A DNA stretch of 35,346 nucleotides from Spirochaetales bacterium. Lineage in GTDB: Bacteria; Spirochaetota; Spirochaetia; Treponematales; UBA12059. The stretch spans positions 1-35,346 of the forward strand of contig JAFGNN010000064.1 in assembly GCA_016926955.1 (NCBI GenBank), written 5' to 3'. Below, one piece after another: positions 1 through 35,346 of this stretch. Under the pieces are notes generated by a model, which worked only from the letters and a program-made list of their open reading frames with translations, searched no databases and was not told the DNA's origin. Every line of letters starts with the position of its first letter. The first letter of the stretch is position 1. A program made the translations under genes and the position numbers.

Positions 1-822
1 GGGCACATGGTCAGCAAGACCGGGGTCCACGCCCCCGCCTACGTCACCGAGCGTCGCATCCCCCTGCTCAGCCCGACCGTCGCCGCGCCCGAGCACTCCG
101 GCAAGGACGACTACTTCTTCCGCATCGTGGCTTCCAGCGAGCTACAGGGTCGGGACTTGGCCGCCTACGCCCTGTCGAAGGACAGGCGCCGCGCCTCGGT
201 GGCCTGGGAACTCACCAACGCCTCGTACTCCATTCCCATGAAGGACCGTTTCGAGGAGACCTTCCGCTCGGGCGGCGGCGACACGGTCGCCGGAACCGGG
301 TTCACCACCGGAGCGGAGTCGGACTACGCTGCGCTGGGCGCGACCCTCCTGGCGGGAAACCCGGACGTCGTGCTCCTCGCGGCCAGTGCCTGGGACGTTG
401 CCAACGTTTGCCAGGAGTTTGCGCGAGCGGGCGCCTCGCCCCTCGTCCTCGTGCCGCTCTGGGGACGCACCGACGACCTGATCGCTTTCGGCGGGCGCAG
501 CGTGGAGGGTGTCGTGGCCATAAGCGGCCTCGATCCCCTAGACCCCGGCCCCGCGACGAGCGCGTTCCGCGCCGCCTTCATCGAACGTTATGGCGAGGAA
601 CCGGATTTCGGGGCCGTTTACGGCTACGAAGCCATGCGCATCATGGCCCAGGCCCTGTCCCGCGCGCGCACCCTGGACGGCCCTGCCATCAAGGACGCCT
701 TGCTCTCGCTCGAGGAGCCTTTCACCCTGCAGAGCCCGTTCCGCTTCGACCGCTACGGCGACTGCGACCGCCCCTACCGGCTCTCGACGGTCCGCGACGG
801 CCGCTTCGAGATGCTCCCCTGA
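1..822 (+). CDS. Periplasmic branched-chain-amino-acid-type substrate-binding protein, 5' end missing
   Basis: The frame is open from the first base, so the gene starts upstream; 273 codons and the stop are present. The translated part reads like the second half of a type I periplasmic binding protein (Peripla_BP_6, LivJ/LivK-like): an alternating strand/helix pattern, a segment resembling the hinge-side strand (NPDVVLLAASAWD, about residues 119-131), and the family's C-terminal pattern with FIERYGEEPDFGAVYGYEAM and a terminal DRYGDCDRPY loop. Such proteins bind amino acids, amides or related small ligands for ABC importers, but no permease or ATPase gene follows. Instead a histidine kinase begins 5 bases after the stop, so this protein could serve as a ligand-binding partner of the kinase. 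Family assignment is solid; the ligand is unknown. Confidence 0.85.
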   Translation, partial: GHMVSKTGVHAPAYVTERRIPLLSPTVAAPEHSGKDDYFFRIVASSELQGRDLAAYALSKDRRRASVAWELTNASYSIPMKDRFEETFRSGGGDTVAGTGFTTGAESDYAALGATLLAGNPDVVLLAASAWDVANVCQEFARAGASPLVLVPLWGRTDDLIAFGGRSVEGVVAISGLDPLDPGPATSAFRAAFIERYGEEPDFGAVYGYEAMRIMAQALSRARTLDGPAIKDALLSLEEPFTLQSPFRFDRYGDCDRPYRLSTVRDGRFEMLP

Positions 823-2376
823 GCGCCATGCGGAGCCTCCGGAGCCTGCTCCTGGTCGCCCTGGTAGCGTCTGCCCTGACGCCGGCGGCGCTCGGCACCC
901 TGAGCGCCACCCTGGTGGCCAACGCCGAGGCCAGAGCGACCGCGCTCGACTCCATGCGCTCGGTGGCCCGCTCGATCGCGCTCGAAACCGAGCGCTATAT
1001 CCGCACTCCCGTGCGCATGCTCGGCTCGGTCGCGCGCTTCCTCGATGCCGGGCGAGAACCGGACGAACGCCGCGGATTCCTCGAAGCCCTGACCTGGAAC
1101 AAGGGCGACGTCGACGCCTTGATCGTCGCCGACCGCTCGGGCATCGTCCTGGACCTCGCGCCCTGGGATCCAAGGCGCGTCGGCACGGACGTCTCGCGCT
1201 CTCCGGGCTTCGCCGAAGCGCTCGAGTCCGAGCAGGCTGTCTACTCCTATCCCTACGTGGCGCTCGCCACCGGATCCATGACAGTGTCGGTATGGTTGCG
1301 CTTCGGCGCCTTCGTGGGCTCGGTTCTGCTCGACCTGGAGCTGCTCTCCGACTTCGTCCGCCCGCTCCGGACCGACGAAAGCGACCGCATCGGCATCGTG
1401 GACGCGCGCGGGCGCTTCGTGGCGCACTCGGACCCTTCCTACGTCAGGGAGCAGCGCCACGCCTCGAAAGCGGAATCCGCTGTCTCGGAAGCTCCGCTCG
1501 AGATCGAGGAGGACGGTCGAACCTGGCTCGCGGTATCGACGCCGATCGGCGGATCGGAATGGAGGGTGCTCTACTCGCGCGAGCGGCGGGCTGTCCTCGC
1601 CGGCAACCGCCGCATACTGGCGCGCCTGATCGTGTCGGGCCTCATCTGTGCCCTCGCCTCTGCGATCGTTGCCTTCGGGCTCGGGGCGCTGATCATGAAG
1701 CCCTTCGACTCCCTGGTCGCGAGCGCCCGCGCGGTCGCCGAGGGTCGTTACGGACGACTGGAATCGACGGCCCGCCGCGGCTACTTCCCCCGCGAATTCG
1801 AGTCCTTCGCGGACAGTTTCGACGCGATGGCCGAGGCCATCGGCCTCAGGGAATCGGCGCTCCGGCACGCGCTCGACGAAAAGAGCGTGCTTATCAAGGA
1901 AATCCACCACCGGGTCAAGAACAACCTGCAGATCATCGCGAGCCTCCTGGCCATGCAGGCGCGCTCGGTGCGCGACAGCGAGGACCGCAAGCTCATCCAG
2001 GCCTCGCAAGACCGGATCCGTTCTATCGCCCTGGTGCACGAGCAGCTCTACCGCTCGGACGACCTCTCGAGCATTCCCATGGCGGAATACGCCCGAAGCC
2101 TCGTCCAGCATCTCGGGGCCTCGCTGCATGCGGACGGCGCAGCGCTCGCGGTGGAGGCCGACGATTTCGCCCTGGCCATCGAGCGCGCCCTGCCCTGCGG
2201 GCTCGTCATGAACGAGCTCGTGACAAACGCGCTCAAGTACGGCGGCTCGGCCGGACGGAGCGCCGCGATCGCCGTCCGGCTTCGGTCCCCGGACGGCGAG
2301 GTCGTCCTCGAGGTCGAGGATGACGGTCCCGGGTTGCCCGACGGCATGGACCCGGAAACCGCGGAAAGTCTGGGGC

Positions 2377-3915
<1,539 letters not shown>

Positions 3916-4345
3916 AGGGAATCCTTGTGCGGGCAGGGAGCGCGCGGAACACGACGCCTGGGTATGGCGTGGCGCTGCATCGGACCGTGCCCCGTTGGTG
4001 CTGGCGCCGGCGCTGGCGGCCGGACGCGGAGGACGGGTCGAAAGCCCCTCCCCTGGAGGCCGGCGCCGACGGGGCGACGAAGGACTCCATAGCTAAGATA
4101 CTCCGGATCGATCCATCGCGCCTAGTGGCGCCTGACGCGGAAACTCCAAAAGCTCGAACATCATAGGGAACAAGGCGAACGGGCTTTGGCGCCAGCTCGC
4201 TCCTACCCTTCGCGGAAGGCCCGCCCGCCCGAGGTGGCGGCGCCGGGCAACCCCGCGTCGCGCTCGCGGAGGCCGCGCTCCACCCCGAAGCTTCGTGACA
4301 CCCCGAGGCGCGCGGCAGTACCTTGAAAACGAAGTGGAGGCACGC
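3916..4345. other. 430-base divergent intergenic region
   Basis: No convincing gene lies between the helicase and DUF4256 starts; open frames here are antisense continuations of neighbours. The middle (about 4080-4180) is noticeably less GC-rich than its surroundings. On the minus strand, positions 4189-4208 read GTAGGAGCGAGCTGGCGCC, which resembles the core of REP-type palindromic elements known from other bacteria, but only one copy is present here. Promoters of both flanking genes should lie in this stretch. Confidence 0.5.
4295..4324 (+). promoter_or_regulatory. Candidate promoter of DUF4256 gene
   Basis: GTGACA (4295-4300, 5 of 6 matches to the -35 consensus), 18-base spacer, TACCTT (4319-4324, weak -10). 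The predicted mRNA would begin near 4331, just before the Shine-Dalgarno. Read by eye only. Confidence 0.3.
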
Positions 4346-4909
4346 ATGGCAAAGGACGCAAAACTCGACGCCGCGCGGCGCGATGAATTGCTCACAATCC
4401 TGGAGGCGCGCTTCGCCAAGCACGCGAATCGGCACGCCGGGCTCGACTGGGCGGCGGTCCGCAAACGGCTCGAGGCCGCCCCGGACAAGCTGTGGTCGCT
4501 CTCGGAAATGGAGCGCACGGGCGGGGAGCCCGACGTGATCGCCGTCGACGCGGCCTCGGGCGGGCTCGTGTTCGCCGACTGCGCTTCCGAGAGTCCCGCG
4601 GGGCGACGCAGCCTCTGCTACGACCGCGCAGCCCTCGACGCGCGCAAGGAGCACAAGCCCGCCACGAGCGTCCTGGACCTGGCCGCCGAAATGGGCGTCG
4701 AGCTCCTCGACGAGGCTGGCTACGCCCGGCTCCAGGAGCTCGGCGAGTTCGACCTGAAGACCTCGAGCTGGCTTCTCACGCCGCCCGCGCTGCGGAAGCT
4801 CGGCGGCGCCCTCTTCGGCGACCGCCGCTACGGGCGGGTCTTCACCTACCACAACGGCGCGGAATCGTACTACGGCGCGCGCGGCTTCCGGGCCTCGCTC
4901 AAGGTCTGA
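4346..4909 (+). CDS. DUF4256 family protein
   Basis: 187 aa, cytoplasmic, with no signal peptide or membrane segment. It matches the DUF4256 family along its whole length as I remember it: HRHAGLDW-like N-terminal segment (here NRHAGLDWAAV), KLWSLSEMERTGGEPDV, the SPAGRRSLCYDRAALDARK segment, and the C-terminal YHNGAESYYGARGFR block. The family has no established function. The start at 4346 is preceded by GTGGAGG with a 5-base spacer, a strong ribosome site that excludes the longer upstream frame. It stands alone on its strand and converges on the LarA-like gene 22 bases downstream; the gap holds a small inverted repeat (GCCCGG-gt-CCGGGC). Confidence 0.9.
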   Translation: MAKDAKLDAARRDELLTILEARFAKHANRHAGLDWAAVRKRLEAAPDKLWSLSEMERTGGEPDVIAVDAASGGLVFADCASESPAGRRSLCYDRAALDARKEHKPATSVLDLAAEMGVELLDEAGYARLQELGEFDLKTSSWLLTPPALRKLGGALFGDRRYGRVFTYHNGAESYYGARGFRASLKV

Positions 4910-4931
4910 GGGCGCCGGCCCGGGTCCGGGC

Positions 4932-6209
4932 TCAGGATCCGAAGCGCGCCTTCGTGGCCCAGAGCCCGAGCGCGGGGTTCGGCACGAAGAAGACTTCCTC
5001 GCCGTCGGGAAGGATGTTGCGGCCGGCAGCCAGCTTCGCATGATCGTAACGTGCCGCCGTTTCCGCGTAATCCCCCCAGGCGTAGCCCACACCCTCCACC
5101 TCGGCCCGCGTCAGCCCGCCCGCGGCGTAGGTGATGCGGAAGCGCCCCTCGCTCGAGCCGTGTATCAGGTGGGCGGCCGCCGAGAGGGCGCCGGCCAGGT
5201 CCCCTTCCTTTTCCACGAGGGCGCGAACCTCGGCCGAGCTCCGGTAGCCGTACTTCCGTATGAGCGCGTCGATGCCCAGGTCCTCGCCGAAGCGGCGCAC
5301 GCCCGGCGCGAGCACCACGAGCTCCCCGCCGTCGGCGATGGCCATGCGCGTGCGGTACACGGCCTTGTTCCCCAGCCAGGTCGTGCGGAACTCCTCGGGG
5401 TCCAGGTAGCAGACAACTTTCCGGAGCGGCGCGTCGAGGATGTCGAGGTTCACCGCCTGCGAGAGTGCGGCGGCCTTCTCGAAGCACTCGCGGTCGGTGG
5501 AGGCATAGAGGCCGCGCAGGGCGAGCGAGCCGTCCGCCCGCGCGCCGACGACAGTCTGGATCCACAGGATGGCGGGCAGCTTCGAACCGAAGCGCACGAG
5601 CGCTTCGTCGAAGAGGGCGCGCACGGGCGTGTCGGCGCGGCCCATCATGCGCTCCATGCCGTAGGCCGCCCCGAGGAAGTGGCTCTTGTCGATGGCCTCC
5701 TTGCCGCCCGCGCCCACCCAGAGGTTCTTGGCGTGGTTGGCCATGCCCGCCACCTCGTGCGGCACCACCTGGCCGATCGACACGATGCCGGAAAAGCCGC
5801 CCTCGACAAGGAGGCGGTTCGCCTGCGCGGGCCAGTCGAAGGCGAGGACACCCTGCGACACGCGCCCGACGAAGGCGCCCTCGAGGCGGCCCAGCTCCAC
5901 GACGCCGTTCCGCCAGTCGTGGGCGGCGAAGCGCGCGGCCGGCGCGTCGGGGTAGAGCCGCGCGATCTCCGCGGCCGTCATGGGTTCGTGGGTGCCGAGC
6001 GCAGGCAGGACCAGCGCCAGCCGATCGCCGAGCGCGGCCGCCGTCGCGCCGAGCATGGTACCCGCGCGCGAGTGCGCCCGGGTGCCGTCGGGCGGCAGGG
6101 CCGCCACGGTTCCTGTCGGGAAAGCCCGAGACACGGCCGCGCGGACGAGCTCGCGGGCTTCGGCCTCGGAAATGTCGGCGTCGCGCGCGCCGCGGTCGAT
6201 CAGGAGCAT
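4932..6209 (-). CDS. LarA-family nickel-pincer (NPN) racemase/epimerase
   Basis: 425 aa. The N-terminal half is a lactate-racemase (DUF2088) domain. In Lactobacillus LarA the nickel-pincer cofactor is held by His108, His174, Lys184 (covalent) and His200. Here His151, Lys161 and His177 (in PHEVAGMANHAK and DKSH) keep exactly the same spacing of 10 and 16 residues, with His97 (HDWRNG) as the likely first histidine and GTHEPMT (about 72-78) matching the LarA substrate loop. It should therefore racemise or epimerise a 2-hydroxy acid; the divergent sequence suggests a substrate other than lactate, possibly a sugar acid. No larB/C/E cofactor genes are in the window. GGAGG lies six bases before the ATG. 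The start overlaps by 10 bases the end of the read-through antitoxin frame. Confidence 0.85.
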   Translation of the reverse strand: MLLIDRGARDADISEAEARELVRAAVSRAFPTGTVAALPPDGTRAHSRAGTMLGATAAALGDRLALVLPALGTHEPMTAAEIARLYPDAPAARFAAHDWRNGVVELGRLEGAFVGRVSQGVLAFDWPAQANRLLVEGGFSGIVSIGQVVPHEVAGMANHAKNLWVGAGGKEAIDKSHFLGAAYGMERMMGRADTPVRALFDEALVRFGSKLPAILWIQTVVGARADGSLALRGLYASTDRECFEKAAALSQAVNLDILDAPLRKVVCYLDPEEFRTTWLGNKAVYRTRMAIADGGELVVLAPGVRRFGEDLGIDALIRKYGYRSSAEVRALVEKEGDLAGALSAAAHLIHGSSEGRFRITYAAGGLTRAEVEGVGYAWGDYAETAARYDHAKLAAGRNILPDGEEVFFVPNPALGLWATKARFGS

Positions 6210-6658
6210 GGGACACCTCCACGGGCGCCGGAATCGCGTCCGGCCGTTCCCATCGTAGCACCCGCGCAGGCGATGGGGTAGTCGGCGAAGAGCCTCCGTC
6301 CGGCACCACGATGCGGGCGAGCTCGGGCAACCCTTCGAGGACGCGGGCGACCGCGTCCGACCGCTCGTCGCTCAGGACGAGCGAGGCCGCGGCCGATGCT
6401 TCGAGCGCGAGCGCGTTCACGGCCTTCCGCCTCGATGAGTTCCCGGATCGACGGACCCTTGCCTGCGCGCGCGCGGATGGAAGCGAGCTCCCCGAGCACC
6501 GCGCTCCGCCCCGGCCCTTCCCTTTCCGCGCCCACGATGCGGACCAAGGGGCGGCCACGCTTGGTGACGAGGATTTCGCCCCCAGCCGCGCAGGTTTCCA
6601 CCAGTTCCGAAAAGCGCGTCTTCGCCTCGAAAACCCCGACGGTGATGGTCTCTTCCAT
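6200..6658 (-). CDS. Phd/YefM-type antitoxin whose frame reads through its normal stop
   Basis: 152 codons open, but only the first 80 look like a protein: VGVFEAKTRFSELVETCAAG, then GEILVTKRGRPLVRIV, then a linker and SIRELIEAEGR. That is a complete Phd/YefM antitoxin: DNA-binding fold first, toxin-binding helix last. Family members normally stop about here, overlapping the toxin start. In this copy the frame continues for about 70 Arg-rich residues that look like out-of-frame translation and ends 7 bases past the ATG of the LarA-like gene. A one-base indel near 6420 would explain this. The ATG at 6658 has no Shine-Dalgarno but sits 7 bases after a TAGACT hexamer. The DNA-binding half may still work. 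Confidence 0.7.
   Translation of the reverse strand: MEETITVGVFEAKTRFSELVETCAAGGEILVTKRGRPLVRIVGAEREGPGRSAVLGELASIRARAGKGPSIRELIEAEGRERARARSIGRGLARPERRAVGRGRPRPRRVARARPHRGAGRRLFADYPIACAGATMGTAGRDSGARGGVPCS
6252..6260 (-). promoter_or_regulatory. Candidate extended -10 for the LarA-like gene
   Basis: On the minus strand TGCTACGAT: a TG dinucleotide one base before TACGAT (6257-6252), about 43 bases before the start codon. No clear -35 is visible, which is tolerated with extended -10 elements. It lies inside the decayed toxin region. Confidence 0.3.
6301..6420 (-). pseudogene. Truncated PIN-domain (VapC-like) toxin remnant
   Basis: In a frame different from the antitoxin, a GTG at 6420 overlaps codon 80 of the antitoxin, the usual toxin/antitoxin junction. 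About 40 codons read like the start of a VapC PIN ribonuclease: ALALEASAAASLVLSDERSDA, then VLEGLPELARIVVP. The first catalytic aspartate, normally in a D-A-S motif, is glutamate here (EAS). After about residue 42 the PIN similarity ends and there is no room for the remaining 80-90 residues before the LarA-like gene. The toxin is thus almost certainly inactive. No stop closes the frame; boundaries are where similarity fades. Confidence 0.6.
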
Positions 6659-6663
6659 ACAAC

Positions 6664-6680
6664 CCAGTCTATTGGACTGG
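6664..6680. promoter_or_regulatory. Inverted repeat over the antitoxin promoter (probable autoregulatory operator)
   Basis: CCAGTC-TATTG-GACTGG, perfect 6-base arms; extending outward to 6659 and 6685 gives 9 of 11 paired positions. It covers the minus-strand -10-like TAGACT (6671-6666), which ends 7 bases before the antitoxin ATG. Phd-type antitoxins typically repress their own promoter by binding such palindromes, so position and symmetry fit. Confidence 0.5.
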
Positions 6681-6761
6681 TTGGTTCGGTTCGAGGACGG
6701 GCAGGTAGAAAAGGGCCGCGGCATCGAGCCGCGGCCATGATTTCCTTCGGATTGGGCAGGC

Positions 6762-8429
6762 CTATTCGAGGCCCGTCACCGTCTCGCCCTTCGGGTAGTC
6801 GACGCTGAAGGAGAAGGGGATCTTCGACTCGGCGCCGGGCGCGAGGCGCAGGGTCCACTCGTAGATCTCGCCGTCGAGCTTGCGGAGCGCGTCGGTATCC
6901 TTGGAGTACGCGGGCGCGAGCAGCTTGACGACGATCCGCTCGTCGAGGGAGACGGGGGCGCGCTCGGAAAGCACGAGCGTCACCTCGCGCTTCTTGCCGT
7001 TCGCGACGCGGAGTTCGTACTCCCAGGTGGTCTTCGAGCGCTTGGAAAGCGCCCCGGTCGTCTCGTCGAATTTGCGCACGAGCTTGCGCCCGACCGTGAT
7101 GGACTCGTCCACTCCGAGCTCGGTGCGGAAGGTCCCGCCGGGGCTCACGGAGGGCATGGACGCCTCGGCGACATAGGAGCCGTCCACGTAGACGTGGCTC
7201 GCGCCGGGCAGGAAGGGGAAGTCCGAGGCGTTGACGGCCTCGGCGCGGAAATAGGCGAAGGGCGAGAGCGCGGGCGTCGCGGCCCAGGAATACTCGGCCG
7301 CCAGGTCGAGAAGGGCAACCGTCACGAGGCGCTCCGCGTTGTCCGCGGCCACGCTGGTGGCGCCGGCGATGGCGAAGGTGACCGAGATGGCACCCGAAAC
7401 CGCTCCCGCCGTCTGGAGCGCCATGGGAGGCAGCGCGGCGAACTCGTCCAGCTCCTCCATTGCAGCGGACGATTCGCGGGCCATCGACGGAGCGGCCTTG
7501 GGGGCCTCGGCGGCGAAGCCGCGCGTCAGGGCGACGGGCTCGTAGACGTCGACGTACCAGGGCGAGAGCTCCGGCAGGCTGCCGCCGACCCGGGGGCGGG
7601 CGGTGGAGAGCTGGAGCTCGACCCCGTCCCAGGACTCACCGGTGGCCTGCCTGACGAAGGCGCGGTATTGGACCGAGAGCCGCGACCCGTTCGAGTCGGC
7701 GCGGATCACGTAGTCCGGCCTCCACGAGGGGCCGGAGACCAGGTAGGAAAAGTCGATGCGGACCCTGGCCGCCGCGGGAGCCGAGACGACGAGCGAGGCC
7801 TCGTAGGTGGCCGGGCCGACGGGGGCGCCGAGCGCGCGCAGCTCGCGTGCCACCCGGTCGAGCTCGGCTTTCAGGGCCGCGGCCTCCGCGCGCGAATCGC
7901 GGAGCGAGGCGTCGATGGCGGCATTGCGCGCGCGCTGGAAGTCGAGCAGCTTGCCCCACTGGGCCGGGTCGGTCGGCAGGGCCTCGGCCTCGGCGGAGCC
8001 GGAAGTCGAAGTCAGGCGCGCGACGAGCCCGGCCAGGAAGCGGCGCTCCTCCTCGGCCTCGCGGACGCGGTCATCGACGACGGCCAGCTTGGCCTCGAAG
8101 CCCCGCTTCTCGTCCTCGAGCTCGATGCGGCGCGCGGAGACGTCGCGGACCTGGGCTTTGAGGGCGAGCCTGACGTCGCGGAGCGTGAAGGCGCCCGAGC
8201 CCGAGACCTGTGCGCTTGCCGGGTCGAGCGCGGCGGGCAGCCCCGCGAACACCAGCGTCGTCTCGCCCTTCGGGAGCTCGAACTCGGCGCGGCGCGTCAC
8301 CATGGCGCGGTCCGGATACATCACCACGCGCGCGACACGCGAGGCGAGGTCCAGGCTCCCCTCCGCGGCGAGCGAGGCGGCGAGGGCGACGAAAAGCGCG
8401 AGAAGGGCGACAGTTTTCCGTGACGGCAT
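6762..8429 (-). CDS. Secreted DUF4139 domain protein
   Basis: 555 aa. An N-terminal signal peptide (MPSRKTVALLALFVALAASLAAEG) is followed by a DUF4140-like beta segment (about 25-100: VARVVMYPDRAMVTRRAEFELP, then GETTLVFAGLPAALDPAS), a coiled-coil stretch (about 110-220) and a long DUF4139 beta-rich domain starting near YLVSGPSWRPDYVIRAD and ending with FSFSVDYPKGETVTGLE. The family is widespread and described as 'mucoidy inhibitor'-like, with no defined biochemistry; it probably works in the periplasm or at the cell surface. GGAGG stands seven bases before the ATG. It is divergent from the CsgG-like exported protein, with about 210 bases between the starts, so the two may share regulation as envelope genes. 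Confidence 0.88.
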   Translation of the reverse strand: MPSRKTVALLALFVALAASLAAEGSLDLASRVARVVMYPDRAMVTRRAEFELPKGETTLVFAGLPAALDPASAQVSGSGAFTLRDVRLALKAQVRDVSARRIELEDEKRGFEAKLAVVDDRVREAEEERRFLAGLVARLTSTSGSAEAEALPTDPAQWGKLLDFQRARNAAIDASLRDSRAEAAALKAELDRVARELRALGAPVGPATYEASLVVSAPAAARVRIDFSYLVSGPSWRPDYVIRADSNGSRLSVQYRAFVRQATGESWDGVELQLSTARPRVGGSLPELSPWYVDVYEPVALTRGFAAEAPKAAPSMARESSAAMEELDEFAALPPMALQTAGAVSGAISVTFAIAGATSVAADNAERLVTVALLDLAAEYSWAATPALSPFAYFRAEAVNASDFPFLPGASHVYVDGSYVAEASMPSVSPGGTFRTELGVDESITVGRKLVRKFDETTGALSKRSKTTWEYELRVANGKKREVTLVLSERAPVSLDERIVVKLLAPAYSKDTDALRKLDGEIYEWTLRLAPGAESKIPFSFSVDYPKGETVTGLE

Positions 8430-8471
8430 GGGGCGGCCTCCGAGCCCGGGCGTTCCCGGGCCTTCCGGGAT

Positions 8472-8477
8472 AGTATA
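8472..8477 (-). promoter_or_regulatory. Candidate -10 for DUF4139 gene
   Basis: TATACT on the minus strand, five of six matches to TATAAT, 42 bases before the start codon; no recognisable -35 at 16-18 bases. Confidence 0.35.
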
Positions 8478-8575
8478 GCGCGCTTGCGGACGCGCGCGGC
8501 GCCGCCCTGCAAGAAGGCGGGCCCGCCTGGCGCGCGCAGCGAGCTTCCAGGCTCGGCCCGTCGGGTTCTTCCCCT

Positions 8576-8609
8576 CCGCTTCCCCACCCGCTTCCCCACC
8601 CGCTTGCCG
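8576..8609 (+). repeat. 12-base tandem repeat leading into the CsgG-like gene promoter
   Basis: Two perfect copies of CCGCTTCCCCAC (8576-8587, 8588-8599) and a third partial, changed copy CCGCTTGCCG (8600-8609). The change turns TTCCCC into TTGCCG, the -35-like box of the downstream gene. Confidence 0.85.
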
Positions 8610-8632
8610 CGCGGATCGCGCGCGCCTATCAT
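8604..8632 (+). promoter_or_regulatory. Candidate leaderless promoter of CsgG-like gene
   Basis: TTGCCG (8604-8609), 17-base spacer, TATCAT (8627-8632), then 7 bases to the ATG at 8640. There is no Shine-Dalgarno, so the transcript would begin at or next to the start codon. Confidence 0.5.
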
Positions 8633-8639
8633 CGAGCGC

Positions 8640-9794
8640 ATGAAGCAGTTCCGCGCCCTCGCCTTCCTCGCCGTCCTCACCCTGGCCGCCGCCCCGGCCC
8701 TCGCGCAGACCGGCGCCGTCACGGTGGCCTTCACTGCCGCGCGCAACCTCGACATCGACCCGCGCACCGACTACGTGGGCGGGCTCGTCCAGGGCCTGAT
8801 ACTCTACGACCTGACCCGCGCGCCGGGCGTGGTCCTGGTGGACCGCTCGAGCCTCGACCGCGTGCTGGCCGAGCAGGAGCTGCAGCTCTCCGGCCTCGTG
8901 GACGACCGCACCAGCGCCCTGAAGGTGGGCAAGCTGCTCGGCGCGGACTACCTCGTGTCGGCGGAATTCCTGGCCATGGCGGGCGAGGTGCTGGTGACCA
9001 TCCGCGTGACGGACGTGGCGACGGGGCGCACGGGCGCCTTCGCCGAGCGCGGCCCGGGCGAGAACACGGTCCACAGGGCCGCCGAGAGCCTCGTCGAGTA
9101 CCTGAGCGGGAAGCGCCCCGCCTTCGTGGACCCCGAGGGCGACCGCAACATCGTCAACCTGAAGGACGAGTCGCCCGGCGTCGTCGCGCTCCACTCGCCC
9201 CTCATCCGCGCGGAGATCTACCTCGACGGCGCGTTCGTCGGCTACACGACCGGCAAGGTGGACGTACCCTTCGTCATCGAGAAGGTGAAGCCGGGGAGGC
9301 ACAGCATCCGCACCACGCTCGGTCGCGGTTTCGGGGTCGTCAAGCTGCCCGAGATCACCTTTTCCGACTGGGAGGAAAGCTTCGAGCTCTCGGGCGGCGA
9401 GCGGAAGGTGCTCCGCGACCGCACCCGCGACTGGAACTCGGTGCTCTACGACCTGCAGTACTTCTACGACGACGAGTTCTACTGGGAGGGCGACGCGATC
9501 GCGAAGGCCGACGAGCCGCGCGTCGTATCCTTCGTCGACCGCACGGGCGCGACGGTGAACGTGCGCCTTGATCTCCGCCCCGAGGCTTCCTCGGGAACCC
9601 TGGTCCTCTCGCCGCGGCTCGCGGTCGGCGGCGAAACCGGCGAGTGGAAACTCGCGGCGAAAAAGGGCGAGGAGGTCGAGCTCGAGGCGACGCTCGGCCT
9701 CGTCAAGCTGGAGCTATCCATAGACAACCGCTACGGCCGCGTGCGCGTCGAGCTCCAGCTCGAGCGCACAGACGTGTGGCAGGGCATGTACTAG
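8640..9794 (+). CDS. Exported CsgG-like protein with PEGA-like segment
   Basis: 384 aa with a clear signal peptide (cleavage likely after APALAQ). Residues about 25-155 follow the CsgG/lipoprotein-type alpha-beta pattern: AFTAARNLDI, a GGLVQGLILYDL helix, VVLVDRSSLDRVLAEQEL, LLGADYLVSAEF, VTIRVTDVATG. This is the fold found in many periplasmic or outer-membrane-associated proteins named after curli secretion channel CsgG. About 175-230 resembles a PEGA domain (AEIYLDGAFVGYTTGKVDVP, KPGRHSIR). The last 150 residues are beta-rich and acidic/aromatic, unrecognised. No lipobox cysteine is present, so it is likely soluble or outer-surface rather than a lipoprotein, unlike CsgG itself. True pore-forming function is not implied. 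Confidence 0.75.
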   Translation: MKQFRALAFLAVLTLAAAPALAQTGAVTVAFTAARNLDIDPRTDYVGGLVQGLILYDLTRAPGVVLVDRSSLDRVLAEQELQLSGLVDDRTSALKVGKLLGADYLVSAEFLAMAGEVLVTIRVTDVATGRTGAFAERGPGENTVHRAAESLVEYLSGKRPAFVDPEGDRNIVNLKDESPGVVALHSPLIRAEIYLDGAFVGYTTGKVDVPFVIEKVKPGRHSIRTTLGRGFGVVKLPEITFSDWEESFELSGGERKVLRDRTRDWNSVLYDLQYFYDDEFYWEGDAIAKADEPRVVSFVDRTGATVNVRLDLRPEASSGTLVLSPRLAVGGETGEWKLAAKKGEEVELEATLGLVKLELSIDNRYGRVRVELQLERTDVWQGMY

Positions 9795-9797
9795 GAG

Positions 9798-9809
9798 CCT
9801 GTCGACAGG
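9798..9809. other. 12-base perfect palindrome between convergent genes
   Basis: CCTGTCGACAGG sits in the 62-base gap between the ends of the CsgG-like gene and the chemotaxis receptor. As RNA it has no loop room and no T-run follows, so it is a poor terminator; it could be a protein-binding site or chance. Confidence 0.35.
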
Positions 9810-9856
9810 ACGCGGGCGGGGGCGGCCGGTCCGGTCACCCCCGTTCAAAAGCGGTC

Positions 9857-12049
9857 CTACTCCGCGAGGCGGAAGCGGTTTATCTCCGACGACACCGCGG
9901 AGGCGACCTCCCTGTTCTCGTGGATGCCTTCGACGATCTCTCGCGTCGCCTCGTCGACCGCGACAAGATCGTTGCCGATGGATCCCGCGCGCTCGAGCAC
10001 CTTGGCGTTGATCTCCTCGAGCTTCCGCATGGTCGTTTCGAGACGATCGTTGGCTCCGCGCAGCCGGTCGGAACCCTTGCGGACCTCGGAGGTACGCTCG
10101 TTGACGTCGGCGAGCGCGTCGAGGATCTGGCGCGAGCCTTCGTTCTGCTCGTGCATCGCCGCGCCGATCTCGCCCTGCAAGCGGTCGACGTCGCCCACCG
10201 CGGCGGCGATGGCCTCGAACGAGCGCTCGGCATGGTGCGTGGTGCCGTCCGCTCCCGCGATGAGGGCGTTCACCGCCTTGAGCTCGGCGGCCACCACCTT
10301 GGACTGGTTCTGCGAGGTCTCCGCGAGGACGCGGATCTCCGACGCCACGACCGCGAACCCCCTTCCCGCCTCGCCCGCGTGGGCTGCCTCTATCGCCGCG
10401 TTCATCGCCAGCAGGTTGGTCTGCTGCGCGATCTTCCGGATGGACGCGTTCGCCTCGAGAAGGGCGTCCGAGCGGCTGGCCATGGCCCGGATGCCTTCGA
10501 TGATCGAGGCGAGGGCGGCCCGGCCTTCGCCGGACGTTTCGCGGAGCTGGCCGACACTCGTTCCCAGCACGCCGAGATTCCGGTTCACCGCGCCGATGTT
10601 GCCTATCATCTGCTCGATCGACGCGGAGGATTCGACGATGCCGGCGGACTGGTGCTCGATGACGTCGGAGAGCTCCTCGACGAGCTCGGTGGCTTCCTTG
10701 ATCGAAGCGGCCATGCCCCGGACCTCCGCGTCCTGGGCGCCGGTTTCGGAGCCGATGGCGCGCGCGCTGCCGCCGATGCGGGTCAGGGCTTCAGCCGCCT
10801 TCGCCGAGCGCTCCTCCAGCGAGTCGGCGCGGGCGAGCAGGCGGTCGGACGCGGCGCGGATTCGCTTCACGGTGTCGGAGAGGGAACCGGCGAACTCGTT
10901 GAAGCCCCGGGCCAGGTCGGAGACCTCGTCCGAGCCCTTCGCCACGAGGCGCCTCGACAGGTCGCCGTCTCCGCGGGCGATCTCGCCGATCGCGACGGCC
11001 GCCCGCTTGACGGGAACCACGACCGCGTTGCCGAGGGCCCATGACGCCAAGGCCAGAAGGACGACGGCGCCGGCCAGGGAGACCGCGATCAGGACGAGGA
11101 GCCGGTCGATCGCCGCGAGCGCGTTGTTGGCCGGCGCGACCAGGGCCAGCGAATAGCCCGTTCCTCCCACTGGCGACCAGGAGACGACCGAATCGATACC
11201 GGACCACGGATCGACGAAGCGGAGCTCGCCGGGAACGCCGGAGAGCATGCGATCGCCGAGCGCGCGTAGTTCCGGAGCTTCGTCCTCGGCGAGGATGGAA
11301 GGCCTGAGCTCGGTCGCCTTGCCGTCGACGGTCTCGACCCGGATGTTGCGCTTCGGATCGGGGTGGTAGGAATAGGTTCCCGAAGGGGCCAGCAGGAAGC
11401 AGTAGGCGCCCTCGCCCACGCGTTCGGAGACCTTGCGGGCGATGTCATTCAAGACCTCGTCGAGGGCCTCCCAGACCAGGGAGCCGCCGACCATACCGAT
11501 GACCCGGCCCTCCCGCGCGATGGTCGCGCCGATCACGATCTGGCGCGCTCCGTTCGAAAGCGAGATGACCGGGTCCGAGGCGAGGGACAGGGCAGCCGCT
11601 TCGGCGTTGCCTGTCACGAGCGTCTTGAAGTACGGCCGCGCGGCCACGGTGTTCAGGATCGCCTCGGGATCGGCGTCGTTCCTCGAAACGAGCATGCCCC
11701 GGGAAGGATTGCCCGCGTTCGTCGCCCAGTAGGTGCCGTCCGCGCGGATGAGCAGCATTTTCTCGAACGGCGCGGCGGGCCCCGAAGCCGCCGCGGCGGC
11801 GGGACGGAACGCTTCCCAGTCCAGGTCGAGGGCCGAGGGGTCGGCCGCCGCGAAACGGACCACGGCGAGCCGCGACTCGAAGAGCTCCGAGAGACGCGCC
11901 GCGGATTCCGACGAGCTGGCCTGGGCGACCTTGACGACCGCCTCGCCCGCGGTCGAGGCCGCGGTCGGCGCGGCCACGGAAGCGAACATCGCGAGCGGCA
12001 GAAGCCCGGCGCCGAGCATGAACAGCGTGATGCGTGTATGGAGCTTCAT
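9857..12049 (-). CDS. Methyl-accepting chemotaxis protein with double-Cache sensor
   Basis: 730 aa. First membrane helix about 7-28; a long periplasmic dCache sensor (about 35-305) with features such as [42 protein letters not shown] and [17 protein letters not shown]; second membrane helix about 318-342; HAMP ([25 protein letters not shown]); then a long cytoplasmic coiled coil with the conserved hairpin tip [20 protein letters not shown] and [16 protein letters not shown]. dCache receptors usually bind amino acids or small organic ligands. No C-terminal CheR-docking pentapeptide is seen. It is the second gene of an operon: its ATG, preceded by GAGGAGAGGG, is only 9 bases after the cupin stop. 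Confidence 0.95.
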
Positions 12050-12058
12050 GCCCTCTCC

Positions 12059-12394
12059 TCAGTTCAGGAAATCTTCGCGCGGCGGGGTAAAGGCGTCGAG
12101 CATGCGGCCCCGTTCGAGGCAGCGCACCGAATGGGGAACGCCGCCCGGCACGTGGATGGAATCGCCGGGCCCCATGGCGAGGGACCGGCCCTCCGCAGCG
12201 AACTCGAAACGCCCTTCCAGACAGACCGTCGCCTGCTCGTGCGGATGCGCATGCTCCGGTGCCGAGCCGCCTGCCTCGAAAAACACTTCGACCATCATGA
12301 GGGAAGGGCCATGGGCGCGCAGCTTCCGCCGCACGGATCCGTCGCCCACCGTGACAAAAGGCTGTTCCAGGTCGGGGAAATATCGGGCGGACAT
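12059..12394 (-). CDS. Small cupin-domain protein
   Basis: 111 aa single-domain cupin. The metal-binding motif 1 reads HAHPHEQATVCLEGRFEF (three histidines and a glutamate), and motif 2 reads GPGDSIHVPGGVPHSVRCL. The protein is cytoplasmic. Small cupins of this type bind a metal and a small molecule, acting as isomerases, dioxygenases or ligand-binding modules. The start at 12394 is supported by AGGAGG seven bases upstream; a longer frame to 12448 lacks one. It is the promoter-proximal gene of a two-gene operon with the chemotaxis receptor, so the two may deal with the same compound. Confidence 0.88.
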   Translation of the reverse strand: MSARYFPDLEQPFVTVGDGSVRRKLRAHGPSLMMVEVFFEAGGSAPEHAHPHEQATVCLEGRFEFAAEGRSLAMGPGDSIHVPGGVPHSVRCLERGRMLDAFTPPREDFLN

Positions 12395-12443
12395 GCATCG
12401 ACCTCCTCTTCGGGTGTTCGCGCTCTGGTCGAGCGGTCCATCG

Positions 12444-12472
12444 ATCATATTTCCACATTACCCTGTTTTCAG
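12444..12472 (-). promoter_or_regulatory. Candidate promoter of the cupin-chemoreceptor operon
   Basis: On the minus strand CTGAAA (12472-12467), 17-base spacer, TATGAT (12449-12444, five of six). It sits in a local AT-rich patch that contrasts with the surrounding GC-rich DNA. The 5' leader would be about 43 bases. Confidence 0.55.
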
Positions 12473-12607
12473 CGACCGCGCCGGAAAACGCGCGTTTTTC
12501 GTGAAATCGAGCCGCGCGCCGTCGTCCCGGACACGCCGCGGCACCCTGAATGCGCGGAAGCGACGTCGAGCCGGCCGAAACCGGCTGGGCGGATGAGGCG
12601 GCGACGG

Positions 12608-12636
12608 TGGCGCTCAGTTCGAAGCGGCGCTAGAAT
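12608..12636 (+). promoter_or_regulatory. Candidate promoter of the 608-aa protein gene
   Basis: TGGCGC (12608-12613, weak), 17-base spacer, TAGAAT (12631-12636, five of six). The start would be near 12643, at the Shine-Dalgarno. Confidence 0.35.
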
Positions 12637-12655
12637 TGCGGCGGAGGCTTTCCGC

Positions 12656-14482
12656 ATGGGGCTTTTCCCGCGCAGACGCGAACCCGTCCGCACGGCCGGG
12701 GTCAGCGCAGCCGCAGTCCTCGACGGCATCCACGGGCTCGACGGGCGGAAGCGGCGCTATGTGCCGCACCGCCCGGGTTCTACCATCGCCCCGCTCGAAG
12801 GAGCGCGCGTGCTTGCCGCGTGGACGGACTCGGCGGACGAGGCGACGGCCCGCGCCTTCATGCTGGCGGTCCATGACGACGAGCAGGTTCGAGCCGCGCT
12901 TGAATCGCTCGCGGGGCCGACCGCTTGCCGTCTGGTGGCGGAGGAACCCTGCGCCGCGGCGGACGCGCGGTACTCGGCCACCGAGCTGTCGCTGTTTCGT
13001 GCCGAGGCGGTCCGGCGCAGGAAGCGCCGCAAGGACGCCCGGGAACCGGCGGCGCTCGAGGGCTTGCCGATCTATGCGGTACGCGGATTAACGGACGCGC
13101 GCGATCCGGGACGGAAGGGGAACGGCGGAGATGGCGCCGACAAGTCGCGTGAGGTTCCGGAGCGTTTGAGGATCGAGGCATCGAACGACTTCCCCGCCCT
13201 CGCCCTGCTCGTGCCCGCCGAATTCGCGCCGACACCGGGCGCCCTCGCGCGCGTCGTGCCGGGAGCCGTGCTGGATCGGGGTGCCGCCGCCGCCTGCGGC
13301 GCCCGCACGGCCATCGCCTGCACGCTTCCCGTCGGCACCTCGACGATCGAATGGTCCCTGCTCTTCCCGCCACTGCCCCCTTCCGATCCGGGCACTCCCG
13401 CGGCCGCGCAACGCTTCGCCACCCTTGTGGAGGCCTCGGCAAAGACGGCCGCGGCATTCCTGGCCTCGCTCAAGCTGCCCGCGGGAGAACCGCGCATCGC
13501 CCCGCCAGTCCGGGTCGACGCCCCCTTCGGGTCCGCCAGCCCCGACCTTTTCGCCGTCGAGGCGGAGCTCAGGCTCGGGTCCCGCGACCTTCCGCTCCTT
13601 GTCGCCGTTCGCGCGTCCGCTGCCCGCTTCCTTTCGCGCATTTCGGGCGACGAACTCGCCGCCACGGACGCCGATCCCGTGACGCGTTTCCTCGAGGCGA
13701 ACCGGCGGCTTCGCTCGCGGCTGGCGCAGGGCACGGCGAAGCGTTTCGCCGCCCGCCCCTCGCTCGCGGCTTTCCTGAGGCTCCTCGACGACGCGGACCG
13801 CGCGCGCCTCGTTTCGCGCCTCGCCGCCGCGTTCCGTCCGGCCGAGCTCGTGAAGGCGCTGTACGCAGCCACCCGAACCCGGGACGGCGTCGCGGCGCTG
13901 GTCCCGCGCGCGGGCTTCCGCTCCCGCGACCTCGTGGCGCGCGCCCCCTCGGTCTGGGCGGAGGACTTCGAGGCCGCCCTCGCTTCGCTCGACCCCGCCG
14001 CCGCGCCATCCGAGGCCGAGGCCGCGGGAATGGACCTCGCGACGCTTTCCTTCGTGGCAGGTGAGCTGGCGGCGGGCCGGCTCGAGCTTTCGCCCTTCGC
14101 GAAATCCGCGCTCGCGCCCGTGGCGGCGCGCTACCGCGACGGACGCTTCGCCGAACTCCGCGTCCTCCGGCAGAAGGACGGCCTCGCCGCGCTCGTGTCG
14201 GGTTCGGGCAGGCGACTGGGCGCTACGGCCCTGGCGGGCGTCACCGATCGCGCGCTGGCCCTGGCCACCATCGAGGACGGAGAGCTCCGGGAAGCCCTGA
14301 AGGACCTCATGTCGCCAGGCCGGCGCCGGGCCTTCTCCGAGGAGATCGTCTGGGTGGACGCTCGCCGCTCCGCCGCCGCGCTGGACCCGGAGGACTGCCT
14401 GGCAGCCCGCGCCGAAGTCCGCGGGCGCTTTTCCGCCCGGCTCGAGGCGCTCAGGGAAGGTCGGGCGGCGAGGCGCGGCTGA
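12656..14482 (+). CDS. 608-aa protein of unknown function with a FliG-C-like C-terminus
   Basis: I do not recognise the full-length protein. It has no signal peptide or membrane segment, is Ala/Arg/Leu-rich and helical. Residues 1-35 contain a basic stretch; about 120-185 is a charged linker. The last 80 residues resemble the C-terminal helices of the flagellar rotor protein FliG: RALALATIEDGELREALKDLMS against the FliG pattern LALALK-x-ELREKI-x-NMS, then RRAFSEEI where FliG has a K/R-x-A-x-x-x-x-E-E/D-x repeat. A middle segment (FLRLLDDADRARLVSRLA, about 375-392) could also be a FliG-like armadillo helix. The charged torque helix of true FliG is not recognisable and the protein is nearly twice FliG length, so it would be a divergent relative. 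The ATG at 12656 follows GGAGG by eight bases. It stands alone between two chemoreceptor loci. Confidence 0.6.
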   Translation: MGLFPRRREPVRTAGVSAAAVLDGIHGLDGRKRRYVPHRPGSTIAPLEGARVLAAWTDSADEATARAFMLAVHDDEQVRAALESLAGPTACRLVAEEPCAAADARYSATELSLFRAEAVRRRKRRKDAREPAALEGLPIYAVRGLTDARDPGRKGNGGDGADKSREVPERLRIEASNDFPALALLVPAEFAPTPGALARVVPGAVLDRGAAAACGARTAIACTLPVGTSTIEWSLLFPPLPPSDPGTPAAAQRFATLVEASAKTAAAFLASLKLPAGEPRIAPPVRVDAPFGSASPDLFAVEAELRLGSRDLPLLVAVRASAARFLSRISGDELAATDADPVTRFLEANRRLRSRLAQGTAKRFAARPSLAAFLRLLDDADRARLVSRLAAAFRPAELVKALYAATRTRDGVAALVPRAGFRSRDLVARAPSVWAEDFEAALASLDPAAAPSEAEAAGMDLATLSFVAGELAAGRLELSPFAKSALAPVAARYRDGRFAELRVLRQKDGLAALVSGSGRRLGATALAGVTDRALALATIEDGELREALKDLMSPGRRRAFSEEIVWVDARRSAAALDPEDCLAARAEVRGRFSARLEALREGRAARRG

Positions 14483-14563
14483 AGCCGTCGCGTCGGCGCG
14501 CGATCCCGCTCCGCCGACGGCTCCGTCCGACCCGACCCTCCCGGGTCCGCCTCCGCTCCGGAA

Positions 14564-16180
14564 TCAGGCGGTCGGCGCGGGCAAGCTCGGGATCGGGCCT
14601 CCGTCGGAGCCGGTCTCCTCGGCCAGCTTGAAGCCGCCGACCCGGGCCGCCAGGGCGCGGGCCTCGTCCTCGAACGCGGAAGCCGAGCCGGCCAATTCCT
14701 CGGCGCTGGCGGCGTTGCGCTGGATGGTGTCGTCGAGCGATTCGACAGCCTTGGCGATCTCGGCAGCGCCGGTCTCCTGTTCCCGGCTCGCGGCGCCGAT
14801 CTCGGCCACGAGCTCCGCGGTGCGGCGGATGGACGGTCCCAGCCGGCCGAGCGCCTTGCCCGCGCGTTCGGCCGCGGTCGTGGTCTCGTCCGATATGCCG
14901 CGGATCTCCTCCGCCGCGATGCGGCTGCGCTCGGCGAGCTTCCTGACCTCGCTCGCGACCACGGCGAAGCCCTTGCCGGACTCGCCCGCGCGCGCGGCCT
15001 CGATGGCCGCGTTCAGCGCGAGCATGTTGGTCTGCCGGCTGATCTCCTCGATGATGCCGACCCTTTCGACGATGCGGCGCATGGCCCGCGCCGCGTCCGC
15101 CACAGCGGCTTCGCCCTCGGCCGCCTCGGTCGCCGCGCCTCTCGCTATGGCCTCCGTCTCCGTCGCGCCCTCGGCATTGCTTTTGGTGGTGGCCGAAAGC
15201 TCCTCGACGCTGGCCGCCACCTGCTCTGCCGCGGCCGCCTGCCTGGCGGCCCCGTCCGCGATGGCGGAGCTGGCGTCGCGGAACTCTACCGAGCCGCGTT
15301 CGACGTTGATCGCCGACTCCCTCGCCGAAGCCAGTATCGCGGAGAGGTCGTCGCGCATGGTCGCGAGCGCGCGGACCAGGGTGCCCGTCTCGTCGCGGTA
15401 CGCGTGGTAACGGTCGTCGAAGCGCACCGTGAAGTCGCCGCCGGCGATCAGCGCGACGCGCTCGGCGGCGTGCACCAGCGGGGACGCGACACGCCGGCCG
15501 AGCGCCACGGAGGCTATCGCGACGACAACGGCGAGCACGGCGACCAACGCGGCGACCATGCCGAGCGCGCGGGAGAACACGGCGTCGGCCTCGGCGCGCT
15601 TGCGGACGGCTATGGCGTCGATGTAGTCCGTGTAGTTGCCGGTGCCCACTACCCAGCCGAACGCGGGGACGAGCATGGTGTAGCTTCGCTTCGGAAGCGC
15701 GTCCCCACCCTCGGCCTTCGGGAACCAATAGTCCGCGTAGCCTCCGCCCTCCTTCGCCCGCGCGATCATGTCGACGATCATGCGCGTGCCGTTCACGTCC
15801 TGGAGGTCCAGGCGGTTCGTGCCCTCCGAGGCTCGTCCCAGGAGCACCATGTTGAGGCCCTCCGGCGTGTCCGCCCAGAAGTACCCGTCGCTGCCGTAGC
15901 GCAATTCCCGAAGCAGGGTGCGGGCCAGTTCGGTCGCCTCTTCCGGTGTGAAGCGCCCTTCGTCGCGAAGCGCGCCCAGGCGCGCCAGCATGCTCGCCGC
16001 GGTCTCGACCTCCTGCCGGATGAGCATGTCGTAGTCGGCCCTCAAGGTCTCGTCGAGAGCCGTCGCCTGGGAACCCTGGACGTCGATCAGGACCAGTGCG
16101 AAGCTCGCGCCGAGGATGAGAGCGGTACCCACCGCCGCTCCGAGCGACAGCAGGATGATCTTCGTCGTCACGTGCCGCAA
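14564..16180 (-). CDS. Methyl-accepting chemotaxis protein with single-Cache (Cache_2) sensor
   Basis: 538 aa. Membrane helix about 8-30, periplasmic sCache_2/Cache_2 sensor about 32-190 (characteristic [31 protein letters not shown], then [23 protein letters not shown]), second membrane helix about 198-222, HAMP, then the signalling coiled coil with tip [19 protein letters not shown] and [16 protein letters not shown]. Related Cache_2 receptors bind carboxylates such as pyruvate or propionate, but the ligand cannot be read here. The start is a TTG at 16180: GGAGG lies six bases upstream and the next possible start (GTG, three codons in) has poorer spacing; a longer open frame to 16291 would begin upstream of the predicted promoter. 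Confidence 0.92.
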
Positions 16181-16191
16181 GCGATACCTCC

Positions 16192-16215
16192 CGACGCGGC
16201 GCGCCCGCCGCGTCG
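16192..16215 (-). promoter_or_regulatory. 5'-leader hairpin abutting the Shine-Dalgarno of the second chemoreceptor
   Basis: Perfect 9-base arms CGACGCGGC / GCCGCGTCG with a 6-base loop. On the minus strand it starts at the predicted transcript end (near 16215) and finishes directly at the GGAGG (16191-16187). Such a hairpin could protect the mRNA 5' end or influence ribosome access. Confidence 0.45.
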
Positions 16216-16221
16216 AAGGCA

Positions 16222-16251
16222 ATATTACTCCAGGTCCTCCATCCGCCGCAA
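16222..16251 (-). promoter_or_regulatory. Candidate promoter of the second chemoreceptor
   Basis: On the minus strand TTGCGG (16251-16246), 18-base spacer, TAATAT (16227-16222). The same -35-like TTGCGG with an 18-base spacer precedes the GlmS-like gene. Confidence 0.45.
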
Positions 16252-16290
16252 ATTCCCGAAGGCTTCCGGGACGGGACGCCCCGCCGGGCA

Positions 16291-16319
16291 TGGACTCGCG
16301 GGCCGAATTCCTGCATCTT
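16291..16319 (+). promoter_or_regulatory. Weak candidate leaderless promoter of YbeD-like gene
   Basis: TGGACT (16291-16296), 17-base spacer, CATCTT (16314-16319), then 6 bases to the ATG. Both boxes are weak; listed because the geometry matches the other genes lacking a proper Shine-Dalgarno. Confidence 0.22.
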
Positions 16320-16325
16320 TAGGGA

Positions 16326-16670
16326 ATGGACACGACGAACGGACGGGCGGACGAAGGCGCGCCCGGCAGGGATCCGGCCGCTCGAGGCGCGCCCCGGGAC
16401 GCGGACGCCTTCGACGGTTCGAAGATCGAATTCCCGGTCAGCTTCGACCTTCGAACCATCTACGTGCTCGCCGAAGGCGCGGGCATCCAGGTGGACGTCG
16501 AAAGCATCCTGGCGCGCCACGGCGTGGAGTGCTCGATGACCCAGGGCGACCGGAAGCCGGGCGCGAGATACGGACGCTTCGGGGCGCGCGTCACCTTCTC
16601 CACGAGAGAACAGATGCACGCGGTCTACGCCGAGATCGGCGCGCTGCCTTACATAAAGGGCGTATTCTAG
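16326..16670 (+). CDS. Small YbeD/DUF493-like protein
   Basis: 114 aa. The first 30 residues are an acidic/Gly-rich, probably disordered leader; the rest resembles the ferredoxin-like fold of the DUF493/YbeD family: EFPVSFDLRTIYVL as first strand, a helix ending in ILARHGVE, a conserved GDRKPGARYGRFGARVTF strand pair (YbeD has a G-N-Y-H-S-x-S-I-x-I equivalent), and the terminal EQMHAVYAEIGALPYIKGVF, close to the YbeD end in which a T/E-x-L-Y-E-x-L-G motif precedes a strand. YbeD-type proteins are small presumed regulatory or adaptor proteins. It begins an apparent run with the downstream hydrolase 111 bases away. The ATG has only AGGGA directly against it. Confidence 0.65.
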   Translation: MDTTNGRADEGAPGRDPAARGAPRDADAFDGSKIEFPVSFDLRTIYVLAEGAGIQVDVESILARHGVECSMTQGDRKPGARYGRFGARVTFSTREQMHAVYAEIGALPYIKGVF

Positions 16671-16781
16671 GGAAGCTCGGGAGCCCGCGTCCCTCGGCGC
16701 CCTTCCGGAGCGGCGCGGCGCGGGCGGGAAAGCCGGGAGGGGGACCGGTCCGTCGGCCGCCCGCGGCTTCAAGGAGGCGAC

Positions 16782-17486
16782 ATGTCCACGATGAGGCTGT
16801 TATTCGCCACGACCCTGGCCGCCATGGCTTCGGGGCTTCCGGCCCGGGTTCCGCCCGCCGTCGAGGCGCTGGCCTCGAAGCTCCGCTGGTACGGGCAGGA
16901 CTCGGTCACCTTCCCCGCGGGCGGAAAGCTCGTGGCCGTCGACCCCTTCAAGCTTCCGGCCGGCCTCGGAAAGGCGGACCTGGTGCTGGTCACCCACCGC
17001 CACGACGACCACTACAGCCCCGCCGACATCGAACGGATCGCGGCGCCGGAAGCCGTCAAGCTCGCGCCCTTCGACGCCCCCGGCTTCCGCCGGGTCGCGG
17101 TGGGCGAGCGCGTGGACCTGGGCTTCTGCGTCGTCGAAGCCGTACCCGCATACAACCTGGTCAAGACGAAATTCCACCCGAAATCGAACGGCTGGGTCGG
17201 CTACGTGATCGAGGCCGACGGCGTGCGCGTCTACGTCACGGGGGACACCGAGCGCGTCCCCGAGATGAAGCGCGTGCGGGCCGACCTCATGCTGCTGCCG
17301 CTCGGCCAGACCTACACCATGGGCTCGGTGGCCGAGGCGGTCGAGGCCGTCAAGGACGTGAAGCCGGCCCTGGCCATCCCGATCCACTGGGGCATGTACG
17401 AGGGGACGCGCGCGGACGCGGAAGCCTTCGCCAAGGCGCTCACGGGCTCGGGCGTCGAGGCGCGGCTCAAGGAAATAGACCCTTAA
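16782..17486 (+). CDS. Metallo-beta-lactamase-fold hydrolase, UlaG-like
   Basis: 234 aa. It carries the metal motif THRHDDHYS (about 71-79, H-x-H-x-D-H), a GDTE (about 154) and a final IPIHWG (about 204) histidine, the ligand set of the beta-lactamase_B_2/UlaG group of metal-dependent hydrolases. The core strand LRWYGQDSVTFPAGGKLVAVDPF is typical of this group. The first 20 residues are hydrophobic with a single Arg and could be a weak signal peptide; the mature fold begins about residue 30. The start follows AAGGAGG by five to six bases. The substrate is unknown. It converges with the LuxR-type gene, and the gap holds a short hairpin. Confidence 0.88.
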   Translation: MSTMRLLFATTLAAMASGLPARVPPAVEALASKLRWYGQDSVTFPAGGKLVAVDPFKLPAGLGKADLVLVTHRHDDHYSPADIERIAAPEAVKLAPFDAPGFRRVAVGERVDLGFCVVEAVPAYNLVKTKFHPKSNGWVGYVIEADGVRVYVTGDTERVPEMKRVRADLMLLPLGQTYTMGSVAEAVEAVKDVKPALAIPIHWGMYEGTRADAEAFAKALTGSGVEARLKEIDP

Positions 17487-17498
17487 GCGCGGTCCTCG

Positions 17499-17515
17499 CG
17501 GCGCGCTCCGCGCCG
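17499..17515. terminator. Possible bidirectional terminator hairpin
   Basis: CGGCGCG-ctc-CGCGCCG, 7-base perfect stem with 3-base loop, in the 34-base gap between the convergent hydrolase and LuxR-type genes. No T-tract follows on either strand, so it is at best a weak intrinsic terminator. Confidence 0.35.
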
Positions 17516-17520
17516 TTCGC

Positions 17521-18237
17521 TCAATCCGTGATCTCGTACTTCTCCGCGAGGGCGGCCAGTCCCGCCTTGTCGTCGACACAGAGCTTGTGGTAGGCGCGGG
17601 CCAGGGTGTTGCGCACGGTGGACTCGGCCACCTCGAAATCGATGGCGACTTCCTTCTGCTGCTTGCCCCTGATAGCCGCGAGCACGTAGGCGCGCTCGGC
17701 GTTGGAAAGGCCCTTCTCCGTCAGCGAGAGCATCGCCTTCGGCTCGCTGAGGTACACCACGAGCCGGTCCTTGTAGAGGAACCAGAGGAAAAGCGCGAAG
17801 GCCGCGATGAAGAAGGTGGGCGCGAGGGCGGTGACAGGGGAAGCCTTCGAGAGGAAGGCCGCGGCGATCTCGACCGCGAGCAGGTAGGCCCCGACCAGGG
17901 CCACCTTCGGCGCCCGGCGCTTCAGGAAGAAGCCGGCCCGCTCCAGGAGCAGCACCCCGACGATGAAGAAGCCGAGCCCGTAGATGCCTCGCGAATCGGT
18001 GATGATCGACACGGGGGTCATGGCCAGGAACAGGATAGGCTGGATCCACCTGAATGCATTCACCAAGGCGCTGACCGCGAAAAGCGCGATGGACAGGAGC
18101 ATGATCGCCTGGTTCATCGAAAAGAACATGTATGCCGGGTCGTGGTTCCGGACCATCCCGACGACGACGTTGAGCAGGTACCCGAGGGCGAACACGCCAG
18201 CGAACAGGAAACCGATGGTTTTCAGCTTGTTCGGCAT
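17521..18237 (-). CDS. Membrane-anchored LuxR-type transcriptional regulator
   Basis: 238 aa. Six hydrophobic segments (about 8-28, 37-60, 66-82, 84-100, 111-129, 134-154) occupy the N-terminal two thirds; the C-terminus (about 171-225) is a LuxR/GerE helix-turn-helix, with LTEKGLSNAERAYVLAAIRG, KEVAIDFEVAESTVRNTLARAYHKL. No receiver or ligand domain is present, so the membrane part is presumably the sensor and the DNA-binding part stays attached to it. The ATG is one base after the stop of the preceding gene (TGAGATG), so translation is coupled to that gene. The inverted repeat upstream of the pair would be a natural target for autoregulation. Confidence 0.85.
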   Translation of the reverse strand: MPNKLKTIGFLFAGVFALGYLLNVVVGMVRNHDPAYMFFSMNQAIMLLSIALFAVSALVNAFRWIQPILFLAMTPVSIITDSRGIYGLGFFIVGVLLLERAGFFLKRRAPKVALVGAYLLAVEIAAAFLSKASPVTALAPTFFIAAFALFLWFLYKDRLVVYLSEPKAMLSLTEKGLSNAERAYVLAAIRGKQQKEVAIDFEVAESTVRNTLARAYHKLCVDDKAGLAALAEKYEITD

Positions 18238-18238
18238 C

Positions 18239-18769
18239 TCAATTCTCCCAAAATCCTTCGAGGGCTTGTGTTTCGGTCATGATCGCGTCGAGGACACCCG
18301 GGTCGACGGCCCGCGCGTCGGCGAGCAGGGCCGCCTCGACGCGGCCTGAGTCCCAGGCGCCTGAATTGATCGGATTATACTCGCCCGAGGCGGCGTCTTT
18401 CGCGGCGTCGCGCCGGTAGCCCGAGAGCATGCAGAGGGCAAGCAGGGCCATTCCGCGCGCGAGGATTCCAGGATCGCCGCCCGAGAAATCCGCGATGGTC
18501 GAGAGCCGCGCGAGCGGCTCGACGTCGTCGGCGGGCGCGTGGTCGAAGACCGCGCGCGCGTCGCCGCGGTTCGCGACGACGAAGGTGGCCAGGTGGGCGA
18601 TCGCCGTGCGTTCCGCGTCGTCGCAGCCGGCCGCGAAGGGCAGGAGCCCGACAAGCCGCGCGACACTGTTCTCGCGAAAGCTGGCGGCCTCTTCGGGAGC
18701 CATTCGGAGCGCCTCCGCGGCGAGGGCGGCGAGGCGTTCCCAGGTCGGTTCGAGCTCGACTGCTTCCAC
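18239..18769 (-). CDS. Unknown 176-aa protein, coupled to the membrane LuxR regulator
   Basis: Not recognised. 176 aa, acidic and Ala-rich, predicted all-helical, no signal peptide or membrane segment beyond a short hydrophobic helix around residue 105-118 (ILARGMALLALCMLSGY). The reading frame has strong coding character and its stop overlaps the coupling site of the LuxR-type gene one base downstream. The start is GTG at 18769, with no Shine-Dalgarno; a TATCAT hexamer ends 7 bases upstream, which fits a leaderless mRNA. Given the strict pairing it may be a partner that controls the regulator, for instance an antagonist or sensor subunit, but this is inference from position only. Confidence 0.75.
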   Translation of the reverse strand: MEAVELEPTWERLAALAAEALRMAPEEAASFRENSVARLVGLLPFAAGCDDAERTAIAHLATFVVANRGDARAVFDHAPADDVEPLARLSTIADFSGGDPGILARGMALLALCMLSGYRRDAAKDAASGEYNPINSGAWDSGRVEAALLADARAVDPGVLDAIMTETQALEGFWEN

Positions 18770-18776
18770 GTTGGGG

Positions 18777-18805
18777 ATGATACATGCGGCGTAGACAGCC
18801 GTCTA
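18777..18805 (-). promoter_or_regulatory. Candidate leaderless promoter of the unknown-LuxR pair
   Basis: On the minus strand TAGACG (18805-18800), 17-base spacer, TATCAT (18782-18777), then 7 bases to the GTG. Confidence 0.5.
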
Positions 18806-18806
18806 C
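18791..18806. promoter_or_regulatory. Inverted repeat overlapping the -35 (probable operator)
   Basis: GTAGAC-AGCC-GTCTAC, perfect 6-base arms spaced by 4. It covers the -35-like box of the unknown-LuxR operon. A dimeric LuxR-type protein binding here would block the promoter; the co-transcribed regulator is the first candidate. Confidence 0.45.
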
Positions 18807-18837
18807 AAAAATCCGGGGGAGGCGGAATGTGGCGGGG

Positions 18838-18975
18838 TAGGCGGGTTATTTAGGGCAGTCGTCAGCTCCGCTGACGGCCCTTAGGTCGGGGGGTAGCGGA
18901 GGACGCGCGAAGCGCGGCCGCAGCGCAGGGGGGGCGCGGTATGGCGCCCCCCCTTCCATATTCAAGGGACGGGAC
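18838..18975. other. Hairpin-rich intergenic segment downstream of the aminopeptidase
   Basis: Holds two hairpins: one at 18852-18881 (AGGGC and CGTCAGC pairing with GCTGACG and GCCCT, 12 pairs around a 3-base bulge) and one at 18928-18953 (GGGGGGGCGC / GCGCCCCCCC). Between them is a GC-rich run with short alternating purine-rich motifs (GCGAAGCGCGGCCGCAGCGC). No gene. The composition is reminiscent of dispersed intergenic repeats, but other copies are not visible in this window. Confidence 0.5.
18928..18953 (-). terminator. Strong hairpin, likely terminator of the aminopeptidase gene
   Basis: 10-base perfect GC stem with 6-base loop (GGTATG), 22 bases after the aminopeptidase stop on the minus strand. 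There is no T-tract, so termination might depend on pausing or Rho. Confidence 0.45.
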
Positions 18976-20091
18976 TTATTTCAGGTTCTCCGGATTGAGG
19001 CACTCGAGCTCAGGGATCACGAAGCGGCCGTCCTTGCGGACGAGGCGGCCGTCGAACCAGATTTCGCCGCCACCCGCCGCGGGGTCCATCATGAGGACAA
19101 GGTCCCAGTGGACGGCGGAGCGGTTGCCGTTGAAGCAGTCGTCGTAGGAATTGCCGGGCGTGAAGTGTATCGAGCCTGCGATCTTCTCGTCGAAGAGGGT
19201 CTCGCCCATGGGCTTGGTGATGTAGGGGTTGACGCCGATGGCGAACTCGCCGACGTAGCGCGCGCCCTCGTCGGTGTCGAAGACCTGGTTGATCCGGTCG
19301 GAGTCGTTGGCCGTCGCCTTGACGATTTTCCCGTCCTTGAACTCGAGGCGGACGTCCTTGAACTCGAAGCCCTGGTACTCGCTCGGGGCGTTGTAGCTGA
19401 TGACGCCGTTGACGGAGTCGCGCACGGGGGCGGTGTAGACCTCGCCGTCGGGGATGTTCATCTCGCCCGCGCATTTGATGGGCGGGAGGCCCTTGATCGA
19501 GAAGGAAAGGTCGGTCCCGGGGGCGACGAGGCGGACCTTGTCGGTCTTCTTTTCGAGCTCGACGAGGGCGTCCATGGCCTTGGACATTTTTCCGTAATCG
19601 AGGGTGCAGACGTCGAAGTAGAAATTCTCGAACGCCTCCTCGGACATGCGCGTGGCCTGGGCCATGGCGGGCGTGGGATAGCGGAGGACGACCCAGCGGG
19701 TGTGCGGCACGCGCTCTTCGATGTGGACCTCCTTCCAGATGGTCTTCTGCCAGAGGTCCATCTTGTCGTGGGGAACGTCGGACCAGGCGGCGGAGTTGTG
19801 CGGCGCCGAGAAGCCGATGAAGCAGTCCATCTCCTTCATGCGCTCGCGCTCGAAGCGGGCCTGCAGGCGAAGCTGCTCCTCCGTGGCGCGCGAGACCCAG
19901 GCGCGTTCGAGGGCGCGGTCGCGCAGGGTGACGAAGGGGAGAGCCCCGGCGTCATAGGCGGCGTCGACGATGGCGCGGACGAAGGCGGTATCGGCGCCGG
20001 TGGACTGGATGAGCACATTTTCGCCGGGCTGCGCCTTGACGGAATGGGTGACGAGGGTTTTGGCGAGGATGCGGAAGCGTTGGTCGAGCAT
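18976..20091 (-). CDS. M29 family metalloaminopeptidase (AmpS/aminopeptidase T-like)
   Basis: 371 aa, close to the usual family size (about 370-415). Matches the thermophilic aminopeptidase family throughout: N-terminal LVTHSVKAQPGENVLIQSTG, AYDAGALPFV, and the C-terminal metal-binding half with GEMNIPDGEVYTAP (Glu ligand), ARYVGEFAIGVNP (Glu ligand), SIHFTPGNSY and SAVHWDLVLMMD (the His-x-Asp ligand pair). These cytoplasmic enzymes remove N-terminal residues from peptides with two divalent metals. The ATG at 20091 has AAGGAG upstream; the in-frame ATG at 20109 lacks one and overlaps that ribosome site, so the shorter start is chosen. Confidence 0.93.
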   Translation of the reverse strand: MLDQRFRILAKTLVTHSVKAQPGENVLIQSTGADTAFVRAIVDAAYDAGALPFVTLRDRALERAWVSRATEEQLRLQARFERERMKEMDCFIGFSAPHNSAAWSDVPHDKMDLWQKTIWKEVHIEERVPHTRWVVLRYPTPAMAQATRMSEEAFENFYFDVCTLDYGKMSKAMDALVELEKKTDKVRLVAPGTDLSFSIKGLPPIKCAGEMNIPDGEVYTAPVRDSVNGVISYNAPSEYQGFEFKDVRLEFKDGKIVKATANDSDRINQVFDTDEGARYVGEFAIGVNPYITKPMGETLFDEKIAGSIHFTPGNSYDDCFNGNRSAVHWDLVLMMDPAAGGGEIWFDGRLVRKDGRFVIPELECLNPENLK

Positions 20092-20130
20092 GGTTTCTCC
20101 TTGGTTCATGGGGAAGGTCGCGGGCGCGGG

Positions 20131-20205
20131 ACTGACGCGACGGATGCGCCGCGGACGCGCGGCAGGCGCGCGACTTGCGCGACGGATGCGCCGCGGACGC
20201 GCGGC
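20131..20205. repeat. 42-base-period direct duplication in the aminopeptidase leader
   Basis: Two copies of a 28-base identical block (20136-20163 and 20178-20205); extending left to 20131 and 20173 gives 33 bases with two mismatches. The unit is rich in CGCCGCGGACGCGCGG-type self-complementary sequence. It lies between the candidate -10 (20214-20219) and the start codon, so it would be in the mRNA leader. Confidence 0.9.
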
Positions 20206-20213
20206 GGGGAAGG

Positions 20214-20219
20214 ATTATA
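20214..20219 (-). promoter_or_regulatory. Candidate -10 for the aminopeptidase gene
   Basis: Perfect TATAAT on the minus strand, in otherwise GC-rich DNA, directly downstream of the DHOD-like gene's terminator. No good -35 is seen at the proper distance. The leader would be about 115 bases. Confidence 0.4.
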
Positions 20220-20244
20220 GACCGGTCCGCGAAAAGGGGGGACG

Positions 20245-20276
20245 AAAAAACGCCCGCCCCGGGGGAGGGGGCGGGC
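20245..20276 (-). terminator. Rho-independent terminator of the DHOD-like gene
   Basis: On the minus strand CGCCCGCCCC, 6-base loop, GGGGCGGGCG, then TTTTTT: a 10-base GC stem followed directly by six T, 28 bases after the DHOD-like stop. This is the only textbook intrinsic terminator I see in the window. Confidence 0.92.
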
Positions 20277-20304
20277 GCGATGGCGGGATTCGAGGCGCGG
20301 GCGC

Positions 20305-21291
20305 TTACGAGATGCCGGTCAGGGCCTGCACGTACTGGGCGCGGCCCCAGGCCTCGGGCTTTTCGCTCATGCGGCGCGAGAGCCGTCCGCGGAGCGACTT
20401 GAGGTCCTTGAGGCCGAGCGCGTCCAGGCGGGCCGACATGGCGCGAACCAGGCCGCCGATGGCGTCGTAGCCTTTCTCGTAGACGAGCGAGCAGACCTGG
20501 ACGGCCGAGGCGCCGGAGGCGACGAGGCGGAGCGCGGTCTCGGCGTCGCGGACGCCGTTGCCGGCCACGAGCTCGGCGTCGCGGAGGCGGCCGTCGAGCA
20601 TGCCGATCCAGCGCAGGGTCTCGTGGTAGTCCTCAAGGCCCGCGCGGGTCGGGCCGGCCTTGAGCTTCATGGCGTCGAGGTCGACGTCGAGGCGGTAGAA
20701 GCGGTTGAAGAGGACGAGGGCGCGAGCGCCGGCCTCGACGAGGCGGGGGGCCAGGTGGTTCAGGTTGGTCCAGTCCGGGCCGAGCTTGACGGCCAGGGGC
20801 AGGCGGGTGGCCGCCCGGACGTCGCGCACGATGGACACGACGCGGTCCTCGATCTTCGCGGCGGATTCCGAGCCGTCCAGGGGAACGAAGCCGATGTTGA
20901 GCTCGAGGGCGTCTGCGCCCGCGGTCTCGATCTGGTTGGCGAACTCGGACCACCAGGGTCCCGCGGCGCAGTTGACGCTGGCGACGACGGGCACGCCGAC
21001 CGCCTGCTTGGCGCCGCGGATCAGGGCGAGGTAGTCGTTGGCGCCGGCGTGGAGCCCCATGCCGCGCAGGTATTCCGCGGCCTCTGAATTGGCGCCGGGC
21101 GGAAGGGAGGATTCGGCCGCGGCGACCTCGGCCTCGATCTGCTCCTCGAACAGGCTCTTGAGCGTGATGGCGCCGGCGCCGGCCTTGGCCGCCTTTTCGA
21201 CGCCGGCTATGGTGGAGACGAGCCCGGACGCCGCGACGACGACGGGGTTCGCTATGGGCATGCCAAGATAGGTGGTTCCGAGATCGGCCAT
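20305..21291 (-). CDS. Dihydroorotate dehydrogenase-like flavoprotein
   Basis: 328 aa TIM-barrel of the DHOD-like family. Visible are DLGTTYLGMPIANPVVVAASGL at the N-terminus, AGAGAITLKSLFEEQI (FMN-phosphate/lysine region), PVVASVNCAAGPWW, ADALELNIGFVPLD, LPLAVKLGPDWTN, VLFNRFYRLDVD and the closing GNGVRDAETALRLVASGASAVQVCS phosphate loop. True PyrD oxidises dihydroorotate for pyrimidine synthesis; this group is usually annotated only as 'dihydroorotate dehydrogenase-like', and no other pyrimidine gene is near, so the substrate is uncertain. Start at 21291 is set by GGAGG eight bases upstream; the longer frame to 21351 begins inside the predicted promoter. Monocistronic: own promoter and terminator. 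Confidence 0.9.
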   Translation of the reverse strand: MADLGTTYLGMPIANPVVVAASGLVSTIAGVEKAAKAGAGAITLKSLFEEQIEAEVAAAESSLPPGANSEAAEYLRGMGLHAGANDYLALIRGAKQAVGVPVVASVNCAAGPWWSEFANQIETAGADALELNIGFVPLDGSESAAKIEDRVVSIVRDVRAATRLPLAVKLGPDWTNLNHLAPRLVEAGARALVLFNRFYRLDVDLDAMKLKAGPTRAGLEDYHETLRWIGMLDGRLRDAELVAGNGVRDAETALRLVASGASAVQVCSLVYEKGYDAIGGLVRAMSARLDALGLKDLKSLRGRLSRRMSEKPEAWGRAQYVQALTGIS

Positions 21292-21322
21292 TGGTTTATC
21301 CTCCGGGTAGGGCGATGGGAGA

Positions 21323-21351
21323 AGTATACGGAGCTCCGGGCGACGGGGCAA
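21323..21351 (-). promoter_or_regulatory. Candidate promoter of the DHOD-like gene
   Basis: On the minus strand TTGCCC (21351-21346), 17-base spacer, TATACT (21328-21323, five of six). The leader would be about 25 bases, containing the GGAGG. Confidence 0.6.
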
Positions 21352-21376
21352 ATTCGCGCAGCGGCCTCGCTTCGGC

Positions 21377-21382
21377 TATAAT
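21377..21382 (+). promoter_or_regulatory. Candidate -10 for the hybrid kinase gene
   Basis: Perfect TATAAT with a weak upstream TTCGCG at 21353-21358 (18-base spacer). It is back to back with the DHOD-like promoter, the two -35 regions almost touching. The leader would be about 90 bases. Confidence 0.45.
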
Positions 21383-21478
21383 GATCGATAGCGCTTCCGT
21401 TCCGCGCGTCCGGAGGACCGCCGCGGATCGAACCGAAGACCGCGGACCCGAAGCGACGGAAGCGGACGAGGAGCACCG

Positions 21479-24076
21479 ATGCTACTGACCGGCGGCCTGG
21501 CGGCCTACCGTTTCGTCCTCTTCCTCGTAGTGCTCGTCTCCGTACACCTGACCATCGACAGCGCTGTCTCGGCCCGGCGGGGAGCGAACGCATCCTTCAC
21601 CATCCTCAACCTGTCCGTCGCCCTCTGGTGCATGGCAAAGCTCGTGCAGATCACGGTGTTCGACCAGTCCGTCTCCTTCGCCGCCTACCACGCGATCTAC
21701 ATCGGGGTCAACCTGGTGCCGACGGCCATGTTCGAGTACTCCAGGGTCGCGGGAAGCGCCGGGCCGCGCTGGCTGCCAGCCTGGACGCAATGGCTGATGC
21801 CGGCGTTCCTCGTCCTGATGTCCGTAAGCAATCCGCTGCACATGCGCTTCTGGAGCGAGTACCGTTACGACGCTTTCGGCTTCCTCGACCCGACGCGCGG
21901 CGCCTTGTTCTGGGTCAAATCCGCCTACCACTACCCGCTTGTCCTCTGGGCGGGAGTCCGCCTGACGCGCGGATCAAGCCGCTCCAGTGGCGCGGCCCGC
22001 CGCTGGCACTTCGTCGTGCTTGGAGCCCTGGCTTCCAGCATGGCGGCCAACGTCCTCTACCAGCTGCCCGTACTCCGGACCGCAGTCGACTTCACCCCCC
22101 TCGCGTTCGCGGCCGCCATGATCGCGATCGCGATCGCCAACCTGGCCTACGATCCCTTGCAGCGCATTCCGTACCCGAAAAACCTGATGTTCGACGCGGT
22201 CGCCACCCCGATCTGGGTGCTTACCGCGGACCGGCGCGTGGTGGCCCGGAACCGCCCGGCGCTCGACCTCTTCGGTCGCGCCGCGGCGGCCGAGGGCGAG
22301 CGCTTCGACGCGGCCTCACCCGCGTTTGCCGAGGCTTTCGAGCGCTCCGACACCCTGGCCCGCGTCGGGGCGCGGAGCTTCAGGCTTGAGGTGAAGCCCC
22401 TCGTCGACCGCAAGCGGAGGGGTCAGCCTGAGGCGTGGTTCGCCACCGCGACCGAAGTCACGGAACTCGAGACGGCGAAAACCCGCGCCAACGAGGCGAA
22501 CCGCGCCAAGAGCGCCTTCCTGGCTTCGATGAGCCACGAAATCCGCACTCCCCTGAACGCCGTCATCGGACTGATCGAGCTGACCCTCGGATCGTGCGTC
22601 GACGAAATGCAGCGCCGCGACCTCGAGCTCGCCATCGAAGCCGCCAAGCGCCTGCTTTCGCTCCTCAACGAGGTGCTCGACCTTTCGAAGATCGAGTCGG
22701 GCCGCATGACCCTTGAAGCCGTGGATTTCGACCCCGCGTGGCAGGCCGAGCGCATCGTCCAGTCCATGCGCCCCCTGGCGGAACGGAAAGGCCTCGCGCT
22801 CGGGTTTTCCGCGTCGGACGAGGTGCCCCGGGCCGCGCTCGGCGATCCGCTCCGCTATTCCCAGATACTGCTCAACCTCGTGGGAAACGCCTTGAAGTTC
22901 ACCGAGCATGGCGGCGTCTCCGTCACCCTCGATACGACCGAGCTCGCGGACCTCGCGCGCCCGGTCGTCCTCGTCGTCACCGTCGCGGACACGGGGATCG
23001 GCATCGCGCCCGATCGGCTCGCGTCGGTTTTTGACGATTTCTCGCAGGCCGAGACCGGCACGGCCCGGAAGTACGGCGGCACGGGCCTCGGGCTCGGCAT
23101 CGCCCGGCGCCTGGCGCGCATGATGGCCGGCGACGTGACGGTGAGCTCGCGGCCCGGGGAAGGCTCCACCTTCCGCTTCGAATGCCGCCTTCCCGCCGGG
23201 GATCCCGACCGCATAGCCCGCGAGGACGAGGGCGCGCAGGAGGAAGGATCGCCCCTCCTGCCGGTGAACCCGCTCTCGGTGCTCCTCGTGGAGGACGACG
23301 ACCTGAACGCGCTTGTCGCCGTCCGGGTCCTCGGCCAACTGGGCCATCAGGTCGCCCGCGCGGCGAACGGCGCGGAAGCGCTCGAACGCCTCCGCGACGG
23401 GGGCTTCGCGCTCGCGCTCATGGACATCGAGCTGCCCGACCTGGACGGCATCGAAATCGCGAAACGGGTCCGCGCGGGCCAGGCGGGGTATCCCCACCTG
23501 CCGCTCGTGGCGATGACCGCCCACCTCGCGTCGGAGCTAGGGGACCGCCTGGTCGACGCGGGTTTCGACGACTTCATTGGCAAGCCGCTTTCGCTCGCGG
23601 CGCTTGAGGGAACGCTTTCGCGCTTCGCGGGGGCGACGGAGGCGGCCACCCAGGCCGCGGCGGAGTTCGAGCGCCGACAGGCCGCCGGCGAGGGGAAGCT
23701 GCTCGACCTGCGCGAGGCCCTGGCTCGGATCGGCGGCGACGCCACTCTCCTCTCCGAGCTTTCGGGCATTTTCCGGACCGAGGCCGCGACGAAGCGGGAA
23801 GAGGTCTCGCACGCGCTCTCCACGGGTGACCTCGAGGGGCTTCGGAAATTGGCGCACGCGACGCGCAGCGGCGCTCGGACCCTCGGCGCGCTCGCGGTCG
23901 ACGGCGCCGCCGCCCGGCTCGAGGAAGCGGCAGCCATCGGACGCGGGACGGAACTCGGCAGGCTGGTCGCCGAGCTCGAAGACGCCTGGGACGCGACGCT
24001 CGCCGTCCTGGACCGGGAGCTCGAGACCCTGGCCGAGACTGCCGGGACGTCGGGCGGCGAAGGGGAGTGCGGATAG
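21479..24076 (+). CDS. Hybrid sensor histidine kinase with receiver and Hpt domains
   Basis: 865 aa. Seven hydrophobic segments fill the first about 230 residues (histidine-kinase N-terminal 7TM type), followed by a PAS-like sensor (about 235-335), a HisKA domain with ASMSHEIRTPLNAVIGL (His near 352), an HATPase_c domain with N box LLNLVGNALKFTEHGG, VADTGIGIA and KYGGTGLGLGIARRLA, a receiver domain (VLLVEDDDLNALVAVRVL, phosphoacceptor Asp in ALMDIELPDLDGIE near 648, KPLS lysine) and a C-terminal Hpt domain with LAHATRSGARTLGA (His near 793). It is thus a complete intramolecular phosphorelay; the terminal response regulator is not nearby. GAGGAG lies five bases before the ATG. Confidence 0.95.
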   Translation: MLLTGGLAAYRFVLFLVVLVSVHLTIDSAVSARRGANASFTILNLSVALWCMAKLVQITVFDQSVSFAAYHAIYIGVNLVPTAMFEYSRVAGSAGPRWLPAWTQWLMPAFLVLMSVSNPLHMRFWSEYRYDAFGFLDPTRGALFWVKSAYHYPLVLWAGVRLTRGSSRSSGAARRWHFVVLGALASSMAANVLYQLPVLRTAVDFTPLAFAAAMIAIAIANLAYDPLQRIPYPKNLMFDAVATPIWVLTADRRVVARNRPALDLFGRAAAAEGERFDAASPAFAEAFERSDTLARVGARSFRLEVKPLVDRKRRGQPEAWFATATEVTELETAKTRANEANRAKSAFLASMSHEIRTPLNAVIGLIELTLGSCVDEMQRRDLELAIEAAKRLLSLLNEVLDLSKIESGRMTLEAVDFDPAWQAERIVQSMRPLAERKGLALGFSASDEVPRAALGDPLRYSQILLNLVGNALKFTEHGGVSVTLDTTELADLARPVVLVVTVADTGIGIAPDRLASVFDDFSQAETGTARKYGGTGLGLGIARRLARMMAGDVTVSSRPGEGSTFRFECRLPAGDPDRIAREDEGAQEEGSPLLPVNPLSVLLVEDDDLNALVAVRVLGQLGHQVARAANGAEALERLRDGGFALALMDIELPDLDGIEIAKRVRAGQAGYPHLPLVAMTAHLASELGDRLVDAGFDDFIGKPLSLAALEGTLSRFAGATEAATQAAAEFERRQAAGEGKLLDLREALARIGGDATLLSELSGIFRTEAATKREEVSHALSTGDLEGLRKLAHATRSGARTLGALAVDGAAARLEEAAAIGRGTELGRLVAELEDAWDATLAVLDRELETLAETAGTSGGEGECG

Positions 24077-24121
24077 CGAGGGGCTCGGGTGCCGTTGACA
24101 GCCTTCGCGAATGAAGGGACC

Positions 24122-24150
24122 TAGCCGACCCGGCCGATCGAAGCTACAGT
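24122..24150 (+). promoter_or_regulatory. Candidate leaderless promoter of recQ
   Basis: TAGCCG (24122-24127), 17-base spacer, TACAGT (24145-24150), then 7 bases to the GTG at 24158. There is no Shine-Dalgarno. Confidence 0.42.
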
Positions 24151-24157
24151 GGCGCCC

Positions 24158-26092
24158 GTGAACGATCACATGCCCCGCGCCACGCATGGCGCCGCCCCGT
24201 TGATGGAACGCGCCGACCGCCTGCTTCGCGAGGTTTTCGGCTTCGAATCCTGGCGCCCGCTCCAGCGGGAGGTCGTGGAGTCCGTGCTCTCCGGCCGCGA
24301 CGCCCTGGCCATCCTGCCGACAGGCGGAGGAAAAAGCCTCTGCTACCAGGTGCCGGCATTGGTCCTCGAGCGTCCCGTGCTCGTCGTCTCGCCCCTCATT
24401 GCCTTGATGGCCGACCAGATCGCCGGCCTCGTGGAGGCGGGCGTCGGCGCGGTGGCGCTCAACTCGACGCTTTCCGCGGAGGAGTGGCGCGCGGCCGCCG
24501 CGCGCGCGCGTTCGGGCGAGGCGAAGCTCGTCTACGTAGCGCCCGAGGCGCTCGGCTCGGGGCGGCTGCTGGAACTCATCGACGCCATCGGCCCCGCCCT
24601 GCTCGCGGTCGACGAGGCGCATTGCATTTCGCACTGGGGCCACGATTTCCGACCCGATTACCGGCGCATCGCCGAGCTGCGCGCGCGCCTGCCCGGCACG
24701 CCCTGCCTGGCCGTCACCGCGACCGCGACGCCCGCGGTGCGCGCGGATATCGTGGAAAGCCTCGCGCTTTCGGGCGCCGAGCCCTTCGTCGCCAGCTTCG
24801 ACCGGCCCAACCTGCGCATCGCCGTGGAACCCAAGCGCGGAGCCGTCTCGCGCCTGCTCGAGTTCGTGGCGGCCCGCCCGCTCGAGTCGGGCATCGTCTA
24901 CTGCATGTCGCGTGCGGCCACCGAGGACGTCGCCGCGAAGCTCCGCGCCGAGGGCGTCGCCGCCCTGCCCTACCACGCCGGCCTCGACAAGGAAACGCGC
25001 AGGCGCAACCAGGAAGCCTTCGTGCGCGACGACGTCCGCGTCGTGGTGGCGACGGTAGCCTTCGGCATGGGCGTCGACAAGCCGGACGTCCGCTTCGTCG
25101 TCCACATGGACCTGCCGAAGAACCTCGAGTCCTACTATCAGGAGATCGGCCGCGCCGGCCGCGACGGGCTTCCCGCCGACTGCCTGCTCTTCTACTCCTA
25201 CGGAGACGTCTCGAAGATCCGTCGCCTGCTCTCGGAGCTGGACGGGGAGCGGCTCGCCGTCGCAGAGGCGCAGCTGGCCGAGATGGCACGCTACGCGGAG
25301 GGCGCGGGCTGCCGGCGCCGCTTCATACTCGCCCACTTCGGAGAGACCGCCGCGAAGGACTGCGGCGTTTGCGACGCGTGCCGACAGGCCGCCTCGGGCG
25401 TCGGCCTGGTGGACCTCGGCACCGAGGCCCTCAAGTTCCTCTCCGCCGTGGCTCGCACGGGCGGCGGCCGCGACGGCTCGGGCGGACCGGGCTTCGGCGC
25501 GGGCCACGCCGCCGACGTGCTCCGCGGCGAGCTCACCGAGAAGGTCGAGCGCTACGGCCACGACGCGCTCTCCGTTTTCGGCATCGGCAAGGACCTGTCG
25601 AAGGCCGCCTGGATGGAACTGGCCCGGCGCCTCCTCGGGACGGGCCACCTCGAGGCCGCCCCCCCGCACGGGGTATTGCGGCTCACCGAACGGGCCTACG
25701 CCTTCTTCAAGGAAAAGGGCCCCTACCCCACCCGCCCGCTCGCTTTGGCGGAAGCGCGCCTGGTGAAGAAAAACCGGGTGAAGAACGGCGCCGCGCGCCG
25801 CGGCGCGGAGGCCGAGGGTCGCGAACGGGCCGCCGCGCTGGCCGGAGCCGACGGCGACGAGGGAGCGGCGGAGCTCTTCCTCGAACTCAGGCGCAAGCGC
25901 AAGGAGCTCGCCGACTCGGTCGGCGTGCCGCCCTATGTCGTCTTTTCCGACCGCACGCTCGGCGAGCTCGCGCGCTCCAGGCCCCGGAGCCTCGAGGCCA
26001 TGTCGGGCATATTCGGCGTCGGCGAGCGGAAGCTCGCGCGCTATGGCGAGGACTTCCTGGCCGTCATCCGCGCCTACTCCGGCGATGACTAG
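24158..26092 (+). CDS. recQ: ATP-dependent DNA helicase RecQ
   Basis: 644 aa, near the usual 600-700. Domains in order: motif 0 region (FGFESWRPLQ), Walker A PTGGGKSLCYQ (about 51-61), DEAHCISHWGHDFRPDY (about 152), helicase C with motif VI QEIGRAGRDG, a RecQ zinc-binding segment with four cysteines (GCRRRFILAHFGE, then DCGVCDAC), an RQC winged-helix region and a C-terminal HRDC domain (ELRRKRKELADSVGVPPYVVFSDRTLGELA). It unwinds recombination and stalled-fork intermediates 3'-5'. The start is uncertain: GTG at 24149, GTG at 24158 and ATG at 24170 are in frame; none has a Shine-Dalgarno. I prefer 24158 because a TACAGT -10-like hexamer ends seven bases before it. It converges with the HAD gene, 18 bases apart. 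Confidence 0.95.
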   Translation: MNDHMPRATHGAAPLMERADRLLREVFGFESWRPLQREVVESVLSGRDALAILPTGGGKSLCYQVPALVLERPVLVVSPLIALMADQIAGLVEAGVGAVALNSTLSAEEWRAAAARARSGEAKLVYVAPEALGSGRLLELIDAIGPALLAVDEAHCISHWGHDFRPDYRRIAELRARLPGTPCLAVTATATPAVRADIVESLALSGAEPFVASFDRPNLRIAVEPKRGAVSRLLEFVAARPLESGIVYCMSRAATEDVAAKLRAEGVAALPYHAGLDKETRRRNQEAFVRDDVRVVVATVAFGMGVDKPDVRFVVHMDLPKNLESYYQEIGRAGRDGLPADCLLFYSYGDVSKIRRLLSELDGERLAVAEAQLAEMARYAEGAGCRRRFILAHFGETAAKDCGVCDACRQAASGVGLVDLGTEALKFLSAVARTGGGRDGSGGPGFGAGHAADVLRGELTEKVERYGHDALSVFGIGKDLSKAAWMELARRLLGTGHLEAAPPHGVLRLTERAYAFFKEKGPYPTRPLALAEARLVKKNRVKNGAARRGAEAEGRERAAALAGADGDEGAAELFLELRRKRKELADSVGVPPYVVFSDRTLGELARSRPRSLEAMSGIFGVGERKLARYGEDFLAVIRAYSGDD

Positions 26093-26110
26093 CGGTACAA
26101 GGCCGGCCGG

Positions 26111-26749
26111 CTAGGGGGCCGGCGCGACCCAGGCCTCCACCGCGGCGACAGCCGCGCCCTCGTCCTCGAACAGGTGCGTCGAAAAGCCGAGCGCCGCGGC
26201 CGCCTCGACGTTGCGCCGCGCGTCGTCCACGAAGAGCGTGTCTTCCGCGCGCCACCCGTAGCGCTCCAGGAAAAGCCGGTAGATGGCCGGATCGGGCTTC
26301 GCGAGTCCTTCGTCGCCCGACCAGAGCTTGCGGGGTATCCGATCCAGCGCGGGCCAGAAGGCCATCCACTTCGGGCCTGCGAGCGCTGGCATGTTGGAAA
26401 GGATGCCGACCGGAATCTCAGCGTCGAGCAGGCGGCCGACGAGCGCGTGCATCCGCTCGCGCGGCCGCGCCCAGGCGGAGAGGTCGATCGACCCGATGCG
26501 CTCCAGGTTCCCGTCGAGCCAGGGTTCGACATCCGCGGCGCCGGCTTCGGAAAGCACGCGCGCCCAGTACGCGCGCGCGTCGAGCTCGCCACCGTCGAAG
26601 GCCGCGCGGTGCCTGCCCCACGCCTCGAGGAAGGCGACGCGCCCGAGCCGCAGCTCCGCGAGGATCGGGTCGAAGGCCGAGACGTCCTGCGGCCCGGTCA
26701 GGACGTAGCCGAAGTCGAAGAGCACGTTGCGCGAAGCGTCAGCTGCCAT
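26111..26749 (-). CDS. HAD-superfamily hydrolase (YihX-like phosphatase)
   Basis: 212 aa. HAD motif I reads NVLFDFGYVLTG: the nucleophile Asp is present but the second position has Gly rather than Asp, the D-x-G form seen in the YihX-like group. Motif II is GILSNM, motif III is the Lys in DEGLAKPDPAIYRLFLERY, motif IV is TLFVDDARRNVEAA. A helical cap lies at about 25-90. Such enzymes hydrolyse small phosphorylated metabolites in the cytoplasm. The start is uncertain: ATG 26749 has no Shine-Dalgarno but a TTAACT ends six bases upstream; a TTG at 26785 would lie in the presumed -35 box. Confidence 0.88.
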   Translation of the reverse strand: MAADASRNVLFDFGYVLTGPQDVSAFDPILAELRLGRVAFLEAWGRHRAAFDGGELDARAYWARVLSEAGAADVEPWLDGNLERIGSIDLSAWARPRERMHALVGRLLDAEIPVGILSNMPALAGPKWMAFWPALDRIPRKLWSGDEGLAKPDPAIYRLFLERYGWRAEDTLFVDDARRNVEAAAALGFSTHLFEDEGAAVAAVEAWVAPAP

Positions 26750-26755
26750 GCGGTG

Positions 26756-26785
26756 AGTTAAGCCGGGAATCCGCGCGAGGGACAA
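26756..26785 (-). promoter_or_regulatory. Candidate leaderless promoter of HAD gene
   Basis: On the minus strand TTGTCC (26785-26780), 18-base spacer, TTAACT (26761-26756), then 6 bases to the ATG. The -10 box is weak. Confidence 0.33.
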
Positions 26786-26815
26786 GGGGGAGCGGCGGCC
26801 GCGGCCACGCCGCCT

Positions 26816-27412
26816 TCATTGCACCAGGGGAAGCGCCACTATCCTTTGACGGTAATCGGTATCGTCGCAGGAACACCCGAAGTCGACCAGCAGGATCAGG
26901 AAGCCGGCGCGGTAGTACGACTGGAGGACCGAGGCCGTGCCCGGATAGGCCGCCAGCTCGGGAAGGCGGAATGCCAGGTCCAGGCGAAGCTCCTCGCCCT
27001 TGGCGGACCAGACGACTTCGCCGCCGATGACGCTACGGCCGTCCTGGTTGCCCGCGGGAAAGGCGTACTCGATGTCGTGGAACAGATCCGGCCGCTCCGC
27101 GAGGACCTCGGCCAGGTGCTCGTCGGGCCCGCCGTCGATGAACTCGAGGCCGTCGAGCGTGCTCTCGCGATAGTCGGCCAGCAGGTGGCGGGACAGCGTC
27201 CCGTTGTCGGAGAGGAGCCGTTCGACAAGCCACACCTGGATGTGCGCCTGGTAGTGGCTGCCCAGGTTGTCCCGGACCAGCTGCCGGACGACCATGGCGT
27301 CGCCGCGGAAGCCGACGAGCTGCTCGACCACGTGGACCGCCCGGTCCGGCGTCGCGGAAACGGCGCCGGCCGAAGCGAGCAGGACCAACAGGAAAAGAAC
27401 GCGGGCCTTCAT
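26816..27412 (-). CDS. Secreted protein of unknown function
   Basis: 198 aa. Signal peptide MKARVLFLLVLLASAGAVSA with probable cleavage before TPDRA. The mature part is soluble, acidic and mixed alpha/beta, with an N-terminal helical region (AVHVVEQLVGF to LSRHLLADY) and a beta-rich C-terminal part (GEVVWSAKGEELRLDLAFRL, then LILLVDFGCSCDDTDYRQR). The CSC pair near residue 182 could form a disulfide or bind metal. No family recognised. The second of two adjacent ATGs is chosen because GGAGG lies eight bases before it. It follows the TPR gene by 59 bases on the same strand, both products being exported, so they are likely an operon acting together in the periplasm. Confidence 0.8.
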   Translation of the reverse strand: MKARVLFLLVLLASAGAVSATPDRAVHVVEQLVGFRGDAMVVRQLVRDNLGSHYQAHIQVWLVERLLSDNGTLSRHLLADYRESTLDGLEFIDGGPDEHLAEVLAERPDLFHDIEYAFPAGNQDGRSVIGGEVVWSAKGEELRLDLAFRLPELAAYPGTASVLQSYYRAGFLILLVDFGCSCDDTDYRQRIVALPLVQ

Positions 27413-27471
27413 CGTCATCGCCTCCGTGCATGCGCGCCTCCGCGGCGCGCCGCGGCCATCGGCCGCCTTCC

Positions 27472-28380
27472 TCATTCTTCGATCCGTTCCTTCTGGTATG
27501 TCGCCCATTCGACGTACTCCCCGGGTCCGTCGGCGATGATCAGGTCGAGGCATTCGCGGGCTTTTTCGAGCTCGCCGAGGTTCTCGTAAGCCAAGGCCAG
27601 GTTGCCCACGATGACCCAATCGCGCCGGTCGAGCTCGAGCGCCCGCAGGAGTATCCCGACGCTGCCTTCGTAATCGCCGACTTCCTGGTAGTAGAGCGAA
27701 AGCAGGTTGTAGGCGTGCGGGCTCCGCGGGAAGGCCTCGATCTGCCTCAGCGACACGTCGCGGAGCGCGCCCAGCGTCTCGTCGGTGCCGCGCTCGTAGA
27801 GGCCGCGGTAATAGTCCTGCATGGATTCGATGAAGATGGTTTCCGCGTCGGGGATCTTCTCGTCCAGGGACCAGAGCCAGCGCGAGCCGATCCTGGCGCC
27901 CGTGTCGATGGCCCGTATCATGGCCTCGACCTGCCGGTCGACGGAGCCGATGTCGGCGAGGAGGTGGATGAGCCCGAAGTGCATGTCGAGCCGGTCCGGC
28001 GCGAGCGCGATGCCTTTCTCGAGCCATCCGATGGCGGTCTCGACGTCCTCGTGGTCGTACAAGGTCCGGTCGCCCAGGTAGCCGACCACTTCGCCGGTCT
28101 CGGGGTCGGTGATGACCATGTGTGGCTTCGAGCGGTCGATGTCCATGCCGATGGCCGCGCCGCTCTTGCTGTTCCGCTGCAGGTAGTAGTTGAACCAGGC
28201 GATGAAGACCTCGGAATTCTCCGGTTCCTTCCCGGTCCACTGTCGGAGATGCGCTTCGAGCGCCTCGTATTTCCCTTTGCCCAGCAGGTCGAGATAGGTA
28301 TCCCGCTCGTCGGCGAAGGCGCCGGGGGCGGCGGCGAGCGCGGCCGCGAGGACCAGCGCGATGATCTTGCGTCCTTTCAT
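27472..28380 (-). CDS. Exported tetratricopeptide-repeat protein
   Basis: 302 aa. Signal peptide of about 23 residues (MKGRKIIALVLAAALAAAPGAFA). Degenerate TPR helices follow: DTYLDLLGKGKYEALEAHLRQW, AIGWLEKGIALAPDRLDMHFGL, SPHAYNLLSLYYQEVGDYEGS, and the best one, DWVIVGNLALAYENLGELEKARECLDLII near the C-terminus. A central segment (about 68-110, including MVITDPETGEVVGYLGDRTLYD) interrupts the repeats and may be a separate beta insertion. TPR proteins are scaffolds for protein contacts; here in the periplasm, probably for the co-encoded secreted protein. AAGGAG lies six bases before the ATG. Confidence 0.85.
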   Translation of the reverse strand: MKGRKIIALVLAAALAAAPGAFADERDTYLDLLGKGKYEALEAHLRQWTGKEPENSEVFIAWFNYYLQRNSKSGAAIGMDIDRSKPHMVITDPETGEVVGYLGDRTLYDHEDVETAIGWLEKGIALAPDRLDMHFGLIHLLADIGSVDRQVEAMIRAIDTGARIGSRWLWSLDEKIPDAETIFIESMQDYYRGLYERGTDETLGALRDVSLRQIEAFPRSPHAYNLLSLYYQEVGDYEGSVGILLRALELDRRDWVIVGNLALAYENLGELEKARECLDLIIADGPGEYVEWATYQKERIEE

Positions 28381-28529
28381 TTATAGCTCCTTTCTTGTGA
28401 TGCATTCTTTCGGCGCCACGACGGATCATTCTCGGGAATCGGATCCGGAACTTCAATGCCCTGGAAGGCGCGTATCGCGTCGGCCTGGAGCCGGGCTCCG
28501 GCCGGAGCGACGACCCGGCGGCCCGGCGT

Positions 28530-30092
28530 TCAGCCCGCGTCCTCAGGCGTCCCGCCCGCCTCGGGCCCGCTCGAGCCTGCCTTCAAGCCGGGGGGAAGGC
28601 CGCCGGCCACGGGTTCGTGCGCTTCGCCGCGCCAGCTGAGCACCTCGGTTTCCATGCGGCGCTTCCAGTCGAGCAGGGCGTGGAGGACGGCGCGGTCGCG
28701 CGCGGGGGTGGCGGGATCGTCGAGGCGGGCCATGACGAAGCGCTCGTACTCGGCCAGGTCGACGCGGTCGGCGCCGGGCGGCAGCTGGAGGCGGGCTGCG
28801 CAGAAATCCCGCCAGCGCCCGGCTTCGGCGGGCGAAAGCGTCCCGGGAAAATTGCGCGCCCAGAAGCGCCGCACGAGCTGGGCGAGGCGCTCGTCGCGGA
28901 ATTTGAGGGCGTAGGCTTCCCGCTTCGCGGCGGCGGGACCCAGCTCGTCCAGGGCGGCGTGGACCTTCGAAAGGCGCGCCTTGTCGTCGTCGCCGACAAA
29001 GCTGCCTGAGTAGAGGCGGAAGTCGGGGTCGGCGCTTTCCTCGCGGGGCCCGGGCAGCTCGAAGGCGGCCACCATCTTCTGGATGAGCTCCGGATGCCGG
29101 GCCAGCAGGGCGCGCCGCCGCTCGGCCGCGGCCGTGTCGACGCCGAGGCGCTCCGCGGCATCGCGCGTCATGACCGAGGCCGGCGCCAGGAAGGGACAGC
29201 GATTCAGGCGGATCTTGACCAGGGGAATGCGCTCGCCTTCAAGTTCCTCGGTCTTCGCGAAGACGCGCTCGCGGATCTCGTCGGGCCCAAGGTCCAGAAT
29301 GGCCTCGGGGTCGAAGCGCAAGTCCACCGCGAAGAGGTTGTTGCGGTTCTCCGGGTCGATCGCGAGCGGGGCGACGAGGGTGGTGCAGCCGCGCCCGGTG
29401 GTGAAACCCGCGGCCGCGTGCACGAGCGGCGTGCGCTCCACGAGGTCCACCAGGCGGGTCAGGGAATCGCGCGAGCGGTGCGTCCAGTACCAGCGGAAGA
29501 GCTTGGGCTGCTTGTCGCGCAGGAGCCGCGCCAGGCCGATGGTGGCCAGCACGTCGGAGAGGGCGTCGTGGGCGTTGTCGTGCGCGATGCCGTTCGCCTT
29601 CGCGAGGACTTCGAGGCGGAACGAGGGTTTGCCGTCGTCGCGGTTCGGCCACACGAGCCCTTCGGGCCGGAGGTCGCGGGCCGCGCGCGCCAGGTCTATC
29701 AGGTCCCAGCGGGAATTGCCGTTCGCCCATTCGCGCTCGTACGGGTCGAAGAGGGTGCGCCAGAACAGGTGGCGGACGAACTCGTCGTCGAAGGCCAGCG
29801 TGTTGTAGCCGCCGGTCGTCGTGCCGCTCACCATCATTTCCGCGCGCAGGGCCTTGGCGAATTCGTACTCGGAAAGCCCCGCCTCGTCGGCGTGCGCGGG
29901 CGTGATGCCGTGCACCAGGCAGGCGCGCGGGTCCGGCAGGCTGTCGAAGCCCGGCTTGCAGTAGAGCAGGATGCGCTCGCCTTTCTCGCGGAAATCGCCG
30001 TCAGTGCGCACGGCCGCGAACTGCGCTACGCGGTCGGCGGCGGGGTCGGTGCCGAAGGTTTCGAGATCGTACCAGAGGAAGCTCGCGGGCAT
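28530..30092 (-). CDS. sbcB: Exodeoxyribonuclease I (SbcB)
   Basis: 520 aa; E. coli ExoI has 475. The N-terminal DEDDh exonuclease domain is intact: ExoI WYDLETFGTDP (Asp, Glu), GYNTLAFDDEFVRHLFWR (Asp), and HDNAHDALSDV (His and Asp), together with the ExoI-specific NSRWDLIDLARAARDLRPEG. The SH3-like and C-terminal helical ExoI domains follow (NRNNLFAVDLRFDPE; the segment from LYSGSF to RFWARNFPG). It degrades single-stranded DNA 3'-5' in recombination and mismatch repair. The last 40 residues are a Gly/Pro-rich extension. ATG 30092 has no Shine-Dalgarno; TACTAT ends six bases upstream. An earlier start at 30134 would lie upstream of this presumed -10. Confidence 0.93.
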   Translation of the reverse strand: MPASFLWYDLETFGTDPAADRVAQFAAVRTDGDFREKGERILLYCKPGFDSLPDPRACLVHGITPAHADEAGLSEYEFAKALRAEMMVSGTTTGGYNTLAFDDEFVRHLFWRTLFDPYEREWANGNSRWDLIDLARAARDLRPEGLVWPNRDDGKPSFRLEVLAKANGIAHDNAHDALSDVLATIGLARLLRDKQPKLFRWYWTHRSRDSLTRLVDLVERTPLVHAAAGFTTGRGCTTLVAPLAIDPENRNNLFAVDLRFDPEAILDLGPDEIRERVFAKTEELEGERIPLVKIRLNRCPFLAPASVMTRDAAERLGVDTAAAERRRALLARHPELIQKMVAAFELPGPREESADPDFRLYSGSFVGDDDKARLSKVHAALDELGPAAAKREAYALKFRDERLAQLVRRFWARNFPGTLSPAEAGRWRDFCAARLQLPPGADRVDLAEYERFVMARLDDPATPARDRAVLHALLDWKRRMETEVLSWRGEAHEPVAGGLPPGLKAGSSGPEAGGTPEDAG

Positions 30093-30098
30093 GGCCCG

Positions 30099-30104
30099 AT
30101 AGTA
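30099..30104 (-). promoter_or_regulatory. Candidate leaderless -10 of sbcB
   Basis: TACTAT on the minus strand, then 6 bases to the ATG. The -35 position reads GCGACG, a poor match. Confidence 0.3.
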
Positions 30105-30278
30105 GCACAGCGGGCGCCCGGCGTCGCGGCCCACGCCTCCGGATCCCGTCCGGGAGAGAAGTGGCGCGGAAACGCCCGCCCGGGCGCCGACCGCGACGCG
30201 CGCGCCCCTTCCCTCCCGGGCCCTTCCATCCCGCCTTCCCGTGCGACGCGCGCGGCGGGGAGTGTCCGCCTTCCCGCC

Positions 30279-30308
30279 TTGCCGGACGCTCGCGGCCCGC
30301 GCTACCTT
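30279..30308 (+). promoter_or_regulatory. Candidate leaderless promoter of the MFS gene
   Basis: TTGCCG (30279-30284), 18-base spacer, TACCTT (30303-30308), then 6 bases to the ATG at 30315. The -35-like box is identical to that of the CsgG-like gene. Confidence 0.4.
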
Positions 30309-30314
30309 GCCTCA

Positions 30315-31655
30315 ATGCGCACCAAACAGCGAAGCGGCGCGGCGCCCGACGGGGCCGCGGCCGCGGGGAGCCTCGCGGGGTCCCCTCAGGCGGGGCCGCG
30401 GCCCCTGGTCGACGCGAGGATGGCGACCTTCATGGGCGCCATGATCCTCGCGAACGTGGGCGGGATGATGTTCTTTCCCATCCTGCCGCTCTACCTTCGG
30501 GAACTCGACGCCGGCGTGGACGACATCGGGCTCTTCTTCACCCTGTCGATGATCATGCCGCTGGCCATGCAGATCGCCGGCGGCTGGCTCTCCGACCGCA
30601 TCGGCAGGCTCCGCTCGATAGCCATCGGCTCGGTGGCGGGCATGCTCGGCTGGGTGGGAACCATCCTGGCGCCCACCTGGGGCTGGCTGCTGGTCGGTCA
30701 GGTCGTCGGCGCCGTCTCGGGAGCCTTCGTCTCGCCGAGCTTCGACGCCTACATCGCCGAGCGTTCCGACGAGAAGAACCGCGCCAAGGTCTACGGCGTC
30801 ACCAACACCCTGTTCCAGGTGGTGTCGGTGGTGGGGCCGCTCGCGGGCGGGCTCGCCGCACGCTTCCTCGGATGGCGTCCGCTCATCTGGATCGCGGCCT
30901 CGCTCTACTTCGCGGCGACGCTCATCCGCCTGGCCATGGCCCGCGACGCGTCGCGCTCGGGCGAGGGCCGGGGCGCCGGCGAGGTCTCGCTCAGGTCATT
31001 CGGCGTCTCGCTCCGCACCATGCTCACCCTGGCGGTCTCAGGCGGCGTCATCACCTGGCTGATCCTCTCCGACGGCGTGCGCGACATCGCCTTCGGCCTG
31101 TCGGGCAACCTGCTGCCGCTCTTCCTGCAGGAGCACCGCGGCCTCGACGTGGCGGCCATCGGGCTGCTCAACTCGCTGTCGGGCGTCGCGAGCATGCTGG
31201 TCATGATCCCGGCGGGGCATTTCGCGGACAAGGCCGGCGAACGCTGGGCGATAGCCTCGGGCTACGCGACAGCCTTCGTCGCCCTCATGCTGCTCATCCT
31301 CTTCCCCACGCCCTGGACCGCGGCGGGGGCGTTCGTGGTGTTCGGCTTCGCCATGGGCATGCTGCAACCGGCCTACCAGAGCCTCATATCGAAAGCGGTG
31401 CCGGAAAACCTGCGGGGCATCGCCTTCGGCTTCCTTTCCACCTCGAACGGCCTCGTGGCGCTGCCCGCGCCCTGGCTCGGCGCCATGCTCTGGAAGGGCG
31501 TCGCGCCGGTCGCCCCTTTCTGGGTGACGGCGGCGGCGGCCCTGCTCGTCATTCCGCCGGTGCTGGCCAAGTTCCGGATAGCCAAGGCGGAAACCGGAGG
31601 CGCGGCGGGCGAGGGAGACGCGGCCCCCCCGACAACCCTCGCCGTGCCGGACTGA
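30315..31655 (+). CDS. Major facilitator superfamily transporter
   Basis: 446 aa, twelve hydrophobic segments in two groups of six. The MFS signature between helices 2 and 3 is GGWLSDRIGRLRS (about 92-104), and helix 4-5 shows GAVSGAFVSPSFDAYIAE. The middle loop (about 212-230) is Ser/Gly/Arg-rich. The second half includes GHFADKAGERWAI as the matching inter-repeat motif. Drug or metabolite proton-coupled efflux is most common for this type, but the substrate cannot be read. The start is uncertain: ATG 30315 has a -10-like TACCTT six bases upstream and no Shine-Dalgarno; the first membrane segment starts near residue 38, so ATG 30420 is also possible. It ends 12 bases from the convergent kinase gene. 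Confidence 0.9.
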   Translation: MRTKQRSGAAPDGAAAAGSLAGSPQAGPRPLVDARMATFMGAMILANVGGMMFFPILPLYLRELDAGVDDIGLFFTLSMIMPLAMQIAGGWLSDRIGRLRSIAIGSVAGMLGWVGTILAPTWGWLLVGQVVGAVSGAFVSPSFDAYIAERSDEKNRAKVYGVTNTLFQVVSVVGPLAGGLAARFLGWRPLIWIAASLYFAATLIRLAMARDASRSGEGRGAGEVSLRSFGVSLRTMLTLAVSGGVITWLILSDGVRDIAFGLSGNLLPLFLQEHRGLDVAAIGLLNSLSGVASMLVMIPAGHFADKAGERWAIASGYATAFVALMLLILFPTPWTAAGAFVVFGFAMGMLQPAYQSLISKAVPENLRGIAFGFLSTSNGLVALPAPWLGAMLWKGVAPVAPFWVTAAAALLVIPPVLAKFRIAKAETGGAAGEGDAAPPTTLAVPD

Positions 31656-31667
31656 CGCGGCCCGGCT

Positions 31668-33161
31668 TCAGTCCGCGGCCGGAAGGACGAGGGTGAAGGT
31701 GGAACCTTCGCCCTGCCGGCTCGTCGCCCTGATCGAACCGCCCATCAGCTTCGCGAACTCGCGGCACATGACGAGGGCGAAGCCGGAGCCCCGCTCGCCC
31801 TCGGTGCCGACGCCGCGCAGTCGACGATCGAGACCGTCGAGCCTGGCCAGCTCGGCCTCGGTCATGCCGATGCCGTCGTCGCTCACCGACACCGCCCACG
31901 CGGCGCCTTCGCGTTCCGCTCGGATCCTGACGTGGCCGCCGCGCGGCGTGAACTTGACGGCGTTTTGGATGAAGTTGCGGATTATGGTCGCCGTCATCTC
32001 GCGGTCCGAGAAAAGCGCCGCCCTCTCCGGAATCGCGACCGCCCAGGAAAGGTCCTTTGCCTTGAGGCTCTCCGCCAACAGGGCGGTCTGCTCCGCCACC
32101 AGGGCCTCGATGCCGACACGCTCCCTGACCGGCTCGAGCTGGCCGCTCTGCGCCCTTCCCCAGTCCAGCACCCGTTCCACGAGCGAGAGCGCGTTGGCGG
32201 CCGAATCGCCGATCAGCGAGAGCCGCCGCGAAAGGTTCCCGGCCTTGTCCGCCTCGGCTTCCTCGGCCAAGGACCCGGAAATGTTCGAGATCGCCGAGAG
32301 CGGCCCTTTCAGGTCGTGGGACAGGATGCTGAGCACGGCGGACAGGGACTCGTTGCTCCGCGCCAGGGCCGCGCGTTTCGCTTCGAGCCTCGCGTAGAGC
32401 AGTTCGGTTGGCCGCTCGAGGCCGGTGACGACGATCGACCGGTAGATCAACCAGAAGGCGAATATCTTGAGCACGTGCCCGCTCATGTTGAGCCAGTCGT
32501 AGTTGCCCACGTACACCATGAACGAGAGCTCGGACAGGAAGGTGAATACTATCGAGACGATCAGCTTGGCCCGAACGCCCGGATGCCAGGCGCCCTTCCT
32601 GCCGATCAGTACCAGGGCCGCCGCGAGCAGGACTGCCATGATGCCGAGCTCGTTGGCCACCTTGAAGGGCGTCTGCCCCACGCCCTCGACGTAGCACGCG
32701 GGGAAGCTGCGCGCCACGAGGATGGAATGGACGCCCGCCCCGGCCAGGATCGCGAGGACGAGGGCCAGCGGGGCGTGGACCTTGGCGCTGCGCTCTCCGA
32801 AGAGTCCGAAGGCCAGAAGGCCGAGCGCCTGGAGCCAGCGCGCCACGATCCAGAGCTGGTTGGCCGCGTACGGAGCGTGAGGGAACACGCCCATGCCCGG
32901 AAACGTGATGGTATGAAGGGCGTCGAGGACGGCGACGAACAGGTAGACGAGACCGAGCGCGACCAAGCCGGGGTTTTCGTTGTGCCTTCGCGTATGCCAG
33001 GCGAGCAGGAAGAAGGTGGCCGCGATGACGATGCTGAAGAGCTCGGCGAGCCCGTGGAAGAGCAGATACCCCCCCGCGAAGCGGATGGCCACGATGGCGA
33101 CGCTGGCCAGCAGCACGGACAACGAGGACTTGAACTCCGCAACAAAACGCTCGTCGCCCAC
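31668..33161 (-). CDS. Sensor histidine kinase with MASE3 membrane sensor
   Basis: 497 aa. Seven or so membrane segments in residues about 12-235 fit the MASE3 sensor domain: FHGLAELFSIVIAATFFLLAWHTRR, the DALHTITFPGMGVFP loop, and QLWIVARWLQALGLL. Then comes a coiled linker, a HisKA-type domain with SILSHDLKGPLSAISN (the His motif), and an HATPase_c with N box IRNFIQNAVKFTPRGG, SDDGIGM and GSGFALVMCREFAKLMGG. No receiver domain or adjacent response regulator. The start is chosen as GTG 33161, preceded by AAAGGCGGG; a TTG at 33215 opens the same frame, but it forms the first bases of the presumed -35 box, so it cannot be in the transcript if that promoter is real. Confidence 0.92.
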   Translation of the reverse strand: MGDERFVAEFKSSLSVLLASVAIVAIRFAGGYLLFHGLAELFSIVIAATFFLLAWHTRRHNENPGLVALGLVYLFVAVLDALHTITFPGMGVFPHAPYAANQLWIVARWLQALGLLAFGLFGERSAKVHAPLALVLAILAGAGVHSILVARSFPACYVEGVGQTPFKVANELGIMAVLLAAALVLIGRKGAWHPGVRAKLIVSIVFTFLSELSFMVYVGNYDWLNMSGHVLKIFAFWLIYRSIVVTGLERPTELLYARLEAKRAALARSNESLSAVLSILSHDLKGPLSAISNISGSLAEEAEADKAGNLSRRLSLIGDSAANALSLVERVLDWGRAQSGQLEPVRERVGIEALVAEQTALLAESLKAKDLSWAVAIPERAALFSDREMTATIIRNFIQNAVKFTPRGGHVRIRAEREGAAWAVSVSDDGIGMTEAELARLDGLDRRLRGVGTEGERGSGFALVMCREFAKLMGGSIRATSRQGEGSTFTLVLPAAD

Positions 33162-33186
33162 GGTCCCGCCCGCCTTTCCCGCCGCG

Positions 33187-33215
33187 AGCTTACGATGCCC
33201 TCCGGTCGAGGTCAA
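33187..33215 (-). promoter_or_regulatory. Candidate promoter of the MASE3 kinase gene
   Basis: On the minus strand TTGACC (33215-33210, five of six), 17-base spacer, TAAGCT (33192-33187). The leader of about 20 bases holds the ribosome site of the GTG start. Confidence 0.5.
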
Positions 33216-33297
33216 GGAAATGTTGCGTGCCCGCCGAACGCGCCCGCGCGCGGCCGGGGCCGCGTCCGCCCGAAGCGCCGGCGCCCTCGTTCCGTCG

Positions 33298-33327
33298 TTG
33301 CGGAATCCGGCCCCGCGGCGCTACACT
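33298..33327 (+). promoter_or_regulatory. Candidate promoter of the GlmS-like gene
   Basis: TTGCGG (33298-33303), 18-base spacer, TACACT (33322-33327). The leader would be about 83 bases, too short for a glmS ribozyme. Confidence 0.45.
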
Positions 33328-33416
33328 CGCTGACGCACGGGCCTCGGGCGGTCCGCGGCGCGCACGGTCCTTCCGGCGCCGCGCGGGGCCTGCTCCCGGC
33401 GAAAGGACGGAATACC

Positions 33417-35346
33417 ATGTGCGGCGTCGTTTCCCTCTGCTACAAGGACGAAAAGACCGGCCTCGGCTTCGAGGCTTCGGAGCTGCTCAAGCGGCTCGAG
33501 TACCGCGGCTACGATTCCACGGGCGCTTCCTTCATCGGCGCCGACCGGAACATCGTCCTGCTCAAGAAGGTGGGCGCTCCGAGCGTCGTCACGAAGGAGC
33601 TCGACATGCCCGGCCGCTCGGGGCAGCGCTTCATAGGCCAGGTCCGCTGGGCCACCTACGGCGCGGTGGACGAGCGCAACTCGCAGCCGCACGAGGTGGA
33701 CTGCAAGATCCACATGGTGGGCGCCCACAACGGCAACATCTCCAACACGGACAGCCTCCACGCGGAGCTCGAAGCCCAGGGTCACCGCCTCAAGAGCGAG
33801 AACGACGGCGAGATCGTGGTTCATCTGGTGGAGGACGCCATCGCCGCCAACCGGGCGGAGCCCGAGCCGCTCGTCGCCGCCGGCCGTCGCGCGCTCGCGG
33901 CGGCGGGGCTCGAGGCAGCCCCCGTGCCCGACGCGGTGCTGCTCATGGTGGACGCCGCCCGAAAGGCCGAATCCCGCGCCGACGGTTCCTACGCGGCCTG
34001 CGTGGCGGACCCGGAAGTGCCGGGCTGCGTCGCCATCAAGTCCGGATCCTCGCTCTACGCGGGCATCGGCGCCGACGCCAACGGCCCCTTCGTCGTGGTG
34101 TCGAGCGACCTGACCTCGGTCCTTTCCAAGACGCGCACCCTGATTCCCCTGGCCGAGGGCGAGGGCCTCTGGTACACCCACGACGACTACGTCGTCTTCA
34201 GCCTCGGCGGCGAGCTCCGCTTCTCGAAGCCGCGGCCGAAGCGCTCGAAGCTCGACGTAAAGGAGACCGCGCTCGACCCGAAGTACACATATTTCATGGA
34301 GCAGGAAATATCCTCGACGCCCGCCAACGTGGATCGCATCCGCCGCTATTACACCCGCGACCCGGAAGCCGACGCGCTCGAGGCGGCCTTCGAGGACAAG
34401 CGCGACATCGCCAAGGAGGCGGCCGACCGCGTGCTCGCCCTCTCCGACGAGGAATCCGCCGCGAAGCTGGCCGCCGGAGTCGACGCGGCGTTCGGCGACG
34501 CGCCCTGGCGCGAGCTCGCATCGCACGTGCGCGAGCGCGGCATAAGGGTGCCGGGCGAATTCGCGTCCGACGACAAAGCCTTCCTGGCCGAGCTCGAAAA
34601 GGCCGCGCCTTCGCGCCGCGCCGACCTCGCCCTGCTCGACTCGGTCCTCGTCTGGCGGAAGCGCCGCGCGGTGCTGCGCCGCCTCGGCGAGCTCCGCGAA
34701 GCCGTGCGCGAAACCGCGAACTCGGGCGGCCGCGTGTACCTGGTGGCCTCGGGCACTTCGTTCCACGCCGCCCTGACCGCGGCCTACTTCTTCGACCACC
34801 TGGCGCGGATTCCGGTGTACCCCTGCAATCCGGGACAGTTCCGCTCGATGTACCTCGGCACCCTGTCCGACCGCGACCTGGTCGTCGCCATCACCCAGTC
34901 CGGCGAGACGAAGGATCTGGTGGACATCCTGCAGGACGCCCGGGAAAAAGCCCCGCGCGTCAGGCGCGCCTCGCTCGTCAACAACGAGAACTCGCGCATT
35001 CCCCAGGAGCTTTCCGACTTCTACCTGCCCATACTCTGCGGACCGGAAATCGCCGTCGCGGCCACCAAGAGCTTCACGAGCCAGGCGCTCATACTCTGGC
35101 TCGTCGCCTCGGGCTTCCGCGCGGGCGAGGCAGAAATCCGCGAAAAGCTCGCGCGCGCGGAGCGACTGGTCGAGGACACCATCGCGCACACCCTGCCCGC
35201 TGTCGAGGAGGCCGCGCGCCGCCTCGCCTTCGAGGCCTCGATCCACGTGCTCGGCACGGGCCTGTTCGGGCTCGCGCGCGAGGGCGCGCTCAAGATCCGC
35301 GAGGTGGTGCTCTGCCACGCCGAGGGCTACGACGCGGCCGAGTTCA
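33417..35346 (+). CDS. GlmS-like glutamine-fructose-6-phosphate aminotransferase with insertion, 3' end missing
   Basis: 643 codons are present before the window ends, already longer than E. coli GlmS (609). The N-terminal glutaminase has Cys2 (MCGVVSL), EYRGYDSTG, RWATYG (His in most GlmS, here Tyr), and GAHNGNISN. Next come FMEQEISSTPANVDR near 292 and, near 445, the first sugar isomerase (SIS) domain VASGTSFHAAL, then ITQSGETKDL, GPEIAVAATKSF and the catalytic EGALKIREVVLCHAEGYDAAEF. E. coli has about 45 residues between the EIYEQP block and CGTSYHA; here there are about 154, a helical, charged insertion. It should make glucosamine-6-phosphate for cell-wall and surface sugars. Start: AAAGGA about nine bases before the ATG. 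The insertion may mean a related aminotransferase, so no symbol is given. Confidence 0.9.
   Translation, partial: MCGVVSLCYKDEKTGLGFEASELLKRLEYRGYDSTGASFIGADRNIVLLKKVGAPSVVTKELDMPGRSGQRFIGQVRWATYGAVDERNSQPHEVDCKIHMVGAHNGNISNTDSLHAELEAQGHRLKSENDGEIVVHLVEDAIAANRAEPEPLVAAGRRALAAAGLEAAPVPDAVLLMVDAARKAESRADGSYAACVADPEVPGCVAIKSGSSLYAGIGADANGPFVVVSSDLTSVLSKTRTLIPLAEGEGLWYTHDDYVVFSLGGELRFSKPRPKRSKLDVKETALDPKYTYFMEQEISSTPANVDRIRRYYTRDPEADALEAAFEDKRDIAKEAADRVLALSDEESAAKLAAGVDAAFGDAPWRELASHVRERGIRVPGEFASDDKAFLAELEKAAPSRRADLALLDSVLVWRKRRAVLRRLGELREAVRETANSGGRVYLVASGTSFHAALTAAYFFDHLARIPVYPCNPGQFRSMYLGTLSDRDLVVAITQSGETKDLVDILQDAREKAPRVRRASLVNNENSRIPQELSDFYLPILCGPEIAVAATKSFTSQALILWLVASGFRAGEAEIREKLARAERLVEDTIAHTLPAVEEAARRLAFEASIHVLGTGLFGLAREGALKIREVVLCHAEGYDAAEF

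Follow-up and report, generated by a model that had tools for sequence, protein, structure and literature searches.

A membrane-embedded LuxR-type regulator with a predicted palindromic operator and a small, probable soluble partner protein in a Spirochaetales genome

Results

A two-gene operon with a predicted leaderless-type promoter

We analyzed a 35,346-nucleotide stretch of DNA (the window) from a Spirochaetales bacterium (GenBank assembly GCA_016926955.1, contig JAFGNN010000064.1), which carries two adjacent minus-strand genes, here called P2 and P1, behind a promoter that is overlapped by a palindrome. The features of the locus are given below in window coordinates.

18791..18806, no strand assigned: putative operator palindrome GTAGAC-N4-GTCTAC, lying over the -35 of the P2-P1 promoter and over part of its spacer
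18800..18805, minus: -35-like hexamer TAGACG, within the palindrome (promoter reading)
18777..18782, minus: -10 hexamer TATCAT after a spacer of 17 nt, with 7 nt between it and the GTG; leaderless mRNA predicted; similar in eight relatives
18239..18769, minus: P2, ORF of 176 aa with a GTG start (ORF and translation)
18235..18241, minus: P2/P1 junction TGA-G-ATG, one base between the ORFs
17521..18237, minus: P1, ORF of 238 aa with an ATG start; membrane-embedded LuxR-type transcription regulator
17758..18237, minus: residues 1-160 of P1, the 6-TM domain; by hhalign a homologue of the membrane domains in further LuxR regulators and HisKA_2 kinases that are paired with P2
17530..17742, minus: LuxR/GerE-type helix-turn-helix (HTH) of P1 (residues 166-236; Pfam, model and fold match)
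17596..17598, minus: Arg214 codon in the recognition helix STVRNTLAR of P1 (residue alignment, site searches, Fisher test)

An earlier note on this DNA had placed the P1 start codon one base after the P2 stop and had given the pair its own leaderless-type promoter with GTAGAC-N4-GTCTAC over the -35, and our reading of the sequence bears this out. The junction reads TGA-G-ATG, and a GGGAG ribosome-binding-like sequence lies ahead of the P1 ATG, inside the end of P2; translational coupling of the two genes is plausible, with P1 having a GGGAG of its own. The promoter reads TAGACG-17-TATCAT, followed after 7 nt by the GTG of P2. The palindrome is exact and its minus-strand reading is GTAGACGGCTGTCTAC. 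A search of the whole 3.38-Mb assembly for further GTAGAC-N4-GTCTAC sites returned this single copy. At two mismatches the window holds 2 matches against a mean of 0.38 in shuffles, which is weak evidence for an operator when taken alone; the comparative evidence carries the case. Elsewhere in the window, two long putative ORFs on the plus strand, 11363-14482 (1039 aa) and 9924-11156 (410 aa), have no Pfam or NCBIfam match.

The P1 and P2 proteins

The structure model of P1 contains six helices (residues 2-31, 41-58, 60-78, 84-100, 108-129 and 139-156) followed by a C-terminal HTH modelled at pLDDT near 90, in agreement with the six-TM LuxR regulator of the earlier note. The top Foldseek matches of the HTH were the DNA-binding domains of LiaR, DosR and GerE, with TM-scores of about 0.8 against isolated-domain targets and E-values of 0.13 and up. 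Pfam GerE fell just under threshold on P1 itself (21.5 bits, cut-off 23.5) and was found in all 19 of the 19 aligned P1 family members (best 1.1e-11). By its predicted C-terminal four-helix GerE HTH, P1 belongs to the LuxR/GerE HTH superfamily. A receiver domain was looked for and no Response_reg match was found, the six TM helices standing in that place; an ECF sigma factor was considered, and P1 gave a region-4-like HTH match without sigma region 2. The PADLOC models of anti-phage defence matched P1 solely through the HTH and nothing beyond it. For the 6-TM domain there was no Pfam match, and a PDB-sequence profile search gave nothing usable. With a DNA-binding domain and TM regions in one protein, P1 comes under the broad definition of a transmembrane transcription regulator.

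P2 is a soluble, probably all-helical protein with invariant residues W10, H59, D81, R88, D121, D125, Y131 and N132 (alignment A1), and a simple hydropathy count detected no TM segment in its relatives. The earlier note had called it unrecognised, and we likewise found no convincing relative in Pfam, NCBIfam, PADLOC or PDB; the PDB-sequence profile search again gave nothing usable. We considered DUF5685 as its family and rejected it, as single members alone matched, at E 0.02-0.15. The structure model, built on five sequences, is helical but of low confidence, and its pLDDT of 46 is too poor for fold search, docking or the reading of ligand sites. P2 appears to be a small protein of an undescribed family. 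In genome G401 (locus L109), a broken P2 copy with two TGA and one TAG inside adjoins an intact membrane LuxR gene.

Conservation of the pair and of the palindrome

We compared the locus with 59 related genomes (G-numbered), mostly draft assemblies, in which genes were called by a simple script. P2 relatives were present in 16 of the 59 genomes and P1 relatives in 26 (E 0.001), of which 23 were counted as membrane type. P2 lies directly before P1 in 14 of the 59, at a distance of -14 to +28 nt, and the pair is therefore conserved together. Eight relatives carry P1 without P2, suggesting that the P1 family does not strictly depend on P2. In genomes of family f4 (L069, L095-L099), a recurrent gene order was seen around P1 relatives that have no P2: pyruvate-ferredoxin oxidoreductase-like, VanZ-like membrane protein, P1, MazG and MATE-like transporter.

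The exact palindrome was found in 17 of the 59 relatives, all of them P1 carriers (17/23 versus 0/36, p=3.6e-10), and within the window's own family in 10 of 12 P1 carriers versus 0 of 11 other genomes (p=5.8e-5), p-values that overstate independence because the genomes are related. A reversed control pattern was not associated with P1 carriage (p=0.77), and on the carriage test together with this control we rejected a chance origin of the palindrome. Across the phylum the exact pattern is otherwise rare: genomes that lack this P1 type hold seven exact sites, spread over five of them, which amounts to a background near 0.02 per genome. The exact sites of G014 and G053, each located between convergent genes, may be due to chance, and a one-mismatch site inside a called gene (G000:C11:33255) was left out of the targets.

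The earlier note had named two findings that would speak against it, a pair not conserved together and homologous operons without the palindrome; neither refuted it, with qualifications in the eight P1-only relatives and in genus g5. The site is kept before P1 or the operon in several relatives, and in the window's genus it occurs solely at the P2-P1 operon. Genus g5, however, has the exact palindrome at other genes and not at the P2-P1 promoter, which indicates that autoregulation is not universal. A leaderless promoter whose -10 begins 12-13 bases upstream of the start codon was predicted in G000, G005, G010, G015, G016, G017, G018, G020 and G022. Three relatives (G017, G015 and G010; L089, L092 and L093) also carry everted half-sites, GTCTAC...GTAGAC, between the palindrome and the P2 promoter, about 50-80 bases before the P2 start codon.

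P2 accompanies a six-helix membrane domain with different outputs

A search of 393 genomes of the phylum with the P2 alignment recovered P2 relatives in 29 of them, spread over many families. At 23 of the 25 loci beyond the P1 group, the gene directly downstream of the P2 relative encodes a multi-TM protein (two of the 23 are split or interrupted in the assembly). The output domain is a LuxR-type HTH at most loci, a HisKA_2 kinase in G295 and G005 and a GHKL-type kinase in G087; a second locus in G041 resembles the G005 kinase and runs off its contig. Comparison of the membrane domains by hhalign gave 99.4% (A5/A7), 97.2% (A7/A6) and 73.6% (A5/A6), versus 0.1-0.2% for a control, the unrelated 7-TM domain of a kinase encoded in the window. 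Since P2 and a homologous 6-TM domain stay constant while the output domain varies, P2 is best read as a partner of the membrane domain, and the comparison supports a predicted role in which P2 has the 6-TM domain, and not the HTH, as its partner.

The earlier note had proposed that P2 is an antagonist or a sensor partner of P1, held at a fixed ratio by coupled translation, and these results favor the second half of that proposal, as a sensor partner of the membrane domain. An anti-factor that holds and releases the P1 HTH would agree with the gene order, in which P2 comes first and the genes are adjacent and often overlap, as in many anti-factor pairs. We nevertheless regard this role as unlikely because the P2 family also accompanies homologous 6-TM domains that carry a HisKA_2 or GHKL kinase and lack an HTH; moreover, the HTHs of P2-paired regulators differ widely whereas P2 stays recognisable, and eight genomes have P1 alone. 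An ordinary membrane LuxR operon, in which the pairing is historical and P2 has an unrelated function, would agree with those eight genomes and with the lack of a family match for P2. However, the pairing with the 6-TM domain holds across several Spirochaetota families and three kinds of output, which would hardly be expected of unrelated neighbors, and we give this explanation little weight.

The half-site sequence varies with residue 214 of P1

The exact palindrome is missing from six of the P1 carriers (G016, G036, G044, G050, G005 and G025). The first four have His in place of Arg at residue 214, and the variant palindrome WTAGAC-N4-GTCTAW was found in exactly these four of 34 genomes and in 0 of the 30 others (p=2e-5, Fisher), in a search that tested exclusivity and was not blind, the variant sites having already been seen in the four genomes. 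At least two separate switches between Arg and His at this residue were observed, one of them within a genus whose member G030 keeps both Arg and GTAGAC. G005 has a one-mismatch site, and G025 has Lys or Asn at residue 214 and no exact palindrome. G033 is an exception, having Gly at this residue and yet one GTAGAC site. In the P1-only genomes G047 and G030 the palindrome lies in front of P1 itself, and in G036, G044 and G050 the variant lies upstream of P1. The retention of a site before P1 in these genomes without P2 suggests that P1 and not P2 is the likely binder, and we rejected P2 as the DNA reader on the strength of G047 and G030. P1 most likely reads the palindrome, with Arg214 corresponding to GTAGAC and His214 to (A/T)TAGAC half-sites.

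A different reader is improbable. The palindrome could be bound by another regulator co-inherited with P1, or by a second membrane LuxR protein of the window's genus, where G000, G001 and G002 encode paralogues with a recognition helix nearly identical to that of P1. Against such readers, the outer half-site base changes along with P1 residue 214 through two separate switches, the paralogue was seen in the window's genus alone, and the palindrome follows P1 across two families. These paralogues (L053, G000:C8; L052, G001:C11; L048, G002:C135) are longer than P1 and apparently 7-TM, with the recognition helix STVRN(S/T)LARAYRKL and no palindrome beside them; they might share the operator with P1 in this genus.

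Sites at other genes in the relatives

The palindrome precedes genes for receiver-HisKA_2 kinases in G006, G018, G020, G022 and G016 and receiver-only genes in G020 (three copies at 32-bp spacing) and G016; in G041 and G010 it was also assigned to a receiver-only gene, by the reading of a downstream start. In G010, G015 and G041 it precedes the gene of a helical protein of 150-160 aa; two copies of this gene in G016 have no palindrome. The helical family has no Pfam match (L070, 5407-5961; L071, near 4882-5343; L174, from about 4120). Single-genome sites before cheA (G006), a gene for a FecR-like secreted protein identified by inspection (G020) and a sigma-54 activator gene (G033) are weak candidates for targets.

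In G056, G028 and G041 the palindrome lies before a hairpin-rich RNA. This non-coding RNA candidate consists of GC-rich hairpins joined by AGGTAAAAA linkers, with a terminator hairpin at the end, and it gave no Rfam match. The copies are as follows.

L063 3096-3312 (G056): hairpin RNA candidate, behind the palindrome
L064 6085-6340 (G028): hairpin RNA candidate, behind the palindrome
L066 6080-6320 (G041): hairpin RNA candidate, behind the palindrome
L192 (G028:C5): further copy of the hairpin RNA candidate
L194 (G011:C51): further copy of the hairpin RNA candidate

Sigma-54-like -24/-12 elements were seen at the hairpin RNA of L192, L194 and G041.

At the five kinase promoters the palindrome ends 44 nt before a TACGAT -10 (G006, G018, G020 and G022) or 45 nt before TAGCAT (G016), a distance that stays constant over otherwise diverged sequence, and the -35 is weak. 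With this spacing the site falls near -64, which matches class I activation. Judged by position only, the palindrome at the kinase promoters would be in an activator position, and the overlap with the -35 in the window and the location of the variant site downstream of a TATAAT in G036, G044 and G050 would suit repression. That the palindrome is instead an RNA hairpin (terminator or attenuator) is very unlikely: the G041:C57 palindrome does form part of a longer inverted repeat with CTTTTT after it, and that of G053 has a GAAA loop and lies between convergent genes, but the window palindrome is upstream of the predicted transcription start and overlaps the -35, a change in a protein residue goes along with a change in both half-sites, and the 32-bp-spaced tandem copies of G020 and the constant spacing of 44 nt from the -10 fit a DNA site. 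We rejected the hairpin reading for the window and kept it for G041:C57 and G053.

Discussion

We consider it probable, at roughly two chances in three, that P1 is a one-component regulator bound to the membrane and that P2 is its dedicated soluble partner. P1 would be held in the inner membrane by its six helices with the LuxR-type HTH in the cytoplasm, where the HTH would bind GTAGAC-N4-GTCTAC, presumably as a dimer, with residue 214 reading the outer base of each half-site. In the window P1 most likely represses its own operon, the site covering the -35 of the leaderless promoter. In the relatives, P1 bound near -64 most likely activates weak promoters; the sites are seen there and the direction of control is proposed. 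The activated set would comprise receiver and receiver-kinase genes, the small helical protein and the hairpin-rich RNA. P2 probably docks on the cytoplasmic side of the 6-TM domain and may deliver a cytoplasmic signal or set the activity of that domain, by analogy with the action of RdcA on MASE1 in DgcE; it might also help the domain to fold. Elsewhere the same P2 and 6-TM input is paired with histidine kinase outputs.

A broader proposal, to which we give even chances, is that P2 and the 6-TM domain make up an undescribed sensory input module of the Spirochaetota, in which a soluble sensor docks on a six-helix domain with interchangeable LuxR HTH, HisKA_2 or GHKL outputs, and that the LuxR form in some lineages commands a regulon of signalling proteins and a hairpin-array RNA that is likewise undescribed. 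The analysis gives a membrane-bound regulator a predicted DNA site and a predicted specificity residue (214), so that a single point mutation with a matching operator could test how a membrane-fixed factor locates its promoters. A soluble-plus-membrane input module common to transcription factors and kinases is also suggested in a regulator-rich phylum. If the partnership is confirmed, the P2 family and the 6-TM domain, neither of which matched a Pfam model, could be named. Our search of open-licence papers found nothing relevant on this palindrome or on spirochaete membrane LuxR regulators.

The HTH fold of P1 is common to NarL/FixJ-type regulators such as LiaR and DosR, but P1 has no receiver domain and would take its input from a membrane domain instead. 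ToxR-type proteins have one TM helix, a periplasmic sensor part and a membrane-anchored partner. In P2, unlike the partners in VtrA/VtrC and ToxR/ToxS, no TM segment is predicted; P1 contains six helices and lacks an evident periplasmic domain. What P1 has in common with the transmembrane regulators (PMC10269533) and with VtrA/VtrC and ToxR/ToxS (PMC9214523) is a membrane-fixed DNA-binding protein, sometimes with an adjacent partner gene.

The earlier note had held a membrane LuxR regulator without a receiver or ligand domain to be uncommon; by the literature it is less uncommon than that, since a single strain of Eggerthella lenta has 83 transmembrane LuxRs (PMC9734109) and transmembrane transcription regulators are enriched in groups that include the Spirochaetota (PMC10269533). 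The LuxRs of Eggerthella and other Coriobacteriia resemble P1 in having N-terminal membrane helices and a C-terminal LuxR HTH without a receiver or soluble ligand domain and in controlling transcription from the membrane, and the Eggerthella proteins DadR, HcdR and CadR, with 10-12 helices, activate catechol dehydroxylase genes (PMC9734109). They differ in having 10-12 TM helices versus the six predicted in P1, in being described there without a soluble partner gene where P1 has P2, and in being tied to single metabolic enzymes (PMC9734109), whereas in relatives the P1 palindrome is found before signalling genes and an RNA as well. The multi-TM MASE1 domain of DgcE receives input from the soluble partner RdcA, and the arrangement in DgcE with RdcA/RdcB is close to P2-P1 in its proposed working, a multi-TM domain with input from a soluble partner (PMC6510439). 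No homology to it was seen, however, and the 6-TM domain has no Pfam match. RdcA is a dynamin-like GTPase and the output of DgcE is a diguanylate cyclase (PMC6510439), whereas P2 is a small protein. Membrane LuxRs as such are known, but a module of this kind with a soluble partner and exchangeable outputs appears to be undescribed. We propose that the P2-P1 module works as a combination of an Eggerthella-type LuxR and the DgcE/RdcA arrangement, while by the features tested it is a member of neither.
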